From assembly GCF_007748035.1 (NCBI RefSeq), contig NZ_CP036278.1:6138001-6202000 (forward strand): a DNA stretch of 64,000 nt, in the 5' to 3' direction. Origin of the DNA: Aeoliella mucimassa (lineage in GTDB: Bacteria > Planctomycetota > Planctomycetia > Pirellulales > Lacipirellulaceae). The position numbers were made by a program, and so were the translations under genes. Shown here piece after piece: positions 1 to 64,000 of the stretch. Numbering within the stretch: the first letter of the stretch is position 1; the number at the start of each line of letters is the position of its first letter. Under the pieces are notes generated by a model, which saw only the letters and a list, made by a program, of their open reading frames with translations, had not been told where the DNA came from and made no database searches.

Positions 1-1
1 T

Positions 2-1105
2 TGTGATTTTGCACGGAATGCTACAGCCACCCCATCCTGTGAGGTTGCCCGAACCACGGAACAGCGAACTTCAGTTGCCCGCACTCGACGCGGCTTCACC
101 CTAGTAGAACTGCTGGTGGTGATCGCCATTATCGGAATTTTGGTTGCCTTGCTGCTGCCAGCCGTACAAGCCGCTCGCGAAGCCGCTCGTCGCTCGCAGT
201 GCACCTCGCAGCTGAAGAACTGGGCGCTCGGAATGATTAACCACGAAAGTGCCCACGGCGAATGGCCTTCGTCGGGTTGGCCCGGACGCTGGAGTGGTGA
301 TCCTGATCGTGGCTCCGGCGCGAACCAACCTGGCTCGTGGTTGTATGCAACGCTTCCATACGTGGAACAGGAAGCACTGCACGACATGGGCGATGGCCTG
401 ACCGGTGCTGCTCGTCAAACCGCGATGCTGCAGCGTGATGCCACGCCGATTTCGATCGCCAATTGCCCTTCGCGCCGCAAAGGGGGGCCTTATCCCGCTT
501 CGGTCGGTAGTGTGCTGACCGGCGACGGCACCGGTAGCGTTTTTAGCTACAGCTACACCGAAGTGGCCCGTTGCGACTACGCTGCAAGCGTCGGCGACGA
601 AACCAGCTTCGACAGCAAGTGCCGCGAGATCATCCCCGAGAACTACATTCGCGACCAATTTCCCGACGGTTTTCCCCCTTCGACCAAAGATTTCTCCGGC
701 GTTTCTTTCTGCGGTAAGGCGGTAAAGAACCGTTCGATCACCGACGGATTGTCCAACACCATTGCGTTGGGCGAGAAGTGGATGCCAGTGGAACATTACG
801 AATCCGGCACCTGGCATGCCGACGACTGGTCGATGTACATCGGCTTCCAGGACGATATGGTTCGCTCCACCTTCTACAACGCCCGCACCCCTTCGCACGT
901 CCCCCGCAAGGATGGCGATGCCGGTTCGTTGAGCGACAACGTGCAGTGGGAACTCTTTGGTAGTGCCCATCCTGGCGTCTGCCTGTTCGCCATGTGCGAT
1001 GGTTCGGTAACCGGCGTCGACTTCGATATCGATCCCGAAACGTTCCGCCAAATGGGCGCCCGCAACGACGAAGGCGAAATTAAGACCTACCGTCGTGGCG
1101 GTTGA
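2..1105 (+). CDS. DUF1559 pseudopilin-like protein, 5' end outside window
   Basis: The frame is open from base 2 with no ATG, so the true start lies upstream. About 30 codons in is a type IV prepilin N-terminus ([19 protein letters not shown]), the site cut and methylated by prepilin peptidase, followed by a hydrophobic helix and [14 protein letters not shown], typical of the planctomycete DUF1559 family. Near the C-terminus is the family's H-X9-DG motif ([12 protein letters not shown]). DUF1559 proteins are numerous in planctomycetes and presumed exported or pseudopilus-associated; their role is not established. It precedes two PEP-CTERM genes on the same strand, so it may be the first gene of a surface-protein group. 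Family assignment is firm. Confidence 0.93.
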
Positions 1106-1209
1106 TTCGATCTGCCACGACTGCTTTCGACGGACTTTGCTTACAAGTCACTTCAACTGACCACACTAATAGACTCATTGGAACTGGTAACTACCTAGAG
1201 GAGCTTGCA

Positions 1210-2304
1210 ATGCTTATGCGTGGAGTCTTTCTGTCATTGATCATCGCGGTCGCGACCGCTCAGCAACTGAGCGCTCAGACGCTCGTTCACCTGTGGTCGT
1301 TCGACGAAGCGATTACCGACTTCCAGGAAACCTTTGCTGACTCCTCTGGAAATGGACACACCGGCACCGGTGCTGCTGCCATCCGTGAGGGACTGTACGG
1401 CAACGCTGCTTACTTTTATGCCGGTGGAGATTTCGCTGGTGATGGCATCGATTTCTACGACGACAACCCAGAAACCTCGGTTCTACCGACTGGTGCCGAT
1501 GACAACTGGTCGATGAATGTATGGGTGAAAGTGGACGAAAGCATCCCCACCCTTAATTACTTGGCCGGCTTTGGCATTCGTGGCGCACCGTCGGGAACGG
1601 AAGGAACCGATTTCGCCAGCCGGGCGATTGTGAACATTTCGGAAGGGTACCGCCTCTGGGGTTCGCACATCGATGCACGCTCGAATACCGCTTTCGCAGC
1701 TGATAGCGAGTGGCATATGTATACAGCCACCTATGACGATGTTAGCACCGCAATCAAAGTATACGTTGATGGTTCTCACCGAGGTGAATTCCTGCTCAGC
1801 AGCGATGAAGCGAAGGACTGGGTTGACGCCTCGGCGGAAGTACACGTTGGAAATCCCGCTCCTGCTTGGAACGGTGGTACTGGAATCAACGAAGGTGGAA
1901 CCGACACGTTTGAAGGCTACCTTGATGAGTTCGCCATTTGGGACGGTGCCTTGACCGACGACCAAATCACGGCACTTTACCGCTTCAACGATATTGATAT
2001 CGCCTTTGCTCGTGCCGACCTCGACCGTAGCGGTGTTATTGATTCGGCCGACTGGGATATCTTTGCTGCGAACGGATATGCCGACCTCACAGCACTAACG
2101 GCCCTTGAAGCCGCACTGGCGGGTGACCTGGATGGCGACTTCGACAATGATCGCGACGACTTCAATTTGTTCAAGTCTGATTACATCGCAGCCAATGGAT
2201 TGGACGCCTTCGAAGCACTGGGTGCAGTTGCTGTGCCGGAGCCTTCGAGCGTGCTGTTGCTAGGGCTAGCGGGTCTGGCCTTCGCTGCGATTCGCAAGCG
2301 TTAG
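1210..2304 (+). CDS. LamG-domain PEP-CTERM exported protein
   Basis: The chosen ATG at 1210 follows a GAGGAG ribosome site and opens a signal peptide (MLMRGVFLSLIIAVATAQQLSAQ); the longer frame to 1102 lacks one. The mature protein has a concanavalin-like LamG fold (LVHLWSFDE, NWSMNVWVKVDE, IKVYVDGSHRG, GYLDEFAIWDGALT), then two dockerin-like Asp-rich calcium segments (DLDRSGVIDSADWD and DLDGDFDNDRDDFN), then a PEP-CTERM sorting tail: VPEPSS, a hydrophobic helix and a basic end (IRKR). It is probably exported and processed by an exosortase/archaeosortase-type system, with a likely carbohydrate-binding role. It lies between a DUF1559 gene and another PEP-CTERM protein. Confidence 0.92.
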   Translation: MLMRGVFLSLIIAVATAQQLSAQTLVHLWSFDEAITDFQETFADSSGNGHTGTGAAAIREGLYGNAAYFYAGGDFAGDGIDFYDDNPETSVLPTGADDNWSMNVWVKVDESIPTLNYLAGFGIRGAPSGTEGTDFASRAIVNISEGYRLWGSHIDARSNTAFAADSEWHMYTATYDDVSTAIKVYVDGSHRGEFLLSSDEAKDWVDASAEVHVGNPAPAWNGGTGINEGGTDTFEGYLDEFAIWDGALTDDQITALYRFNDIDIAFARADLDRSGVIDSADWDIFAANGYADLTALTALEAALAGDLDGDFDNDRDDFNLFKSDYIAANGLDAFEALGAVAVPEPSSVLLLGLAGLAFAAIRKR

Positions 2305-2389
2305 TTCTCTGAAGCAATTGCCAATATCTCTGCCTGAGCCGAGGTGATCGCCAGGCACTCAACATATATCTACGCACCAAGGAATCGAC

Positions 2390-4237
2390 ATGTCTTACCG
2401 TTCTTTCATAAAGGCGCTGCTGCTCAGCGGAGTGGTGGCCATTCCGGTCGCTGCGACGCAAGCGGCAAACTGGATTACCGACGCTGTTGGCGACTACACC
2501 GATGGTACCAACTGGGATACCGGGGCTCAGCCCGCCGACACCGAGGTAGTGAACATCGCCAGTGGGCAGGCCACGTTAGGGGCAAATCTCGGGCGAGCGG
2601 AAGCGACCAACCTGACCGGCACCGGCGAACTCATCGTTAACGGACGTTTCTTAAACGGCACGAACGCCGGCACTACTTTCACCATTGCTGATGACGCGGT
2701 GCTTACTACCACTGGCAACTACTTCATTGTTGCTACCGGTGCTTACGACAGCACCTTTAATCAGACCGGTGGTACCGTAAACGTAACCGTCGACCGTGGT
2801 TTCTTCCATAGCGACAACGGCACCGGTGGCGATGGTGTTTATAACGCGTTGGGCGGTGTGCTCAATGTCGAATTGAACTCCACGTCGACCACAAATAACC
2901 TGCACAACTATCAGGCTGGTCGTCGTGGTCCCAATGACACCTTCCTGGTCGATGGTGGGGACGTGAACTTCCTAGCCACGACCACTGAAAACCGTCGTAT
3001 GTACTACTCGCAAAATGCGGTACTGCAGGTCAACAGCGGCACGTTTGATTCAGAGGCTTTCCAGTACTTCATCGTTGGTTATGGCATCAGCACTGGTGGT
3101 GGAACCCTCGACGGTAGCGCTACAATGAACGTGACCGGTGGTGTTACCACTATTAATCCAATTGCTGCGGGTGCGATGATCGTTGGTGATGGTCAAGATG
3201 GAACGGTCAACGTAACCGGCGGCGTTTTGAATGTCGGTGGCGACTTGATTGTCGGCACTGACCTCACAACTTCCGACGCTGACGGACACGGTATCGTTTA
3301 CCAGTCGGCTGGTGAAGTCACCGTAGCCGGTACTCTGACGACTGGTCTTGACGCTTCGGGGGCCTACTATATGCAAGGTGGTACCCTGAACTTAGGCGGC
3401 CTGGAGAAGGGTGGCTACGACGCTTCGTACTTGTTTTACGAAGGTGGCACCGTGACTCTGGCTGGCAACCATCGCGATATCCTGACTTCTGCTTCGTCCG
3501 GCCTGGTTGCATTGAACGGAGCTACCGTATCGTACGACTCGTCGCTGGACCAAACCACCATTACCGAACTTGCGGGTGGTGAAACGTTGAAGCTGCAGGT
3601 AAACACCACGACCGGTGAAGCCAAGATCGTGAATGCCAACGCAACCGCTGGTTTCAGTGCCGATTACTATGAGATCTCTAGCTCGGCAGGTGCTTTGGAA
3701 ACCGGTTCTTGGAATAGCCTGGCCGACCAAATCACCGTGACTCCTGCAGTGGGTGACTACAACGGCGACTCGACCGTGAACGTTGCCGACTACACGATCT
3801 GGCGCGACAGCCTTGGTTTCAATGTCACACCTGGTGAAGGTGCCGATGGCAATGGCGACGGGGTCGTCGACTCGGCCGACTACGATCTTTGGAAGGCCAA
3901 CTTCGGTACAGTCGCTCAGACCGCAACCTGGACCGAGGCGGGTGGTTCCGATTCGGAACTCATGGTCGAGTACGTTCTTGACGAGACGGGCTTCGTTTTC
4001 AATGGCTCCACCGAATATAGCCTTGGTAACATCTTCGATACTTCGGCATTCGGAGCTGGCAACGATGGCGACCTGGAGTTCAAGTGGCAAATGGCCAATG
4101 GCTACCTTGCTACCGGTGTTATCGAATACGTGAGCTCGGGCTCGCTGGCAACTAGCAGTGTGCCAGAGCCTTCCGCCTGGTTGATTGGCTTGTCGGCCAT
4201 CGGCCTGATGACCGCTGGACTTCGCAAGCGGTCGTAG
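2390..4237 (+). CDS. Large beta-repeat PEP-CTERM protein with dockerin-like repeats
   Basis: A 615-residue exported protein. Residues 1-27 form a signal peptide ending ATQAA. The body (about 30-430) is Gly/Thr/Asn-rich with repeated short strands such as GTVNVTGGVLNVGG, the pattern of right-handed beta-helix or autotransporter-passenger-like repeats. Two dockerin-type EF-hand-like motifs follow (GDYNGDSTVNVADYTIWRD and GNGDGVVDSADYDLWKANF). The C-terminus is VPEPSAW, a hydrophobic stretch and LRKRS, a PEP-CTERM sorting signal. It probably sits on or is released from the cell surface. The ATG at 2390 is used because the signal peptide starts there. No catalytic residues were recognised. Confidence 0.9.
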   Translation: MSYRSFIKALLLSGVVAIPVAATQAANWITDAVGDYTDGTNWDTGAQPADTEVVNIASGQATLGANLGRAEATNLTGTGELIVNGRFLNGTNAGTTFTIADDAVLTTTGNYFIVATGAYDSTFNQTGGTVNVTVDRGFFHSDNGTGGDGVYNALGGVLNVELNSTSTTNNLHNYQAGRRGPNDTFLVDGGDVNFLATTTENRRMYYSQNAVLQVNSGTFDSEAFQYFIVGYGISTGGGTLDGSATMNVTGGVTTINPIAAGAMIVGDGQDGTVNVTGGVLNVGGDLIVGTDLTTSDADGHGIVYQSAGEVTVAGTLTTGLDASGAYYMQGGTLNLGGLEKGGYDASYLFYEGGTVTLAGNHRDILTSASSGLVALNGATVSYDSSLDQTTITELAGGETLKLQVNTTTGEAKIVNANATAGFSADYYEISSSAGALETGSWNSLADQITVTPAVGDYNGDSTVNVADYTIWRDSLGFNVTPGEGADGNGDGVVDSADYDLWKANFGTVAQTATWTEAGGSDSELMVEYVLDETGFVFNGSTEYSLGNIFDTSAFGAGNDGDLEFKWQMANGYLATGVIEYVSSGSLATSSVPEPSAWLIGLSAIGLMTAGLRKRS

Positions 4238-4395
4238 TCGTCGAGAACAGGATTCTCAGAGTCCGCTGCTGAGTGGGTAGATCGCCAAATAGGGCAGCCA
4301 GTTCGGTACACTGAACTGAATTGGGGCGGTCTATCCCACTTGGCAGCTTTTTTATGCGCCGTGCACAAGTCGCGTATCAAGCTGATTTCTGGCTG

Positions 4396-6294
4396 CTATT
4401 TCTTGCCAGCCCTGTCGCGCACCATGATCAAACACTCTTTTGCAGGCGTTAAGTGACGATACAAGAACGCCTGCATCTGATCGTCGGCCGGTATCGCTTG
4501 GTGGGTTATTGGTTGCCCTTCTAGCTCCGCGGTCCCTTCGAGGAGGAGCTTGCGTGGATCCTTCGTCGGTTGCTTGGGAACACGCAAGGTGAGTTCCACC
4601 TTGTCGACGTCGGCCGGAATCTCCTCGCTGCTTAGCTGGAATCCTTCCGGTAAATCGTGCAAGGCAAGCTTGATCGCTCCGTCGAAACCATCTTTGCGCA
4701 GCGCGTACACGGTGATCGGCACCTTGGTACCCACCACCGCTGAAAGGCTCGATGGCACCACTCGCAAAGCAAAGTCGGGCTGGGGATGCGACACTCTCAG
4801 GCGGTAACCGAAGTTCACGCCTCCTCGACCTTGGGCGTCGCCGAGGCTCAACGTGTGCTCCCCGTCCTGCAGCAGGGTAAACGAAATCAACGAGTCGGCC
4901 TGGTGGGTGGTGAGCCCCGCCCCGCGATCTTCGAAATCGTCGTTCGCGGCCACCATCGTTCCATCGGGCGCCTGAAGCTTCAAGATGGAATCGAGGGGCG
5001 ACCCGATGCGTCGCGCCGTGACTTCGGCGACTAGCTGATCTCCCTTGGTGCCTTGAAAGGCAAAGCAGTCGAGGTCGGCGGGCGCGGTGATTTGGCCATT
5101 CACGACCACCGGCAAGGTTAGAAGGTTAGCTTCCTCACTGGTGTTGTTGGGTTCGACCTCCAAGGCTTCGGGAAGCTCACCAACAACAAGCGGGCGAGGG
5201 TTTGTTTGCCGGGCGTTTTGTGTCGACGTAAACGGCAACTCGCCTGCGGAGAGCTGACCCGCATCAAACGGCACTTCGCCCTGCTCGAGGTTCCAACCCG
5301 TGAGATGCAGCGTGATCGATTCCCCAGCGTGGCACCCCAGCGGGAAGATCGACTGCACGCGAGGCACCTCGCCGACCGTGATGCGATAGACGAAGTCTTC
5401 GCGCCCGCGATAGATCGCGTCGTGAATTTCTAGAACGTACTCTGCTGTTTGCGGAATGTTCAATTGAATCAGCGGATCGGGATCGAACGCATCATCGTCG
5501 GAATAAGCCCCTTCGGCCCCGTTGATGTCCTGTAGCGAGAGCGTGGCCTGAAACCAACCCGGCACCGCGTCGGCCAGGTAGGGAATCAGCGACCTTGCTT
5601 CCACTTTGGCCACCAGCTGGGTTCGTTTGCGGAGTCGAAAACGATAGCTATCCACATCGCCCGGCAGGATTTGCCCGTTGATCACCAGCGGCAACTTTGC
5701 CTTAAGCAGCACCTGCTCCAGTGCGTCATCCTCTTTCGACTCGACGTACTCCGGGTACTGACTTACCTGAAACACCACCGGATTCGTAAGCCCTTTAGGA
5801 GTTCGCAAGCGCAGTTCGCGCGGCTCGAGCGAAGCACCGCTATCAATAGAAAACTCCACAATCACTTGCTCTTCGAGCTGAGCGTTCTCTTGTCGCTTGG
5901 GGTCGCGGATTGCTGCGTCCAGCTCTTTGAACTTTTCCGGTGTAAGATCGGGTTGCTTCTTCGACTTGGCAAACTCGATAAACTGCTCGATCGCCTGCTC
6001 GTCGGTCAGTTCCTTCTCACGCACCTGCTTCGTGAGTTCACGTTGTTTCTGGCGCAGCATGTTGAGCACGTTATTGGGGATTGGTTTGATGTGCTTGACG
6101 ATCCGCACCTCGATACCATCGCCTGAAACGTAGCCGGCGTCGACTCCCTGGAGGTACTGTCCCCCCACGGTCGCTGTGACCGTGGTTCCACGCTGCCCGC
6201 CAGCGGGGAAGATGTAGCCGACATGCGGATCCTTCTGGGCGTAGAGCGGCATCGCCAACAGCAAGTTCGCGATCACAATCCCTAGAACTTTCAT
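4396..6294 (-). CDS. Exported protein with tandem PPC (pre-peptidase C-terminal) domains
   Basis: The 632-residue product starts at the ATG at 6294, which gives a signal peptide (MKVLGIVIANLLLAMPLYAQ); the frame runs upstream into the DUF1501 gene without one. The segment after the signal (GYIFPAGGQRGTTVTATVGGQYL) is typical of planctomycete proteins encoded beside DUF1501 genes. Two PPC-like beta domains follow, each with a G-x-I-x-PxDxDxF/Y pattern (GQILPGDVDSYRFRL; GQITAPADLDCFAFQ), the second continuing LDSILKLQAPDGTMVAANDDF. It is last in the operon 10473-4396, 11 bp after the DUF1501 gene. Likely an extracellular binding or scaffold protein; enzymatic activity is unlikely. Confidence 0.87.
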   Translation of the reverse strand: MKVLGIVIANLLLAMPLYAQKDPHVGYIFPAGGQRGTTVTATVGGQYLQGVDAGYVSGDGIEVRIVKHIKPIPNNVLNMLRQKQRELTKQVREKELTDEQAIEQFIEFAKSKKQPDLTPEKFKELDAAIRDPKRQENAQLEEQVIVEFSIDSGASLEPRELRLRTPKGLTNPVVFQVSQYPEYVESKEDDALEQVLLKAKLPLVINGQILPGDVDSYRFRLRKRTQLVAKVEARSLIPYLADAVPGWFQATLSLQDINGAEGAYSDDDAFDPDPLIQLNIPQTAEYVLEIHDAIYRGREDFVYRITVGEVPRVQSIFPLGCHAGESITLHLTGWNLEQGEVPFDAGQLSAGELPFTSTQNARQTNPRPLVVGELPEALEVEPNNTSEEANLLTLPVVVNGQITAPADLDCFAFQGTKGDQLVAEVTARRIGSPLDSILKLQAPDGTMVAANDDFEDRGAGLTTHQADSLISFTLLQDGEHTLSLGDAQGRGGVNFGYRLRVSHPQPDFALRVVPSSLSAVVGTKVPITVYALRKDGFDGAIKLALHDLPEGFQLSSEEIPADVDKVELTLRVPKQPTKDPRKLLLEGTAELEGQPITHQAIPADDQMQAFLYRHLTPAKECLIMVRDRAGKK

Positions 6295-6305
6295 CGCAAA
6301 CTCAC

Positions 6306-7703
6306 TTAAGTGATTTCGTTCAATCGACCACCGATTTCGTATCCGTCGTCGACGGTCGGCGTGGCCAACACGGTTTTGCCTTGCGGATGAGGCAGCGGTG
6401 CCTGCGGATCGATGCCGAGCTGTTGGTACATGGTCGAGATGAAGTCCCACTGATACACCGGGCGGTCCTTCACGAATTCCCCCTTCGCGTCGCTCGAGCC
6501 CAGCACTTGGCCACCGCGAAAACCGCCGCCAGCCACGAGGGTGGAAAACACATGCCCGTAGTGTTGGCGGCCGCCGTTCCAGGGAGCTTCCCACGACACT
6601 TGCGGCTTACGGCCAAACTCCCCGCCACACCAGACGATGGTGCTCTCCAGTAGTCCTCGGTCGGCCAGGTCTTGCAGCAGCGACGAGAGCCCCGCGTCGA
6701 GTTCCGGCAGCTTGCGGCGCATGATCTGAAAATGCTCTTTGTGGGTGTCCCAACCTTTGTAATTGATCGTGATGTACGGCACGCCGGCTTCAACCAGCCG
6801 ACGAGCTACTAGGCACGACTGCCCAAAGGTATTGCGCCCGTAGCGTTGACGAACTTCTTCGGGCTCCTGATTCGGATCGAACACCTTGCCGGCGTCGCCC
6901 ACGATGAGTTCGTAGGCCTGGTTCTCGCACTCGTTCAACGCTTGAAGTTGGGGATGGCCTGGCATTGCCGCGTTGAGCATGTCGAGCCGATGAAGCAGCT
7001 CCCTGCGCTGATGTTGCTGCTCCTCGGTCACTCCCGGCGACGCTACCCCCTCGACCAGGAACTGCGGCGCACCCGGGTTGCCACCGGTGGCAAATGGTTT
7101 GTATGTGCCGCCCAAAAATCCTGCTTCGGAGAAGCGGCCTTGCGGCTCGGTGAGCACCACGTACGGCGGTATCAGGCCTTTGTAGCCCGCGTTGTACCCC
7201 TTGAAGAGCGAGACCACCGCCCCCACGCACGGAAACACATCGCGCCCGCCCGGCTTGCGACCAGTTTGCACGATGTACGACGCGGTTTCGTGAGCAAACA
7301 CTCCGTGGGTCATGCTGCGAATCAGCGAGTACTTATCGGCCTGCTGCGCCAGCTTTGGCAATAGCTGGTGGATGCGCATGCCAGAGACGTTGGTCTCGAT
7401 CGCCCCAGTGAAGGGCCCGGTGTAGTCCTGCCCAGCTTCCGGCTTAGGATCGAAAGTATCGAGGTGGCATGGACCACCCCACATCCAGATCTGGATGACC
7501 GACTTCGCCTTGCCTGATGTATTGGGCGCGGGGGCCGCCTGGAGCGGACTGCGTGCGAGCCAGTCCGATAACAAGCAGCCCCCAGCGCCGTAGAGTCCCC
7601 CCTTGAGTACCGCCCTCCGCGACAAAGGCATATCGAATACGCCCATCATCGCCTGGCCAGCGCTCGCATCGTTCGCTGCGCTAGCGTTGTTCGGTCGTTT
7701 CAT
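6306..7703 (-). CDS. DUF1501 family protein, twin-arginine exported
   Basis: The start at 7703 (MKRPNN) is preferred over the longer frame, which overlaps the upstream gene. Around residue 30 is a twin-arginine-like signal (LSRRAVLKGGLYGAGG), suggesting folded export by Tat. The body has the DUF1501 pattern: VIQIWMWGGPCHLDTFDPKP near the N-terminus, then DTHKEHF, WCGGEFGRKP and HYGHVFSTLVAGGGFRGG. DUF1501 is related to the alkaline phosphatase/sulfatase fold but lacks a confirmed reaction. It lies between a DUF1549/DUF1553 gene (26 bp upstream) and the PPC protein (11 bp downstream). This pairing is standard in planctomycetes, and the two are presumed to act together in the periplasm. Confidence 0.93.
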   Translation of the reverse strand: MKRPNNASAANDASAGQAMMGVFDMPLSRRAVLKGGLYGAGGCLLSDWLARSPLQAAPAPNTSGKAKSVIQIWMWGGPCHLDTFDPKPEAGQDYTGPFTGAIETNVSGMRIHQLLPKLAQQADKYSLIRSMTHGVFAHETASYIVQTGRKPGGRDVFPCVGAVVSLFKGYNAGYKGLIPPYVVLTEPQGRFSEAGFLGGTYKPFATGGNPGAPQFLVEGVASPGVTEEQQHQRRELLHRLDMLNAAMPGHPQLQALNECENQAYELIVGDAGKVFDPNQEPEEVRQRYGRNTFGQSCLVARRLVEAGVPYITINYKGWDTHKEHFQIMRRKLPELDAGLSSLLQDLADRGLLESTIVWCGGEFGRKPQVSWEAPWNGGRQHYGHVFSTLVAGGGFRGGQVLGSSDAKGEFVKDRPVYQWDFISTMYQQLGIDPQAPLPHPQGKTVLATPTVDDGYEIGGRLNEIT

Positions 7704-7729
7704 CGTGGCACTCTCCGATTCGAAAGCGA

Positions 7730-9304
7730 TTAATGGCGGTACAAGAACTCCGAGCTGTTCATCAGCGCCCACACTAAATCGAACGCAGCCCGGCGTTTGC
7801 CAATCGACCCCTTGGCGTACTGCTCGACCACGGCCAGCTCGACATCGGTCGGGTAGCGAGACAAGACCGTCAGGTAGATCTCGGCAGCTCCCTGGACCGG
7901 ATTCTTCTGGAACTTGGCAATCAAGGTCTTCATCGACTCGCTGCGTTCGATCTTGCGGCGAATATGGCTCGAGTTCAGCATATGCAATCGCTGCGCTGAG
8001 GTCGGTTGATTGTTTCGCTCGTTGGCCATCCCCGTGTCGCGCGGTGGCCGACCAAACATCTCTAGAAAGCTGCTGGTGATGCTGCCGTCGGGCAATTCGA
8101 TCGAGCGTTGCTGCTCGGGAATAAACGTGAACGGCTCGGGAATCGCGCTAGAGTACGACTCAGTCGAGTCGGTGATGCCGCAAATGGCGTCGATCAGTAC
8201 CTCGGCTTCCAATCGCCGCAGCGGGTAACAAGCAAACTGCGTGTCGGCCTGCTGCGAATCGCTGCGCGGCACCGGACTCTGCTGGTAGGTTTGCGACGAG
8301 ACAATAAACCGAATGAGTTCGCGGCAATCGTATTTCGACGCGATCAGCTTCTTTTCCAGTGTGTTGAGCAATTCGGGACAACTGGCCGGATTGTCGGAGC
8401 GGAAGTCGTCGGGCTCGTGGACGATGCCGCGCCCGAACAGCCAGAACCAGATACGATTGGCAGCACAGCGAGCGAACGAAGCATTCTCTCGGCAAATCAA
8501 CCAATCGGCGAACACCTCACGAGGATCGACCTGACCATCAAGCGACGCGGGTGTGCCATCGGGAAACACTGCTTTGGCCAGGTTTCCGTTGGCTTGCTCG
8601 TCGACCGCCTTTACCGAATCGAAGTAAACGACCTCTTCCTTCCACTCACGGGTGCCCTTGAATCCAACGCACGAAAAGAACACCGCCAGGCCATCGAGTC
8701 GCTCGGCCGGCCAGCGATCGACCCGCTCGCCCATGAAGGTGAGGGCCACGGTGCTGGCGATGTCGCGCGGCGTATTGCTTTGCATCGCCCGGTAGAAGTT
8801 CACCGGCCCTACGCGAAAATTACTGCCGCTCGAAGTGAGCAGTTCCCGCACCATGTGATCGTACGGTTTGTTCTCGCGAACACTCTCCCGAATCCACCGA
8901 TCGTACGCCTGAGCGGCATTGGGCCAGAGATTGATCGGAAACTCAGCCTTCACCCGTAACAAGTCGCACCACTTCATGCCCCAGTACTGCACGAACTCCT
9001 CTCGGGAGAGCAGCTGGTTAACCAAGGCGATTCGTTTATTCGCTTTGTTCCAATTCAAAAACTGCCGGGCCTCGTCGGCGGTGGGCAAGGTACCGATCAG
9101 ATCGAGAAACGCCCGCCGCAAAAAAACCGCGTCGGAGCAGGGGGGAGCGGCAGCAAGCTTCAGCCGGTTCAGACGGCGACGCACCGCCTGATCAATGTCG
9201 TTGGCGGTTGTCGTTGGTCCCGAAGTTTCGAACAGCGAGGCAGCCGCTGCTGGAGCGATGCCCACAGACGATTCCGACGCATGGCTGGAAGATTCTGGAT
9301 TCAT
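7730..9304 (-). CDS. DUF1549/DUF1553 protein without cytochrome-like domain
   Basis: A 524-residue protein. The DUF1549 part carries FLRRAFLDLIGTLPTADEA, QYWGMKWCDLLRVK and TLTFMGERVDRWP-like segments; the DUF1553 part carries REVFADWLICRENASFARCAANRIWFWLFGRGIVHEPDDFR and, near the end, YLTVLSRYPTDVELAVVEQY and ALMNSSEFLYRH. Many relatives begin with a planctomycete cytochrome c (PSCyt1) domain and a signal peptide; this one starts MNPESSSHASESS with neither, so export is unclear or the start is misplaced. It is 26 bp ahead of the DUF1501 gene and 35 bp behind the chorismatase-like gene, consistent with one operon. The function of the family is not known. Confidence 0.9.
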   Translation of the reverse strand: MNPESSSHASESSVGIAPAAAASLFETSGPTTTANDIDQAVRRRLNRLKLAAAPPCSDAVFLRRAFLDLIGTLPTADEARQFLNWNKANKRIALVNQLLSREEFVQYWGMKWCDLLRVKAEFPINLWPNAAQAYDRWIRESVRENKPYDHMVRELLTSSGSNFRVGPVNFYRAMQSNTPRDIASTVALTFMGERVDRWPAERLDGLAVFFSCVGFKGTREWKEEVVYFDSVKAVDEQANGNLAKAVFPDGTPASLDGQVDPREVFADWLICRENASFARCAANRIWFWLFGRGIVHEPDDFRSDNPASCPELLNTLEKKLIASKYDCRELIRFIVSSQTYQQSPVPRSDSQQADTQFACYPLRRLEAEVLIDAICGITDSTESYSSAIPEPFTFIPEQQRSIELPDGSITSSFLEMFGRPPRDTGMANERNNQPTSAQRLHMLNSSHIRRKIERSESMKTLIAKFQKNPVQGAAEIYLTVLSRYPTDVELAVVEQYAKGSIGKRRAAFDLVWALMNSSEFLYRH

Positions 9305-9339
9305 GACATCCGATTCGGTCGTGCTCCGAGTACCTGCGA

Positions 9340-10473
9340 TCAGGAACCGGTGGATCTTTCGTAGACAGGGCTTGCGGTCACCTCCACTTCAAACAGCAAC
9401 TCGGGACGACAAACGTCGCCGATCATCGTCAGATGTGGCCAAGGCAAATCGAAACAGCGCGTGCGGAACATCTGCTCCACCTCGGGCGACTTGCAATACA
9501 CCAAGGCGGTAAGCACCTGATCGTCGCGGCAATTACCCTGACGTAACAGCGCCCGAATGTGCTCGATGGTGTCGTCGATCTGAGCCTTCATTTGGCCAAC
9601 GTGCTCGGTTACCCCCGCGCGATCGATGGCCGCGGTGCCCGACACGAATAGCGTAGGTCCCGCCGGCATCGGAGCGATGGCCGCTCGGCTGAAGGCCGAC
9701 CCGTACTCGAAGGCCGACTCTTGGTCGCCACCGGCTTCGAGCAACTCGATTTGGTCCTCCGCGCCCGGCATCGCAATCGCGTCGAGCGTGCAGGCTGCCC
9801 CGTTGGCACCATACATGCCGATGCCAGTGCTGGCCGGCAGGTGCACGCTGCCATGTTGCGGATCGATGAGTCCCTCGTTCTGGAAAAACCGGTTCCGCGT
9901 GCTGTTTAATCCATCGTACCAGTCGCAAATATCGCGCAACCACAACCAGGTGCGCGCCACGGAACGCATCGACGCGCCCGCTTGCCGCAAGAAACATCCC
10001 GTGCAGTAAAACATGCGCTTGGCCTGCTCAACTTCGCACTGCGAAACGTCGGAGTGCATGCCATTTATATAGACCCAAGTCGAGCCATTGTTTTGCAGGC
10101 GTCGCCCTGCGACACCGCCTGCTCCTTGAGTGCATCGCAAGGGAACCGGTTTCTGTGGCCCCACCACCGCATGCAATTGCGCGCCCGCGAACTGGCCATA
10201 CGCCCCCGGTTCCACGGCAATATACGTGGGCTGAATTCCATCGTCGACATCGATGAACGTATCGCGGCGAAAGCGGCGGATCACCTCCATCGCCTCTGGC
10301 GTGGCAAAGTACCGCTCGCACAGCATGTACGCATCGGCCGTTTGTAGTGCATCCCGAATCGCGATCATTGCATCGACCGCTTGTTGCACCAAACGCTGCC
10401 GCGGATTCGGAGAAACAGTGAGATACAACTCGGTCAGCTTTTCACCGACCACACGTCTGGTTTCAACTTGCAT
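9340..10473 (-). CDS. Tandem Rid-fold protein, chorismatase-like
   Basis: A 377-residue product from the ATG at 10473 (MQVETRRVVGEKLTELYLTV). The C-terminal 130 residues form a clear RidA/YjgF domain (TLFVSGTAAID, QMKAQIDDTIEHIRALL, LTALVYCKSPE, CRPELLFEVEVTA). The first half looks like a divergent second Rid domain, and between them lies RTWLWLRDICDWYDGLNSTRNRFF plus LPASTGIGMYG. That architecture matches chorismatases of the FkbO/Hyg5/XanB2 type, which cleave chorismate to hydroxybenzoate or dihydroxy-cyclohexadiene products. The glutamate in LLFEVEV sits where their catalytic Glu is found. It is probably first in an operon with DUF1549, DUF1501 and PPC genes. Substrate is inferred only; a non-catalytic Rid-like role remains possible. 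Confidence 0.72.
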   Translation of the reverse strand: MQVETRRVVGEKLTELYLTVSPNPRQRLVQQAVDAMIAIRDALQTADAYMLCERYFATPEAMEVIRRFRRDTFIDVDDGIQPTYIAVEPGAYGQFAGAQLHAVVGPQKPVPLRCTQGAGGVAGRRLQNNGSTWVYINGMHSDVSQCEVEQAKRMFYCTGCFLRQAGASMRSVARTWLWLRDICDWYDGLNSTRNRFFQNEGLIDPQHGSVHLPASTGIGMYGANGAACTLDAIAMPGAEDQIELLEAGGDQESAFEYGSAFSRAAIAPMPAGPTLFVSGTAAIDRAGVTEHVGQMKAQIDDTIEHIRALLRQGNCRDDQVLTALVYCKSPEVEQMFRTRCFDLPWPHLTMIGDVCRPELLFEVEVTASPVYERSTGS

Positions 10474-10828
10474 GAGGAAAAGATCGCCTGCGGGTACGAA
10501 GAGAGGCAGATCCCGGCAACTCCATCCAGACCTTCGGCTTCGCGTAACCACACTACAAGCCGAATAACGGCGCAATCGAACTGCCAGAAGCGAACGCTAC
10601 TATTATTCTATCAGGCAATTCCGCATCATCAATTTACGAATGTGTGATTTGTTGCAGTGAGCGTATCCGCACGATACTTGGTCGACCAGCGAACAGCCCT
10701 CAAGACCGGATCCCAGTGTTTCGCGCATAGATTCCATCAGGACACTCAAGTCCACTACCCGCTGTGACTCAACGCGGGCGGGCGAAACGGTTTCGTAAAC
10801 GACTCAGTGTTCACTCGCAAGTGACCAC

Positions 10829-10905
10829 CATTAGTGTTCTCGTGGACAGGTGCTGTTGTGGTCCGTTGTTCGTTGTCCGTTGCCGGAGGGTAGAGGCCGA
10901 TGCAC
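10829..10905 (+). repeat. Degenerate fragment of the dispersed intergenic repeat
   Basis: The 451-base gap 10474-10924 has no convincing gene. Within it the run TTCTCGTGGACAGGTG, followed by repeated GTCCGTTG/GTTGT phrases, resembles one end of the large repeat in inverted form at 51.4-52.05 kb, which carries GTTCTAATGGACAGGTG followed by GTTGTCCGTTG phrases. The rest of the gap shows nothing recognisable. Confidence 0.45.
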
Positions 10906-10924
10906 CGTAAACTGCTTGGATGTT

Positions 10925-11305
10925 TCACGCCGATGCTTCCAAGATTGACTTGTAAGCATCATATTCGCCGCGAGCCAAGATTCCCCGTTCCCATTGCTCA
11001 TTGAGCTTCTCCATGCGTTCTCTCTTCGTGGTAAGCCTTCGCAGTGAAGGCGGAAGGTCTTCCAGAGATTCGCACTTAGGAAAGTATAATTTCATGCGTG
11101 TATCGCTATCAGGTTCGTTGAGTAGCCCGCCGCAATTGCACTGAGTCTCAGAGGCAGGGGCACACTCCTCGCAGAGCAGGCTGCCACATCTATCACATAT
11201 CCGCCAGTTTCTTGCAAATTCATCTCCCTCTGCTGCAGGGTTCCCACCAGGGATGAGAGAGAGCGAAATCAAACTCGAACAGTTGGAGCAACCGAACACT
11301 GGCAT
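10925..11305 (-). CDS. Small zinc-ribbon-like protein of unknown function
   Basis: A 126-residue product with three cysteine pairs in its first 60 residues: CSNC near residue 6, then CDRC, CEEC and CNC, a layout expected of one or two zinc ribbons. The last 60 residues are charged and helical (LRRLTTKRERMEKLNEQWERGILARGEYDAYKSIL), resembling a SHOCT-like short C-terminal helix pair. It does not belong to any enzyme family that I recognise. It sits just outside the integron cassette array and is oriented away from it, in the position where an integron integrase could be expected, but it has no tyrosine-recombinase motifs. Confidence 0.6.
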   Translation of the reverse strand: MPVFGCSNCSSLISLSLIPGGNPAAEGDEFARNWRICDRCGSLLCEECAPASETQCNCGGLLNEPDSDTRMKLYFPKCESLEDLPPSLRRLTTKRERMEKLNEQWERGILARGEYDAYKSILEASA

Positions 11306-11560
11306 TTGAGTGAACCTCCAAGTAATTCAGATTTTAACTGTGAAGTGTAATCAAGATTTCAATTCTACCCAAACATGCCAACCTTGTTGGCTACATTCTA
11401 TTCAAAGGGGACACCGTGCTCCGTTTAAGCTAGCTCAAGAACGCGTAGGTTTCATCGCCCCAAGCGGTTCAGCGGGTTGCCACAAGCCTGCTAGCGCGAT
11501 TGGGTGTTTCCCACCTCGAGGCGTCGTAGCACCGAGAATCTGCTATAGTCCGGGTTCATC

Positions 11561-11583
11561 TTATCCACAAAAAATGTGGATAA
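11561..11583. promoter_or_regulatory. Perfect inverted repeat of two DnaA-box-like 9-mers
   Basis: TTATCCACA, five A residues, then TGTGGATAA: both arms equal the E. coli DnaA-box consensus in opposite orientation. A near match, TTACACACA, follows at 11591-11599. It lies 38 bp upstream of the first cassette junction. It could be a DnaA cluster, an operator, or a transcript hairpin; the sequence alone does not decide. Confidence 0.5.
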
Positions 11584-11599
11584 GCCGTGCTTACACACA

Positions 11600-11624
11600 T
11601 TTTTCGTGTCGAATAACAAGTTAC
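11600..11624 (+). other. attI-like recombination junction ahead of cassette 1
   Basis: AATAACAAG followed by TTACCC resembles the integron attI core (AACAAAG^TTA in class 1). The cleavage point would be between 11620 and 11621. The bases after it, TTACCCGCC, are complementary (9 of 10 including the G) to GGCGGATAAC at the end of cassette 1, which fixes the cassette start. No attC-style inverted arm is seen just upstream, which favours an attI over a fifth attC. Confidence 0.5.
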
Positions 11625-11639
11625 CCGCCAAGCACACTC

Positions 11640-12170
11640 ATGAACGAAAAGACTCGACTTGAACGCCAACAGCGATACCTATCGATCTGTCGTGAACGCG
11701 GTTGGCTCGGCGAAGACGACGAAGAACTCTGGCCCAACGACGATGACGCGCGCATCGAAATGGCGCGTGGATTGTTCGGCCTTACTCTTGTTTCTGATAC
11801 GGACAACTTGTTCGCCGACTTCCGCGATCAAATCGGGGCGACGGACTGCAATGCTGGTTCCGATGTCGGTGCCGCCAGCGAACTACTCCGATCACTCAAT
11901 GACGATCAGAAGACCGCCATTCTCACGCTGCTCGACGACTTCTTGGATACGGCTGTTCACATTGGGATGTTACGCTTGGACCGCTTCGATCACGGATTTA
12001 TCAAACTTCAGGTAGTTCAATCCGATCCCGAAGAGTGCGAACCAATACCCGATTCTGAAATCGACATAATTTCGGACGATCACAACGAGCTGTTCCAAGA
12101 CGCACTACAATGGAAGGAAGATTACAGTCGAGGTACACAGATCGGTCGTCGTGAACCGTATCGCGATTGA
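11640..12170 (+). CDS. Cassette 1 gene: acidic protein of unknown function
   Basis: A 176-residue product starting at the ATG at 11640, 19 bases inside the cassette start; the longer frame to 11310 would cross the recombination junction. The protein is strongly acidic (EDDEELWPNDDDARIE, DSEIDIISDDHNE) with a central amphipathic stretch (SLNDDQKTAILTLLDDFLDTAVHIGML). No signal peptide, membrane helix or catalytic motif is seen, and the family is not recognised. Its compact placement directly between junction and attC is typical of cassette genes, which usually depend on an upstream promoter. Confidence 0.75.
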   Translation: MNEKTRLERQQRYLSICRERGWLGEDDEELWPNDDDARIEMARGLFGLTLVSDTDNLFADFRDQIGATDCNAGSDVGAASELLRSLNDDQKTAILTLLDDFLDTAVHIGMLRLDRFDHGFIKLQVVQSDPEECEPIPDSEIDIISDDHNELFQDALQWKEDYSRGTQIGRREPYRD

Positions 12171-12183
12171 TGCCCAACCGGGC

Positions 12184-12273
12184 GGATAACAAGAGCGTGA
12201 ACCGGAGTGGCGATTTACGCCGAATTTGAAATCAACGTCAACCGTCGCCACCCGGTTACGCTAAACGTTATGT
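12184..12273 (+). repeat. attC site of cassette 1
   Basis: R'' GATAAC at 12185-12190 and R' GTTATGT at 12267-12273. Inner arms pair: AGCGTGAACCGGAGTGGCGA against TCGCCACCCGGTTACGCT, with unpaired extra bases, as in extrahelical bases that orient attC. About 90 bp. The R' half belongs to the start of cassette 2. Confidence 0.85.
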
Positions 12274-12292
12274 GCCCAAAACGCCGCTCGCT

Positions 12293-13078
12293 ATGGATCG
12301 AACGTTCAAATTCTTTACGGACACAGCCACGCTAGCCATGTTCGATCCGCAACAGCTTGAACACCGTGTCGACGATGACGTCGATTGGTGGTGCTTGGAC
12401 TTTGCCCAACTCGACGAAATCCAATCCGGCAAGATCGCGCTCGTTTCACTTGGCGGCGACGGCGTATATCAAACGCGAATCACCGACGATGACCTCAACC
12501 CGGACGAACGTGATTACGCTGCCGAACTGGTGGCGAACCTCGGCATCAACGTAACGTCCGGCAAGCTTTTCATTGGTCCGGGCGAATGCTTACCCGGCGG
12601 TCAATCACGATTTGATGATTCCGATACGCAACGTGGGGCGCTTTGCGAGATCAACAATGGAATTTATCGCGTTGATGTCTATGCGATTCACTGGTTTGAC
12701 TCACCCCGCTGGTGGACTGACGACCATACTCCGCCCGCCGATGCGCCCGCCGATTATGTGGTCGTTCTTCGCCCACGCACGGATCCCATGCCCGCGTTAG
12801 ATTCTGAACCAAGATTCAATGGTGTGCCCGATGGCTTCTTGTTCGATTCCTCAACTCGCCAGGTTGGACCGCAACCCGGAATGATTCTCACTACGGAGGT
12901 GCGCAAAGGTCCAGACGGTCTCACCCTCAAGGATTGTGGTCCGTGTTATTATCGTGCGTCGTTGGTAGACTATTGTCGCGTCGCGTGGAAGGATACAATT
13001 CGCTTCAAGGTGATCGACATCGATCCCGACGCGAAGGCAATGACTGGCGAATACATCGAAACCGTAAACGGCACATAA
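12293..13078 (+). CDS. Cassette 2 gene: unknown protein
   Basis: A 261-residue product from the ATG at 12293 (MDRTFKFFTD); a GTG at 12272 in the same frame would add seven residues and lies five bases into the cassette. The sequence has segments TATLAMFDPQQLEHRVDDDVDWW and LVSLGGDGVYQTRITDDDL and a Cys-containing C-terminal part (KDCGPCYYRASLVDYCRVAWKD). It looks soluble, with no signal peptide. The stop codon TAA lies inside the R'' core of the attC, a common economy in cassette genes. Function unknown; the opening segments recall small immunity-type domains, but this is only an impression. Confidence 0.75.
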   Translation: MDRTFKFFTDTATLAMFDPQQLEHRVDDDVDWWCLDFAQLDEIQSGKIALVSLGGDGVYQTRITDDDLNPDERDYAAELVANLGINVTSGKLFIGPGECLPGGQSRFDDSDTQRGALCEINNGIYRVDVYAIHWFDSPRWWTDDHTPPADAPADYVVVLRPRTDPMPALDSEPRFNGVPDGFLFDSSTRQVGPQPGMILTTEVRKGPDGLTLKDCGPCYYRASLVDYCRVAWKDTIRFKVIDIDPDAKAMTGEYIETVNGT

Positions 13079-13162
13079 CCATGCGGTGAACGGGAGCCGC
13101 CGACGACACAGGTTTTGCATACTTAAATTCTGGGCGGCACCCCGTTACCGCCGTCGTTCCCC
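13074..13162 (+). repeat. attC site of cassette 2
   Basis: R'' CATAACC at 13074-13080 overlaps the stop codon; R' GTTCCCC begins at 13156. Arms GCGGTGAACGGGAGCCGCC (13083-13101) and GGCGGCACCCCGTTACCGC (13133-13151) pair with small bulges. About 89 bp. Confidence 0.83.
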
Positions 13163-13178
13163 GACTGGATCGATCGTG

Positions 13179-13688
13179 ATGGAATCATCTGTCACTGCTG
13201 AGAAAGCCCGCCAAGCAATCACGTTGTTTCGGAATGCAGTAAACCAGATTCGATTGCTGCAACGTTCGGCGATTCCTCGTTGGTCTGATGGCTTGACCAC
13301 TTGGTTTTCCAACGAGCGCCCGCCGGACGATAGCGAGGAGACTCCGTTCTACAACGACGCGGAGCTGGAACGCTATCGTGAGGCACGCGGCTGGCTAAAA
13401 CGGTCAATCGAGCTGAACCCGTACTTTCCCGACGCTTACTTGCTACTTGGCAATGCCTTTGCTGAGATTGATGGCGATTTCGATACAATGCTCGCGTACT
13501 ACAACAACGCATTAGCACTGGATCCTGACAACGATGAATTCCACAACGCTAGGATGGCGCACTATCTGACGACCGGCAGGCTTAATCTGGCCTTGGACGA
13601 TCTTTTGCACTTGGAACGACTCCAATCTGGCTACGCGGAATCGATGCGTAAACACTATGAAAATGCTGTAGAATGCGGGAAACAATGA
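13179..13688 (+). CDS. Cassette 3 gene: TPR-repeat protein
   Basis: A 169-residue product from the ATG at 13179; the longer frame would run through the preceding attC. Residues about 65-160 contain tetratricopeptide-like helices: RGWLKRSIELNPYFPDAYLLLGNAFAE, then MLAYYNNALALDPDNDEFHNARMAHYL, then RLNLALDDLLHLERL, the usual A-helix/B-helix spacing with the Pro-containing turn. TPR domains bind other proteins; no enzyme domain is attached. It is enclosed between two attC sites, so it is a mobile cassette gene probably expressed from outside the cassette. Confidence 0.78.
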   Translation: MESSVTAEKARQAITLFRNAVNQIRLLQRSAIPRWSDGLTTWFSNERPPDDSEETPFYNDAELERYREARGWLKRSIELNPYFPDAYLLLGNAFAEIDGDFDTMLAYYNNALALDPDNDEFHNARMAHYLTTGRLNLALDDLLHLERLQSGYAESMRKHYENAVECGKQ

Positions 13689-13768
13689 CATGCACCGAAG
13701 GACGCGAGCCGAGCGGTTTGGCACTGGTGGAGTCTTTCGCGCGTCCTCGGTGATGTCCGACGTTAGCC
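13677..13768 (+). repeat. attC site of cassette 3
   Basis: R'' CGGGAAAC ends at 13683 and overlaps the gene's last codons; R' GTTAGCC is at 13762-13768 and matches the GTTRRRY-type core closely. Arms TGACATGCACCGAAGGACGC and the matching GCGTCCTCGGTGATGTC pair with an extra base. About 92 bp. Confidence 0.83.
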
Positions 13769-13781
13769 CAAGAAATCACAC

Positions 13782-14687
13782 ATGAACTGGATGCCCATCA
13801 GCGGAAGAATGTCCGTGGAAGACGGAGTTCTCACCTTCCAAGGCTCCGAGCAGGAGCATCAGGGACAAATTCTCGCCGCGACCGGAAACTTCATTTGCGA
13901 CCAGTCTTTCTCAGGCGGGCAAATTTCTGCTGACGTCACCTTCCCAGAAGTTGACGCTAAGAGCGCTTGCGACATCATTTTCTATTACGACAAGTCGATC
14001 CAACAGACGTTTAACGCTGGTATCTCAAACGAGCTTCTCTACGGGATTCGCTCATTCCGATCAAAATGGGATCACTACGCCGTTGGAGGCGATGTCGAAG
14101 CCCTTGAGGCCGGTCGCGAATACCACTTGGACGTCGACGTAAAGGGATCTCAAGTGACGCTCTCGATTGATGGGGTTGAAGTGATCGCTGCCGAGATACC
14201 AGTTTACCTACCGCAGTCACAGGTTGGAATCTTCTGCATGGGTTACCACGACATAAAGGTTCGGAATTTCACGGTCACGACTGAACCTCCGCGTGCGTTT
14301 GTAGTGATGCAGTTCTCGTCGCCCTATAACGAAGTTTACTCCGAGGTCATCCAACGCGTGTGTGAAGAGGAGGGTATTTCGGTCCTAAGAATCGACGAGC
14401 AGAGTGGCCCTGGCTTAATCATCGCCGATATCAGTAGAGCTATTCGGGAGTCGCGGTTGATCATCGCTGACATCTCGCCTCAGAACCCGAATGTGTTTTA
14501 CGAGGTTGGTTACGCGCATGCTCTAAACAAGCCGACAATCCTCATGGCTGAGAAAGGCACGACGTTGCCATTTGATGTTTCAGCTTTTCGGACCCTGTTC
14601 TACGACAATTCGATTAGCGGAAAATCCAAATTAGAGGACGGACTGCGCAAGCACATCCGAGCCAGCCTTACCGAACGAAAGGGCTAA
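13782..14687 (+). CDS. Cassette 4 gene: lectin-like domain fused to deoxyribosyltransferase/TIR-like domain
   Basis: A 301-residue product starting 19 bases into the cassette. Residues about 1-165 form a concanavalin-like beta-sandwich (GGQISADVTFPEVDAKSACDIIF, AGREYHLDVDVKGSQVTLSIDG, SQVGIFCMGYHDIKVRNFTV), as in DUF1080/GH16-like modules. Residues about 170-295 show AFVVMQFSSPYNEVYSEVIQ, SRAIRESRLIIADISPQNPNVFYEVGYAHALNKPTILM and PFDVSAFRTLFYD. This pattern is shared by nucleoside 2-deoxyribosyltransferase-like (DRHyd) domains that appear as predicted effectors in bacterial conflict systems. The conserved Glu in VFYEVGYAHA would be the catalytic candidate. A defence role is inferred. The stop overlaps the attC core. 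Confidence 0.75.
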   Translation: MNWMPISGRMSVEDGVLTFQGSEQEHQGQILAATGNFICDQSFSGGQISADVTFPEVDAKSACDIIFYYDKSIQQTFNAGISNELLYGIRSFRSKWDHYAVGGDVEALEAGREYHLDVDVKGSQVTLSIDGVEVIAAEIPVYLPQSQVGIFCMGYHDIKVRNFTVTTEPPRAFVVMQFSSPYNEVYSEVIQRVCEEEGISVLRIDEQSGPGLIIADISRAIRESRLIIADISPQNPNVFYEVGYAHALNKPTILMAEKGTTLPFDVSAFRTLFYDNSISGKSKLEDGLRKHIRASLTERKG

Positions 14688-14808
14688 CAAGACGCTGGAC
14701 ACCAAGACCTGCCCCGCTCCGTGGCGAAAACGCTGTGACCACTCAAAACTTTAACTCAGAATCCACGCTCGCTCCCAGGTCAGGTCTGGGGCAGCTTCGT
14801 CGTTAGAC
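14682..14808 (+). repeat. attC site of cassette 4 (last in array)
   Basis: R'' GGCTAAC at 14682-14688 overlaps the stop codon; R' GTTAGAC at 14802-14808 is an exact GTTRRRY. Outer arms CTAAC/GTTAG and inner AAGACCTG against CAGGTCT pair across about 127 bp, the longest attC of the four. No gene follows before the intergenic repeat. Confidence 0.83.
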
Positions 14809-15078
14809 CCCTAGGTTTCATCGACCGAAGCAGTTTCGCCTTGCCGAGATTATCGCAGTTCACTCCCCCCCCCCCGGCGGCGACCCCCTTTGCGAGGGAT
14901 GTTTCCCTTTCACCGAATACTTGAGGGGGGGGCAGGTGTTGAGGCCGGCTGGCTCTCGGTGGTGCTCTTGTCCTCTGCGGGCTCGGCGACTCTGCGTGAG
15001 AATTCTTGCGGTCGCTCTAGGTCCACCTCGCTAGCCATCGCCTCCGGCTGCGGGCTAAACGATTTTTCTGAATGCTCC

Positions 15079-15760
15079 AGTTTTCGCTGGGAATTGGCCA
15101 CCTGTGGTGTTCTAATGGACAGGTGATTGCTGGCTGTCGGCTATCAGCTTTCGGCTGTTGGCTCTTAGTGATAGGAGGTGAATGAGATGTGATGCTTGTT
15201 TGAATGGCAGACTGTTAGTGACGCGCAGGCGAATGTTCGGCTGCGTGGGCGTTTGCTGCTGCGCGGGTGTCAAAGCTGTAGGCTCTAAGCTGTAAGCTAG
15301 ATCTTTCAGTCGCTGGAAGCTCCTTCAAGATGACATTTCTACATCCAACTCCCAACGTCCAACTCCCAACTCAAAATAGTTTCCCACCCATGGGAATCTA
15401 TTTTGGGCACATTCACCGGAGGTGTTGATGCAACTCATTGCTAACAAACGACTTGCGATTGATTCCCACTGCGAAAATAGATTCCCACTCGATGCGTTAT
15501 TGGAAATGGGAATCTATTCGGACGCGAAAACCACTGGTTTTGCAGAGTGCCTGCCGATTCAATTTTCCCATAGGTGGGTAAATTGGGAATCTATTTGCCC
15601 AGCAGTGGGAATCTATTCGAGGGCGGTGGGAAACTATCCCGCCGGGGGTGGGAAGATGGGTCCCCTCCCGCTGCGAGGAGCTGGTGGAACTGGGCGGACT
15701 GCAGAGCAGCAGGATAGGAGAGATCCAATGCGATGCCGAGGCCCGACCAGTGCAGATTCG
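15079..15760 (+). repeat. Dispersed intergenic repeat, copy A
   Basis: The stretch 14809-15770 has no supported gene. It holds an 11-base C run at 14865-14875 and then copy A. The copy begins at a CCAG...CTGG hairpin with AATTGGCCACC, then GTTCTAATGGACAGG, low-complexity phrases (GGCTGTTGGCT; CCAACTCCCAAC), the block TCTTTCAGTCGCTGGAAGCT, and a motif field with TGGGAATCTATT at 15391, 15507, 15584 and 15606 and its reverse complement at 15476. It is closely similar to the inverted copy at 51410-52054. The open frame 15422-15841 through it is treated as a by-product of the repeat. Confidence 0.85.
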
Positions 15761-15770
15761 AGGGTTACCT

Positions 15771-16802
15771 TCATCCAGCCAGAGCAGCACGGCTGCGTGC
15801 CAGCAACTGGTCGCACGCTTTGCAGACTCGCTCGACGGTGATCGCTTGCATCGCGGTGTTATTCGCCGCGCGACGCTGACGAGCGGTTCCACCTTGGTAG
15901 TACTGCTGCAGGCGAATGTTGCTTCGTCCGTAGGCACCACACCAATCGGCTTGGCTTGTGCCGTGTAGGCTGATCGTGGGAGTGCCGACCGCGACCGCCA
16001 GGTGCATCGGACCGGTATCGGATCCGAGGAACAAGTTCGCGCGACGGGTGATCGCGGCCAACTCGGGCATCGTCGTGGCTGGAGCCAGCACGGCTGCTCC
16101 TTGGCTCGTGTCGACGATCTGCTCGGCTAGCTTTCGCTCTTCCTGGCCGCACCATACTGCCAGGCTGCGGACTCCCTGCTGATGGAGATGTCGGGCGACC
16201 TGTCCGTATCGTTCGGCAGGCCACAGTTTCGAAGGCCAACCAGCGCCAGGGTTCAGAACCGCGAAGGGGGTATGAAGATTGAGATCAGCGAGAGTTTTTT
16301 TGGCGTACTCGGTTAATAGCGACGACTCAGGCAGCTTGAACTCCACCTTGGGCGACTCAATGCCGAGCGGCTTTAGGATGCCGAGATAATGATCCACCAC
16401 ATGCGAGGCTTGCACATCCGTGAGACAGTTGTTGAACCACTTGCTGAACTCGCGCCCGTTGGCACCGGCTACGCCGAGTCGTTTGGGAGCCCCAGTGAGC
16501 CAGGCAATGATCGAGCTTTTCGTCAGGCACTGCAGGTCGACGGTGATATCGAACTTACTCTCTCGCAGCTGTTTTCTCGTCTCGTGGAGCGAGCGTGCAG
16601 AACGCCACCAATGGCGGGGCAAGCGAATTACGTGATCGAGATCGGGATGCCCCTCGACCAGTTCGGCCGCGCGCCCTTCCACAGCCCAAGCGAGGAAGCT
16701 ATCAGGAAACTGCCGACGCAAGGCCGAAGCGACAGGCAGACCATGAATCACGTCGCCCATCGCAGTGAGGCGAACAATCAGAATGCGAGGGGGTTGAGCC
16801 AT
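15771..16802 (-). CDS. Glycosyltransferase family 9 (heptosyltransferase-like)
   Basis: A 343-residue product from the ATG at 16802 (MAQPPRILIVRLTAMGDVIHG), which places the N-terminal Rossmann motif at residue 6; the longer frame adds no homologous sequence. GT9 signatures include TAMGDVIHGLPVASALRRQFPD, VLNPGAGWPSKLWPAERYGQ and the donor-binding LFLGSDTGPMHLAVAVGTPTISLHG. Enzymes of this family add heptose or related sugars from an ADP- or NDP-sugar to lipopolysaccharide core at the inner membrane. It is the last of the minus-strand glycan genes (GT4, polymerase-like membrane protein, GT9), so a role in surface polysaccharide or LPS assembly is likely. Confidence 0.92.
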   Translation of the reverse strand: MAQPPRILIVRLTAMGDVIHGLPVASALRRQFPDSFLAWAVEGRAAELVEGHPDLDHVIRLPRHWWRSARSLHETRKQLRESKFDITVDLQCLTKSSIIAWLTGAPKRLGVAGANGREFSKWFNNCLTDVQASHVVDHYLGILKPLGIESPKVEFKLPESSLLTEYAKKTLADLNLHTPFAVLNPGAGWPSKLWPAERYGQVARHLHQQGVRSLAVWCGQEERKLAEQIVDTSQGAAVLAPATTMPELAAITRRANLFLGSDTGPMHLAVAVGTPTISLHGTSQADWCGAYGRSNIRLQQYYQGGTARQRRAANNTAMQAITVERVCKACDQLLARSRAALAG

Positions 16803-16945
16803 GGTGACACCATCCTTGGTGAGCGTGCGACACAAGTGCGCACATCGTCTACGTTCGTCCGTCAGTCCTACGGACAGAGGGAGCAAAATGTACTCGCCTG
16901 AAAGCACCGCGCACAGTGCAATACCGGAGAGTGCTAGCACTAAGA

Positions 16946-18331
16946 CTAGGGGCCCGATCTTGGCTGCGGTTTCAGGTAGTCGAGCGGGAAATTCTTTACT
17001 TGGTCCGTACGAGGATAGATGTAATCGGAGCCAAAGAACATGCGCGCCATGATGGCTAGGAAAACCATCGCAATCGCGGACGAAATGATCGGAATCGACA
17101 TGATATCGATGCTACCACGAGCCATGCCCACGATGTTCGCAGAGCTGGAAGCCAGGAAACCTAGCAGGAATGGATTGTCGGGTTGGCGCACCAACCACTC
17201 GTCCAGGTAGCGGAACGACAGGCCAAAAAACACCGCATAGAGAGCAATGACCCACATACCACCATCGTGGAAACCTTGAGCCGCGGGAGATACGCCCCAA
17301 TTCACGTTACCAAGACCATGCATGCCTTCCTTCTTCGCGACTTCTTGAGGAAGGGTGAAGCCAATCGCCTTGGGTTTATCCTCCCAAAAAGTTCGCGGAA
17401 TGGGGTTCACCAGCACGAAGTAAGGGGCTGCAAACAATTTACCCTCGTACTTGGCACTAGGCCCAACGAAGTTGTGCACGGTAAACAGAGTCACTTCCAC
17501 CGAGTCTTGTGCGGTCAATGCCAGGTCGGCGGAGCTAAACGTGAAGCTCTGTGTCGCAATCAAGCGAATCGTTTCCAGAGCACGTCCCAGGCCTCTTGCA
17601 TCCGAATCTCGGTGCCGCACGGCCTCGAGACCATTGTTGAAGCCAAACATCACGATACCGACGACAAGCAAGACCGGAAGCACAAGCTTTGGCTTCTTAT
17701 AACGTAGCCAAGTCCAGTACACGACCACCGGCAAGGCGAACAGGAGCGATAGCGCAATACGTCGACCACCACCGAACGCCAGCGACATAATGAACGCCGG
17801 AGTAATCGTGAGAACGACAAGTAGCAGGGTGAGCGGGTTAAATGCATCACGACGAAATGCCATGATCGCAAGAATCACCGCGAAGGGTCCCAATCGCACA
17901 AAAATCAAGAACGATAACTGCGAGATAACAGGAATCGGAATTTGGAGCAGCGCGATACCGCTCAATACAATCGAGATTACCGCCAGTACGAAGTACGACA
18001 CGAACGAGGGAGAGCACCAAGTTCGAAATAGCCGCCCGGCCATCTTTCTAGGCCACGAGACAAAGTTGTAGACCACCAGAAATACAGCGTAGAACACCCC
18101 ATAACCGATATAGGTCCACGTATAGTCGGCAGCTTCGTAATGAAGGTAGTGCCCTCGGTTGCTCCAGGCATAAGCCGACAGTCCGGTGAAGATAAACGAA
18201 CCAAACAGAAACAGATTGTAGCTGGTGAGCAGATCCGCTTTCCCACGCAGATAGGGAATCACGATGAGCAATGCCATCGCAACCATGAATACGAGGCCCA
18301 GAATGCCTAGCGTTTCGTCTTGAGGATTCAT
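16946..18331 (-). CDS. Multi-pass membrane protein, O-antigen polymerase-like
   Basis: A 461-residue protein with about ten to twelve hydrophobic segments (for example LGLVFMVAMALLIVIPYL, FVSYFVLAVISIVLSGIALL, FALPVVVYWTWL, LVLPVLLVVGIVMFGF) and a large loop near residues 225-335 with GLGRALETIRLI, PIPRTFWEDKPKAIGFTL and NVNWGVSPAAQGFHDGG. The arrangement of many helices with one long external loop near the C-terminus is typical of Wzy/O-antigen ligase-type polymerases. It lies between GT9 and GT4 genes. Sequence identity to a particular polymerase cannot be judged here; a flippase-like function is a less likely alternative. Confidence 0.75.
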   Translation of the reverse strand: MNPQDETLGILGLVFMVAMALLIVIPYLRGKADLLTSYNLFLFGSFIFTGLSAYAWSNRGHYLHYEAADYTWTYIGYGVFYAVFLVVYNFVSWPRKMAGRLFRTWCSPSFVSYFVLAVISIVLSGIALLQIPIPVISQLSFLIFVRLGPFAVILAIMAFRRDAFNPLTLLLVVLTITPAFIMSLAFGGGRRIALSLLFALPVVVYWTWLRYKKPKLVLPVLLVVGIVMFGFNNGLEAVRHRDSDARGLGRALETIRLIATQSFTFSSADLALTAQDSVEVTLFTVHNFVGPSAKYEGKLFAAPYFVLVNPIPRTFWEDKPKAIGFTLPQEVAKKEGMHGLGNVNWGVSPAAQGFHDGGMWVIALYAVFFGLSFRYLDEWLVRQPDNPFLLGFLASSSANIVGMARGSIDIMSIPIISSAIAMVFLAIMARMFFGSDYIYPRTDQVKNFPLDYLKPQPRSGP

Positions 18332-18568
18332 TGCTCTGCTATTGCGATTACAGTTACTCAGCGGGTGTTACATACATGGAATGCCGAGCAATTGGAGGAC
18401 GCTATACCTGCCCATTTCCAGGCAGTTCGAGGCATTCAAGCTATTTTACCGCCAGCTAAGTGACGAACAACGAAAATGGGCACTTGTCGGCAACTTCATA
18501 ACCTCCCAAAGGTCGAACAAGCCAACTGTTGCGATTATTTCGATTATAAGTCGCTCGTGGGTAAGCGA

Positions 18569-19735
18569 TTATGGCAGTACGACTTTCCGGGTCTTGCCAT
18601 CCACCAGCCGAGTTGCATCCAGAAAGCCCTGCACCATCGTTGCAAGCGTAAATTCCTCGGTAACCGTCCGCAGAGCTTCGGCAGCTAGCGATTCGCGAAA
18701 CTCGTCGTTGCCTAGGACACTTCCCAAAGCGTCGATCATCGCTTGCTCGTTACCGTAAGGGTAGAGCAATCCATTTTTGCCATGCTGCAGGGCGACGACT
18801 TCGGGGTTCTGAGCCTCGATGTTGTCGGAGGTCACCGCCGGCAAACCAAACCCGAACGCGGTTAGCAAGCTGAGTCCAACGTTCTCGGGGTAACAGAACA
18901 CCCCGCTCGAAAGCAGCCAGGGAGCCATCTGGTATTCGTCGTAAATAGCGCCGGTAAAAATCACGCGGTCAGCTACATTCAGCTGCTCGGCCAAGGCTTC
19001 CAGCTTCGGTCGTTCCGGACCATCGCCGACGATCACCAGCTTGCAGTCGTCGTAGTCGTGTCGCAATCCATCGATTGCCCGCACCAGTCGATCGGGGCGG
19101 TTCTCGTCGAGCAGGCGGGAAACAAATACCACGGTTCGCCCTGGAACCAATTCGTGTTCCGCCTGAAACTGGGCGAGTCGCTCAGGATCGGCCAACCAAG
19201 CCTCACGAGCCGCCTGGATCGGCGTTTGGTCAATCGCGTTCTGGGCGACAAACACTCGCTCGGCGTCAAAGCCATATTTGTCGATCATCCGCTGGGCGAT
19301 CGGATGGGTATACAACAGGATTCCATCCGCTGGCCGGGCGACCCAGTTGCGTAGCATGGTACGAAACCAGCTATCGCGTTTCGAGTAACCATGCCCCCAC
19401 ACGAGTGTTGGAATTCCAAGCTTCTTAGCCTGTTTGAGCGCGGGACGCAACGAGCGATAGTGCGGATTCCAAGAGTGAATCACAAAGTCGAACTTCGCAG
19501 GATCGTTCACCTGATGGTGAGCCGAGTGCGTGACAAACGGCAGCGGCCCGAGCGGCTTGGGATCGGTCGTCGCGGGCTCGAAACGAAACCGAATATCTTC
19601 CTTCTCGGGGTTCGGGGCGTCTTTCGCCAAATCGGCGAACACGGTCACTTCGATATCGGGCTGCGAGGCTAGCAGATTGTAGACCGGCACTCGGTAAGGG
19701 CGAATATCGGGTTGCGTGATGGCGATGCGAATCAT
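18569..19735 (-). CDS. Glycosyltransferase family 4
   Basis: A 388-residue GT-B glycosyltransferase. The N-terminal half has AITQPDIRPYRVPVYNLLASQPDIEVTVF and FVIHSWNPHYRSLRPALKQAKKLGIPTLVWGHGYSKRDS; the C-terminal half has FVSRLLDENRPDRLVRAIDGLRHD, KLVIVGDGPERPKLEALAEQL and VIFTGAIYDEYQMAPWL. The usual GT4 EX7E motif reads ENVGLSLLTAFGFGLP, so the second glutamate of the motif is replaced by threonine. Its start codon overlaps the dgt stop by four bases, so the two are probably co-transcribed. It likely transfers a sugar from an NDP donor in surface glycan assembly. The missing Glu may lower or redirect activity. Confidence 0.9.
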   Translation of the reverse strand: MIRIAITQPDIRPYRVPVYNLLASQPDIEVTVFADLAKDAPNPEKEDIRFRFEPATTDPKPLGPLPFVTHSAHHQVNDPAKFDFVIHSWNPHYRSLRPALKQAKKLGIPTLVWGHGYSKRDSWFRTMLRNWVARPADGILLYTHPIAQRMIDKYGFDAERVFVAQNAIDQTPIQAAREAWLADPERLAQFQAEHELVPGRTVVFVSRLLDENRPDRLVRAIDGLRHDYDDCKLVIVGDGPERPKLEALAEQLNVADRVIFTGAIYDEYQMAPWLLSSGVFCYPENVGLSLLTAFGFGLPAVTSDNIEAQNPEVVALQHGKNGLLYPYGNEQAMIDALGSVLGNDEFRESLAAEALRTVTEEFTLATMVQGFLDATRLVDGKTRKVVLP

Positions 19736-20844
19736 AGCGACTGGTACGCCTCGCGAGCGGAGCGATCGGTTTGCGTTGAAAGGTAATCGCCTACCGCGCG
19801 GGGCAGGCCTTCTTCTTCGGCAATCGTCTGATAGAACGTTGGCAATTCGTTGCCGTGATCAACGTAGTAGTCGAACAGCACTCCGAGCTCAGCCGTCGAT
19901 AGTTCTCGCTGACGCAAGAGATCGGGATGCCGATAGACGCGGGAAAACAAGAACTGTTGCATGCAAAGTTTGCGTTCGGCAAACTCCTCGGGCATGGTCA
20001 CCAGCGACGGAGAAGCCTGCACCTGTTCGACACTCGTAATCTGCCAATCTTCAAGTCGGGCGAGGGTGGTTTCGATTAGCATCCCGACTCCTTGGTCGAT
20101 GAGCTGATGGATGATGGCCCGTCGCAGCTGCAAAGGCTCCAGGTTCGAGTAGCGGCTCTCGACCACCTGGGTCGCTTCGCGCCAGAGTTCGAGTTCGGCC
20201 ATGTCGTTCATCGTGAGCAGACCGAGTTCCAGGGCGTCGTCGGCATCGTGGGCGTCGTAGGCAATACTATCGGCGGCATCCACTATTTGCACTTCCAGCA
20301 ACGGCTGCGGGGGTTCGCTTATCGCCTTGCGACTGCTGCCCCGGCGCTGCTGCCCTGATAGCACTTCCTGCGATAGGTTCAGCCCTGGAAAATTAGGGTA
20401 CCGCTGCTCGATTCGTTTCACGATTCGCAGCGCTTGCGCGTTATGGTTGAAGCCCCCCTCGCCGGCCAGGCGTTCGTCGAGCAGGTCCTCGCCCGCATGG
20501 CCAAAAGGAGGATGACCAATGTCGTGCAGCAGGGCCAAAGCTTCTACCAGGTCTTCATTCAACCGCAACGCCCGCGCGATGGTGCGGGCGATGGAAGCGA
20601 CTTCCAAGGTATGAGTAAGGCGCGTACGATGGTAATCGCCGGAGTCGCCGGTAAAGACCTGCGTCTTTTGACTCAGGCGGCGAAACGCGGCGCAGTGCGT
20701 GATGCGATCGCGATCGCGTTGGAAGATCGTCCGATAAGGGTGCGTCGACTCCGGATACTGGCGGCCGGCCGATTGCTGGCTGCGCATGGCGTAAGGAGCT
20801 AACAGCAGTTCCTCGCGATCCATCGGCGTAAGCGTGCAATTCAT
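19732..20844 (-). CDS. dgt: Deoxyguanosinetriphosphate triphosphohydrolase family protein
   Basis: A 370-residue HD-domain phosphohydrolase. Motifs include RTIFQRDRDRITHCAAFRRLSQKTQVF, the metal-binding histidine in RTRLTHTLEVASIARTIARAL, the HD pair in ALLHDIGHPPFGHAGED and NHNAQALRIVKRIEQRYP. These define the dGTPase-like dNTP triphosphohydrolase family, which hydrolyses dNTP to deoxynucleoside and triphosphate, controlling dNTP pools and sometimes protecting against phage. The region YDAHDADDALELGLL carries the second metal Asp. At 370 residues it is of the shorter type 2 class. It is first in the minus-strand unit and overlaps the GT4 gene by four bases. Confidence 0.93.
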   Translation of the reverse strand: MNCTLTPMDREELLLAPYAMRSQQSAGRQYPESTHPYRTIFQRDRDRITHCAAFRRLSQKTQVFTGDSGDYHRTRLTHTLEVASIARTIARALRLNEDLVEALALLHDIGHPPFGHAGEDLLDERLAGEGGFNHNAQALRIVKRIEQRYPNFPGLNLSQEVLSGQQRRGSSRKAISEPPQPLLEVQIVDAADSIAYDAHDADDALELGLLTMNDMAELELWREATQVVESRYSNLEPLQLRRAIIHQLIDQGVGMLIETTLARLEDWQITSVEQVQASPSLVTMPEEFAERKLCMQQFLFSRVYRHPDLLRQRELSTAELGVLFDYYVDHGNELPTFYQTIAEEEGLPRAVGDYLSTQTDRSAREAYQSL

Positions 20845-20853
20845 GCGGCTGTT

Positions 20854-21693
20854 TTACTCTTTGTCCTTAGCAGTCGATTGCAGAACACTGGCTTCGCTCA
20901 CCTCGGCCTGCTCCTCTGCCTGTTCTTCGTCGGCATCAGCTGCATCGGCTTCGGGGTCCATCACTTCCAGCGTTTCGAGCATTTGCTCAAACGCTTCTTG
21001 ATTCTTCTCGACCAGCTTGGCCGGGCCATAGAATTTCACGAAAAACTTTCCCGCGCCTTCGACTTCGATAATCGCCCCCAGCATCCGGTAGTCGGGTCGT
21101 TCGACCTTGGGACCAAAGGGACCGCGAGGGCTGTCGAAGTAGGTGCCAGCAATATCGAGCACGTGAGCGATGGCTCCCCGCACTTTGCGTTCGCGACGCC
21201 GCATCGCATCTTTGCCATCAGCGTCGCGTCCCATGCGGAACTGACCTACCCAACGACGAATGTTCGAATCGACATCGCCGCCGGCCGACATCATGGTGAT
21301 TCGTCCATGCGACGACAACACTTCGTCTTCGCTAGCTTCGTCGGCAGCGTTGGCTTCGGCTGGTGCAACCGACAACTCCAGTTCGATCAGGTTGTTCTTG
21401 GGATCGACCACCTTCCAGGCGGCTGGCACGGTCAACTGCAGACGATCGTCGTAGACTTTTAGCACCTGAGTCGGTGGCTTCTCGTCCGCCGGCTTCTTGG
21501 CTTCAGGCTTCTTGTCGGATTTGGCGGCTGGCTGCTCGCTAGCAGGTTTGTCTTCCTGCGACTCAACCTTCGCCGGCGCGTCGGCTGGTTCAGCGGCCGG
21601 GGTCGGTTCCTGCGCCTGCGCGAAAGTACTTCCACAGCAAGTAACAACAGTAAGTACAGCAATCCATTGCCAACCTCGAGGTGTATTATTCAT
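20854..21693 (-). CDS. Exported protein of unknown function
   Basis: The start at 21693 (MNNTPRGWQWIAVLTVVTCCGSTFAQA) gives a signal peptide cleaved after AQA. Residues about 28-80 are Pro/Ala/Lys/Glu-rich and disordered. The globular part (about 80-245) contains YDDRLQLTVPAAWKVVDPKNNLIELEL, GRITMMSAGGDVDSNIRRWVGQF and AIIEVEGAGKFFVKFYGPAKLVEKNQEAFEQML. This matches a family of planctomycete periplasmic proteins with a MOG1/PsbP-like fold, though that assignment is tentative. The C-terminal tail is acidic (ADADEEQAEEQAEVSEAS). It ends only 10 bases before dgt begins, so it may head that operon. Confidence 0.8.
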   Translation of the reverse strand: MNNTPRGWQWIAVLTVVTCCGSTFAQAQEPTPAAEPADAPAKVESQEDKPASEQPAAKSDKKPEAKKPADEKPPTQVLKVYDDRLQLTVPAAWKVVDPKNNLIELELSVAPAEANAADEASEDEVLSSHGRITMMSAGGDVDSNIRRWVGQFRMGRDADGKDAMRRRERKVRGAIAHVLDIAGTYFDSPRGPFGPKVERPDYRMLGAIIEVEGAGKFFVKFYGPAKLVEKNQEAFEQMLETLEVMDPEADAADADEEQAEEQAEVSEASVLQSTAKDKE

Positions 21694-21762
21694 AGCAATT
21701 AGGTTGGTATTCGTAGATCTTAGGTCCAAGATGAAGTGGGAAACCGGCCGACACGTTGCAGG

Positions 21763-22779
21763 CTACATCTCTGCTTCTTCGTCGCCGGCTTCCTGTTCTT
21801 CGGCCGGGGCTTCGGCGTTATTGGCTGGTTCCTGCGGTTTCGCTTCGGGGGTGGTCACCGCTGGCGGGGCCGTGGTTTCGTCGGGCTTGGAGTCGGAATT
21901 CGCGTTTACCACTACCCACACCAACACTCCCGCCAAAACCACCACGAGCACACCAAGCAACACCGCAGCCAGTTGCTGGCTGGCGGCCGAACGGCGTTTT
22001 CGACGCTGGTAGCGGGCGGCAACCACGGCCGGATCGTGGGGATCCGTCGGTCGAGCGACCTCCGACGCGGGCGTTTCATTGTAGCCGACAGGCAACTCGA
22101 CTGCAGGAGTCGGCACCGCCGAGCCCGCCAGACTGGGGAAATACTCGGGTAGATCCCTGGCCAGACGCCAGTCGGGCCAACCAGTCCGCCAAACGTGCGA
22201 ATCGGCCCCCACACGACCTTCGGTGGTCCACTGTTTGATCAACTGATCATCCGCTGGGCCAAACATGCCACCGGCGGCCGGGCGAATGTACCAGGCGGGT
22301 GGTTCGGCCGAGGACTCGCTTGCCGCTGGGGCTGGCGGAGCAGCAGGGGGTGGCGGCGCAGCGGCCGCAGGTGGTGTCTGAGGAGGAGGGGGAGGGGCAA
22401 CTTGCGCTGCTACGGGTGCAGCCGGCGGTGCAGGGGGAGTAGGTGGAGCTGTTGCTGGTGCCGACTCAGGCGCTGGGGCCGGAGGACTCGCGGCAGCGGG
22501 TGCCTTTTTGGGCGCGGCTTGTTTTGGTGTCGGAGCCGCAGGCGATTGCTGGCTTGCTGGTGCACTCGCAGCCGAACCGGCCGCGGCCGGCGCTCCTACT
22601 GCAGCAGCCTGAACTGGAGCTGGCTTCGCGCGGGTTAACTCAGCAGCGTCGTTCTGTACCTGTTCGGGCTGGGGAATCCAAAAACGAACTTTGCACTCAG
22701 GGCAAATACCCCGCTTGCCGGCAAGCTCGGTCTTTACGTGCAACGGATGGCCGTTGGGACAGGCGAAACGGATTCCCAT
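21763..22779 (-). CDS. Zinc-ribbon, GYF-2 and single-TM protein
   Basis: A 338-residue product from the ATG at 22779, which begins directly with a zinc ribbon (FACPNGHPL ... GICPECKVRFWIP); the longer frame adds unrelated sequence. A long Ala/Pro linker (about residues 50-155) leads to a GYF-2/DUF4339-like domain (PPAWYIRPAAGGMFGPADDQLIKQW and ADSHVWRTGWPDWRLA), then a basic patch (RYQRRKRRSAAS), one transmembrane helix (LAAVLLGVLVVVLAGVLVWVVV) and an acidic tail. This is a common planctomycete layout: cytoplasmic sensor or adaptor domains tethered to the membrane. GYF-2 domains are thought to bind proline-rich peptides. Confidence 0.82.
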   Translation of the reverse strand: MGIRFACPNGHPLHVKTELAGKRGICPECKVRFWIPQPEQVQNDAAELTRAKPAPVQAAAVGAPAAAGSAASAPASQQSPAAPTPKQAAPKKAPAAASPPAPAPESAPATAPPTPPAPPAAPVAAQVAPPPPPQTPPAAAAPPPPAAPPAPAASESSAEPPAWYIRPAAGGMFGPADDQLIKQWTTEGRVGADSHVWRTGWPDWRLARDLPEYFPSLAGSAVPTPAVELPVGYNETPASEVARPTDPHDPAVVAARYQRRKRRSAASQQLAAVLLGVLVVVLAGVLVWVVVNANSDSKPDETTAPPAVTTPEAKPQEPANNAEAPAEEQEAGDEEAEM

Positions 22780-22958
22780 GACTACTGGTCTAAATCGTAG
22801 GCGAATCGGAAAACGGACTAGCGTGGCAATCGATGTACCGCACAACACCTGCGACCATTCGCAAGCAGTCGCAACGAGCAGCCGGCCCCGCAAGCGGAAA
22901 TGGCTGCCCTTAATGGGTACGATGCCTCTCTTCCAGTATATTGCCGCCAAGGTGCTAA

Positions 22959-23126
22959 ATGAAGAAATATTCGACAGTTACGCAGATTCCCGTGCCCGAG
23001 CAACCGAACCATCCCGGCTGGCAGCCCACCGGTTGTAGCGGTTGCCCGTTTAAATCCGGGCAGCCTGCAGGGGGTTTCGCCTGCGGGGCGGCCCAATCTA
23101 TGGCGGCCCGCGTTCTCGAGGCGTAG
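22959..23126 (+). CDS. Small cysteine-containing protein (55 residues)
   Basis: An ATG at 22959 preceded by AAGGTG opens a 55-codon frame ending in TAG. The translation begins MKKYSTVTQIPVPEQPNHPG and contains CSGC at residues 26-29 and a further Cys at 42. The pattern PTGCSGCPFKSGQP looks like a small metal or redox site. It is divergent from the zinc-ribbon gene and lies 100 bp before the ClpP-like gene. Codon usage looks coding, but the length makes it uncertain; no family recognised. Confidence 0.45.
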   Translation: MKKYSTVTQIPVPEQPNHPGWQPTGCSGCPFKSGQPAGGFACGAAQSMAARVLEA

Positions 23127-23227
23127 AATAGAGGTTTGGGGACACCGCAAAACGTAGGAAGATTACCACGATTTGCAGAGACGGATGAATTGGCTGCCTG
23201 AGAATATGAGTATAGGGGAATTTGTCG

Positions 23228-23851
23228 ATGCCTAGTTCTGAAAACCATGATCAGCAGCAAGAAGAAGGGCCGTTAGAACTTGCGATTGTCGGTGATCTCA
23301 CCGATCACGAAAGTGAGCTTACGGACAAGTTGCTGAGCATCGAACCAGGCGGCAACTGCACCATTTACTTCGACTCGCCCGGCGGGAGCCCCTACTGTGC
23401 GATGAGCCTGATGACCCTCATCAAGCTCCGCCGGTTAGATGTCACCGGAGTAGTGACTGGCGAGTGCTCGAGTGCCGCGCTCTGGCCATTTGCGGCATGT
23501 CGCCGCCGGATCGTAACGCCGTTCAGCGTGCTGCTGTTCCACCCCATGCGTTGGCAAAGCGAAGAAAACGTTGGCCTAGCCGAAGCGGCTGAGTGGGCGC
23601 GACACTTTGCTTCGCTCGAGAGCGATATGGACGTGCTGCTGGCTGACTTGTTCCAGGTATCGCACGACATGATGCGGGAGTGGATTACGCCGGGCAAATA
23701 CGTTTCGGGACGCGAACTAGCAGCCGCTGGTCTGGCCGAACTGATGGAGTTCCATCAACTCGGTAGCTTCCAGCCCAACGCGGAAGCGCCGCCGGCACCG
23801 AATGGCTCGGCCGGCAAATTGAAGCCACAACAGCCCGCCGAAACGCGCTAG
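23228..23851 (+). CDS. ClpP/Sdp-like serine peptidase-fold protein
   Basis: A 207-residue protein from the ATG at 23228, with AGGGGAA eight bases upstream; a TTG two codons earlier is less likely. The ClpP/crotonase fold is visible in NCTIYFDSPGGSPYCAMSLMTLI (strand and oxyanion glycines), TGVVTGECSSAALWPFAACRRR (catalytic Ser in the position of ClpP GxxxSMG) and SVLLFHPMRWQSEENVG (catalytic His). The position of the ClpP Asp reads ITPGKYVSGRELAAAGLAE, where Asp is replaced by Gly. So it keeps Ser and His but not a standard triad. It may be a reduced protease, a ClpR-like non-proteolytic partner, or an SppA-related peptidase. Confidence 0.75.
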   Translation: MPSSENHDQQQEEGPLELAIVGDLTDHESELTDKLLSIEPGGNCTIYFDSPGGSPYCAMSLMTLIKLRRLDVTGVVTGECSSAALWPFAACRRRIVTPFSVLLFHPMRWQSEENVGLAEAAEWARHFASLESDMDVLLADLFQVSHDMMREWITPGKYVSGRELAAAGLAELMEFHQLGSFQPNAEAPPAPNGSAGKLKPQQPAETR

Positions 23852-23856
23852 AGCAG

Positions 23857-24462
23857 CTACAGCTTCACGTAAATGTGGTCGGCAACAATCTTCAGCCGGC
23901 CTAGCTCCATGCGGGCGGTACCTTCGACCACGACGGTCGTCCCTTCTTCGAGACCGAGCAACGTATCGGCCTGCTCGGCAATGATTTCGCCTGACTCGTC
24001 GTTCAACTCGACCGTAGCGACCGTGTCGACCATCTTCTGAGCGGTTCGCGTGCACCACAAGCACTCTTCGCCCTCGGCGTGCTCGTGCCCCTCGAACTCA
24101 ACCGCAGTGGCCGGATCGACCAGCGAGAAGGCGGCCATCTCCGCATACCAGGGGAATTCGGCCCCGGCATCCTCGCCAAAGGGATTTGGCATTCCGCCGA
24201 TTTGGCCTTCGACCACCATCAGGGTGGGTTCCGCGGCAGGCGTTTCGGGTGCGGCAGCCTCCCCTTCGGCAGGGGGGGCGAGCTTGCCCATCGCTTCAAC
24301 CACCGTGATCGCTCCGGCTGGCTGCTCGGTGACCAAGAACACCGGGCGGTACTTCTTGGCCGCCTCGGATAATGGCTGCGATTTTTCGGGGGAGTCGGTT
24401 TGAGTGCCGTTGCACCCGGCCAAGATTGCTAGCAACAGGCCGCCAAGCAGGAAACGCTTCAT
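23857..24462 (-). CDS. Lipoprotein of unknown function
   Basis: A 201-residue product from the ATG at 24462 (MKRFLLGGLLLAILAGC), a lipoprotein signal with the lipobox LAGC. The longer frame to 24555 has no signal and was rejected. After a disordered Glu/Pro/Ala linker, the region LMVVEGQIGGMPNPFGEDAGAEFPWYAEMAAFSLVDP and EGEECLWCTRTAQKMVDTVATVEL contains a CLWC pair, followed by GTTVVVEGTARMELGRLKIVADHIYVKL. The CxxC with flanking His-rich EGHEHAEGEEC suggests metal binding. It is convergent with the ClpP-like gene, with only five bases between the stops. Confidence 0.75.
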   Translation of the reverse strand: MKRFLLGGLLLAILAGCNGTQTDSPEKSQPLSEAAKKYRPVFLVTEQPAGAITVVEAMGKLAPPAEGEAAAPETPAAEPTLMVVEGQIGGMPNPFGEDAGAEFPWYAEMAAFSLVDPATAVEFEGHEHAEGEECLWCTRTAQKMVDTVATVELNDESGEIIAEQADTLLGLEEGTTVVVEGTARMELGRLKIVADHIYVKL

Positions 24463-24742
24463 TTTTCGGTATTCCAGAACGCGTCGGAAAGAATCGAGGG
24501 GTTCCTCCATTCTGCGCGGTACCCCGGCTGAGTCGCAAGCGGCAAACGACTTCAAATTTTTCTACAAGTTTCCAAATATCTCGAAACTGCCGGCGAATGC
24601 CTTATTAGATCAGCACTTTTTGTGACTGGTCTTAATGGTGTTTAGACGTTTCTTTTCCGCGACCCAGCGAAAAATCACTCCCATGCGAAAGTGCGCCCCC
24701 TGCTGCTTCCGTAAGTCCTCACCCGATCAAGGAGCCCATACC

Positions 24743-25552
24743 ATGATCAAAAAAACCCTCGTTACTGTTCTTGCCGTCGGTTTGGTAGCCGGCCTGTTGT
24801 TCGGGCGGGATGCCCTAAGTTACCTGAAGACCGGCGCTCGCCGCGTTTCGGACGGCGTCCAGGAGTCGGTTCCCACGAGCTTCCAAATCGACCGCGCTCG
24901 TCAGATGGTTTCCGACCTGACTCCAGTCATCGAAGAAGCCATGCATGTGATTGCCAAGGAAGAAGTAGCCCTGGAGCAACTCGACGAGCATATCGCCTTG
25001 GCCGAGAAAAATAGCAACAAACTGCAAGGTGAAATCATGCACCTGCAGAGCGACCTGACCAGCGGCAAAAGCGTGTTCCGCTACGCTAGTCGCACCTATG
25101 ATCGCTCGGACGTCGAACGTAGCCTTGAGAGCAAGTTCGCCCGCTACAAGGTCGACGACGAAACGCTCGCCAGCTTGCGTGACATGCGCGATGCTCGTGT
25201 AGCCAACCTAATGGCAGCTCGCGAAAAGTACTCGGGCATGGTTTCGGCTCAGAAGAAGCTCGAGACCGACATCAAGTGCCTGGAAGCCAAAGAGCAACTC
25301 GTGGCCGTGGCCCAAGCAACTTGCGAACTGCCGTTCGACGATAGCGAACTGGCTCGTGCCAAGAAGCTGATCACCGACATCCGTACTTCGCTCGATGTGA
25401 AAGCCCGGATCGCCAACGCCGATATCGACGTGGTGCCCGAGATTCAACTCGACCCCGAAGAGTCGGGTGAGATCACTCAGAAGGTAGCCTCGTACTTCAA
25501 CCTGCCTAGCGAAGAAGGCACCGAAGTCGCTGCGGTTAGCTTGCACGAGTAA
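24743..25552 (+). CDS. Membrane-anchored coiled-coil protein
   Basis: A 269-residue product from the ATG at 24743 with GGAG eight bases upstream. Residues 1-22 (MIKKTLVTVLAVGLVAGLLFG) form a signal anchor. The rest is largely helical coiled coil: RQMVSDLTPVIEEAMHVIAKEEVALEQLDEHIALAEKN, RDMRDARVANLMAAREKYSGMVSAQKKLETDIKCLEAKEQL and DSELARAKKLITDIRTSLDVKARI. The upstream frame contains no better start. It resembles planctomycete periplasmic coiled-coil proteins of unknown role, distantly reminiscent of PspA-like proteins but membrane anchored. Function is not assigned. Confidence 0.78.
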   Translation: MIKKTLVTVLAVGLVAGLLFGRDALSYLKTGARRVSDGVQESVPTSFQIDRARQMVSDLTPVIEEAMHVIAKEEVALEQLDEHIALAEKNSNKLQGEIMHLQSDLTSGKSVFRYASRTYDRSDVERSLESKFARYKVDDETLASLRDMRDARVANLMAAREKYSGMVSAQKKLETDIKCLEAKEQLVAVAQATCELPFDDSELARAKKLITDIRTSLDVKARIANADIDVVPEIQLDPEESGEITQKVASYFNLPSEEGTEVAAVSLHE

Positions 25553-25662
25553 TTGAAAATTGCAGGACCTCCCACGGTTGGCTACGATGCTCCGGGTGAC
25601 TAGCCAGCCGTGGGATCCATTTTCTTCTTCTATTTCTATTTGGCACTTGAGACTGTTGGCCG

Positions 25663-27087
25663 ATGTTGCCCACTTGGCGTAAACAACTTGGCGAAGCCCG
25701 ACGTGCACTGCGCGAGGGACAATTAGACCGGGCTTGTGCCATCGTAGGACAAGACGATCTGAAAGACTTTCGCCAGGCCCGAGAACTCTCGGCCGAGTTG
25801 GCCGAGCGAGTCGCCGAGCGTGCTCGCGGGCGGATGCAAGCTGGCTACACTTCGGCCGGCTGGCGCGATGTCGAACTGGCCGAGCGAATGGCTGGCAACG
25901 ACTGCCCGGTGGCCGACCTGCGTCAATCGTACCGGCAGCACCTTCTCGATCGTGCCCAACAATTCCTGGCCGACGGGCGCACCGCCGCCGCTGAGCAAGA
26001 GCTCGCGAAACTGGCCCGCCGAGGCCTGAATAGCAGTGAGACCGCAGAGATGCTGGAAATCGTCCAGCACCTGCTCCAAGCCGAACAAATGCTGTCCGTG
26101 GGAAAAAGTGCCGAAGCCGCACAATCGCTCCGCGGACCTACCGTCCAATTGAACCGTCTGGGTGTTACAATGGATACACAGTTAGTCGCCCGACGCGTCG
26201 AACAAGTCGAGCACGACTGCCAGGAACACCACGATCTCGCCAGCCAATTGCACGCTGCTAGTGCCAACCAAGAGTGGCAACAAGTGCTCGAACTGGCTGA
26301 TCGTATGCTATCACTTGCTCCCCGCGATCGCGTCGCCCAGGCAGCTCGTAAGAAGGCCTGGCGTGCCGTGGGACTCGACGCCACGCGACTATTCCACGGC
26401 GCAGGTCGCCCAGTGGCCTCGCTGTCGCTGAAAGACACGGCCGACCTGAAACGCCCGTCTTCATCCTCTCATACGTCGAACGATACGATGCCCGGCTCCG
26501 AACCTCCCAACCGATTCATGATGTGGGTCGACGCTGTCGGAGGGTTCCTGGTTTGCCTGGACGAAGAAGTGGTGCTGGGACAACCAACGCCGAACTCGAA
26601 TATTGCCATTCCGTTGTGTGCCGACCTGTCGCGCCGCCATGCGGTGATTCGCCGCGAAGGGGGCAACTACACCATCGATCCCCTAAGCGATGTGGTGGTC
26701 GACGGCCGCCCGCTGACGGGCCCGATGGTGCTGGCTAATCACCATACGATCGAACTCGGTGGCACCGTGCGGCTGGAGTTCACCAAGCCACATGCGTTGA
26801 GTGCCACGGCCCGGCTGACCCCCATTAGTGGGCACCGTACCGAGCCACGCGCCGACGCGGTGCTGCTGATGGCCGATAGCTGCGTGATGGGTCCGCGGAG
26901 CCACTCGCACGTGATTTGCCGCCGGTGGCCAGGAGACATCATGCTGTTCCGCCAGGCGGGACGGTTGTGCTGCCGGTCGAATTTGCCCCTCACCGTCGAC
27001 GGCGTAGCCGCCGACGGGGTGACCCCAGTCGAGGCGGGAGCTCGGCTTGAGGGCGAAAGTTTTGCTCTAAGTTTGGAAGAAGCGTGA
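25663..27087 (+). CDS. FHA-domain protein with helical N-terminal half
   Basis: A 474-residue protein. Residues 1-250 are helical with TPR-like periodicity (REGQLDRACAIVGQDDLKDFRQARELSAEL; QFLADGRTAAAEQELAKLARRGLNS; EWQQVLELADRMLSLAPRDRVAQAARKKAW). A short linker is followed by an FHA domain around residues 285-370 (VVLGQPTPNSNIAIP, LCADLSRRHAVIRREGGNYTIDPLS, VVDGRPLTGPMVL). The SRRHA segment carries the conserved Ser/His of phosphothreonine binding. A second beta-rich region follows. It sits 179 bases ahead of the Ser/Thr kinase gene, so recognition of kinase-phosphorylated proteins is the natural role. Confidence 0.88.
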   Translation: MLPTWRKQLGEARRALREGQLDRACAIVGQDDLKDFRQARELSAELAERVAERARGRMQAGYTSAGWRDVELAERMAGNDCPVADLRQSYRQHLLDRAQQFLADGRTAAAEQELAKLARRGLNSSETAEMLEIVQHLLQAEQMLSVGKSAEAAQSLRGPTVQLNRLGVTMDTQLVARRVEQVEHDCQEHHDLASQLHAASANQEWQQVLELADRMLSLAPRDRVAQAARKKAWRAVGLDATRLFHGAGRPVASLSLKDTADLKRPSSSSHTSNDTMPGSEPPNRFMMWVDAVGGFLVCLDEEVVLGQPTPNSNIAIPLCADLSRRHAVIRREGGNYTIDPLSDVVVDGRPLTGPMVLANHHTIELGGTVRLEFTKPHALSATARLTPISGHRTEPRADAVLLMADSCVMGPRSHSHVICRRWPGDIMLFRQAGRLCCRSNLPLTVDGVAADGVTPVEAGARLEGESFALSLEEA

Positions 27088-27265
27088 GTCGTCGTGCCCC
27101 CGAAGAGCGTCTCTTTAGAGGGGAAATTGGGGTTGGGCACGACTGCAGAGAGAAACTTGAAATAATCCCGCCAGAATTGTGACAAGGTTTTCGGCCCGCT
27201 GGCGAAAAAGCGGACAGAAGAAGTTACACTGAAAGCAAACAAGGGAACCGACTCTGACACTCACA

Positions 27266-29368
27266 ATGGACGTTCGCACCCCACAACCTGGCCAGATCGA
27301 CCCCGAATTGGGGGGTGGCGAAGAGCGTACGCCGGTAAAGTTCCTCTACCCCACCGGCAGCCAACCCCTGGAAGGTTACACCATCAAGCGCGGCATCGGC
27401 CGCGGCGGCTTCGGCGAGGTCTATTTCGCCACCAGCGATGCTGGCAAGGAAGTCGCCCTCAAGCTGATTCGTCGCAACCTCGATGTCGAGTTGCGGGGCG
27501 TCAAGCACTGCTTGAACCTGAAACACTCCAACCTCATTGGCATTTACGACATCCGTAGCGACTCGCTCGGCGACCAATGGGTGGTCATGGAATACGTGTC
27601 GGGTGAATCGCTCGAAGACGCGATCGATCGTCACCCGAACGGCATGCCGGTCGAGCAAGTCGTACGCTGGATGCGCGGCATCGGCACCGGCGTCGCCTAC
27701 CTGCACAATCATGGCATTGTGCACCGCGACCTGAAGCCAGGCAACGTGTTCCTCGATATCGACTCCACCGAAGGTGGAACCGTGAAGATCGGCGACTACG
27801 GTCTGTCGAAGTTCATCTCGTGCAGTCGACGCAGCGGTCAAACCGAAAGCGTCGGCACCGTGCACTACATGGCTCCCGAGATTGCCAACGGTCGTTACGG
27901 CCGCGAGATCGATACCTACGCCCTGGGCATCATGCTCTACGAGATGCTTACCGGGCATGTACCCTTCGAAGGCGAGAGCGTCGGCGAAGTGCTCATGAAG
28001 CACCTGACCGCCGAGCCCGATCTATCGAAACTCGAAAGCCCGTTTCTCGACATCGTGAAACGAACCCTGGCCAAAGATCCCGAAGTGCGAATCGGCAGCG
28101 TCGACGAACTGGTTTCGTTGCTGCCGGATGGACGCAGCGTGGGACCTTTGCATCCGGAGAAGATCGATGGATGGACAGCCAATCAGGCCGACGGCGATGG
28201 CATTGGAGCCGCCCACCTGTTTCCCGATACCTCGGTACGTGGAGAACATGCCGCGGCGACCCCACCACCGGTTCCGCCGAAGCCGATGGTTCGCGAACCG
28301 ATCTACGATTGGGTTGCGACCAATTGGAACGACACCGTCGATCGCTGGCATCAATGGCCTTTGCATCCGGTTCCCAAGACGCTCCTGATGCTAGGCATCA
28401 TCGTGCTGGCGTTGCTCACCATTCAAACCTGGGGCGGCTTACTGGCTGTCTCGGGAGTGGTATACCTGTTTTACTACATCATCTGGTCGATGGTAATATT
28501 GCCAGGCGAGCTACGCCGGGCAGGTCAGCAGCCTCCGCCGCCCCAACCGCGACGCGCTCACGACCACGCCCAGCCGCCATCGGGTCCACCGATGTCGCGT
28601 GCAGAACAACGTCGCGCAGCCACGCTCAAGGCACACCACCTGCGGACCAACTGGAAAGAACAGGTCCATAAAGAGCTTTCGCAAAAACCGCTTCGCGATC
28701 GCGCTACCGAACTACTGAGTGCGATGGTGCTATCGGGCATCGTGTGCACGTTCCTGTCGCTTTTGATCGTGGTAGTCGTGGGTGGCAATTCCTCGGTCGA
28801 GCGGATGCCGCTCCACTTATGGCTATCTTCCGTCAGCACGCTTGGCTGCTGGGTTGTGATTGCTGTGTCGAAGTTCACCGAAGGTCGGACCGAGGACCAG
28901 GTTCCCATGCGAATGTGGCAAATGGCCGGGGGTTCGCTCGTCGGTCTGGCCGCCTGGGGACTCGCTTACGAGCTGATGATTGGTGTTCCCTACGTCAACG
29001 ACGCAGGGGTGCGATTCAACGGCAGTATGTTGAGCGAAGTACTCGACAGCAACCAAAGTGACTATCTGCAGTGGTATGGCACCAACGCGGTGCTGCCCGA
29101 CCTGATGCTCTGCGTGATGTACTTCTCGCTGATGATGCTGGTGTTGCGGTGGTGGAAACTCGCCGATTACACCCGCCGCACCCGCCTTAGCCTGATCGGC
29201 ACCGGGGTTGCGATCTGCGGTGCCTGGCTGCTTCATTTCATCTTCTGGTTCCCCCAACCCACCGGCGTGGCCGTCGCTGGGGTGATCGCTGTAAGTACAC
29301 AACTGGTCTCGGCTTGGCTACCACCCAGTAAGCGCAAGTCGTTGGCCGAACAAACCATGGCGGTCTGA
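27266..29368 (+). CDS. Membrane Ser/Thr protein kinase (PknB-like)
   Basis: A 700-residue protein with an N-terminal Hanks-type kinase domain (about 36-285): [10 protein letters not shown]-loop, VALKLIRR lysine, [12 protein letters not shown] catalytic loop, GDYGLSK (DFG read as DYG), [29 protein letters not shown] Pro-rich linker then leads to hydrophobic segments: [71 protein letters not shown] and several more near the C-terminus. The kinase would face the cytoplasm with a multi-pass C-terminal region. It lies between an FHA protein and a membrane protein whose ATG overlaps its stop by one base, implying a shared transcript. Confidence 0.94.
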
Positions 29369-30864
29369 TGATGGCAGTTAGCATTTTAGGATTACTACTA
29401 CTGCTAGGCGTGTTGATCACCGGCCTGGTTCTGTTCGTGATCGGTTTGTCGAACCGTCATACTCGCGGTGCCACGATCGCGGTTGCTTCGCTGCTGGCCA
29501 TCGCGGTGGTCGCCATCGTTGGCTGGACCTACGCGTCGTATCAGCAAACGGAAGTGCAGGCGTATGCGATGGAACAAGCACAGATGATGGAAGCCCAAAG
29601 CCAGGAACTGCGGGCGATGGCTGCCCAAATGGAGATGACCGGAGAAGCCGACTCGCAGCAACTCGCCGAAGCATATCGTCGCCAGGCGGAGTCACTGGTG
29701 GAACAAGCGCACAATCAAGCAGCGATAGCAATGCCATCGGCCCAGGCTCACATGGGCTCGAGTAGCAGCCAGTTTCGCTTGAGTTGGTCGGTCGTGATCT
29801 TGGCGATTGTCTTTCTGGCGATCGTCTCGAAGCTGCTCAAGCGTTCGGGCCCCGTGGTCGGGCTCACCGCGCTGGCCATCATGGCCATCCTGTTTGTGGT
29901 GAGCTTCCGAGCTAGCACTCCTCGCGCGGTTTCGATGAGCGGCACGATGAGCACTTCGACTCATCGCTCTGAGCATGGCTCTCCTTTGTTCTCGGACGAC
30001 GTGCACGATCAGCAATTCGGCCCACGGATCACCATCGAAACAACAACCATTGCTTCCAATGACTCGGAAGTGACTGAGCCGCAAGAAAACTCTCCATCGG
30101 AAGACAAAGCAGAAACTGAGAAACCAGAAACGGGCGAATCCGCCGATACGAACGTAGCTACCGAATCGCCCGCCGAGGAGAGTTCGAACGAAACGTCTGA
30201 AGCCGTCGAAGAGTCACAGCCTGCGGCCGCAACTTGGCCTACACCCGAAACCACGTCGACTGAGGAACACGACAGCGACTTCGATCCCATTGGCCCTTCA
30301 CCATCCATGACTCCACTACCCGAGTGGGTATCGAGCCCTCCGAAGAGCGTGGAAAACGTCCACCGATTGGTGATTGAATCTAGCTGGTACTCCACTCCGC
30401 AAGGCTGCAACGAACAGGCGGAGGGTGTTATTCAGGATGCTGTCATCAGCTATCTGCAAGACGAAGTCGCCGGCGAGGCTCACGGCACCACGTTCGTCCC
30501 CACGCTCGAGCGACTCGGCATCAACAACCGTTACATTCGCGACAACATTGTGTCGGATCGATTCTACGAGACCCGTGATTTCGACCTGGAACACCAAAAG
30601 TACATGACGAACCTGCACGTGCTGCTGGAATTTGACGATCATACCACGCAGGACATGCTGAACCGCTGGCGAGATTACGCCCGACAGGAAAATGTAGCCC
30701 TCGTAGGACTTAGCATGGCAGGCGTTCTGGCCAGCCTGGCCGGGGTTTTGGGCCTGATTAAGCTCGATACTTATACCAAGGGCTATTACAGTAAGCGGTT
30801 GTTTATTGGCGTTCCGGCAGCGATAATCGGGATAGTAGTATTTGTTATCTTGGCCAACATATAA
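29368..30864 (+). CDS. Membrane protein co-transcribed with the kinase
   Basis: A 498-residue protein whose ATG overlaps the kinase stop (TGATG). Residues about 4-27 and 33-52 are two transmembrane helices; a helical segment (QAYAMEQAQMMEAQSQELRAMAAQM) follows; helices 3 and 4 lie near 140-180. Residues about 210-320 are acidic, Ser/Thr-rich and disordered, a good substrate region for the adjacent kinase. The C-terminal part (ENVHRLVIESSWYSTPQGCNEQAEGVIQ, TFVPTLERLGINNRYIRDNIV) has a folded domain and two more helices. No family recognised. Translational coupling supports a partner role in membrane signalling. Confidence 0.75.
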   Translation: MMAVSILGLLLLLGVLITGLVLFVIGLSNRHTRGATIAVASLLAIAVVAIVGWTYASYQQTEVQAYAMEQAQMMEAQSQELRAMAAQMEMTGEADSQQLAEAYRRQAESLVEQAHNQAAIAMPSAQAHMGSSSSQFRLSWSVVILAIVFLAIVSKLLKRSGPVVGLTALAIMAILFVVSFRASTPRAVSMSGTMSTSTHRSEHGSPLFSDDVHDQQFGPRITIETTTIASNDSEVTEPQENSPSEDKAETEKPETGESADTNVATESPAEESSNETSEAVEESQPAAATWPTPETTSTEEHDSDFDPIGPSPSMTPLPEWVSSPPKSVENVHRLVIESSWYSTPQGCNEQAEGVIQDAVISYLQDEVAGEAHGTTFVPTLERLGINNRYIRDNIVSDRFYETRDFDLEHQKYMTNLHVLLEFDDHTTQDMLNRWRDYARQENVALVGLSMAGVLASLAGVLGLIKLDTYTKGYYSKRLFIGVPAAIIGIVVFVILANI

Positions 30865-30921
30865 GGTTGGCCTCGCCCCCCTGAGCGGGCTAGCTTTACC
30901 CCCTATCGCCGTTTTGTCCCG

Positions 30922-31560
30922 ATGCCTAATCCCGACTCCCTGTTAGTCGACGACATCCGCCGCGGAAACCCCGACGCCTGGACTCGTTTAATCGACGAGT
31001 ACGAAGGCCGATTGCTGGCGTTTGTCGAAAGTCGTTTGCGCCGTCGCGCTGCCAGTGAAGACGTTGTGCAAGAGACGTTTGTTGGCTTCCTCACCAGCTT
31101 GCCGAACTACGACACGCGTCGACCGCTGGAGAGCTGGCTGTTCTCGATTGCCGCTCATAAGCTTACCGATTACCTGCGCCGCGAAGGTCGTCGCCCGGCG
31201 CTCCCCTTGTCGACTACCGATGGATCCGACGGCGGAGCATGGGATCTGCCTGGACCAGCTCGGGCTGCCAGTAGCATCGCTCGCAGCGGCGAACGTCGGG
31301 GCCTCGAGGAGCAATCCATCGCCGAGGCCCTGGCCGGCGAGATCGAACGCTGGTGCGAACGAGGCGATTGGACCAAGTACAAATGCATCGAACTGCTCTT
31401 CGCCCGCGGCCAGGCCAACAAGCGGGTGGCCAAGCTGCTGGATCTCAGCGAACAACAGGTCGCGAACTATAAGTTCGACTTCCTCGCTCGGCTGAAGACC
31501 TTGGTCCGCCGGCAAGACTTGAGCGACGATGTATTCCCCGAGCTATACGAACAAGAGTAA
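30922..31560 (+). CDS. ECF-like RNA polymerase sigma factor
   Basis: A 212-residue sigma-70 family protein. Region 2 is visible at about residues 20-85: WTRLIDEYEGRLLAFVESRLRRRAASEDVVQETFVGFLTSL, then RPLESWLFSIAAHKLTDYLRREGRR. Region 4 is at about 155-200: CIELLFARGQANKRVAKLLDLSEQQVANYKFDFLARLK, with a helix-turn-helix. The linker between them is longer than in minimal ECF factors. It starts 58 bases after the membrane protein of the kinase unit and is followed 25 bases on by an anti-sigma-like gene, so kinase, membrane partner, sigma and anti-sigma may form one signalling pathway, as in planctomycete ECF groups linked to kinases. Confidence 0.88.
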   Translation: MPNPDSLLVDDIRRGNPDAWTRLIDEYEGRLLAFVESRLRRRAASEDVVQETFVGFLTSLPNYDTRRPLESWLFSIAAHKLTDYLRREGRRPALPLSTTDGSDGGAWDLPGPARAASSIARSGERRGLEEQSIAEALAGEIERWCERGDWTKYKCIELLFARGQANKRVAKLLDLSEQQVANYKFDFLARLKTLVRRQDLSDDVFPELYEQE

Positions 31561-31584
31561 GCACACCTTTCTGCCGCGATTGCT

Positions 31585-31995
31585 ATGTCCGAAAACTACG
31601 ATAATCCCACGCTCGAAGCCTATCTCGACGAAGCCCTGCCACCGGAATTGATGGCAGAGATTGAAGAGGCGCTACGCGACAGCGATGCCTTGCGCGAACA
31701 ACTCAAGGCCGTGGTAGGTCGCCGCGACGCGGGAGTGCATACCATCGGTAGCATCTGGCGGCGGCACCGCCTGAGTTGTCCCGATCGCAGCAAACTAGGG
31801 AGCTATCTGCTCGGTGTGTTGACCGATGACGAGACGGACTTCATCCGTTTCCACCTTGAAGTGGCACGCTGTCGACTCTGTACGGCGAACCTGAGCGACC
31901 TCGAGCAACAGCAAGCGGCCGAGCATCAGGAAGAGGAGGTTACTCGCCGCAAGAAGTACTTCCAGTCGAGTGTTGGCCATTTGCCGAAGGACTAG
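31585..31995 (+). CDS. Zinc anti-sigma-like protein
   Basis: A 136-residue acidic protein. The N-terminal part (TLEAYLDEALPPELMAEIEEALRDSDALREQL) is helical and resembles the N-terminal domain of zinc-containing anti-sigma factors. The C-terminal half holds HxxxxxCxxC (FHLEVARCRLCTANLSDLE), the layout of the ZAS zinc motif. No transmembrane helix is present, so it would be soluble. It directly follows the sigma factor gene (25 bases), which fits an anti-sigma role. Its 3' end overlaps the convergent LuxR-type gene by 56 bases, which could give antisense interference. Confidence 0.65.
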   Translation: MSENYDNPTLEAYLDEALPPELMAEIEEALRDSDALREQLKAVVGRRDAGVHTIGSIWRRHRLSCPDRSKLGSYLLGVLTDDETDFIRFHLEVARCRLCTANLSDLEQQQAAEHQEEEVTRRKKYFQSSVGHLPKD

Positions 31996-32362
31996 AACCA
32001 TTCTGGCGGTTCTTTTCGTCGAACGGGCATTCGCCTGCTGAGCGACGATTGCAAATCGGCTCGAGTACACTGTCGTGCTCGCGGCAGAACTCATGGTATC
32101 GTTCCATGATCTTCACCACCAACTCCACTCGACTGTTCACACCGAGCTTGTGATACAAGCGTCCCAAGTGGGTGTGGACCGTGTGTGGCGAGATGGCCAA
32201 GTCCTTGGAGATCTCCGCCTCGGACTTGCTGGTAAACACCAGTTGGACGATTTCGAGTTCGCGCTTCGACAGCGAAAGCCGCTTGCCTAGATGCTTCCAC
32301 TCGTCATCTCCAAACAGATAAGCCGTTTGTTGCTGGCTTTCGTTAGCTGTCACGTTTTCCAT
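31940..32362 (-). CDS. LuxR-type HTH transcriptional regulator
   Basis: A 140-residue product from the ATG at 32362 (MENVTANESQQQ). Residues about 28-85 form a GerE/LuxR C-terminal HTH: LSLSKRELEIVQLVFTSKSEAEISKDLAISPHTVHTHLGRLYHKLGVNSRVELVVKI, with the usual recognition helix. There is no receiver domain, so it is a stand-alone DNA-binding protein, perhaps responding to a partner. The C-terminal tail is Ser/Gly-rich and short. It is convergent with the anti-sigma-like gene, and the two coding ends overlap by 56 bases. Confidence 0.88.
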   Translation of the reverse strand: MENVTANESQQQTAYLFGDDEWKHLGKRLSLSKRELEIVQLVFTSKSEAEISKDLAISPHTVHTHLGRLYHKLGVNSRVELVVKIMERYHEFCREHDSVLEPICNRRSAGECPFDEKNRQNGSSPSANGQHSTGSTSCGE

Positions 32363-32580
32363 AGCTGACCCCAGTCGCTGAACTCGAAAATAAATTCCGC
32401 AAGGGGGATTAAAAAGCAATTCCCATGCCAAGCGCATCGGACGTTTCGACGCAGCAATCCTAGTATTGCACTATAGGCAAAATTAGGCGATCTGCTCACT
32501 TCATGCGGCTTTTCCCAGTGTGCTTTCAGGAACCCCAGTGAGCGTATCCGCCCACCGCGTGCAACTCTGTGCGGTTAATT

Positions 32581-35500
32581 CTACCCCACACCTGCGCCTT
32601 GCACGACGTCCAAATGCTCGCGGAGAAATCCCTCGAGATCCCCCCGATGCAGGTCGTCGAGCGAGGTGAAGTGCAACCGTACTCGGTCGCGCTGATCCCC
32701 TTCGTTGTCGAGCATTTGCTCCGACCCTAAATCGGTGACACGCCCTAACTGAAACGCCCCCTTCGGCCCGTTGAGCACCAGCTCGACGTTCTCGGGTCGC
32801 TTGGTCACCACCGTCGCCCACGGCTCCTTCGAGCCCGGCGCCATGAGGTGCACAAGTACCTTGTTGTTCCAGAGGAACTGCCCCTTGGGAGCAACCGCGT
32901 GGAGCATCTCGAACAGCTCCTCAAGCATTTCCACTGGCCAGGCGACCTTCTTGCCGGGAGCAAACCCCTTACGCGTGGTATGCCATTTCTGGCCGAGTAC
33001 CTTCCAGGGCATCAGATCTTCGGGGTTCTTCTCTTTACGCTTGGTGAAGCTATCGAAACCTTCGACCGCCCGCTTGAGGAACTTCCAGAACTCCGGCTTA
33101 TCGATTTCCTCGAACGTGTGCACGGCCAGTTGCACTTCTTGCCAGGGACCAGTGAGGTTCTTGCACTTCACCCGGGGGCCACTGCCATAGGCTTCCACGT
33201 CGTCCAGATCGTTCAGCGGAGGTAAGTTGATATCGGCCAACAGCTTATCGCGATCGAAGGTCCGCTTTGCAGCGCGAAACTTCATTTTCAGTAGCCACTT
33301 CTCCGCGGTGATCGCGTGGAAGAACCAACCATCGCTCTTCGTATGGCCTGTCACCTCGACAACTGAACGGTGATTCCAGTTCGTGGGGGCGAAGTCGCCC
33401 AGTTCGTGAATCTCGCGCTCGACGCGTTCGAGGATCTCTCCTTCCCATCGGCAGGCGTCGCCATCGCGGGCGACGCGTTCCACCGTGTGCCAGTGACGGC
33501 CGTCGACCTCCCAGGGCATCTTGGTGTTCTCGCCCACCTTATCGAGATCCACATCCCCTTCGCGTTCCGCTTCGGCCGCATACGGATCGTATACCTTACG
33601 CTTCTCGTAAGGGCCGGCCTCGAGCATCGGTTGCAGTGCGATGCCGGTGTAGGAGATCGGCGGTGCCTTCTTCTTAGACTTCTTGCCGTTCTGCTGCTTG
33701 GCATACTCCACCAGCATCTCAGGCGTGCCGCAATGCACGACTTCGCCGCCTCCTCGGCCAGCTTCGGGGCCGATGTCGATGAGCCAGTCGCAAGTCTTGA
33801 TCACGTCGAGGTTGTGTTCGATCACCACCACCGTGTTGCCAAGGTCCACGAGTCGATGCAACACATCCAGCAGCTTTGCCAGGTCGTCGAAGTGCAGACC
33901 GGTCGTCGGTTCGTCGAGCAGATAGAGCGTTTGCCCAGTGTCGGGGCGGGCGAGTTCGGCGGCCAGCTTCACCCGCTGGGCTTCACCGCCCGAGAGCGTG
34001 GGAGCGCTCTGCCCCAGCGTAAGGTAGTCGAGTCCGACGTCGCATAGCGTTTGCAGCACGCGGCGAATTTTGGGGATGTTCTCAAACAGCTCCAGGCCTT
34101 CGCGGCAACTCATCGCCAGCACGTCGGCAATCGTCTTGCCGCGATACTTCACGCTGAGCGTATCGGGGTTGTAGCGTTTGCCGCCACACGTCTCGCAGGT
34201 GATCCACACGTCGGGCAGGAAGTGCATTTCAACGCAGTACTCGCCAGCCCCTTCGCAGGCATCGCACCGCCCGCCGGCCACGTTGAAGCTAAACTGCCGC
34301 GCGGTGTAGCCGCGGAGCTTCGAGGCAGGCAGCTGCGCGAACAGTTGCCGGATCAGATCGAACACTCCGGTGTAGGTCGCCGGATTCGAAGTCGGCGTGT
34401 TGCCGAGCGGTTGCTGATCGACTCGAATCACCTTATTGATGCGTTCCAGCCCCTCGATTGCGTCGTGAGCGCCAGGCACTGTGCTGGCTCGATGCAACGA
34501 CCGCGCGAGCGTGTTGTACAGCACGTCTTCTACCAGCGAACTCTTGCCGCTTCCCGACACGCCAGTCACTGCGGTGAGCGTACCGAGCGGAATATCGACC
34601 GAGATGTTCTTCAGGTTGTTGTGGCGGGCTCCAATGATCGACAGCGTCGACGTCGGCGGAGTAAAGGTCACCGAGTGGGGCCGCTCGCTCTTGCCCTTGG
34701 GCTCGCTATACTCCACGCTCTCGATGCGACGATTGCTGGGGATGGCGATCGCTTTCTTACCGCTCAGGTAAGGCCCAGTCACGCTGGCTCGTTTCTTCGC
34801 GACCTGGGCAGGAGTACCACGGGCGACGATGTCGCCACCTAGCCGTCCGGCCGCGGGGCCGAAGTCGAGCAGCGAGTCGGCACTCTCGACCACCTCGCGG
34901 TCGTGTTCGACCACCAGCAGCGTGTTGCCCAGATTTCGCAGCTTGTGCAATGCAGCAATCAAGCGGGTGTTGTCGCGGGGATGCAGACCGATGGTCGGCT
35001 CGTCGAGCACGTACAACACGCCGACCAGGCCGCTACCGACCTGGCTGGCCAGGCGAATGCGTTGCGACTCGCCGCCCGAGAGGGTCGGCGCACTGCGGCC
35101 GATGGTCAGGTAGTCGAGCCCAACATCCACCAGGAAGGTGAGCCGATTCGCAACTTCCTTCACCAGCTCGCCGGCAACCTTCTTCTCGCGAGCGTTGAGC
35201 TTCCACTTGTTGACCGTGTCGAGCAACTCGCCGAGCGGGGTCCGCGTGATCTGATCGATGGTCTGATCGTGGAACCGCACCGCGGCCGCGTCGTCGCGCA
35301 GCCGGCTACCACCGCACTCGCTACATTCGATCTCGCCCACCAGGTCTTCGAGTGCACCGCGCAGTCGCTGCGATAGTCGCGAGGCTTCTTCCAGCGCGGG
35401 GTAGAGTCCCTTGAACTGGTACTTGAACTGCGGACCGCCCTTCCCTCCAGAGTCGCTGGCTCCCACTTCGATCCATTCGTTCTCGGTACCGTACAGCACG

Positions 35501-38500
35501 ACTCGCCGCTGCTTGGCGCTGAGCTTGCTGAACGGCACGTCGACCGGCACGCCGGTGTGTCGGCTTAGTCCTTCGAGCATCGCCTGCGACACTGGCAGAC
35601 TCACGTTCGGCCACAGTAGCACCGCTCCATTGGCAAGCGTTAGCTCTTCGTCACGCAGCAAGGCCGATAAGTTGGCCCCGACTTGAGTCCCCAGTCCTTC
35701 GCACGCACCGCACCAGCCGAGCGAGCTATTGAACGAGAAGCTATGCGGGGTGAGTTGCGTGAAGCTGCGACCGCACGACTCGCACACCAGGTGCTGGCTG
35801 TGGGTCTTGGTTCGCCAACGAGGCTCCGATTGATCGTCCTGCACGTAGGCGACTCGCATCACCCCTTTGCCGACCGCCAGGGCGTTCTCGATGCTCTCGG
35901 CCAGTCGCCCGCGACCTTCCTTCCTGATGGTCACGCGGTCGATCACTACTTCGACCTCATGCTTCCGTCGGCGGGTGAGGGTTGGCACTTCGTCGAGCGA
36001 GTGAGTGGTGCCATCGATCCGCACCCTCAGGTACCCCTGCTCGCTGAGCGACGCCCACAGCTTGTCGTATTCGTCGCCGACTTCCACGTCGACCGGGGCC
36101 AGCAGATAGAGCTTGGTTCCCTCCGGCTCGGAAATCACTTTGTCCACGATGTTGTCGACCGTCTGCGTGCCGACAGCAATCTCGCACTCGGGGCAATGCA
36201 ACGTACCAAGCCGAGCGAACAGCACCCGGAAGTAATCGTAAATTTCGGTGACCGTACCAACCGTCGAACGCGGAGTGTGCCCCGTATTGCGTTGCTCGAT
36301 GGCAATCGCCGGCGAGAGTCCTTCGATGTGTTCCAGTGCAGGCTTCTGCATCTGCCCCACGAACTGGCGGGCGTAGCTGCTCAGGCTTTCGACGTACCGA
36401 CGCTGCCCCTCGGCATAGATCGTATCCATCGCCAGCGAGGTCTTGCCCGAACCGCTCGGCCCGCAGCAAACCGTGAATTGCTCGCGGGGGATCTTCACAT
36501 CCACTCGGCGGAGGTTGTGCTGCTCGGCACCACGGACTTCGATGAACTTTGCCTCCTTCACCGTGCCGGCAGTCGCCTTCTTGGCTTTGACGATCGACGT
36601 GTGTGTGCCATCGAGAATCGGGCCGAGGGCCTCGCCGGTGTGCGATCGCATGGCCTCGTCGCCCCGCTTCGACTTGCGCGTTTGGGCGTATTCGGCGACC
36701 TGCTCGGGCGTGCCGGCCACGACGACCTTACCGCCATCGCGGCCCCCTTCGGGACCGATGTCGATCAGCCAGTCGGCGGTCTTGATCACGTCGAGATTGT
36801 GCTCGACCACCAGCACCGTATTGCCGGCGTCGACAAAGTCGTGCAGCACCTGGAGTAGCAGTTCGATGTCGGCAAAGTGCAAACCGGTGGTCGGCTCGTC
36901 GAGCACGTATAATGTTTTGCCCGTCGACTTTTTCACCAACTCGCGGGCGAGTTTCACCCGCTGGGCTTCACCGCCGGAGAGTGTCGGCGAAGGCTGACCG
37001 AGCTTCAGGTAATCGAGTCCCACCGCGTGCAAGGTCTGCAGCTTATCGGCAATCGGAGGAATGGCTTCGAAGTGCGCGAGCGCTTCCTGAATGTCCATCT
37101 CCAGCACGTCCGAGATGCTCTTCTCTTTGTACTGCACGGCCAACGTTTCGCGATTGAACCGATGCCCTTCGCACACCGGGCAGGTCACCCAGATGTCGGC
37201 CAGGAAGTCCATCTCGAGCTTGTTCGCCCCGTTGCCGTCGCAGGCTTCGCAGCGGCCGCCATTCACATTAAAGCTGAACCGCCCTGGCTTGTAGCCGCGC
37301 CGCTTCGACTCGGGCAGCTGAGCGTAGAGCTTGCGGATTTCGTCGAACACTTTGATGTAGGTCGCCGGATTCGAACGCGGCGTGCGGCCGATCGGCGATT
37401 GATCGATCGAAATCACCTTGTCGAGATTGTCGAGTCCTTCGATGGCGTCGTGTGCGCCGGGCTCGCCTTTGCCGTTCATCAGATCGCGTCGCAACGCTTC
37501 CATCAGAATGTCGGAGACCAGCGAACTCTTGCCCGAGCCGCTCACGCCGGTCACGCATACAAACTTGCCGAGCGGCACCTCGAAGTCGACTCCTTTCAGG
37601 TTGTTGTGCCGAGCGTTGAGGATGCTCAGCATCGGGGTCGCTTCGGTCTCGTCTTGGGCTTCAGAAGCAGCCACTACTTCGCGGCGGGTCTCTGGAACCG
37701 GGATCTCCCGCCGGCCCGACAGAAACGCTCCAGTTACGCTCTTTTTGCTTTTGGCGATTTGCTCCGAGGTGCCAGTGGCGACGACGTAGCCCCCTTTCAC
37801 GCCGGGGCCGGGGCCGAAGTCGACCAGGTAATCGGCCGCCCGCATGGTGTCTTCGTCATGCTCGACCACGACGACCGTGTTGCCCATATCACGAAGCTGT
37901 TCGAGGGTCGCGAGCAACCGGTCGTTATCGCGGGGATGCAGTCCGATAGAGGGTTCGTCGAGAATGTAGAGCACGCCGACCAGACCGCAACCAATTTGCC
38001 CCGCCAGGCGAATACGTTGCGTCTCGCCGCCCGAGAGGGTGGGAGCGGTTCGATTGAGCGAAAGGTACTCGAGCCCCACGTTGGTCAAGAAACCGAGTCG
38101 ACCACGAATTTCCTTGAGCACTTCGGTCGCGATCAGTGCTTGCGCGCCTTCGAGGGTGAGGTCGGTAAAGAACTCGGCCGCATCGCTGACTGGCAAGTTA
38201 CAGACATCCGGCAGCGACAGACTCGCGCGGTCGGCGAATCGCGGAGCAGTCGTCGTAAGTCGCACCGAGCGAGCTTGGGCATTGAGTCTGGCGCCGTTGC
38301 ACTCGGTGCAGCCGAGCACCCGCATGTAGCCTTCGAGTTTCTTGATAAGCGACGAACTCTTCGACGTGCGATACTTGTCCAACAGCTCGGCGATGATGCC
38401 TTCGAACTCGCCGCCGTACTTCTGGCTGCTCTTGCCAGCTCGCCAGGTGTAGGTAATGTGCTCGTCGCCGGTGCCCCAGAGCCAAACGTTGCGCAGATCG

Positions 38501-39621
38501 TCGCTCAGCTCACCCCAGGGAGTTTCGAGTAAGGTGCCTTCTTCCAGCTCCCACTTCCGCTCGATGGTGTCGGCTACCCCCTTGTAGATGTGGCGTTTCC
38601 AGCGGCCCAGGTCCTTCCACTTGCCCACCAAGTCGATCGCCCCTTTGGCGAACGAAAGCGTGGGATCGGGCGCGAGCAGCTCGGGATCGAAACTGTAGTA
38701 CTCGCCGAGCCCGTCGCAGTCGAGGCACATGCCTTGCGGGCTGTTGAAGCTGAACATCTGCGGAGTCGGCTGCTCGAAACTCAGCCCGCAACTGGTGCAG
38801 GCGAAGTGACTGGAGAGCACGATGTCGCCTTCGCGCACGCCGACTCGGCGGCGCTTGGTCCGTTTGGCCTTCGGCACCTGCTCGTCTTCGTCCTGTTCGA
38901 CGGCCACGATCAGGCTGCCTGAGCCGAGCTTCAGGGCGGTGTCGACCGCCTCGCCCAGACGACCTCGCATGGCCGGCCCGGCCGTGATTCGGTCGACGAC
39001 CACCTCGATATCGTGCCGCATCTGGCGATCGAGCGACTGGTTTTCGGAGAGCGACACGATGTTGCCATCCACCCGCGCCCGCACGTACCCCTGCTTCAGC
39101 AGGTCCTCGAACAGGTCGCGGAACTCCCCTTTCTGCTGACGCACTACCGGCGCTAGCACCTTGAACTTGGTCTTCGCCGGGAGCATCGAAATGTGGCCGA
39201 TGATCTGCTCGCGGGTCTGTGCGGTGATCGGCCGGTCGCACTTTGGGCAGTGCCCTAACCCCACTCGGGCGTACAGCACCCGCAGAAAGTCGTAGATCTC
39301 GGTGATCGTTCCGACAGTCGACCGAGGGTTGGTGCCAGACGATTTCTGCGAAATCGAGATCGACGGCGACAATCCACTCAGGTGATCGACGTCGGGTTTC
39401 GGCATCTGGCCGAGAAACTGCCGGGCGAAGGTCGACAGGCTCTCGACGTACCGCCGCTGTCCTTCGGCGTACAAAGTATCGAATGCTAGCGAGCTTTTTC
39501 CCGAGCCCGAGACGCCCGTCAGACAAATCAGCTTGTTCCGCGGCAACTGCACGTCGACGTCGCGGAGGTTGTGCTCGCGGGCTCCTTTGATCACGATATC
39601 GGAAGCGGGCATCGATGGCAT
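32581..39621 (-). CDS. uvrA: Giant fused double UvrA with C-terminal repeat extension
   Basis: A 2346-residue protein, about 2.5 times a normal UvrA (about 940). Unit 1 spans residues about 5-1000 and unit 2 about 1025-2000; each has two ABC ATPase modules with Walker A (GVSGSGKSSLA, GVSGSGKSSLV; GPSGSGKTSLA, GVSGSGKSSLV), signature motifs (LSGGETQRIRLAGQ, LSGGEAQRVKLAREL and their unit 2 partners) and paired CxxC zinc sites (HCPKCDRP, CEACDGNG, HCPECEIA, CDACEGAG). UvrA recognises DNA damage in nucleotide excision repair; a fused tandem would mimic the dimer in one chain. Residues about 2035-2346 add two repeats, each opening MPWxVxGxxWHT. The longer frames opposite it are shadows. Confidence 0.95.
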   Translation of the reverse strand: MPSMPASDIVIKGAREHNLRDVDVQLPRNKLICLTGVSGSGKSSLAFDTLYAEGQRRYVESLSTFARQFLGQMPKPDVDHLSGLSPSISISQKSSGTNPRSTVGTITEIYDFLRVLYARVGLGHCPKCDRPITAQTREQIIGHISMLPAKTKFKVLAPVVRQQKGEFRDLFEDLLKQGYVRARVDGNIVSLSENQSLDRQMRHDIEVVVDRITAGPAMRGRLGEAVDTALKLGSGSLIVAVEQDEDEQVPKAKRTKRRRVGVREGDIVLSSHFACTSCGLSFEQPTPQMFSFNSPQGMCLDCDGLGEYYSFDPELLAPDPTLSFAKGAIDLVGKWKDLGRWKRHIYKGVADTIERKWELEEGTLLETPWGELSDDLRNVWLWGTGDEHITYTWRAGKSSQKYGGEFEGIIAELLDKYRTSKSSSLIKKLEGYMRVLGCTECNGARLNAQARSVRLTTTAPRFADRASLSLPDVCNLPVSDAAEFFTDLTLEGAQALIATEVLKEIRGRLGFLTNVGLEYLSLNRTAPTLSGGETQRIRLAGQIGCGLVGVLYILDEPSIGLHPRDNDRLLATLEQLRDMGNTVVVVEHDEDTMRAADYLVDFGPGPGVKGGYVVATGTSEQIAKSKKSVTGAFLSGRREIPVPETRREVVAASEAQDETEATPMLSILNARHNNLKGVDFEVPLGKFVCVTGVSGSGKSSLVSDILMEALRRDLMNGKGEPGAHDAIEGLDNLDKVISIDQSPIGRTPRSNPATYIKVFDEIRKLYAQLPESKRRGYKPGRFSFNVNGGRCEACDGNGANKLEMDFLADIWVTCPVCEGHRFNRETLAVQYKEKSISDVLEMDIQEALAHFEAIPPIADKLQTLHAVGLDYLKLGQPSPTLSGGEAQRVKLARELVKKSTGKTLYVLDEPTTGLHFADIELLLQVLHDFVDAGNTVLVVEHNLDVIKTADWLIDIGPEGGRDGGKVVVAGTPEQVAEYAQTRKSKRGDEAMRSHTGEALGPILDGTHTSIVKAKKATAGTVKEAKFIEVRGAEQHNLRRVDVKIPREQFTVCCGPSGSGKTSLAMDTIYAEGQRRYVESLSSYARQFVGQMQKPALEHIEGLSPAIAIEQRNTGHTPRSTVGTVTEIYDYFRVLFARLGTLHCPECEIAVGTQTVDNIVDKVISEPEGTKLYLLAPVDVEVGDEYDKLWASLSEQGYLRVRIDGTTHSLDEVPTLTRRRKHEVEVVIDRVTIRKEGRGRLAESIENALAVGKGVMRVAYVQDDQSEPRWRTKTHSQHLVCESCGRSFTQLTPHSFSFNSSLGWCGACEGLGTQVGANLSALLRDEELTLANGAVLLWPNVSLPVSQAMLEGLSRHTGVPVDVPFSKLSAKQRRVVLYGTENEWIEVGASDSGGKGGPQFKYQFKGLYPALEEASRLSQRLRGALEDLVGEIECSECGGSRLRDDAAAVRFHDQTIDQITRTPLGELLDTVNKWKLNAREKKVAGELVKEVANRLTFLVDVGLDYLTIGRSAPTLSGGESQRIRLASQVGSGLVGVLYVLDEPTIGLHPRDNTRLIAALHKLRNLGNTLLVVEHDREVVESADSLLDFGPAAGRLGGDIVARGTPAQVAKKRASVTGPYLSGKKAIAIPSNRRIESVEYSEPKGKSERPHSVTFTPPTSTLSIIGARHNNLKNISVDIPLGTLTAVTGVSGSGKSSLVEDVLYNTLARSLHRASTVPGAHDAIEGLERINKVIRVDQQPLGNTPTSNPATYTGVFDLIRQLFAQLPASKLRGYTARQFSFNVAGGRCDACEGAGEYCVEMHFLPDVWITCETCGGKRYNPDTLSVKYRGKTIADVLAMSCREGLELFENIPKIRRVLQTLCDVGLDYLTLGQSAPTLSGGEAQRVKLAAELARPDTGQTLYLLDEPTTGLHFDDLAKLLDVLHRLVDLGNTVVVIEHNLDVIKTCDWLIDIGPEAGRGGGEVVHCGTPEMLVEYAKQQNGKKSKKKAPPISYTGIALQPMLEAGPYEKRKVYDPYAAEAEREGDVDLDKVGENTKMPWEVDGRHWHTVERVARDGDACRWEGEILERVEREIHELGDFAPTNWNHRSVVEVTGHTKSDGWFFHAITAEKWLLKMKFRAAKRTFDRDKLLADINLPPLNDLDDVEAYGSGPRVKCKNLTGPWQEVQLAVHTFEEIDKPEFWKFLKRAVEGFDSFTKRKEKNPEDLMPWKVLGQKWHTTRKGFAPGKKVAWPVEMLEELFEMLHAVAPKGQFLWNNKVLVHLMAPGSKEPWATVVTKRPENVELVLNGPKGAFQLGRVTDLGSEQMLDNEGDQRDRVRLHFTSLDDLHRGDLEGFLREHLDVVQGAGVG

Positions 39622-39701
39622 CCTTGCGGTTAAGCGGGCTTTTTCGTTGGTGTCGGCGCGAACTAGTCATTATATGGCACTTGTTTATAGGTGGAAACCT
39701 T

Positions 39702-40409
39702 ATGATTTACGCGAATCGAGCTTTACCGCGACTACTGCTGTTTTCCCTGCTATTCACGCTGCCTGTTGGCCAGATGTGGGCGGCCGAAAACGTGCCTTGG
39801 GCCAAAGAAATGGCCGAGTTCGCGAAGCAGGACACCGAGCAATCGCCCGCCGAAGGGGGGGTAGTGTTCGTCGGCAGCTCCAGCATCCGGCTGTGGGATC
39901 TCCCCAAATCGCTCCCCGACATGGAGCCCGCCCCACTGAACCGCGGCTTCGGCGGCTCGCAGCTCAGCGATTCGATTCGCAACGTCGAGCTGCTGGTGCT
40001 CAAGCACAAGCCGCAGACGGTGATCATCTACGCTGGCGACAACGACCTGGCAGGTGGTAAGTCGGCCGAGCGAGTGGGCGACGACTTTGGCAAGCTGGTC
40101 AAGCTGATCCACGAAGCCCTGCCCGAAACCAAGATCGGGTACATCGCGATCAAGCCGAGCATCTCCCGCTGGCGCCTGGCCGAAACCATTCAGGACGCCA
40201 ACGCCCGCATCGCCAAGCAGTGCGAAGCCGAGGACTGGCTGACCTACATCGACGTCTGGAATCCGATGCTCGACGACCAAGGCAAGCCGCGTGAGGAGCT
40301 GTTCCGCAACGACGGTCTGCACCTGAACGACAAAGGCTACGAGCTGTGGACCTCGCTGGTAAAACCGCTGCTGCCGGAAGACGAAGCCGACGCGAAGTCC
40401 GACCAGTAG
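39702..40409 (+). CDS. SGNH/GDSL hydrolase family exported protein
   Basis: A 235-residue product from the ATG at 39702 (MIYANRALPRLLLFSLLFTLPVGQMWAAE), a clear signal peptide; the longer frame to 39615 has none. The SGNH blocks are VVFVGSSSIRLWD (block I, with Ser in GSSS), NRGFGGSQLSD (block II Gly), VIIYAGDNDLAGG (block III Asn) and FRNDGLHLNDKGYELW (block V Asp/His). This fits an esterase or acyl-hydrolase acting on ester-linked substrates outside the cytoplasm. It is transcribed divergently from uvrA, 80 bases away, and is 65 bases ahead of the methyltransferase gene. Confidence 0.9.
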   Translation: MIYANRALPRLLLFSLLFTLPVGQMWAAENVPWAKEMAEFAKQDTEQSPAEGGVVFVGSSSIRLWDLPKSLPDMEPAPLNRGFGGSQLSDSIRNVELLVLKHKPQTVIIYAGDNDLAGGKSAERVGDDFGKLVKLIHEALPETKIGYIAIKPSISRWRLAETIQDANARIAKQCEAEDWLTYIDVWNPMLDDQGKPREELFRNDGLHLNDKGYELWTSLVKPLLPEDEADAKSDQ

Positions 40410-40474
40410 TGCTTCGCTACCCGTTCGTTTGATGGTTTGCCTCCCGTTCTCTCGGCTACGTTTCGTTTTCATTT

Positions 40475-41350
40475 ATGACGCACTGGGCGGATTACGAACT
40501 GCTGGACTTCGGCGATGGGCGTAAGCTCGAACGGTTTGGCACGCTGCGGTTCGACCGCCCAGCTCCGCAGGCGGAAACGAAGCATGTGCTCGACAAGACC
40601 GCCTGGAGCGAAGCGGTTGCTCGCTACACCGGCGATCGCATGACCGAAGGTCGCTGGAAGCGATTGCCAGCGGCCAAGACCGAACTGCCATCGACCATTG
40701 CCATTCCGCTCGACGAGCAGCGATCCTTTCGCATGGCAGTCGACTGCCTGCCGACTGGACAGGTCGGCTTGTTCCCCGAGCAATTCGACAACTGGCGATG
40801 GATCGCCCGTCAGGCGACTCGCACCGGGCAACCTTGTCGGGTGCTGAACCTGTTCGGCTACACCGGCGGTAGCACCCTGGCGGCGGCTGCCGCTGGGGCC
40901 GAGGTCACCCATGTCGACGCTTCGAAACCCTCGGTCGCGACGGCCCGCGCGAATGCCGAGGCTTCGGGCCTCGGCGATGCGCCGATCCGCTGGATCGTTG
41001 AAGACGCAGTGAAGTACTGCCGGCGTGAGCTCAAGCGTGGCAACCAGTACCACGGCGTCGTGCTCGATCCTCCCAGCTACGGGCACGGGCCCAAAGGCGA
41101 GGACTGGCGTCTGGCCCGCGACCTGCCGAAGCTGCTCGAGCTGATTCGCGAACTCACGCACGACGCACGTCGATTCGTGGTCGCTACGTGCCACACGCCA
41201 GGCGTCGGCCCGGCCGAACTCGCGGCCTATCTGTCCGACGGGCTGTTCGGACACTGCGGTCAGCCACCGGCCAGCGGCCCACTGTACCTGGCGACCTCCA
41301 CGAACCGCCGCCTCGAAAGCGGTGTCTATGCCCGTTGGCCCAACCTATAA
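40475..41350 (+). CDS. Class I SAM-dependent methyltransferase (RlmI-like)
   Basis: A 291-residue protein. The SAM-binding motif I is CRVLNLFGYTGGSTLAAAAAGAEVTHVDASKPSVATARANAEASGL; motif IV is HGVVLDPPSYGHGPKGEDWRL, a DPPSYG motif close to that of rRNA m5C methyltransferases and the RlmI/RlmK group. The N-terminal part (DYELLDFGDGRKLERFG) resembles the substrate-recognition part of RlmI-like enzymes. It may modify 23S rRNA, but the exact target cannot be deduced. It follows the SGNH hydrolase gene by 65 bases. Confidence 0.85.
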   Translation: MTHWADYELLDFGDGRKLERFGTLRFDRPAPQAETKHVLDKTAWSEAVARYTGDRMTEGRWKRLPAAKTELPSTIAIPLDEQRSFRMAVDCLPTGQVGLFPEQFDNWRWIARQATRTGQPCRVLNLFGYTGGSTLAAAAAGAEVTHVDASKPSVATARANAEASGLGDAPIRWIVEDAVKYCRRELKRGNQYHGVVLDPPSYGHGPKGEDWRLARDLPKLLELIRELTHDARRFVVATCHTPGVGPAELAAYLSDGLFGHCGQPPASGPLYLATSTNRRLESGVYARWPNL

Positions 41351-41563
41351 TTGAGTCGAACCGTCGATTCCTCCCGCGAGTTTGTCATGAACACCGCCAG
41401 GCAGAACAGCGGAAACTGGCGGAGCATTAGATTGTTGTTAGCGTTACACTTGCATCAAAGCACGGCGCTTTCACTCACAACTACTACTCCCGTTCCCAAG
41501 CTATAGTTTCAACAAATAGCCAGCGTCCCCGCCTTTCGATCCCGCGTCCCCTCCTGAGCCCTG

Positions 41564-42160
41564 ATGAATTCCAATCAATTGCTGCAACACGCAATCGCTC
41601 ATCTTGAGTCGCTCGGTATCGAGGTCGAGTTTACGCAGGCTGCGGCTATCGAACTGGCTGAGATCAAGGCGTTCGAAGCCGAGCTTGGCTTTCGGCTGCC
41701 GGCCGACCTGGCGGAGTTCTATACCAGCTGCAGCAACGGGTTCACCATGGCCTGGGAGGACACTCCGCAGGGGGTGTGGGGCAACGCCTACCTTCCTGAG
41801 CTTCAGGAGCTCCGCCTGCTGCGGCAGCGTTGGTGCACCGATCAATTAGGGTTTACTCATTACCATCAGGTCTCCTTCGAGCAGTGCAATGCGCCGAACC
41901 TGTACCATTGGCTCCCTCTGATCGAAGAGGAAAACGGCGATCAAATCTGTGTCGACTGTCAGCATCAGACCGTCACTTACTGGAGTCATGAATCAGGCGA
42001 CGACCTGGTGACCCTCGAAGCTTCGTTCACCATTTGGCTCGACCAACGAGCGCGGCATTGTTTTCAGATTCCGCCCGACTTGTACTGGCCCTCGATCGCT
42101 AACGGCCGCGGAGTCGACTGGAGCAGCGACGAGTTCGACTCGAAGTACGTCTGGGGGTAA
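41564..42160 (+). CDS. SMI1/KNR4 (SUKH) family protein
   Basis: A 198-residue protein. Residues about 30-165 fit the SUKH fold: IELAEIKAFEAELGFRLPADLAEFYTSCSNGFTM (start helix plus GFRLP-type motif), then YLPELQELRLLRQRW, LPLIEEENGDQICVDCQ and VTYWSHESGDDLVTLEASFTIWL. SUKH proteins are often immunity proteins against contact-dependent toxins or widely used interaction modules. No toxin gene is adjacent, so an immunity role is only possible. The start follows a 200-base gap after the methyltransferase. Confidence 0.85.
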   Translation: MNSNQLLQHAIAHLESLGIEVEFTQAAAIELAEIKAFEAELGFRLPADLAEFYTSCSNGFTMAWEDTPQGVWGNAYLPELQELRLLRQRWCTDQLGFTHYHQVSFEQCNAPNLYHWLPLIEEENGDQICVDCQHQTVTYWSHESGDDLVTLEASFTIWLDQRARHCFQIPPDLYWPSIANGRGVDWSSDEFDSKYVWG

Positions 42161-42197
42161 CGCTCCGTCGCGCGAGCGAAGAGCATTCTCGCTCGGC

Positions 42198-42698
42198 TTA
42201 AGGAGGATGATCCTTTAGTTCGCTTGCCGCGTGGTGTTTCTTATGAGCAGCATCCATTCGCTTCTCAATCGGTTTTAGCACCACCAGAATGATGATGGCC
42301 ACAATCATGCCGGCCACCATCAACTCGTAGCGGCCGAACCCGGCAACCGAGCCCAACGCTGCAGCCAACCAAATGCTGCTCGCGGTGGTCAGTCCTTGGA
42401 TCTTCTGCCGATCTTGCAGTTTCAGGATGGTTCCGGCACCGAGAAAGCCGATGCCCGCGGCGACTCATTGCACCACTCGGGCGGCTGCGTTCGGATCGAC
42501 CGTTTGCTGCGATCCGCTTGTCGCGATATATAATCCCAGGCTTACAAACATGCTGGCCCCGATGGCGACGACCATGTGGGTTCGCAAGCCGGCCCAGTGT
42601 CCCGAAAGCTCGCGTTCGAGCCCCAACACACCGCCAGCCAGCGCGGCCATCGATAGCCGTAGGAGATTATCGCCGAGTAGTAGCATGTCGAAGTTCAT
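42198..42698 (-). pseudogene. MgtC/SapB-like gene with an in-frame TGA
   Basis: From the ATG at 42698 the frame reads MNFDMLLLGDN, GVLGLERELSGHWAGLRTHMVVAIGASMFVSL and PNAAARVVQ, then a TGA at 42467-42465, then continues in the same frame VAAGIGFLGAGTILKL, GLTTASSIWLAAALG, VAGFGRYELMV and a TAA at 42200-42198. In MgtC relatives the residue at the stop is normally small (RVVQGVAAGIGFLGAG). A single G-to-T change of a glycine codon would explain it. The interrupted protein would lose two membrane helices. Either a recent pseudogene or a sequencing error. Confidence 0.82.
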
Positions 42699-42779
42699 AG
42701 GATTGCCATTCATGATAGCTCGCTGATCCATGGTCTGGCAAACCACCTCGCGCGTGTTCGGCTTTCGGTTCTCGGTGAG

Positions 42780-44081
42780 CTAACTCCACAATTCGGTTAC
42801 TGGTTCTCCTTCGTCCACAAGTCGAATCGGTCGCCCGATCAGGCTCATGTTTTCGTGCGTGTAATCAATGCCCAGCAGCGAGTAGATGCTGGCGAACAAC
42901 TCCTTGACCTGCACCGGGCGGTCGACCACTTCGGTGCCTGCTGCGTTGGTGCTGCCGATCACCTGCCCGCCGCGAACGCCGCCGCCGGCCAAGGCGACGT
43001 TGAACGCCCGCGGGTAGTGATCGCGACCGTTGCGGCCGTTGATCTTCGGAGTCCGCCCGAACTCGCCCATCCACACCACGAGGGTGTTGTCGAGCATGCC
43101 GCGTTGGCGAAGATCCGCAATCAACTGAGCCATCGGCTGATCCACCTGGTTGGTAAGCGTTGCGACCCGCTCGAAGTTGTTATCGTGCGTGTCCCATCCC
43201 CCCACGTTCACTTCGACGAAGGTCACCCCACGCTCCACGAGCCGGCGGGCCATCAAGCAACTCGCGCCGAAGTCGGTCCGCCCGTACGCGTCGCGCATCT
43301 GGTTCGTTTCCCGCTCGATGTCAAAGGCTTCCATCTGCGGGCTCAAGATCATCTCGCTGGCGGCATCCACCAACTTGCGATGGTCGTTCACCAGATCGGT
43401 TCCCTCGACCTCGGCAAAGCGATTGTCCAAACCTTGCAGCAACGTTAACCGCCGCTCGTAACGCGATCGCGACGTAGCCGGCGTGCTATTTTGCGGTGGC
43501 TTGGTCGCGTTCTGCAGCGTGAGGGGATCGTAGTCGACGCCGAGGAATCCTCCGTTGCCGGTGCCTTGCGACCGCCCGCCGATCCGTACGAAACTCGGCA
43601 ACTCGCTCGCCGCATCGCCGATCTGATGCACGACATTCGAACCGAGCGTGGGGAACTTCACTCCCCCCATCGGCAAGTACCCGTGGTGCATGTAGAAGCT
43701 CGCCCGCGGGTGCGAACCTTCCTTGCTGGTCATCGACCGCACGATGGCGATCTCGTCCATCACGTCGGCGACGCGCGGCAGGTTTTCGGCGATTTGAATG
43801 CCGGAGACCGCGGTCGAAATGGCCTTGGTCGCGCCGCCGTTCTCGTGATCGGGCTTGGGGCTGAAGGTCTCGAACTGGCTCGGCCCGCCAGCCATCCACA
43901 GCAGAATGCACGCCTTGTTTTGCTTGCGAAGATCACTCGCGGCCAGGCTGAGAGCATCGGTAAAGCTGAGCGCGCCGGCCGCGGTTGCTGCCGCGCCGAC
44001 CGCTTTGAGAAAGTCGCGTCGCGCAGTGAGACCATGCTTGTTTGCCCGCACGCGAATATGGTGTTGCAGTTGGTACGACAT
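42780..44081 (-). CDS. DUF1501 family protein, twin-arginine exported
   Basis: A 433-residue product from the ATG at 44081 (MSYQLQHHIRVRANKHG), the frame upstream of which is rejected. A twin-arginine-like signal is present (ARRDFLKAVGAAATAAGALSF). Body motifs are ACILLWMAGGPSQFETFSPKP, VRSMTSKEGSHPRASFYMHHGYLP, NVGGWDTHDNNFERV, VVWMGEFGRTPKINGRNGRDHYP and FNVALAGGGVRGGQVIG, all characteristic of DUF1501. It follows the DUF1549/DUF1553 gene by 53 bases, repeating the pair found at 6306-9304. The family's reaction is unknown. Confidence 0.92.
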   Translation of the reverse strand: MSYQLQHHIRVRANKHGLTARRDFLKAVGAAATAAGALSFTDALSLAASDLRKQNKACILLWMAGGPSQFETFSPKPDHENGGATKAISTAVSGIQIAENLPRVADVMDEIAIVRSMTSKEGSHPRASFYMHHGYLPMGGVKFPTLGSNVVHQIGDAASELPSFVRIGGRSQGTGNGGFLGVDYDPLTLQNATKPPQNSTPATSRSRYERRLTLLQGLDNRFAEVEGTDLVNDHRKLVDAASEMILSPQMEAFDIERETNQMRDAYGRTDFGASCLMARRLVERGVTFVEVNVGGWDTHDNNFERVATLTNQVDQPMAQLIADLRQRGMLDNTLVVWMGEFGRTPKINGRNGRDHYPRAFNVALAGGGVRGGQVIGSTNAAGTEVVDRPVQVKELFASIYSLLGIDYTHENMSLIGRPIRLVDEGEPVTELWS

Positions 44082-44134
44082 GGCAATGGGTTCGGCTGGG
44101 GATTTGGAAAGGGGAATGGCAATGGGCGACGCAC

Positions 44135-45763
44135 TTACTTGCGATACGCGTACTCGGTGGAATTGATGAGCGACCAAAGTAAGTCCTCGTAGGTCTCGGT
44201 GCGATCGCCGACCGATTGCTGATAGGCGGACACCTGCGCGAGTTCCTCGGTCGTCGGTTCGCGACAGAGCGTGCGGAGGAACAACTCGCTGGTCACCAGT
44301 TCGTCGTCCTCCTCGTCGCGTAACAGTTTGCCGAGCGAGGTCGGACGCAACCGCCGACCTGCCGAGACAGCCGCATTGATTTGCGGTGTATTCATCATCG
44401 CCAAGGCTTGTGGAATGCTGCTGGTCACGGTCTCGCGGGGCTCCGAGGGATCGAAGCCAAACGCTACGTCGAAAGCCAAACGCGGAGTTGACTGCACGCC
44501 GTAAGCCCGACCGTTTGCGGAGACCATCGAACGAATCGTCGCTTCGTCGAGCTCCAGCGTGGTCAGCAAACTGTTGAAAAGCTGGTCGCCGCGGAGCGGT
44601 TGCGCCACGTTGGCCGTGAATGGCACCGCATCGGGCAGGCGACGAGGGCGGGTTTCGCGCTGGTAGGCCTCGGTGCTTAGGATCACCCGCATCAGCCACT
44701 TGGGGTTGTACCCGCTGGCGGCAAACTCCTCGCTCAGGTACTCCATCGCCTTGCCACCACTTGGTGTGCGATCGGGTCCGATGTCGTCGACCGGCTCGTA
44801 AAATCCCTCGCCCACCAACTCGGCCCACATACGATTCACATACGCCTTGGCAAACCACTCGCTGTCGGTCATCCATTCGGCAATGCGCTCGCGACGCTCC
44901 GCATCGCGCGTTCCGAGCGGCACCTCGGCCCCGGTCAGGAAGAACTTCGGCTCCATGCGTGTTCCTTCGGCCGCGGGGTCGTCGAGGTCGGGCATGTAGT
45001 GCTCCGGGGTCCCGCGACGGTTCGCGTTGTCGCCACCCCGTCGATTGTTAGCTGGGCTATCGTTGCTCACTACCTCGAAGCTGCGCCGCGTCGTGGAGTT
45101 CACTGGGCGGACCGCGGTGCGGGGAAAGAACGCGGCCAGCTCGTGAAACTGCTCTCGCTTCCAGCGATCGTAAGGATGATCGTGACACTGAGCACACTGA
45201 ATCTGGATGCCGAGGAAGATGCGCGAGATCTCGGCCGTGGTCTCTTCGGTACGACCATCCTGAGCCATCATGATGGCCGTGGCCCCGTTGTCTTGCACGT
45301 CGCCAGAGCTAGTGATGAAACGGGTAGCCACTTCGTCCCAGCCGGTGCCCGCGTTCAGCTCATCGGTCAGCAGGGTCACCACCGCGTTGCTCGCAATCAC
45401 CGCTCGATCTTCAATGCGGCGATACATGATGACGTCGCGCCAGTAGCGAGCCCAGTTCTGCCCGTACTGCTCGCTCGCCAGGAGGTCGCGAATCACCCGG
45501 TCGCGTTTGCTGTCGGAAGGATCGAGCAGGAAAGCGGTGACATGCTCGGGCGAGGGGATATCGCCGACCAGGTCCAACCACACCCGCCGCAGGAACGTCG
45601 CGTCGTCGGTCTGGGGAGCCAGCTCGACCGAGTCGGTGAATAGCTCCTCGGCCAGCAGGCGATCGACCTCGCGGGCGACGCGCCCAGCGTTGCGCCCCTC
45701 GGCCACAGCGGCCGCCGCCATGCACGACACGACACCAGCTACGAGCAAAGCAAATCGGAACAT
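44135..45763 (-). CDS. DUF1549/DUF1553 protein with signal peptide
   Basis: A 542-residue product from the ATG at 45763 (MFRFALLVAGVVSCMAAAAVAEG), a signal peptide lacking in the other DUF1549 protein of the window. Motifs are DATFLRRVWLDLVGDIPSPEHV, NWARYWRDVIMYRR, IQCAQCHDHPYDRWKREQFHELAAFF (a CxxCH-like haem or metal site), RRERIAEWMTDSEWFAKAYVNRMWAELVGEGFYEPVDDIG and RTLCREPTTEELAQVSAYQQ. It pairs with the DUF1501 gene downstream. The CAQCHDHP motif suggests electron transfer or metal binding. No paired cytochrome domain is fused. Confidence 0.93.
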   Translation of the reverse strand: MFRFALLVAGVVSCMAAAAVAEGRNAGRVAREVDRLLAEELFTDSVELAPQTDDATFLRRVWLDLVGDIPSPEHVTAFLLDPSDSKRDRVIRDLLASEQYGQNWARYWRDVIMYRRIEDRAVIASNAVVTLLTDELNAGTGWDEVATRFITSSGDVQDNGATAIMMAQDGRTEETTAEISRIFLGIQIQCAQCHDHPYDRWKREQFHELAAFFPRTAVRPVNSTTRRSFEVVSNDSPANNRRGGDNANRRGTPEHYMPDLDDPAAEGTRMEPKFFLTGAEVPLGTRDAERRERIAEWMTDSEWFAKAYVNRMWAELVGEGFYEPVDDIGPDRTPSGGKAMEYLSEEFAASGYNPKWLMRVILSTEAYQRETRPRRLPDAVPFTANVAQPLRGDQLFNSLLTTLELDEATIRSMVSANGRAYGVQSTPRLAFDVAFGFDPSEPRETVTSSIPQALAMMNTPQINAAVSAGRRLRPTSLGKLLRDEEDDELVTSELFLRTLCREPTTEELAQVSAYQQSVGDRTETYEDLLWSLINSTEYAYRK

Positions 45764-45877
45764 GACAAGGTTCCTGAGTGAGTAGAAGACAAGAACATCC
45801 AAAACAGTGGTCAGGCTATCCAACCCCAGGCCGATGCCAAGGGTTCCGCGACCTGCGCATAACCCCTTAGGCGGGAA

Positions 45878-46086
45878 AATAGATTCCCACGTGGGAACAT
45901 TGCGATTTCCGCAAGTCGTGAATTGCCAAGGAATTAGGTAATTTCCCAATGTTCCCATTTCCCACATACGATCCGTTGGGAATCTATTCTCGCACCCCTT
46001 CGTTGGCCGTAAGTCATTACCACAAAAGCACTTGCATATGTCAGTGGACAGGGAACAGAGCATTATACTTTCCCACCGGTGGGAAA
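45878..46086. repeat. Partial repeat field with TTCCCA/TGGGAA palindromes
   Basis: The gap 45764-46336 holds no gene. AATAGATTCCCA at 45878-45889 is followed by TTCCCACGTGGGAA (45884-45897), a perfect palindrome. TGGGAATCTATT lies at 45977-45988, and TTTCCCACCGGTGGGAAA at 46069-46086 is an 18-base perfect palindrome. These share the motif of the larger repeats but not their low-complexity flanks. Confidence 0.7.
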
Positions 46087-46336
46087 CAAAAATCAGGGCT
46101 TAAAACAGCGGGCAAATTGAAAATGGGGGAAGGGGAAAGGATAAGCAGCGAGCAGGGACACCCCACACGAACTCCACCAACGCGCAGCACAAAACCACCG
46201 ACGCAGCGAACCACGACAGCACCTCCCTCACACTCAGTGAACAGGTGTATTGTATCGCAGCAAGTGGCCAATAGCGAGAGAAAAGCGCCAAGATGAGGAG
46301 CTTGCCTGCTCTACCTAACTTGCAGAGAATCTCCCC

Positions 46337-46921
46337 ATGCACTCACAGTCGCACCTCGAAGATCTTCGCGAACTAACCGTGGAAGAAGTCCGCGAGTACT
46401 GCCAGGCAAATCCTGAATACGTGCACGAAACTGACGGCTCTGGCGAAACGCCTCTGATGTCGGCGTGCCTGCTCGGTAGGACCGAACTCGTTCGCGTGTT
46501 GCTGGAGTTCGGGGGGCAGGTAAACTACATCGCCGACGATGGGGACACTCCGCTCAAGATGGCCATCGAAGGTTGCAATGAGCAGAGCTTCAACCGCGAG
46601 CTGTTCGACTTGCTCCTGACTGCGGGGGCGAATCCCAATGCAGGGCTTTTTCCGGCATTTCACCTTGCGGTTGGGCGAGGCCTGTACGATGTCGTGCGAT
46701 TCTTGGCAGAACATGGGGCCGATCCCAACTTGAGGGACGCCGACGATAGCCCTCCGTTGTTCTGGGCCGGCGTCTACAGCAACTCTCCCAACGTAAAAAT
46801 GATGGGGCTCCTCGTTAACTTAGGAGCCGATATCAATCAGTGCGATGGCGTCGGACGAACGATCGAACAACGTTTCGGCCGCGAAGTGATGATAGAAGTG
46901 CAACGACATAGCGAACGATGA
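46337..46921 (+). CDS. Ankyrin-repeat protein
   Basis: A 194-residue protein. After a short helical start (HLEDLRELTVEEVREYCQANPEYVHETD), three to four ankyrin repeats are visible: GETPLMSACLLGRTELVRVLLEFGGQVN, DGDTPLKMAIEGCNEQSFNRELFDLLLTAGANPN, FPAFHLAVGRGLYDVVRFLAEHGADPN and SPPLFWAGVYSNSPNVKMMGLLVNLGADIN. It is likely a cytoplasmic protein-binding module without enzymatic domain. It starts about 70 bases after the repeat field and is convergent with the thioredoxin-like gene. Confidence 0.9.
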   Translation: MHSQSHLEDLRELTVEEVREYCQANPEYVHETDGSGETPLMSACLLGRTELVRVLLEFGGQVNYIADDGDTPLKMAIEGCNEQSFNRELFDLLLTAGANPNAGLFPAFHLAVGRGLYDVVRFLAEHGADPNLRDADDSPPLFWAGVYSNSPNVKMMGLLVNLGADINQCDGVGRTIEQRFGREVMIEVQRHSER

Positions 46922-46953
46922 GTGCAGCACATCTGCAACGCCCCAGCTCACCG

Positions 46954-47469
46954 CTACCCCTCTTCGGCAGCCGTCGGAGTTGGCTCCCGAAGTAACTCCA
47001 GAAACTCGGCCTTGCTGATTCCCCCGACGCGCCAGCGGAGGGCGTTGCCTGCGGAATCGGTGATGATCGTGATCGGGGTGCCGCGCACATTGTAGCGGGC
47101 GACGAGCGATTCATCCTGCGGGTCATCCACGTCGATCATCACCGGCACGAAATCGGCGTTCACCGCGGTCTTCACTTCGTCGTCCGCCCACACTTGCCGC
47201 TTCATCACTCGGCAGGGCACGCACCACTGGCCGGTGAAGTAGAGCACCATCGGCTTGCCCGAGGCAGCCGCCTGCTGCTCGGCCGCGGCAAAATTGCCGG
47301 CCCAGGCGATGTCGTTGTTCGGCACGTAAAAACAGTACCAGGCGTACGCGAGCGACACGACCAGAAAGGTCAGCCAGAAGCCCCGCCAGAAAGGCGACTT
47401 CTTCTTCGACACCGACGACGCGTCCGCGGAATCCTCCTCGGTAGTCGAGGGCGAGGGAGTTTCACTCAT
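46954..47469 (-). CDS. Membrane-anchored thioredoxin-fold protein
   Basis: A 171-residue protein. A Ser/Glu-rich cytoplasmic N-terminus and a TM helix (RGFWLTFLVVSLAYAWYCFYV) lead to a thioredoxin domain (AEQQAAASGKPMVLYFTGQWCVPCRVMKRQVWADDEVKTAV), with the redox-active WCVPC and the cis-Pro in GTPITIIT. The active domain would face the periplasm or paryphoplasm. Likely a thiol:disulfide reductase or cytochrome c maturation-type partner; no dedicated cytochrome genes are adjacent. It is convergent with the ankyrin gene. Confidence 0.9.
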   Translation of the reverse strand: MSETPSPSTTEEDSADASSVSKKKSPFWRGFWLTFLVVSLAYAWYCFYVPNNDIAWAGNFAAAEQQAAASGKPMVLYFTGQWCVPCRVMKRQVWADDEVKTAVNADFVPVMIDVDDPQDESLVARYNVRGTPITIITDSAGNALRWRVGGISKAEFLELLREPTPTAAEEG

Positions 47470-47724
47470 GGATTAGGCTCCTGTTCAGCGGGCATCAGGC
47501 GTTCAAGCGATCCCTGGATTATCCACTGCAAGCGTTGCTGGTCAACTATTGGTGGTATTTGGCAAGGCGTGGAAGCATCGATCGCTTGCTGGACGAGTCT
47601 CCGCTGACCGCGAATGATACAATGACTTGCGTCGGCCAAGCTTGAAACGCCCTCGCCTGCAACGAACGTGAAACAAGTTTACAACAGGTGCATGCCACGC
47701 ACCCTACAACTTCAGGAGGTCCGC

Positions 47725-48366
47725 ATGCGACAACGCATGACTTTGGTAGCCGCTATAACGCTCGCAGCACTGACTGGAATGCTCACAACACGGGCCGGTG
47801 CCGAAGAAGCTGCCGCGACTCCGATAGCCAAGCAAGCAGCCCCGGCCGAGAAGCCGATAACGCTGGAAGAGCTAAACCGCCGCCAAGTGATCGGAAAGCT
47901 GGGAATGCCGCTGGGAACGTGCGTCGAGATCCAGGCACAAGTAGTCGCGAATCCAACTCCTAACAAAGGAGCGTACGATCATGACTACTTGCTAAATGTC
48001 ACCCACGCAAATGGCAAATTGTTACCGCAATCGCAATTGATCGAATTCAGATCGCTAAGACATGCTGATAGTCGCCTTGTGAATGACTCTTTCAGACTCT
48101 ACGAGATGAAAACGGGACAGAAGGCTCGAAGCCTAAATTCGGAACAGATTGCAGAGCTTGAAAAAGGATACGTCGGCAAAGTCGTCCACTTGGCAGCCTA
48201 CGAAACAGGAAGCTTCTCAGGCATCCCTCGCAACCTCCCCAGTGAGGTACCAATCTGGCAAGGCCGCGGATACCACTTTAGAAGTTCACTGATCGTGATA
48301 GTCGATCGCGATGCCGAGCAAGCACGCAATACCAAGCGGGAGATGATGCTTCGCAAAGGCAGTTAG
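47725..48366 (+). CDS. Exported protein of unknown function
   Basis: A 213-residue product from the ATG at 47725, preceded by a strong AGGAGGT five bases upstream, and beginning with a signal peptide (MRQRMTLVAAITLAALTGMLTTRAGAE). The mature part has TLEELNRRQVIGKLGMPLGTCVEIQAQVV, NVTHANGKLLPQSQLIEFRSL, ARSLNSEQIAELEKGYVGKVVHLAAYETG and YHFRSSLIVIVD, a beta-rich fold of about 150 residues. No cysteine or catalytic motif stands out. It resembles planctomycete exported proteins annotated as hypothetical. Confidence 0.8.
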   Translation: MRQRMTLVAAITLAALTGMLTTRAGAEEAAATPIAKQAAPAEKPITLEELNRRQVIGKLGMPLGTCVEIQAQVVANPTPNKGAYDHDYLLNVTHANGKLLPQSQLIEFRSLRHADSRLVNDSFRLYEMKTGQKARSLNSEQIAELEKGYVGKVVHLAAYETGSFSGIPRNLPSEVPIWQGRGYHFRSSLIVIVDRDAEQARNTKREMMLRKGS

Positions 48367-48386
48367 TCACCCCAAAGCCGATCCAT

Positions 48387-48407
48387 GGTGTATTTCATGC
48401 ACCCTAC
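48387..48407. repeat. Left copy of a 21-bp repeat flanking the 48508 gene
   Basis: Starts GGTGTATTTCATGCACC and ends CTAC. The partner at 48990-49010 starts GGTGTATTGCATACACC; 19 of 21 positions agree. The core is nearly palindromic (GTGTATTGCATACAC in the right copy). Confidence 0.6.
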
Positions 48408-48507
48408 GGCCGCTGGTGCCAGCACGAATGACGCTATGAGATTTTACAATGAATCAAGCAGCGTTCGCTTCGCGATTTTGACGGGTGGGGGCAACAAGAG
48501 GTTTAAG

Positions 48508-48972
48508 ATGAAGCGAGTTTCCATTGAGCAAATCTTGAGCGGCGATACCATTGCGATATTGAGTCGCGCTAGCGAAGGCTCCTGTGCCTTGCTCGACCCC
48601 CATGATATAAGTCGGACGCCATGCTTATTGACCGAGGAGCGCCCGCTGGATCAAGCGATGGTTCGAAGGATGTCGCGATTGCTGCTTGACGACGACTCCT
48701 GGTGGTATGTCATGAAGCAATGCCTTCCAAAGCCGACAGCCCTTATGACACTTGGGAGTGCCGATGGCTGGGCGACGCTGCGCATAGGCATGCCCTGCAG
48801 CGAATGGCGACTGGAAACTGATGCCGAGCGGCAGTGGGGGTTCTTCGACCCAGTCGCGGGGCAAGTGCGCGAGGTGTTGAAAGCGACCTTCCCTGAGTAC
48901 GCTTCGGCCCATGCAAAATCGCTCTGGAAAGCGGGAGCGATTAGCGCACTGAGGGCCGCCAGGTCGAGATGA
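48508..48972 (+). CDS. Hypothetical protein
   Basis: A 154-residue product from the ATG at 48508 (MKRVSIEQILSGDTIAIL), with AAGAGG eight bases upstream. The longer frame to 48385 would begin inside a short repeat and looks less like protein. Segments include CALLDPHDISRTPCLLTEERPLDQAMVRRMSRLLLDD, LMTLGSADGWATLRIGMPCSEWRLETD and FPEYASAHAKSLWKAGA. It looks soluble and globular. No family recognised. A pair of nearly identical 21-bp repeats lies immediately outside the gene, which suggests possible insertion or duplication. Confidence 0.65.
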   Translation: MKRVSIEQILSGDTIAILSRASEGSCALLDPHDISRTPCLLTEERPLDQAMVRRMSRLLLDDDSWWYVMKQCLPKPTALMTLGSADGWATLRIGMPCSEWRLETDAERQWGFFDPVAGQVREVLKATFPEYASAHAKSLWKAGAISALRAARSR

Positions 48973-48989
48973 TGGATTGCTCTACTGGT

Positions 48990-49010
48990 GGTGTATTGCA
49001 TACACCCTAC
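48990..49010. repeat. Right copy of a 21-bp repeat flanking the 48508 gene
   Basis: Direct-repeat partner of 48387-48407, with two mismatches. It lies between the stop of the 48508 gene and the stop of the convergent SHD1 gene, where its near-palindrome could also serve as a bidirectional terminator stem. Confidence 0.6.
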
Positions 49011-49019
49011 CAATTGTCG

Positions 49020-49958
49020 CTAACGGCTCACTCGGCGCACCGGGCCGGCGACGTAGCCGGGGTGTTGGGTCAGGGCCATCTGCGTGGCCTGGCGGCTGTC
49101 GCGGGCGAAGCCGGTGACCCACAGCGGCGGGCCGTTGTTGCCGGCCGCGGGGTAGAGGGTGACTTCCCACACGCTGGTCACGCCGGCGTCGACCGCCTGC
49201 ATGCCGAGTTGCAGCTCGGCGATGTGCCGATCGTAGGCTTGCTCTTGACGATAGCGGGCGGCTTCCACCTGCATCTTCAAGGCTTCCTCTTGCTGCTCGT
49301 CGAAGTCCTGGTCGGTGTTCGCCGCCAGCCAGGCTTCCCAGCCAGGCTCCAGCACGTTGCGATCTTCCTTGCTGAACAAGAAGAATGGCAGCCCGTATTC
49401 GTCGCCGTTCTCTAGCTGCAGCACGACGCCGTCGACGGTGAACTCCTGTGGCTCTCCCTTGCGGCTGGCAAGCCAGGAAGTGAGCGTGCGTTTGTCGGTA
49501 ACCTTATTGCCTGCGTTGCCGACCACGAGCGGAATGATCTTCTGATAGACCTCCGGCAGGTTGTCGAACATGCGATCGTTCACGTAGATGTTGCCACGGC
49601 TACGGCGGAGCACCATCTCTTTGCGGCCGAAGTCGACCAGCCGGCCGGTGATCTGCAGGCCGTTACTTAGGGTCCACTTCTGCAGCTGCCCGCTCGCCTG
49701 ATCGGCTTCGTCGATCGCTTCTTTCGACGCGAGGTACTGCTGATCGGCTTCCGACAACTTGTCGATGTCGACCGTGCCGAGCGCTTTGTCGCTCTCCCGC
49801 TCGATCACGATGTGATGCTCGTCGAACGCGATCAGCGCGGCCTCGACGGTGTACCTGCCGGTCGAGTCGGTCCAGGTTCGCACCTTACCCGCCAGCGCGG
49901 TGGAGGTGGCGGCGAGGGAGAGTACAACCAGCGTGGCGAGTGGGGCAAACCGAGGCAT
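49020..49958 (-). CDS. Exported SHD1-domain protein
   Basis: A 312-residue protein with signal peptide (MPRFAPLATLVVLSLAATSTALAG). Residues about 25-80 form an SLA1 homology domain 1 (RTWTDSTGRYTVEAALIAFDEHHIVIERESDKALGTVDIDKLSEADQQYL), a planctomycete-rich beta-barrel. A second related segment follows (WTLSNGLQITGRLVDFGRKEMVLRRSRGNIYV). The C-terminal half contains a helical EEALKMQVEAARYRQEQAYDRHIAELQLGM segment. SHD1 probably binds peptides or other proteins; no catalytic role. It lies downstream of the ribosomal protein genes but is separated by about 200 bases. Confidence 0.88.
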   Translation of the reverse strand: MPRFAPLATLVVLSLAATSTALAGKVRTWTDSTGRYTVEAALIAFDEHHIVIERESDKALGTVDIDKLSEADQQYLASKEAIDEADQASGQLQKWTLSNGLQITGRLVDFGRKEMVLRRSRGNIYVNDRMFDNLPEVYQKIIPLVVGNAGNKVTDKRTLTSWLASRKGEPQEFTVDGVVLQLENGDEYGLPFFLFSKEDRNVLEPGWEAWLAANTDQDFDEQQEEALKMQVEAARYRQEQAYDRHIAELQLGMQAVDAGVTSVWEVTLYPAAGNNGPPLWVTGFARDSRQATQMALTQHPGYVAGPVRRVSR

Positions 49959-50165
49959 GATAGATAGGTGCTTGGTGATTCAGAGAGGTGGCGAACAAGA
50001 GCTTCTATTGTCCTTGGAGTACGCTAGCTTTGCAACGATTGTTTTGCCTATCGCGAAGCGAGATGATCGGGAGTGGGGAGAGGAGGAAGGCATCCGCGCA
50101 TAAAAAACAGCCGAATCCCGGAGGAATTCGGCCGTTTGAGCGATTCGGCTGGTCTCGTCGGCGAA

Positions 50166-50567
50166 TTAACGCTTCGAGAACTGAGTACCACGACGGGCAC
50201 CGTGCAGACCGGGCTTCTTGCGTTCCTTCATACGCGAGTCGCGTGTGAGGTATTCGCCTTCGCGGAGCTTCTCGTGCAGGTCGCTGTCGTACTTCATCAA
50301 AGCACGGCCAATACCCTGCATGCAGGCACCCGCCTGGCCGGTGTTGCCACCGCCGTGAACGCGGATGATCACATCGACCTTGTCGCGAAGCTCGCAGCTC
50401 TCCAAGGGAGCCGTCACGGCGTTGCGATCTTGCGGAACCACGAAGTACTCTTCGAGCTCGCGCTTGTTGATGGTGATTTTGCCGCTGCCGGGACGAATAC
50501 GAACACGTGCTACCGAGGTCTTGCGGCGACCAGTGCCAAGGGCATCGAGTACTTTGGTTTCGGCCAT
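50166..50567 (-). CDS. rpsI: 30S ribosomal protein S9
   Basis: A 133-residue S9 protein: GTGRRKTSVARVRIRPGSGKITINKRELEEYF at the N-terminus, VHGGGNTGQAGACMQGIGRALM in the middle, and the conserved C-terminal tail DSRMKERKKPGLHGARRGTQFSKR, which reaches into the ribosomal P site. Length is normal. It lies 60 bases after rplM on the same strand, the near-universal L13-S9 operon order, so it is expected to be co-transcribed and co-regulated with rplM. Confidence 0.98.
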   Translation of the reverse strand: MAETKVLDALGTGRRKTSVARVRIRPGSGKITINKRELEEYFVVPQDRNAVTAPLESCELRDKVDVIIRVHGGGNTGQAGACMQGIGRALMKYDSDLHEKLREGEYLTRDSRMKERKKPGLHGARRGTQFSKR

Positions 50568-50627
50568 GAGTTGGATTCAGGGATCGGGATTCGAGGATCG
50601 GGAGTAAACCAGGCGGTGAGGCTTGGA

Positions 50628-51062
50628 TTACTTAACGGCCAGCTCCACCGTTTCGGGGTTCTGGGCCTGATGAGGATGTTCGCTACCGGAGTAGATCTTG
50701 AGCTTGTCCAGCATTTTGCGGGCGAGCTTGTTCTTCGGCAACATGCGACGCACGGCTTCGCGAAGCACCCGCTCGGGATGCCGCTCAAGTTGCTCGCCGG
50801 CCGTGATCGACCGTTGACGGGTATAACCGGTGTACCAAGTGTACTTCTTTTGGTCCCACTTCTTACCGGTGAAGTGCACCTTGTCGCAGTTGACCACCAC
50901 GACGAAGTCGCCGGTGTCGACATGCGGGGTGTAGGTGGGGCGATGCTTGCCCATCAACCGCACGGCAATGTCGCTGGCCAGCCGGCCCACTACTTTGTCG
51001 GTAGCGTCCACCAGCAGCCACTTTGGCTCGACATCGGCGGGTTTAATCATGGTAGTTTTCAT
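50628..51062 (-). CDS. rplM: 50S ribosomal protein L13
   Basis: A 144-residue L13 from the ATG at 51062 (MKTTMIKPADVEPKWLLVDATDKVVGRLA). Conserved segments are VGRLASDIAVRLMGKHRPTYTPHVDTGDFVVVVNCDKV, KKYTWYTGYTRQRSITAGEQLERHPERVLREAVRRMLPKNKLARKML and KIYSGSEHPHQAQNPE. An alternative internal ATG (MIKP) would shorten it by four residues. It heads the rplM-rpsI operon; the upstream 300 bases carry the operon's expected promoter region but no clear leader structure was found, and copy B of the repeat begins beyond that. Confidence 0.98.
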   Translation of the reverse strand: MKTTMIKPADVEPKWLLVDATDKVVGRLASDIAVRLMGKHRPTYTPHVDTGDFVVVVNCDKVHFTGKKWDQKKYTWYTGYTRQRSITAGEQLERHPERVLREAVRRMLPKNKLARKMLDKLKIYSGSEHPHQAQNPETVELAVK

Positions 51063-51409
51063 CGATCGCACTCACAAATCGCGGAAATTATCTGCTTACA
51101 CGCTAACTCCACCCCAGGGCGGGTCGCTCGCAAACTGCGGCCGGGCCCGACTACTTCACAAGCCCGACGCCTGGGCGACGCTCGCTCGAATGGGTAGCGA
51201 GAGTTTGGCGAAGTCCCGAAGATTACCAACTATCCCCCAGATTAGCAAGGGGCCGAAACCGGGCGTGGCTGCGAAAAAACGCCGGAAATACCAGCAAACT
51301 TCACGCAAGCTCCCAACTCCCTCGTTTTTTCGACCGGGAGGGGGCAAATCACTGGAGGTGGCACAGAGAAGGAGGGGATCCAGGCATCCCGATAGCAGCA
51401 GGAAACCCG

Positions 51410-52054
51410 TCGGCGCTTGGCATCCAATCATGAACTTACCCATCCCATCCTGTTGCTCTCCCATCCGTCCAGGTCTGCATCTTCCCGCATCGGCGGGATA
51501 GATTCCCAACGCTCGGCAAATAGATTCCCAATTTACCCACCGATGGGAAAATTGAATCTTCGCCCGCTCTATAAAACCAGGGATTTTCGCGCTCGAATAG
51601 ATTCCCATTTCCCAAAACGCATCGAGTGGGAATCTATTTTCGCAGTGGGAATCTATCGCAAGTCGTTGGTATTTCATGGGTTACGGCCACTCCTCCTCTC
51701 AAATTGCTCAAAATAGATTCCCATGGGTGGGTAAGTATTCTGGTTGGGAGTTGGATGTTGGGAGTTGGGAGTTGGATGTAGAAATGTCATCTTGAAGGAG
51801 CTTCCAGCGACTGAAAGATCTAGCCTACCGCTTACAGCCTAAAGCCTACAGCTTTGCCACACGCGCAGCAGCGAACGCCCACACAAGCGGCATCGCTACA
51901 GCGCGCTTGCGTGGTAGATGGTTTCGAGCGATTTGATCTTCACTCGGTTACATCTTTCCATCCTCCAACTACGGACCACTGACGACAAACAACGGACAAC
52001 ACGTCACCTGTCCATTAGAACACCATCGATGGCCAATTTCCAGCGAAAACTGGA
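51410..52054 (-). repeat. Dispersed intergenic repeat, copy B (inverted)
   Basis: In the 1237-base gap 51063-52299, read on the minus strand, the order matches copy A: CTGG hairpin with AATTGGCCA at the 52054 end, GTTCTAATGGACAGGTGA, CCAACTCCCAAC phrases, AGCTCCTTCAAGATGACATT, then the motif field. AATAGATTCCCA on the plus strand occurs at 51519, 51596 and 51712, with TGGGAATCTATT at 51627. Long blocks of the motif field agree base for base with copy A. The minus-strand frame at 51156-51677 is considered non-coding. The remaining 245 bases to 52299 hold nothing recognised. Confidence 0.85.
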
Positions 52055-52299
52055 AGGAATCGTGCACTATTGGCTCGCGATAGCAAGCCCAGAACCTCGA
52101 CTGAGAGGATTGAGGTTCTCTCCTCCTGGCCCGGCGGGGGGTGTATCCGGCGCTGCCTGCCAGAATCCGCCGCGCGGGGGGAGAAGGGGAGGGGGGTAAC
52201 GCGAGGGGTAATCAATGGATGCAGAAAAGCGGCCGGCTGGAGCGAGGTCGTATCGGAGTATCCAGTAGCACAGCCGGCCGCCGGGGCAAACGCTCGTTG

Positions 52300-52830
52300 C
52301 TACCGGAGGGCGTCTTGAGCGAAATAATCGGAGATCGGTCGTTCGGCGATGCGCCCCACTTCGTCCTGCGTGCGCCGCTGGCCAACGGTGTGCCAGCCGC
52401 TTACTTCCTTGAGTTCGGGCATCATCTCGAGCAGTTGCTCGGCGAGCATGATGGCCATCCGCTCGGTACCTTTGTCGTTGGTACCTTCACGAATCGCCTG
52501 CACGGTCTTCATGATGCGAAGCAACCTCGCCCGATGCAGCACCGGGCTCGACAGCGGGGCGTCGGAGTCGACCAGCAGATTCGCGAGCGGCACCTCGAGC
52601 GCTTTCTGCCATGCGGCGAGCTGCGAGAGGGTAAGGTCGCACGTGGGATCCTCCTGTCGACGAATCTCTTCGGTGGAGAGTCCCAGCTTGCGGGTAATAC
52701 TGCGAACCGATACTCCTTGTTGTCGGCGTACCTCGGCAATGCGATGCCGCACGACGGCTGTCTGGTTGTTGGAAATCGGCACTGCCGCTCCACTCGTTTG
52801 AGTTGTGTCCCAGTTATCAGCAACACTCAT
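52300..52830 (-). CDS. HTH-type regulator (XRE-like)
   Basis: A 176-residue protein with AGGAGG ten bases before its ATG at 52830. Residues about 25-85 hold a helix-turn-helix: VVRHRIAEVRRQQGVSVRSITRKLGLSTEEIRRQEDPTCDLTLSQLAAWQKAL, similar to lambda-repressor-type domains. The C-terminal part (HRARLLRIMKTVQAIREGTNDKGTERMAIMLAEQLLEMMPELKEVSGWHTVGQRR) is helical and may oligomerise. It stands alone between copy B of the repeat and a long gene-poor stretch, so its targets cannot be inferred from neighbours. Confidence 0.85.
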   Translation of the reverse strand: MSVADNWDTTQTSGAAVPISNNQTAVVRHRIAEVRRQQGVSVRSITRKLGLSTEEIRRQEDPTCDLTLSQLAAWQKALEVPLANLLVDSDAPLSSPVLHRARLLRIMKTVQAIREGTNDKGTERMAIMLAEQLLEMMPELKEVSGWHTVGQRRTQDEVGRIAERPISDYFAQDALR

Positions 52831-53645
52831 TTTGGTTGCCTCCTTACTCTAGTTCCGAAAAAGAAGAGATTCGCGGCCAAGCAATCATCGCTAATCTGTT
52901 CGAACCACGAATGCGAGTTGCCAAGCTCGCGCGTTTCTCTGGTCGCCAACCAGGCTCAAGGGGAGAGCGAAGGTTGGCGACAGTCTTACCCTTACCTACC
53001 GTGTACGAACCAAAGTGGGTTTGGTTTCAGCCAGCATTCACCAATCAAGGCAATGGATCGCTAGCAACCAAACTTGGGAGCTGGGTCGACGAGTGTGGGT
53101 AACAGACTGCTGGGCGGATTGCCGCGTGCCCAGCGATTGGCTCTTGCGGCGGGAGTTTCGTCCGACGAAACGGCAACGCGTTTTGTTGTTCCGAGTGTGC
53201 GTTGCTGATGACATGGTACCTAGAATAAATCGCCGGGCAAGCGAGAAACGCCGCTATAGCACGAGCGAAAAAACCTGTCCATCAAATGGACGTTCAATTC
53301 TGAGACTGTCAAAGATTTCAGTCACCCGTCATCTGTTGGATCGTGCAACACCCTCTTTGCATCGCGTGTAGCAAAACCGCACAAGAAAAAATGTCACTGC
53401 ATATTCCCGAATTCGCGTGGACGAACGCGAATTGTCGAGTCATTCGCAAGCTTCGCCGCGAAATCGCGTGATTACCAGTCCCAAAACGAGCCAAACAAAC
53501 GACACGACTCGTCGGCAATCGCACGGTTTTGGGCCCGCAGAGTGGTCGAGGGAGAAAGCGAAGTTTTCTTGCGAGATTCGTAGGTTCGAGCGAACGAAAT
53601 CGAGAGCAACCAAACGAGATTTCACTCGGTTCACCGTCGATCGTT
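52831..53645. other. Gene-poor stretch, no supported coding region
   Basis: About 815 bases without a convincing gene. A perfect 10-bp inverted repeat, GTCGCCAACC at 52942-52951 and GGTTGGCGAC at 52972-52981, makes a hairpin with a 20-base loop. The frames present have poor composition and no recognisable motif. Nothing else seen. Confidence 0.5.
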
Positions 53646-53768
53646 TTACCGCGAAACAGCCGTGGCAACAATCTGCGACACTTCTTGTTCGATGTCCATC
53701 TGTTCAATCCGTGCTTCGACCTGAGCATCGTCGGCAATCTGTTTCAACCGCCGTAAGACCTCTCGCAA
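53646..53768 (-). CDS. Possible short helical protein downstream of bshB1
   Basis: The 40-residue frame from a TTG at 53768, or its extension to within a few bases of the bshB1 stop, reads REVLRRLKQIADDAQVEARI, then EQMDIEQEVSQIVATAVSR and TAA. It has clear amphipathic, coding-like composition, but there is no good ATG and no recognised family. It may be a small protein translationally coupled to bshB1 or a gene remnant. Confidence 0.3.
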   Translation of the reverse strand: MREVLRRLKQIADDAQVEARIEQMDIEQEVSQIVATAVSR

Positions 53769-53781
53769 CTCGTCGTCCGCA

Positions 53782-54462
53782 CTAGACCAATCCCGTCAGC
53801 GTACCGAGGCCCAAGGGTTCGCGGCAGTTGAACGGTTCGCCATACGCGGTGCCGATGGTTTTGCCCCAGTAGCTTGCTTCGTCGCGGAGCTTTTCGAGGA
53901 ACGAGCCGTCGCGCCCGGTGATGAACTGGCTTTCGTACGCCTTGATCGAGGCAAACTTGGTTTCCCACTCGGCAGAGATATCGAGCACGAAAGCCGGCTG
54001 GAGGGTCATCTTCAAGTGAACACAGTAGTAGTTGTAGATGCGCTGCGGGTGGAATGGCTCGCCGGGCATGTCGGTCTTGGTGAGCTTCGACCAGAAGCGG
54101 GCGTCGTCCACCAGCTTGGTAGCCGCGGTGTGATCGGGATGCGCGTCGACCCAGAAGGGAGCAAACAACCACTTCGGGCGGGTTTGCCGGAACACGGCCG
54201 CCAGCTTCGCGCGATTTTCGAGCGTCGGCTCCAAACTGCGGTTGGGCAGGCCGAGGTTCTCACGCCACTGGAGACCCAAGATCTTGGAGGCCGCGGCCGT
54301 TTCGCGCTGCCGCAGCTCGGGCGTGCCATGCGGTGTCGGCTCGCCGCTGGTGAGGTCGAGCACGCCGACCTGCAGGCCGGCCGCCTGCATCTTGAGGATG
54401 GCCCCGCCCATGCCAAGTTCCGCATCGTCGGGGTGGGGAGCAATCACGAGGGCGTCGAGCAT
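53782..54462 (-). CDS. bshB1: BshB1-like PIG-L deacetylase
   Basis: A 226-residue protein of the PIG-L (LmbE) deacetylase family. The zinc-binding motif is APHPDDAELGMGG near the N-terminus, with VDAHPDHTAATKLVDDARFW (second metal His) in the middle. The end SFLEKLRDEASYWGKTIGTAYGEPFNCREPLGL is typical of bacillithiol biosynthesis deacetylase BshB1, which removes the acetyl group from GlcNAc-malate. Bacillithiol genes occur in several planctomycetes, but no bshA or bshC gene is seen here. Divergence from the GlxA-like regulator gene is not the case: both are on the minus strand, 108 bases apart. Confidence 0.85.
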   Translation of the reverse strand: MLDALVIAPHPDDAELGMGGAILKMQAAGLQVGVLDLTSGEPTPHGTPELRQRETAAASKILGLQWRENLGLPNRSLEPTLENRAKLAAVFRQTRPKWLFAPFWVDAHPDHTAATKLVDDARFWSKLTKTDMPGEPFHPQRIYNYYCVHLKMTLQPAFVLDISAEWETKFASIKAYESQFITGRDGSFLEKLRDEASYWGKTIGTAYGEPFNCREPLGLGTLTGLV

Positions 54463-54570
54463 GGCGGAGTGGGGGGATGGCGTTGGTCAAACGGTAGAAG
54501 GGTGGGTGGTTCTAAGTATCTTCGCCTGCACTCGGTTGCGAGGCAACCGCACATCGAGGCTACAAACATC

Positions 54571-55602
54571 CTAGTCCGCCACCTGGCTTTCGCCCCCACG
54601 CTGGGGGCTGGGCATCCAGAGCGACGAGGCCTGAAAACGCTCGCGGTACTGTGTGGGCGAGACCCCATATCGATCGGCAAACCAGCGGCGCAATGTGCTT
54701 TCGTCGCCGCTGCCCACTTTCACGGCTATTTGCGAAACCCCCAGGTCGGTGCTCTCCAACAATCGCCGGGCTTCGTCTAAGCGAACAGCTCGAACAAACT
54801 CGCCCAAGCCGAGGCCCAGTTCGTTTTTGAACACGCGGGACAGATTGCGGGGGCTCATCTTGCAGACCGAGGCGAGTCGGTCGATGGTCAAATCGTCGTT
54901 TAGGTGCGAGGCGATGTAGACCTGCAGCTCGCGCAGGTTGCGGCGTTCCGTTCGTTGCCCCGCCAGCGGGGCGCTGAATTGACGCTGGTTCCCCGAGCGG
55001 CGGAGGAACAACACCAAGAACCGCGCGACCGCTAGCGAAACCTGATACCCCAAATCTCTTTCGACCATGGCAAGCGCCATGTCGATGCCCGAGGTTACCC
55101 CTGCCGAGGTCCACACTTTATCGTCGCCGACAAACAAGACATCGTCGACCACGCTGACCTTGGGAAACCGCTGCTGAAGCAACGCGAGCAAACTCCAATG
55201 CGTGGTTGCCCGCCGGCCGTCCAGTAATCCTGCTTCGCCCAGGAGGAACGCCCCCGAGCAAACCGAGCAGACTTGGTGAATGCGGGACGACTGTTCGCGA
55301 AGCCAATTGGCTAGGTACGCATCGTCGCTGCCAGCAGGGACGTCGGGATTACCACCGCTAACCACCAGCGTATGGGGCAGGCCCTCGCAGGCCGCCTCGT
55401 CCAAGGAGGCTTGAGCCATGAATCCCAAGCCGCTGAACGTTTCGACGCTGCGGTGTCGCGCGCCAACCACCCTTAGGTCGTAGTACTCCGACTCGGTAAC
55501 CTCGTTCGCGCGGCGGAACACATCGAACGGACCGGTAATATCCAAAGGCGCGGAGCCTGGCGTCACACAAACCCAAACTCGCCGTGAAGAGAAACTTTCC
55601 AT
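54571..55602 (-). CDS. GlxA-family AraC-type regulator with DJ-1/PfpI domain
   Basis: A 343-residue protein. Residues about 8-175 form a DJ-1/PfpI-like domain (VWVCVTPGSAPLDITGPFDVFRRANE; LVVSGGNPDVPAGSDDAYLANWLREQSSRIHQVCSVCSGAFLLGEAGLLDGRRATTHW), with the family's CSGAFLLGEAGLLDGRRATTHW block. Residues about 235-335 form the AraC DNA-binding domain with two HTHs (SHLNDDLTIDRLASVCKMSPRNLSRVFKNELG; GLGEFVRAVRLDEARRLLESTDLGVSQIAVKVG; WFADRYGVSPTQYRERF). Such proteins sense small molecules and activate catabolic genes. Likely targets here are not evident. Confidence 0.92.
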   Translation of the reverse strand: MESFSSRRVWVCVTPGSAPLDITGPFDVFRRANEVTESEYYDLRVVGARHRSVETFSGLGFMAQASLDEAACEGLPHTLVVSGGNPDVPAGSDDAYLANWLREQSSRIHQVCSVCSGAFLLGEAGLLDGRRATTHWSLLALLQQRFPKVSVVDDVLFVGDDKVWTSAGVTSGIDMALAMVERDLGYQVSLAVARFLVLFLRRSGNQRQFSAPLAGQRTERRNLRELQVYIASHLNDDLTIDRLASVCKMSPRNLSRVFKNELGLGLGEFVRAVRLDEARRLLESTDLGVSQIAVKVGSGDESTLRRWFADRYGVSPTQYRERFQASSLWMPSPQRGGESQVAD

Positions 55603-55925
55603 TCCCCAATTCTAGCGAGGTATTCCCGAGCCTGCTATTTGCGCGCAGACCGTTGGCGGAAGTTGTCCTTTATTGCCCGATGATCGTCATTGTTCGCTGC
55701 TGCCTGCCTTCTAGGATGAAACTGTGATTTCGCTTGGCGAACGTTTTGCTTGTCGACAGCGCGTTTGCCGCAAGGGCCTGTTTCGTTACTTGCAATGCAC
55801 CGTGGTCTTAAAACCAGCGTGCGGCCAGTTGCAAGCACCTTATCAGGGGCAACACCATCGCAACTCTGTCTAGGGGACTCGGTTGGATGGTGACACTTAG
55901 AGTCTCAGCTTAGGAGATGTTTTGA

Positions 55926-56579
55926 ATGGTTCGATTTACTTTAGCAGTGATACTTTGCGCAACTGTCTCGTCGATCGCTCGTGCCGAAATCGTGGTCGAT
56001 CCGGCAGGCGACTTGCTGCCAACCTACAGTTCTGGTCCGGCCAACGGTGACCTGGACGTTTTGTCGTCCGAAGTGGTATTCGACCGGCAAGCCAATACGC
56101 TCGCCTTTACGGCTACCCATGCCGACGACATCGGCCTGACCGACGGGGCGTTGTACGTATGGGGACTCGACCGTGGACAAGGAACCGAACGGTTCCTGAC
56201 CGGCGACCCCGCGATTGGAGCGGGAGTGTTTTTCGACTCGGTATTGATCCTCCGGCCCGATGGCACTGGCTCGTATGTCGACTTATTTAACGGGGGTAGT
56301 GTCGACCTGGCCCCAGGCAGCGTGTCGATCGATGGCGGTACCATCGCCTCGACCGAGTTGCCGTTGTCGTTGTTCCCATCCACGGGATTTGCTCCCGAAG
56401 ACTACACTTGGAATTTGTGGCCTCGAGTCGGACTCGGGGCGAACAACCAGATTACCGACTTCGCCCCCGATGCTTCGAATGCGGGTCTTACTACCGTGCC
56501 CGAGCCTGCGAGTGTGGTGTTGGTAATGTTTGGTGCTGCCGCCGCTGCGGTTGGGCTGGTCCGCCGCCGCTTGGGTTAA
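55926..56579 (+). CDS. PEP-CTERM exported protein
   Basis: A 217-residue protein with a TAGGAG ribosome site before its ATG at 55926. Signal peptide MVRFTLAVILCATVSSIARAE, a beta-rich mature domain (DLDVLSSEVVFDRQANTLAFTATHADDIGLTDGALYVWGLDRGQGTERF; SVLILRPDGTGSYVDLF) and a PEP-CTERM tail (VPEPASVVLVMFGAAAAAVGLVRRRLG). It likely becomes surface associated after sorting. A strong terminator follows 44 bases after the stop. The 323-base stretch upstream (55603-55925) shows no gene. Confidence 0.9.
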   Translation: MVRFTLAVILCATVSSIARAEIVVDPAGDLLPTYSSGPANGDLDVLSSEVVFDRQANTLAFTATHADDIGLTDGALYVWGLDRGQGTERFLTGDPAIGAGVFFDSVLILRPDGTGSYVDLFNGGSVDLAPGSVSIDGGTIASTELPLSLFPSTGFAPEDYTWNLWPRVGLGANNQITDFAPDASNAGLTTVPEPASVVLVMFGAAAAAVGLVRRRLG

Positions 56580-56623
56580 CCGCGCCCAGCTGCAGGCCGT
56601 CGTAAAAGAAGCCGTTCCCCCAC

Positions 56624-56671
56624 GGGGACACTCTGCCCAGCTCCACCCAGGCAGAGTGTCCCCCTTTTTTT
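56624..56671 (+). terminator. Strong rho-independent terminator
   Basis: A perfect 14-bp stem, GGGGACACTCTGCC (56624-56637) and GGCAGAGTGTCCCC (56650-56663), with a 12-base loop, followed by C and seven T residues (56665-56671). It ends the PEP-CTERM gene. Confidence 0.93.
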
Positions 56672-56826
56672 ATTTGGGCAGTTCCCGGTCGGCAGGCGCG
56701 ACGGTTTTGTTGCTTTTTGGAAGGGGGAAAAGCAATCCGCTAGCAGCGGAGCAACTGCTCTGGACTCGCGGACCGTGGTCTGCCACACTCCGCCCGCTTT
56801 CCACCTTTATTTGCAGCGAAACAGCC

Positions 56827-56988
56827 ATGTTCCGTCGAACGATTACCTGCCTGCTCCTCCTGTTCAGCCTTGCGGCCGGCACCGGTTGCATGTCGTGGCG
56901 TATGCCCAAGTTCAACTTGAACGACTACCGCGATCCCCGGGCGGTCGACATCGATAGCCGGCTGGCCGACCCTCCTCCGCAGGACTGA
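56827..56988 (+). CDS. Small lipoprotein (53 residues)
   Basis: The ATG at 56827 opens a lipoprotein signal (MFRRTITCLLLLFSLAAGTGC) with lipobox AGTGC, leaving a mature peptide of about 33 residues (MSWRMPKFNLNDYRDPRAVD onward). The remainder is polar and Asp/Arg rich, ending RLADPPPQD. The larger frame to 56530 would run through the terminator. No family recognised. It may be an envelope-anchored structural or accessory peptide. Confidence 0.6.
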   Translation: MFRRTITCLLLLFSLAAGTGCMSWRMPKFNLNDYRDPRAVDIDSRLADPPPQD

Positions 56989-57215
56989 GGTAGCAGTCAA
57001 CTCCTTGCCGTTGTTGCTGGTCGCCCCGTAGGATGGAACCAGTGAGCCTCTGCACGCGCCGACCACACGAAGCTGGTCGCCTTGCTGCTTAACGCACCCC
57101 CCAGGCAGCGCACCGTTTTTGCCCCGCCCGCGATCGTGGTGCGGACGCGCGAGCGTGTGTGTGAGATGCCTCCCCGCCGAAATCGTTCCCCCCTCCTACG
57201 CTGCTACGCTCCGCC

Positions 57216-58499
57216 ATGCCTGCTGTCGAAACCGCGCAATTACTCCCCGAATCGCTCCGCAGCGACTTTCCGATACTCGCCGAGCACGTGCATGGCGATC
57301 AGCCGCTGGTGTTTCTCGATAGCGCTGCGAGCAGCCAACGCCCGCTGCAGGTGATGAACGTGGTGCGCGACGTCTACGTCCGCGGCTACGCGAACGTGCA
57401 TCGAGGCATTCACGTGATGAGCGAACGGGCGACCGACTCGTACGAGGAGGCCCGGCGCAAGCTGCAGAAGTTCCTCGGGGCCAAGTTCGACCACGAGGTG
57501 ATCTTCACGCCGGGCACCACCGCGTCGATCAACACCGTGGCTCGCAGCTGGGGCAACGCGAACGTCGGTGCGGGTGATGAGATTCTGCTGAACCCGATGG
57601 AACATCATTCGAACCTGGTCCCCTGGTTCCAGCTGGCCGAGCGGACCGGAGCGGTGGTCAAGCACATTCCGCTCACCGACGATGGCCGGCTCGACCTGTC
57701 GCAGCTCGACAGCGTGCTCACCGAACGTACCAAGGTGCTGGCGGTCACGCACGTTTCGAACACGCTCGGCACCGTGAACCCGGTGGCCGAATTGGCTCGT
57801 CGCGCCCACGCGGTAGGGGCGGTGATTGTGGTCGACGCTGCGCAAAGCGCCCCGCACCTGGCGACCAACGTGGTGGAGCTGGACGTCGACTTCCTGGCGC
57901 TCAGCGGCCACAAGATGTGTGGCCCCAGCGGCGTTGGCATCCTGTATGGCAAAGAGTCGTTGCTCGAAGCGATGCCCCCCTTCCTCGGCGGCGGCAGCAT
58001 GATTGGCCAAGTGACGCTCGATGGTTTCACCTCGGCCGGGCTGCCGGCCAAGTTCGAAGCCGGCACACCGCCGATTGCTCAGGCGATTGGCTTAGGGGCC
58101 GCGGTCGACTACCTGCAGTCGATCGGCCTCGAGCGGATCGCCCAGCACGAGCATGTGCTGGTGGAATACGCCTACGAGAAGCTCAGCGCGATCGAAGGGC
58201 TCACCATCCTGGGCCCTGCGCCGGAGCATCGCGCGGGCCTGGTGAGTTTCGTGCTCACGCAGCCTCACGCGCACGACATCGCCCAGTTGCTCGACCAGCG
58301 CGGCATCGCAGTGCGGGCGGGGCACCACTGCACGCAGCCGCTGCACGACTCGCTGGGCATTACCGCCAGCACCCGGGCGAGCTTCTACCTGTATAGCACC
58401 CTGGCCGAGGTCGACGCCCTGGCCGCCGGGCTGAGCGAGATCGCCGGGATGTTCCGCCCGACCGGCCGCCGACGCCGCCGCCGCAAAGTAGAGGAGTAG
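57216..58499 (+). CDS. sufS: Cysteine desulfurase (SufS/CsdA type)
   Basis: A 427-residue PLP enzyme. Motifs are VFLDSAASSQRPLQVMN, YANVHRGIHVMSERATDSYEEAR, FTPGTTASINTVA, NPMEHHSNLVPW, VVDAAQSAPHL, the PLP lysine in FLALSGHKMCGPSGVGIL, and the catalytic Cys in VRAGHHCTQPLHDSLG. Class V aminotransferase fold, type II desulfurase. It would release sulfur from cysteine for iron-sulfur cluster assembly; no sufBCD genes are seen adjacent in the window. The C-terminus ends with six consecutive arginines (PTGRRRRRRKVEE), an addition beyond the enzyme fold. Confidence 0.95.
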   Translation: MPAVETAQLLPESLRSDFPILAEHVHGDQPLVFLDSAASSQRPLQVMNVVRDVYVRGYANVHRGIHVMSERATDSYEEARRKLQKFLGAKFDHEVIFTPGTTASINTVARSWGNANVGAGDEILLNPMEHHSNLVPWFQLAERTGAVVKHIPLTDDGRLDLSQLDSVLTERTKVLAVTHVSNTLGTVNPVAELARRAHAVGAVIVVDAAQSAPHLATNVVELDVDFLALSGHKMCGPSGVGILYGKESLLEAMPPFLGGGSMIGQVTLDGFTSAGLPAKFEAGTPPIAQAIGLGAAVDYLQSIGLERIAQHEHVLVEYAYEKLSAIEGLTILGPAPEHRAGLVSFVLTQPHAHDIAQLLDQRGIAVRAGHHCTQPLHDSLGITASTRASFYLYSTLAEVDALAAGLSEIAGMFRPTGRRRRRRKVEE

Positions 58500-58730
58500 C
58501 GACGCATCGTCCGCTGCAACGACCAGTCGCAGCCTAGGCAAAACCGCCTTGTTCCGTGGCAAAACGGGCCGTATCGCCCCGCTCGGTGGGTGCCAGCGTA
58601 CGATATTTCACCCTCGCGCAGCAGTTGTAGTTGCCATGGCCGCGTCGCGATCGTAGAGTTCACCGTACCCAGCCGAATACCTTGTTCACGCCTGTCGCCG
58701 ACCGCATCCCTCTTAAACCAAGGGTTCCCA

Positions 58731-59510
58731 ATGAAGTCGCTCATCGCTGCCAGCACTCTCCTATTTCTAGTTGCCATTACTCTGTTCGCGAGTAACAGCT
58801 ACTCCGACGAGACCGCGACCACCGATACGCCCGCAGCGAAAGAGGTCGCCAACGAGCAACCAGCGACTCCGGCCGAAGCGACTGCTGAGAAGGCCGACAC
58901 CGCGGAGACCGACGCCGAGAAAACCGACGCCGAAGCGAAGGAGTCGGACAAAGTGGTCCGCACCGATCGCGAATGGCGCAAGCTGCTCACTCGCGAAGAG
59001 TATCGCGTGCTTCGCGAGAAAGGGACCGAACGCCCGTACGTCAACAAGTACGACCACCACTTCAAACCAGGCTACTACATGTGTGCTGGTTGTGGGCAGG
59101 TGCTGTTTGAGTCGGACACCAAGTTCGATTCGGGCTGCGGCTGGCCGGCGTTCTACGCCGCGAAGGCCGAAGACCGCGTGGTCCGCACGCCCGACTTTAG
59201 CCTGGGAATGAATCGCGTGGAAGTCACCTGCGCCCGCTGCGGTTCGCATCTGGGTCACGTGTTCCAGGACGGTTACAACGTGCCGACCGGCGAGCGGTTC
59301 TGCATCAACTCGGTGTCGCTCAAGTTTATTTCGAAGCGAGCCGCCGAAGCCAAGGCGAAACGCGAAGCCGAGCAGCAGGCCAAAGAAGCGAAAGCAGCAG
59401 CGGCCAAGCAGCAAGAGTCGTCGCAAGCCGAAACGCCCGTCGACTCAGACGAACCGAGCGAAGAATCGCCAGCCCCCGCGGCCGAGGCTCCCCAAGCCGC
59501 CGACGAATAA
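58731..59510 (+). CDS. msrB: Exported peptide-methionine (R)-S-oxide reductase
   Basis: A 259-residue product from the ATG at 58731 (MKSLIAASTLLFLVAITLFASNSYSDE), a signal peptide; the longer frame lacks one. Residues about 80-195 hold the MsrB fold: EWRKLLTREEYRVLREKGTERPYVNKYDHHFKPGYYMCAGCGQVLFESDTKF, GCGWPAF, VEVTCARCGSHLGHVFQDG and the catalytic Cys in GERFCINSVSLKF. Both CxxC zinc pairs are present. The enzyme reduces methionine-R-sulfoxide in proteins, here outside the cytoplasm. It is flanked by disordered Ala/Glu-rich segments, one before and one after the domain. Confidence 0.95.
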   Translation: MKSLIAASTLLFLVAITLFASNSYSDETATTDTPAAKEVANEQPATPAEATAEKADTAETDAEKTDAEAKESDKVVRTDREWRKLLTREEYRVLREKGTERPYVNKYDHHFKPGYYMCAGCGQVLFESDTKFDSGCGWPAFYAAKAEDRVVRTPDFSLGMNRVEVTCARCGSHLGHVFQDGYNVPTGERFCINSVSLKFISKRAAEAKAKREAEQQAKEAKAAAAKQQESSQAETPVDSDEPSEESPAPAAEAPQAADE

Positions 59511-59758
59511 CCCACCGCGCTGCTCGGCATTCGAACTCGAGTTCCCATGCCACGAAGCCAGCAATCGTGGGACTTCATACTTCAAGCGAGTGTCGAGTCG
59601 CTTCTCTCCAGGCTGCGTGCGCTGCTTTTTGGCATCATCGCGATTGCTTCCCGCCTTTTTGTGGTTTTCCGATTGGCGAATGGGGTTTGTAAGCTATTTG
59701 TTTCAATGCGTACCACCTCTTTTCATTAGGCCTTGCCCCCTCTGTAGGAGCACTTGGT

Positions 59759-60511
59759 TTGATCTCACCACTCGGGCAGAACAGCTCAGCCATCTACGGA
59801 CAGCTGATCAACAACCATAATCGCAACGCGCGTTCCGTGTTTACTGCCACCGAGCGTCTGAGCACGGGCAAGCAAATCAACCACGCCAGCGACGATCCGG
59901 CCGGGTTGATCGCTGCTGAGAAGATTCGAGGCGATATTGTCGAGCTCAATGGACAGTCGCGGGCAAGCAGCTACGAGCGTTCGCAGCTACACATTCGTGA
60001 GTCGGCAATCACTCAGGTTCAAGGTGTATTGAACGAAGTGCGGGGCGTGTTGGTCTCAGCGGCCGATGGGTTCAATTCGCCATCGCAACTTACCGCTTAT
60101 CAGCAGCAGATCGACGCGTCGCTCGACGCGATAGACCAAATTGCCAATGGAACCACTGGAGTAAGCAATTCGGCGGCGTTGTACGAACTTCGCTCGGGTG
60201 GTGCAGCCAACGTGGTCGACGGTGATATGGAAGCAGCCTTAGCACTCGTCGAAGACAAGCAATCCGCCATCGTCAACGCCCGGGCGGCAATCGGCGCCTA
60301 CGAACGGGCGGAACTCGACACCATCGAGCGCCTGCGAGAAGACCAGCAAGTGATCAACCTGCAAACGCTCAGTACGCTCGAAGACGCCGATTTCGCCACC
60401 GAAACAGCCAACCTGGCCCGCAGCCAAACGCTCACCAAAGCATCCATCGCTCTACTGGCGCTCACGAACCGTGACAAGGAGAGCCAAATGCGACTACTGC
60501 TAAACATCTAG
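59759..60511 (+). CDS. Short flagellin-like protein, TTG start
   Basis: A 250-residue protein starting at a TTG at 59759 with TAGGAG nine bases upstream. The N-terminal flagellin domain shows IYGQLINNHNRNARSVFTATERLSTGKQINHASDDPAGLIAAEKIRGDIVELNGQSRASSYERSQLHIRESAITQVQGVLNEVRGVLVSAADG. The C-terminal part shows IVNARAAIGAYERAELDTIERLREDQQVINLQTLSTLEDADFATETANLARSQTLTKASIALLALTN, matching the flagellin_C helix. The D2/D3 outer domains are absent, so it is a minimal flagellin or hook-filament junction-type protein. No other flagellar genes are in the window. Confidence 0.85.
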   Translation: MISPLGQNSSAIYGQLINNHNRNARSVFTATERLSTGKQINHASDDPAGLIAAEKIRGDIVELNGQSRASSYERSQLHIRESAITQVQGVLNEVRGVLVSAADGFNSPSQLTAYQQQIDASLDAIDQIANGTTGVSNSAALYELRSGGAANVVDGDMEAALALVEDKQSAIVNARAAIGAYERAELDTIERLREDQQVINLQTLSTLEDADFATETANLARSQTLTKASIALLALTNRDKESQMRLLLNI

Positions 60512-60596
60512 GGCATGCGTCACAAGCTGTTTGCCTAAGATCTATCCAGGGTAATCTCGCGCGGAACTCTCCGGCGCGCACCCCTTGCTGGGGGAC

Positions 60597-60614
60597 GATT
60601 CCCTTCAGGGAATC
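60597..60614. terminator. Hairpin after the flagellin gene
   Basis: GATTCCC TTCA GGGAATC is a perfect 7-bp stem with a 4-base loop, 86 bases after the flagellin stop. No clear T run follows, so termination is only possible. The rest of the gap 60512-60835 shows nothing else. Confidence 0.4.
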
Positions 60615-60835
60615 GGGTAGAATGACTCGGGCCGACTAATCTGCCCTGCCGCGGATTTTTACGAATGGGATATCCTCAGAGTCTCCTGGTCGTGTACCCG
60701 TTTCCTGTCAAACCACTATTCGCTAGACTGGCCATCGTGAGAATTTGAATCGCCATGCATTCCACTCACAATTATCTAGCTCAAGGTGTTATAATCCCGG
60801 CTTTAGAATCCTCACCCGAGAAGGCAAACTAGATC

Positions 60836-61171
60836 ATGAAGTGGCGAGTCATCTTTGAGTCCAGCGGGACCGCCATTGAGATTCCAAACGTTATCGACGT
60901 AAAGGAAGAGAGCGGCAGCTTGCAACGAGTTGGCTTTGCAGAGCCCAAGTACGGAGCAACGGTTCGTGTTCGCGTGTCTGGCTACTCAGGCCCCTCATCT
61001 CTTCCCAATGGCGAACTCCACTGTATTAATGCGGAAGTGAGGTACTTGCTCCGCCATGCTAAGCTAAAGAACGTCCGCGAAAGCAATTTGGGCGTCCAGG
61101 AACTCATCTTTGAAGCAGAGAGTGAAGATGGAGTTAACAGTCCCCTGTTGTCGGGACCTGGGGAATGCTGA
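60836..61171 (+). CDS. Unknown protein, upstream partner of the split gene
   Basis: A 111-residue protein from the ATG at 60836 (MKWRVIFESSGTAIEIPNVIDVKEESGSLQRVGF). Beta-rich and without signal peptide: ATVRVRVSGYSGPS, HCINAEVRYLLRHAKLKNVRESNLGVQELIFEAES. No family recognised. It is 43 bases ahead of the likely start of the interrupted gene, so they probably form one transcription unit. The proximity to a HEPN-like partner raises the possibility of a toxin-antitoxin-type or regulatory pair, but this is speculative. Confidence 0.65.
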   Translation: MKWRVIFESSGTAIEIPNVIDVKEESGSLQRVGFAEPKYGATVRVRVSGYSGPSSLPNGELHCINAEVRYLLRHAKLKNVRESNLGVQELIFEAESEDGVNSPLLSGPGEC

Positions 61172-61514
61172 CAAGTCAGAGATTTGGTGGTCATTTACTA
61201 TAAGGGCGTGCAAGGTGGATAAAGTCCAAAAGCGGTTCAGCGAACTCAATACTCTTGGGCAAGCGGTTCAAAATTCCAAGAATCATGCTGATCTAGTGAA
61301 TGCTGAACTCTATGTCCAGTGGCGCACCTCCGCCCATAGTCTGCTCAGAAGGGTTTTTGGCGAGTATCACCCTACACACCAGGCCTTCTCAAGACGCGTA
61401 ATGGAAGTTGACAACAGTTCACGGACCTATGTGAGCTTTAGAAACATGTGGGCAGTCTTCCAATCCGCAAGAGACGAGTTTGAGGGCGGATACCTTTTCG
61501 ACCTCACAAACCTA

Positions 61515-62674
61515 GTACGTCGTCCCGGAAGTCATTTCCTATAGAGTTCAGGGAAGACGCGTTTGGCGTCTTTTCGATGGAAGGTCCAATTGATTTTGAT
61601 TTTCTTCCGATTGCGGTCGCGTGAACAGTGGGAGAGTTCGCTTTGAACCTTGTCGAGCGAAGCCAACCGACGTCCCAGGCATTGTCGCTGTATGGCCGAG
61701 ATTTCGATCTCGGCCATGTTGAGCCAACTGGCATGCTTGGGGGTAAAATGCCACACAATCCGCTCCAGCATTGGCCGAGCCGCCTCCTCGCCAAAGGTTT
61801 CGATCAACGACTTCTCGTTGTGCGTGTTGAGGTTGTCCATCACCAGATGAACCCGCTCTGCGTCGGGATAGCGCTTCAAGAGGTCGCGGACGAACCGGGC
61901 GAAGTCGGCTCGCTTGCGGTGACGCTTGGCCTGAACGAATCGCTTGCCCGCCTTCGGCTCGACCGCCACGAACACGCTGCAGGTTCCGCAGCGGCGGTAC
62001 TCGTAGTCCTGCTTCGCGATCTTGCCGGGTGCCGCGGGCTCGGGCGGCCGCGCGTCGTCGACCCTCTGATAGGGCTGCTCGTCGAGGCAGACGACCGGCT
62101 CGTTCGGGTCGAGCGGCTTCTCGTACTGCTCGAGGACGTCCTCCATCCGCTCACAGAACTCGTCGTTCAGCTTGGGCACGCACCAAGTTTTTTTCGCCAC
62201 GGCTTCAGGTCGTGTTCCTTGAGCCACAGCGAGACCTCCGTCACGCTGAGCGAATCGACGAAGCCTTCCTTCACCGCGTGCTCGCACAACAATTCCAGCG
62301 TCCAGCGAGCCCGTCCCTCGGGCGGCTCGCTGCACGCCAGGGCGATTACCTGTTGCTGCTGCCGCTTGGTGAACTCTGGGGGGCGGCCCGAGCGAGGCGC
62401 ATCGTACACCGCCCGCTGGACGCCCTCTTCGCAGAACCGCTTTCGGACGGCTCGGACGTTGCGCGTCGTGCAGCCCACATGCTCGGCGATCTCTTCGTCG
62501 GTGCATCCCGAGTCCGATTTCAATAATATCTGGCAGCGACGCACCACTTGCGCCGCGCGGGCGCCTGAGCGTGCTAGCTGCTCCAAACCTCCACGGGCCT
62601 GGTGGTCCAGGCAAACAATGTGCTTTTTCATTCCGCAGCATATAGCAGCGGAATGGATTTCAGGAAAGACGTAC
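61515..62674 (-). mobile_element. IS630-family insertion sequence
   Basis: A 1160-bp element flanked by TA target duplications (61513-61514 and 62675-62676). Terminal inverted repeats: GTACGTCGTCCCGGAAGTC at the left and GTACGTCTTTCCTGAAATC (reverse complement of the right end), 15 of 19 matching. It carries a transposase in two overlapping frames. TA duplication and a DDE transposase define the IS630/Tc1/mariner superfamily. Confidence 0.93.
61532..62631 (-). CDS. IS630 transposase, two frames joined by -1 frameshift
   Basis: OrfA (62631-62167) starts MKKHIVCLDHQARGGLEQLA and carries the HTH region (CTDEEIAEHVGCTTRNVRAVRKRFCEEGVQ). OrfB, in the -1 frame, encodes the catalytic part: VVCLDEQP (Asp), VHLVMDNLNTH (Asp) and HASWLNMAEIEIS (Glu), a DDE triad. 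The frames meet at a run of seven A residues in the sense strand (T7 at 62188-62194), where a -1 slip on CGA AAA AAA changes KKLGA to KKTWCVPK. Programmed slippage on A-runs is known in this family. The joined product is about 366 residues and all three catalytic positions are intact, so the element could be active. Confidence 0.88.
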
Positions 62675-63018
62675 TAGTTCATGCAGAAGTCTTTTCGGAC
62701 GAGTTGGAGCAAGCTGATCACTTCTTGGCATCTGGCTATAAGACCCCTGCCGCTGTTACAGCTGGTGTTGTTCTCGAGACCACACTTCGCAAGCTTTGTG
62801 AACAGACTGATAATGTCGAGGCATCAGAGAAACTCAACAAGATGAACGATGATCTGGCAAAAGCTAATGTCTACAATAAAATGCGAGCCGACCAGGTTCG
62901 GGCATGGGCAAAGATCAGGAACTCAGCCGCCCATGGTCATCCAGGGGAATTCGAAGATGGTGATGTAAAGCTGATGATCCAAGGCGTTCGAGATTTTGTT
63001 GCTAATCAGTTAAGCTGA

Positions 63019-63604
63019 GCGGAACTATCAAGTGTGAGCATCGCAACGGGGACAGGTCCATTCACTATCGCTTAGGTGAGATGCAGTAGTCTCCATGCAC
63101 GGCTAGAACTGGCAGAGTGGCACCACTACAGCGTCCGCAAAATAGTTTCCATTGCTAGCTTGTCACCGACCCTTTCCCGATCGTATGTCGGCTCGATCAT
63201 GATCCGCCACGTTACCCAATTACCAGCAGTGTGTTGGTTGCTTTGTGTGGGGCGTCGCGACACTCGGAGAACGGAGAAGCCAACGAGCCCGACGAACGAT
63301 CGGTGTTAACGGGTAGCCTGGGACGTTAGAATCCGTTTTCTTCTAGCCACGGATGAACACGGATCGTCACGGATGGGGTCGCCTTTTGGGCTTCGCCAAC
63401 CGACAACTGGGCGTGGGCGTTTTTGCGAAGTGGCAATGCGTCGTGCGCCCAGCTGTTGGTGCTACCCAGTTGCTCCGCTGTCACGGCGACTCTGCCATGC
63501 TGGCTCGATTCTCGCGCCGCACTCTGGTGCTACCCTCCCCGGGCCTGATAGCCCGACCCGTCCCGCAAGCGGGAGGGTGAATTTTGTGCTTTTATTCTCA
63601 CCAG
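63019..63604. other. Gene-free stretch before repeat copy C
   Basis: No gene supported over 586 bases. It includes AGCCACGGATGAACACGGAT near 63345, a phrase-like sequence often seen in low-complexity intergenic DNA, and a CCCTCCCCGGGC / CCCGCAAGCGGGAGG segment near 63534-63580 with a CCCGC...GCGGG stem. Confidence 0.5.
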
Positions 63605-64000
63605 ATTTCGCTGGGAATTGGCCACCTATGGTGTTCTAATGGACAGGCAACTGAGGCTGTCGGCTTTCAGCTCTCGGCTGTTGGCTTTTTAGTGATTGGA
63701 GGTGATTGCGATGTGATGATTGTTTTGAACTCGAACGACTAGCGACGCGCAGGCGAATGGTAGCCTGCGTGGGCGTTCACTGCTGCGCGGGTGGCAAAGC
63801 GGTGGTGGGGCTGCGTCGCTGGAAGCTCCTGGTCCCATCCTACGAGTCGCTTGTTGGTGACACGCCCGAAATGGCTAGCTGAGATCTTTCAGTCGCTGGA
63901 AGCTCCCTCAAGATGACATTTCGCATTCAGAACTCCCAACTTCCAACCCCCAACTCCCAACCAAGAATAGTTTCCCACCCATGGGAATCTATTTTGGGCA
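63605..64000 (+). repeat. Dispersed intergenic repeat, copy C (cut by window end)
   Basis: The same sequence order as copy A: TTTCGCTGGGAATTGGCC, GTTCTAATGGACAGGC, GGCTGTTGGCT phrases, TCTTTCAGTCGCTGGAAGCT, AAGATGACATT, CAACTCCCAAC, TAGTTTCCCACCCATGGGAA, then TGGGAATCTATT. In the middle it carries an extra, duplicated CGCTGGAAGCTCC segment (63827 and 63894). The motif field continues beyond the window. Confidence 0.85.

Follow-up and report, generated by a model that had tools for sequence, protein, structure and literature searches.

High-copy noncoding repeats of bacterial chromosomes are usually thought to be small selfish palindromes. Multiple direct terminal repeats, spaced by about 20-22 bp at one end, are in turn a feature of IS21- and Tn7-type transposons. 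REP and BIME sequences are described as high-copy, intergenic and species-restricted mosaic repeats, for which protein binding has been reported and a part in organizing the chromosome suggested (PMC2817692, PMC3733652), and REPs serve as landing sites for insertion sequences (PMC1525189). SlmA sites and the matS sites of MatP constitute many chromosomal copies of one specific site and are thought to mark domains or bridge DNA; E. coli K-12 has 50 SlmA sites, most of them within coding regions (PMC3116907).

Here we analyze a family of dispersed repeats in the 6.61 Mb, one-contig genome of Aeoliella mucimassa, starting from its members in a 64-kb window (the whole stretch of DNA under analysis). 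The family is built around the 12-mer TGGGAATCTATT. Like REP and BIME sequences, it is a high-copy, mostly intergenic and lineage-restricted mosaic on which insertion sequences land. Unlike them, its members measure about 550 bp and contain a rigid 221-bp core of iterated sites, whereas REPs are palindromes of 20-40 bp; its repeated unit is non-palindromic and, judging the consensus by eye, is not a GTAG/CGTC-tagged palindrome; no Y1 gene was found flanked by inverted copies, as in REP/RAYT systems; and its members are evenly spaced along the chromosome. With SlmA and matS sites it shares a specific site that recurs many times around the chromosome, but where those are short single sites, each locus here is an array of about five sites, about 550 bp long and mostly intergenic. 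The direct repeats about 20-22 bp apart at one end recall IS21 and Tn7 ends, from which the family differs in that no IS21 transposase partner or target duplication was found and in that the element has motif sites in its middle part too. In contrast to the usual picture of bacterial repeats, the family is old-looking, rigid over 221 bp, intact in its motif, more evenly distributed than chance and present in one lineage of those searched.

The first-pass annotation of the window had reported three intergenic copies sharing one order of blocks. These copies are real and exceed chance expectation, with 16 matches to TGGGAATCTATT at no more than one mismatch in the window and 0.16 expected, but they are far from the whole family. 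The exact 12-mer occurs 586 times in the genome (reversed motif, 0) and a core pattern allowing up to three mismatches yields 125 matches (45 forward, 80 reverse; control, 0), a census at odds with an origin of just three copies by segmental duplication; at least 18 diverged members come on top of these close copies, and one of them is a fourth member inside the window (Table 1). The order of blocks is indeed the same in copies 1 and 2, copy 3 agrees as far as the window reaches, and all three lie between genes found by our own ORF caller (L158, L159, L160). The fourth, diverged member overlaps the start of a mechanically called ORF (44135-46063, a PSCyt2/PSD1, DUF1549/DUF1553 protein), so the true start of this gene may be further in. 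For detailed analysis we used 100 of the 125 close copies, each exact to the core pattern; some of the remaining 25 entered through a later set of 20 further stretches. The excess of reverse over forward copies among the 125 is significant (binomial P 0.002), and the 100-copy set leans equally in both chromosome halves (38 forward, 62 reverse), with no link between orientation and replication arm when the origin is assumed, from a presumed DnaA match, to lie near the first base of the contig.

Table 1. Members of the repeat family in the 64-kb window and their component parts (window coordinates unless marked as contig positions).
Feature	Position	Strand	Basis or details
Copy 1, whole	~15081-15638	+	direct reading
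Copy 1, 5′ block (TTTTCGCTGGGAATTGGCCAC..TGGTGTTCTAATGGACAGG), sharp left boundary	15081..15123	+	direct reading
Copy 1, variable spacer	15124..15374	+	modules GACGCGCAGGCGAA, TTCGCTGCTGCGCGG, GTCGCTGGAAGCTCC, TCAAGATGACAT, CCAACTC runs
Copy 1, rigid 221-bp core	15375..15595	+	five motif sites
Copy 1, core sites	15375-15386; 15391-15402; 15476-15487; 15507-15518; 15584-15595	-; +; -; +; +	first site with one mismatch
Copy 1, tail, extra units ~every 21 bp	15606..15638	+	15606-15617; TGGGAAACTATC at 15627-15638
Copy 2, whole	52049 down to ~51497	-	direct reading
Copy 2, 5′ block	52007..52049	-	
Copy 2, rigid core	51519..51739	-	core pattern at contig 6189596-6189635
Copy 2, extra tail site TGGGAATCTATC	51497..51508	-	
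Copy 3, whole	from 63605, past window end, to contig position 6202226	+	reading and genome search
Copy 3, 5′ block	63605..63647	+	
Copy 3, core start, cut by window end	63966..64000	+	continues to contig 6202226
Fourth, diverged member	45878..46089	-	nhmmer E 1.4e-10; exact sites 45878-45889 (-), 45977-45988 (+)

Read in its own direction, each element consists of a 43-bp 5′ block, a spacer of variable length, the 221-bp core and, at the end, a tail. Of the 100 copies, 94 have the 5′ block no more than 2 kb upstream of their core, and at up to three mismatches the block is found at 109 places in the genome. Two loci (L234 at ~0.626 Mb and L235 at ~1.42 Mb) have a 5′ block and no core, so the ends of the element need not stay together. 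The distance between block and core differs among copies, each spacer module being present in 48-78 of 99 copies and insertion sequences lying inside the spacer in 12 of 100; when the spacers of 78 copies without a nested element are compared, alignments cover a median of 137 of about 259 bp, with 83% identity, in 2908 of 3003 pairs. In the core, four of the sites are present at no more than one mismatch in 100, 100, 97 and 96 of the 100 copies, and the fifth in 62. What had been annotated as a terminal field of motifs resolves into this rigid core followed by up to four extra sites, at spacings of 20-22 bp in 62 of 64 cases (none in 45 copies, one in 37, two in 15, three in 2 and four in 1), giving a mean of 5.3 sites per element with the tail included. 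Of the long hairpins proposed for the same region, the central AATAGATTCCCA/TGGGAATCTATT pair can fold, while most copies have mismatches in the first pair. Between the two sites of that first pair lie four bases (core offsets -92 to -89) that are mainly CCCA or its reverse complement TGGG, an alternation that looks like the flipping loop of a palindrome.

The genes flanking the 100 copies, as called by a simple coding-potential ORF caller, are convergent in 30 cases, divergent in 23, tandem in 40 and undetermined in 7. A predicted gene covers part of the repeat in 18 of these copies, 15 of which correspond to nested insertion sequences, and an ORF overlaps the core or tail in three (L065, L078 and L103, the last also among the 15 with an insertion sequence); not all copies are therefore cleanly intergenic. 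In another of the 18 (L111) an ORF ends near the presumed left edge. Upstream of the 5′ block other repeats recur in 46 of the 100 copies, mostly in the same orientation (GCTAAACGATTTTTC, for instance, in 20 copies), and the intergenic sites are therefore mosaics of several repeat families.

Internal geometry and motif sites are conserved well beyond the sequence between them. Six core landmarks each occur at a single offset in 96-99 of 99 copies, and of 233 core columns 123 reach a constancy of 97% or more, with 69 below 90% (93 copies). Deviation from the consensus amounts to 1.9 and 2.4% in two sites and to 16.7% and 9.9% in two stretches between sites (99 copies); because the copies were picked by a core-internal pattern, conservation at its 40 positions partly reflects that choice of copies, and the sites and landmarks quoted here lie outside that pattern. 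The highest identity between any two of the 100 cores does not exceed 94%, and the median identity to the nearest neighbor is 90% (99 copies). The compared copies are hence not recent duplicates, and their sites are nonetheless intact. Variable columns are unlinked beyond some 10-20 bp (r2 0.01-0.03 from 8 bp up); pairwise identity at these columns is more structured than in shuffled data, though not strongly so (variance 0.0076 vs 0.0033), the longest common run has a median of 8 vs 6 in shuffled columns, and similarity among copies shows no link with chromosomal distance. Given the unlinked columns and the lack of near-identical pairs, a recent burst from a master copy is ruled out for the copies compared, which appear to be old, shuffled by recombination, or both.

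The 20 further stretches comprised seven with a nearly full core, one with a core split by an insertion, ten diverged members and two with the 5′ block alone. A diverged-core pattern matched 11 places (control, 0), seven of them new, and with the window member at 45.9-46.1 kb the diverged members number at least 18. They keep AATAGATTCCCA and TGGGAATCTATT, exactly or nearly so, with most other sequence changed; since they were found via the motif, the presence of at least one site follows from the way they were picked, which does not apply to further sites. Several of them (L257, L261, L227, L218 and others) carry, as seen by eye, an inverted repeat like ACTTACGTCGA..TCGACGTAAGT flanking the middle of the core, in a position where the main family has CTATCGC..GCGATAG, and this inverted repeat may be a second paired or dimeric site. 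Two diverged members (L264 at ~1.926 Mb and L266 at ~4.027 Mb) lie in surroundings that look coding and resemble each other well past the motif sites, as segmental duplicates would.

The copies are over-dispersed on the chromosome, a non-random distribution of the kind expected of nucleoid-organizing sites. For the 128 known members, an incomplete list made up of the 100 close copies plus 28 others, the coefficient of variation (CV) of the spacing is 0.71, vs 0.99 for random placement, and only 4 intervals are shorter than 12 kb, with 26.4 +/- 4.1 expected. Between 0 and 2.77 Mb, where the list is nearly complete, 60 members have a mean spacing of 46.5 kb and a CV of 0.60 vs 0.98; an earlier test with 59 members had given a CV of 0.58. 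None of 20,000 simulations, in which placement was uniform along the chromosome and not restricted to intergenic positions, was as even as the observed distribution, either for the 128-member set or for the 0-2.77 Mb stretch. The longest gap is unremarkable (P 0.31), and the shortest intervals measure 5.3 and 5.7 kb (two pairs). The 21 other members, namely 18 diverged and three with near-full or split cores, avoid the close copies weakly: two of them lie within 10 kb of a close copy and 6.3 would be expected (P 0.03), with P 0.13 for their median distance to the 100 close copies.

Among the three readings offered by the first-pass annotation (an RNA, a protein-binding array or a non-autonomous mobile element), the protein-binding array appears to fit best, considering the near-invariant sites, the rigid spacing and the retention of sites in diverged relatives, whereas an RNA finds no support and a mobile element is plausible as the means of spread. 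The explanation we favor, to which we attach roughly even confidence, is that the elements are noncoding arrays for a putative DNA-binding protein recognizing TGGGAATCTATT, and that they are old, lineage-restricted, kept by selection and act as evenly spaced chromosome marks. Each copy would then be a noncoding DNA platform for many molecules of that one protein. The four or five sites of the 221-bp core, at fixed distances and in both orientations, would assemble a rigid nucleoprotein complex, and the tail, with up to four further sites two helical turns apart, may tune the strength of the platform. After a likely earlier phase of spread by transposition, the roughly 125 close and at least 18 older copies, mostly intergenic, mutually avoiding and, in the stretch with a nearly complete list, about 47 kb apart on average, could act as the chromosome marks of a single lineage, whether as bridging, domain-setting or segregation sites. 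In this scheme the binding of a protein, selection on individual copies, the organizing role and the old transpositional spread are what we infer. The pattern of linkage is in keeping with it, as variable columns that covary only within 12 bp and are unlinked beyond about 10-20 bp would match short spacers between fixed sites.

A more specific version, in which some 140 evenly spaced arrays of about 550 bp, with about 600 12-mers in all and a dedicated putative DNA-binding protein, provide lineage-private marking of domains of about 50 kb on the 6.6-Mb chromosome, is tentative and in our estimate rather unlikely to hold. Even spacing together with intact motifs in old-looking copies favors a host function. 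Against the favored explanation it may be argued that even spacing also fits transposition immunity or the loss of close pairs, that elements kept fit for mobility could likewise show conserved sites, and that the absence of the family from three genus mates is odd for an essential chromosome organizer. The weak avoidance shown by the 21 other members, the two pairs at 5.3 and 5.7 kb, the unremarkable longest gap, the inverted repeat that differs in several diverged members and the ORFs over the core or tail of three copies weigh on the same side. If a protein does load on the arrays, they would offer a ready system in which to ask whether evenly placed sites set chromosome domains, and by what route one lineage comes to have such a system.

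The strongest competitor to protein-binding arrays maintained for the host, less probable in our view and still carrying substantial weight, is a MITE-like non-autonomous mobile element. Like the ends of IS21- or Tn7-type transposons, its right end would carry repeats that bind a transposase, here the iterated motifs, its movement would have been driven in trans by a transposase since lost or unrecognized, and its spacing would stem from target immunity, in which case the even distribution would be a genome-wide footprint of transposition immunity. Much of the anatomy suits this account: the copies are dispersed, mostly intergenic and in both orientations, with no clear preference in gene context; the 5′ end is sharp and 20-22 bp end units vary in number; there are subfamilies of different age; and the over-dispersion is what immunity predicts. 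It is countered by the rigid internal spacing of old-looking copies, by the lack of any near-identical pair among the 100 cores and by the outcome of several searches for the hallmarks of mobility. The search for target duplications proposed with the first-pass annotation found none for the repeat: 6-mers common to both flanks occur at the ends of 0 of 95 copies vs 1.4 expected, and no flank word of length 5-10 exceeds chance by 3 sd in nine window settings, although a 1035-bp insertion sequence nested in the repeats has 9-bp target duplications in six of seven cases, so that duplications are detectable in this genome. Terminal inverted repeats were likewise not found, the 5′ block and 3′ tail looking unrelated by eye, and no coding parent with the same ends exists among the 100 copies, the long ones carrying known types of insertion sequence. 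A search for the IS21 helper IstB gave one match of 46.9 bits (cut-off 24.1), located at the very start of the contig and taken here for DnaA, and another of 23.3 bits below the cut-off, both of them short; with no IstB helper beyond these two, an IS21-type parent finds no support. A Mu-type C-terminal domain was not found either, but the same search gave no hit in any control genome and thus shows little.

A structured RNA element, or a family of small-RNA genes, is improbable. Inverted repeats, a fixed length and a Shine-Dalgarno-like GGAGGTGTTGATG conserved in most copies speak in its favor, and so does the flanking inverted repeat that in several diverged members changes sequence and yet remains an inverted repeat; seen by eye, the difference between ACTTACGTCGA..TCGACGTAAGT and CTATCGC..GCGATAG looks like compensatory change, which would fit a fold and counts somewhat against dismissing RNA. 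The covariance test suggested with the first-pass annotation leaves RNA structure without support, because none of the covarying column pairs is more than 12 bp apart: across 98 copies and 102 variable columns (invariant ones being unable to covary), 71 column pairs exceeded the highest value of eight column shuffles, all of them at 12 bp or less. RNAalifold, run on 64 of the 100 copies, returned a covariation term of -0.73, with a double change in 2 of 33 pairs and no compensation at the first inverted pair. The left arm of that pair is mismatched in most copies, having T at the sixth base in 92 of 99 and C at the fifth in 24 of 99, neither of which pairs with the near-invariant right arm, and Rfam has no match within the 64-kb window. 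A small protein or leader peptide translated from the ATG after GGAGGTG, for which 98 of 99 copies have the start region GAGGTGTTGATG (up to three mismatches) at a single offset, has next to no probability, since protein coding is ruled out by stops at codon 2 in 27 of 99 copies and later in 15 of 99, by the lack of a period of three and by a dN/dS-like ratio of 0.94.

The comparison with related genomes revealed no array among those searched. None of 395 other genomes of the order, including three of the genus, contains more than four exact 12-mers, vs 586 in the genome analyzed here. A set of 58 relatives contains 20 occurrences of the 12-mer, spread over 16 genomes (reversed control, 1), and none of the 20 is surrounded by an array; near a few of them there is another site with no more than two mismatches, usually at a distance of some hundred bases or more, and one locus gives a weak profile match (E 0.001). 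Searching the core DNA in the same 58 relatives returned a sole match of 30 bases (E 0.009, in G040) that is chance-like. The genus mates are distant, with 64-70% identity in one 700-aa protein, and in 253 kb of one of them no segment has three or more other copies. A 21-base core pattern has one isolated match in GTDB genomes, where the genome under study may have been excluded, its exact form is absent from viral contigs, and plasmid and phage sources gave no match. Among the open-licence papers listed by our searches there was nothing on the element, and the 12-mer appears in three papers, none of them bacterial by title. A genome of the same family (G014) contains repeats of another kind: in 400 kb, where the core profile matches nothing, there are 53 repeat segments, mostly of 50-170 bp; judged by eye, many are palindromic, such as GTAGGGTGCACGCAGTGCACC, and some seem to be coding.

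Insertion sequences lie inside 14 of the 100 copies: six belong to the IS110 family, six are the 1035-bp element with a DDE transposase and two are of IS200 type. One more 1035-bp element, additional to these 14, sits at the truncated left edge of another copy (L108). Matches to Y1_Tnp number 13 in the genome, and eight of them have no motif site within about 1.5 kb on each side. The other five adjoin motif sites; four lie between the two halves of a single core, which share one orientation, and the fifth has two sites of the same orientation and no core match. As the Y1 genes are not flanked by inverted copies and four of them split a core, a RAYT parent is not supported. The IS200-type or Y1-bearing elements that split repeat copies are found at L126 (= L276), L131 (= L277), L275 and L282, and L126 and L131 agree in the position of both junctions within the repeat, just after the first inverted pair. 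IS110 elements have been linked to guide RNAs and to REPs. Five of the six IS110-family elements in the copies are identical and one (L103) is diverged; the identical element, of 1232 bp, a length that may include repeat sequence at the edges, occupies the same part of five copies (L063, L113, L135, L136 and L161, at ~16.7 kb, 3.39, 4.66, 4.69 and 6.28 Mb), a shared position that would fit RNA-guided targeting of the repeat.
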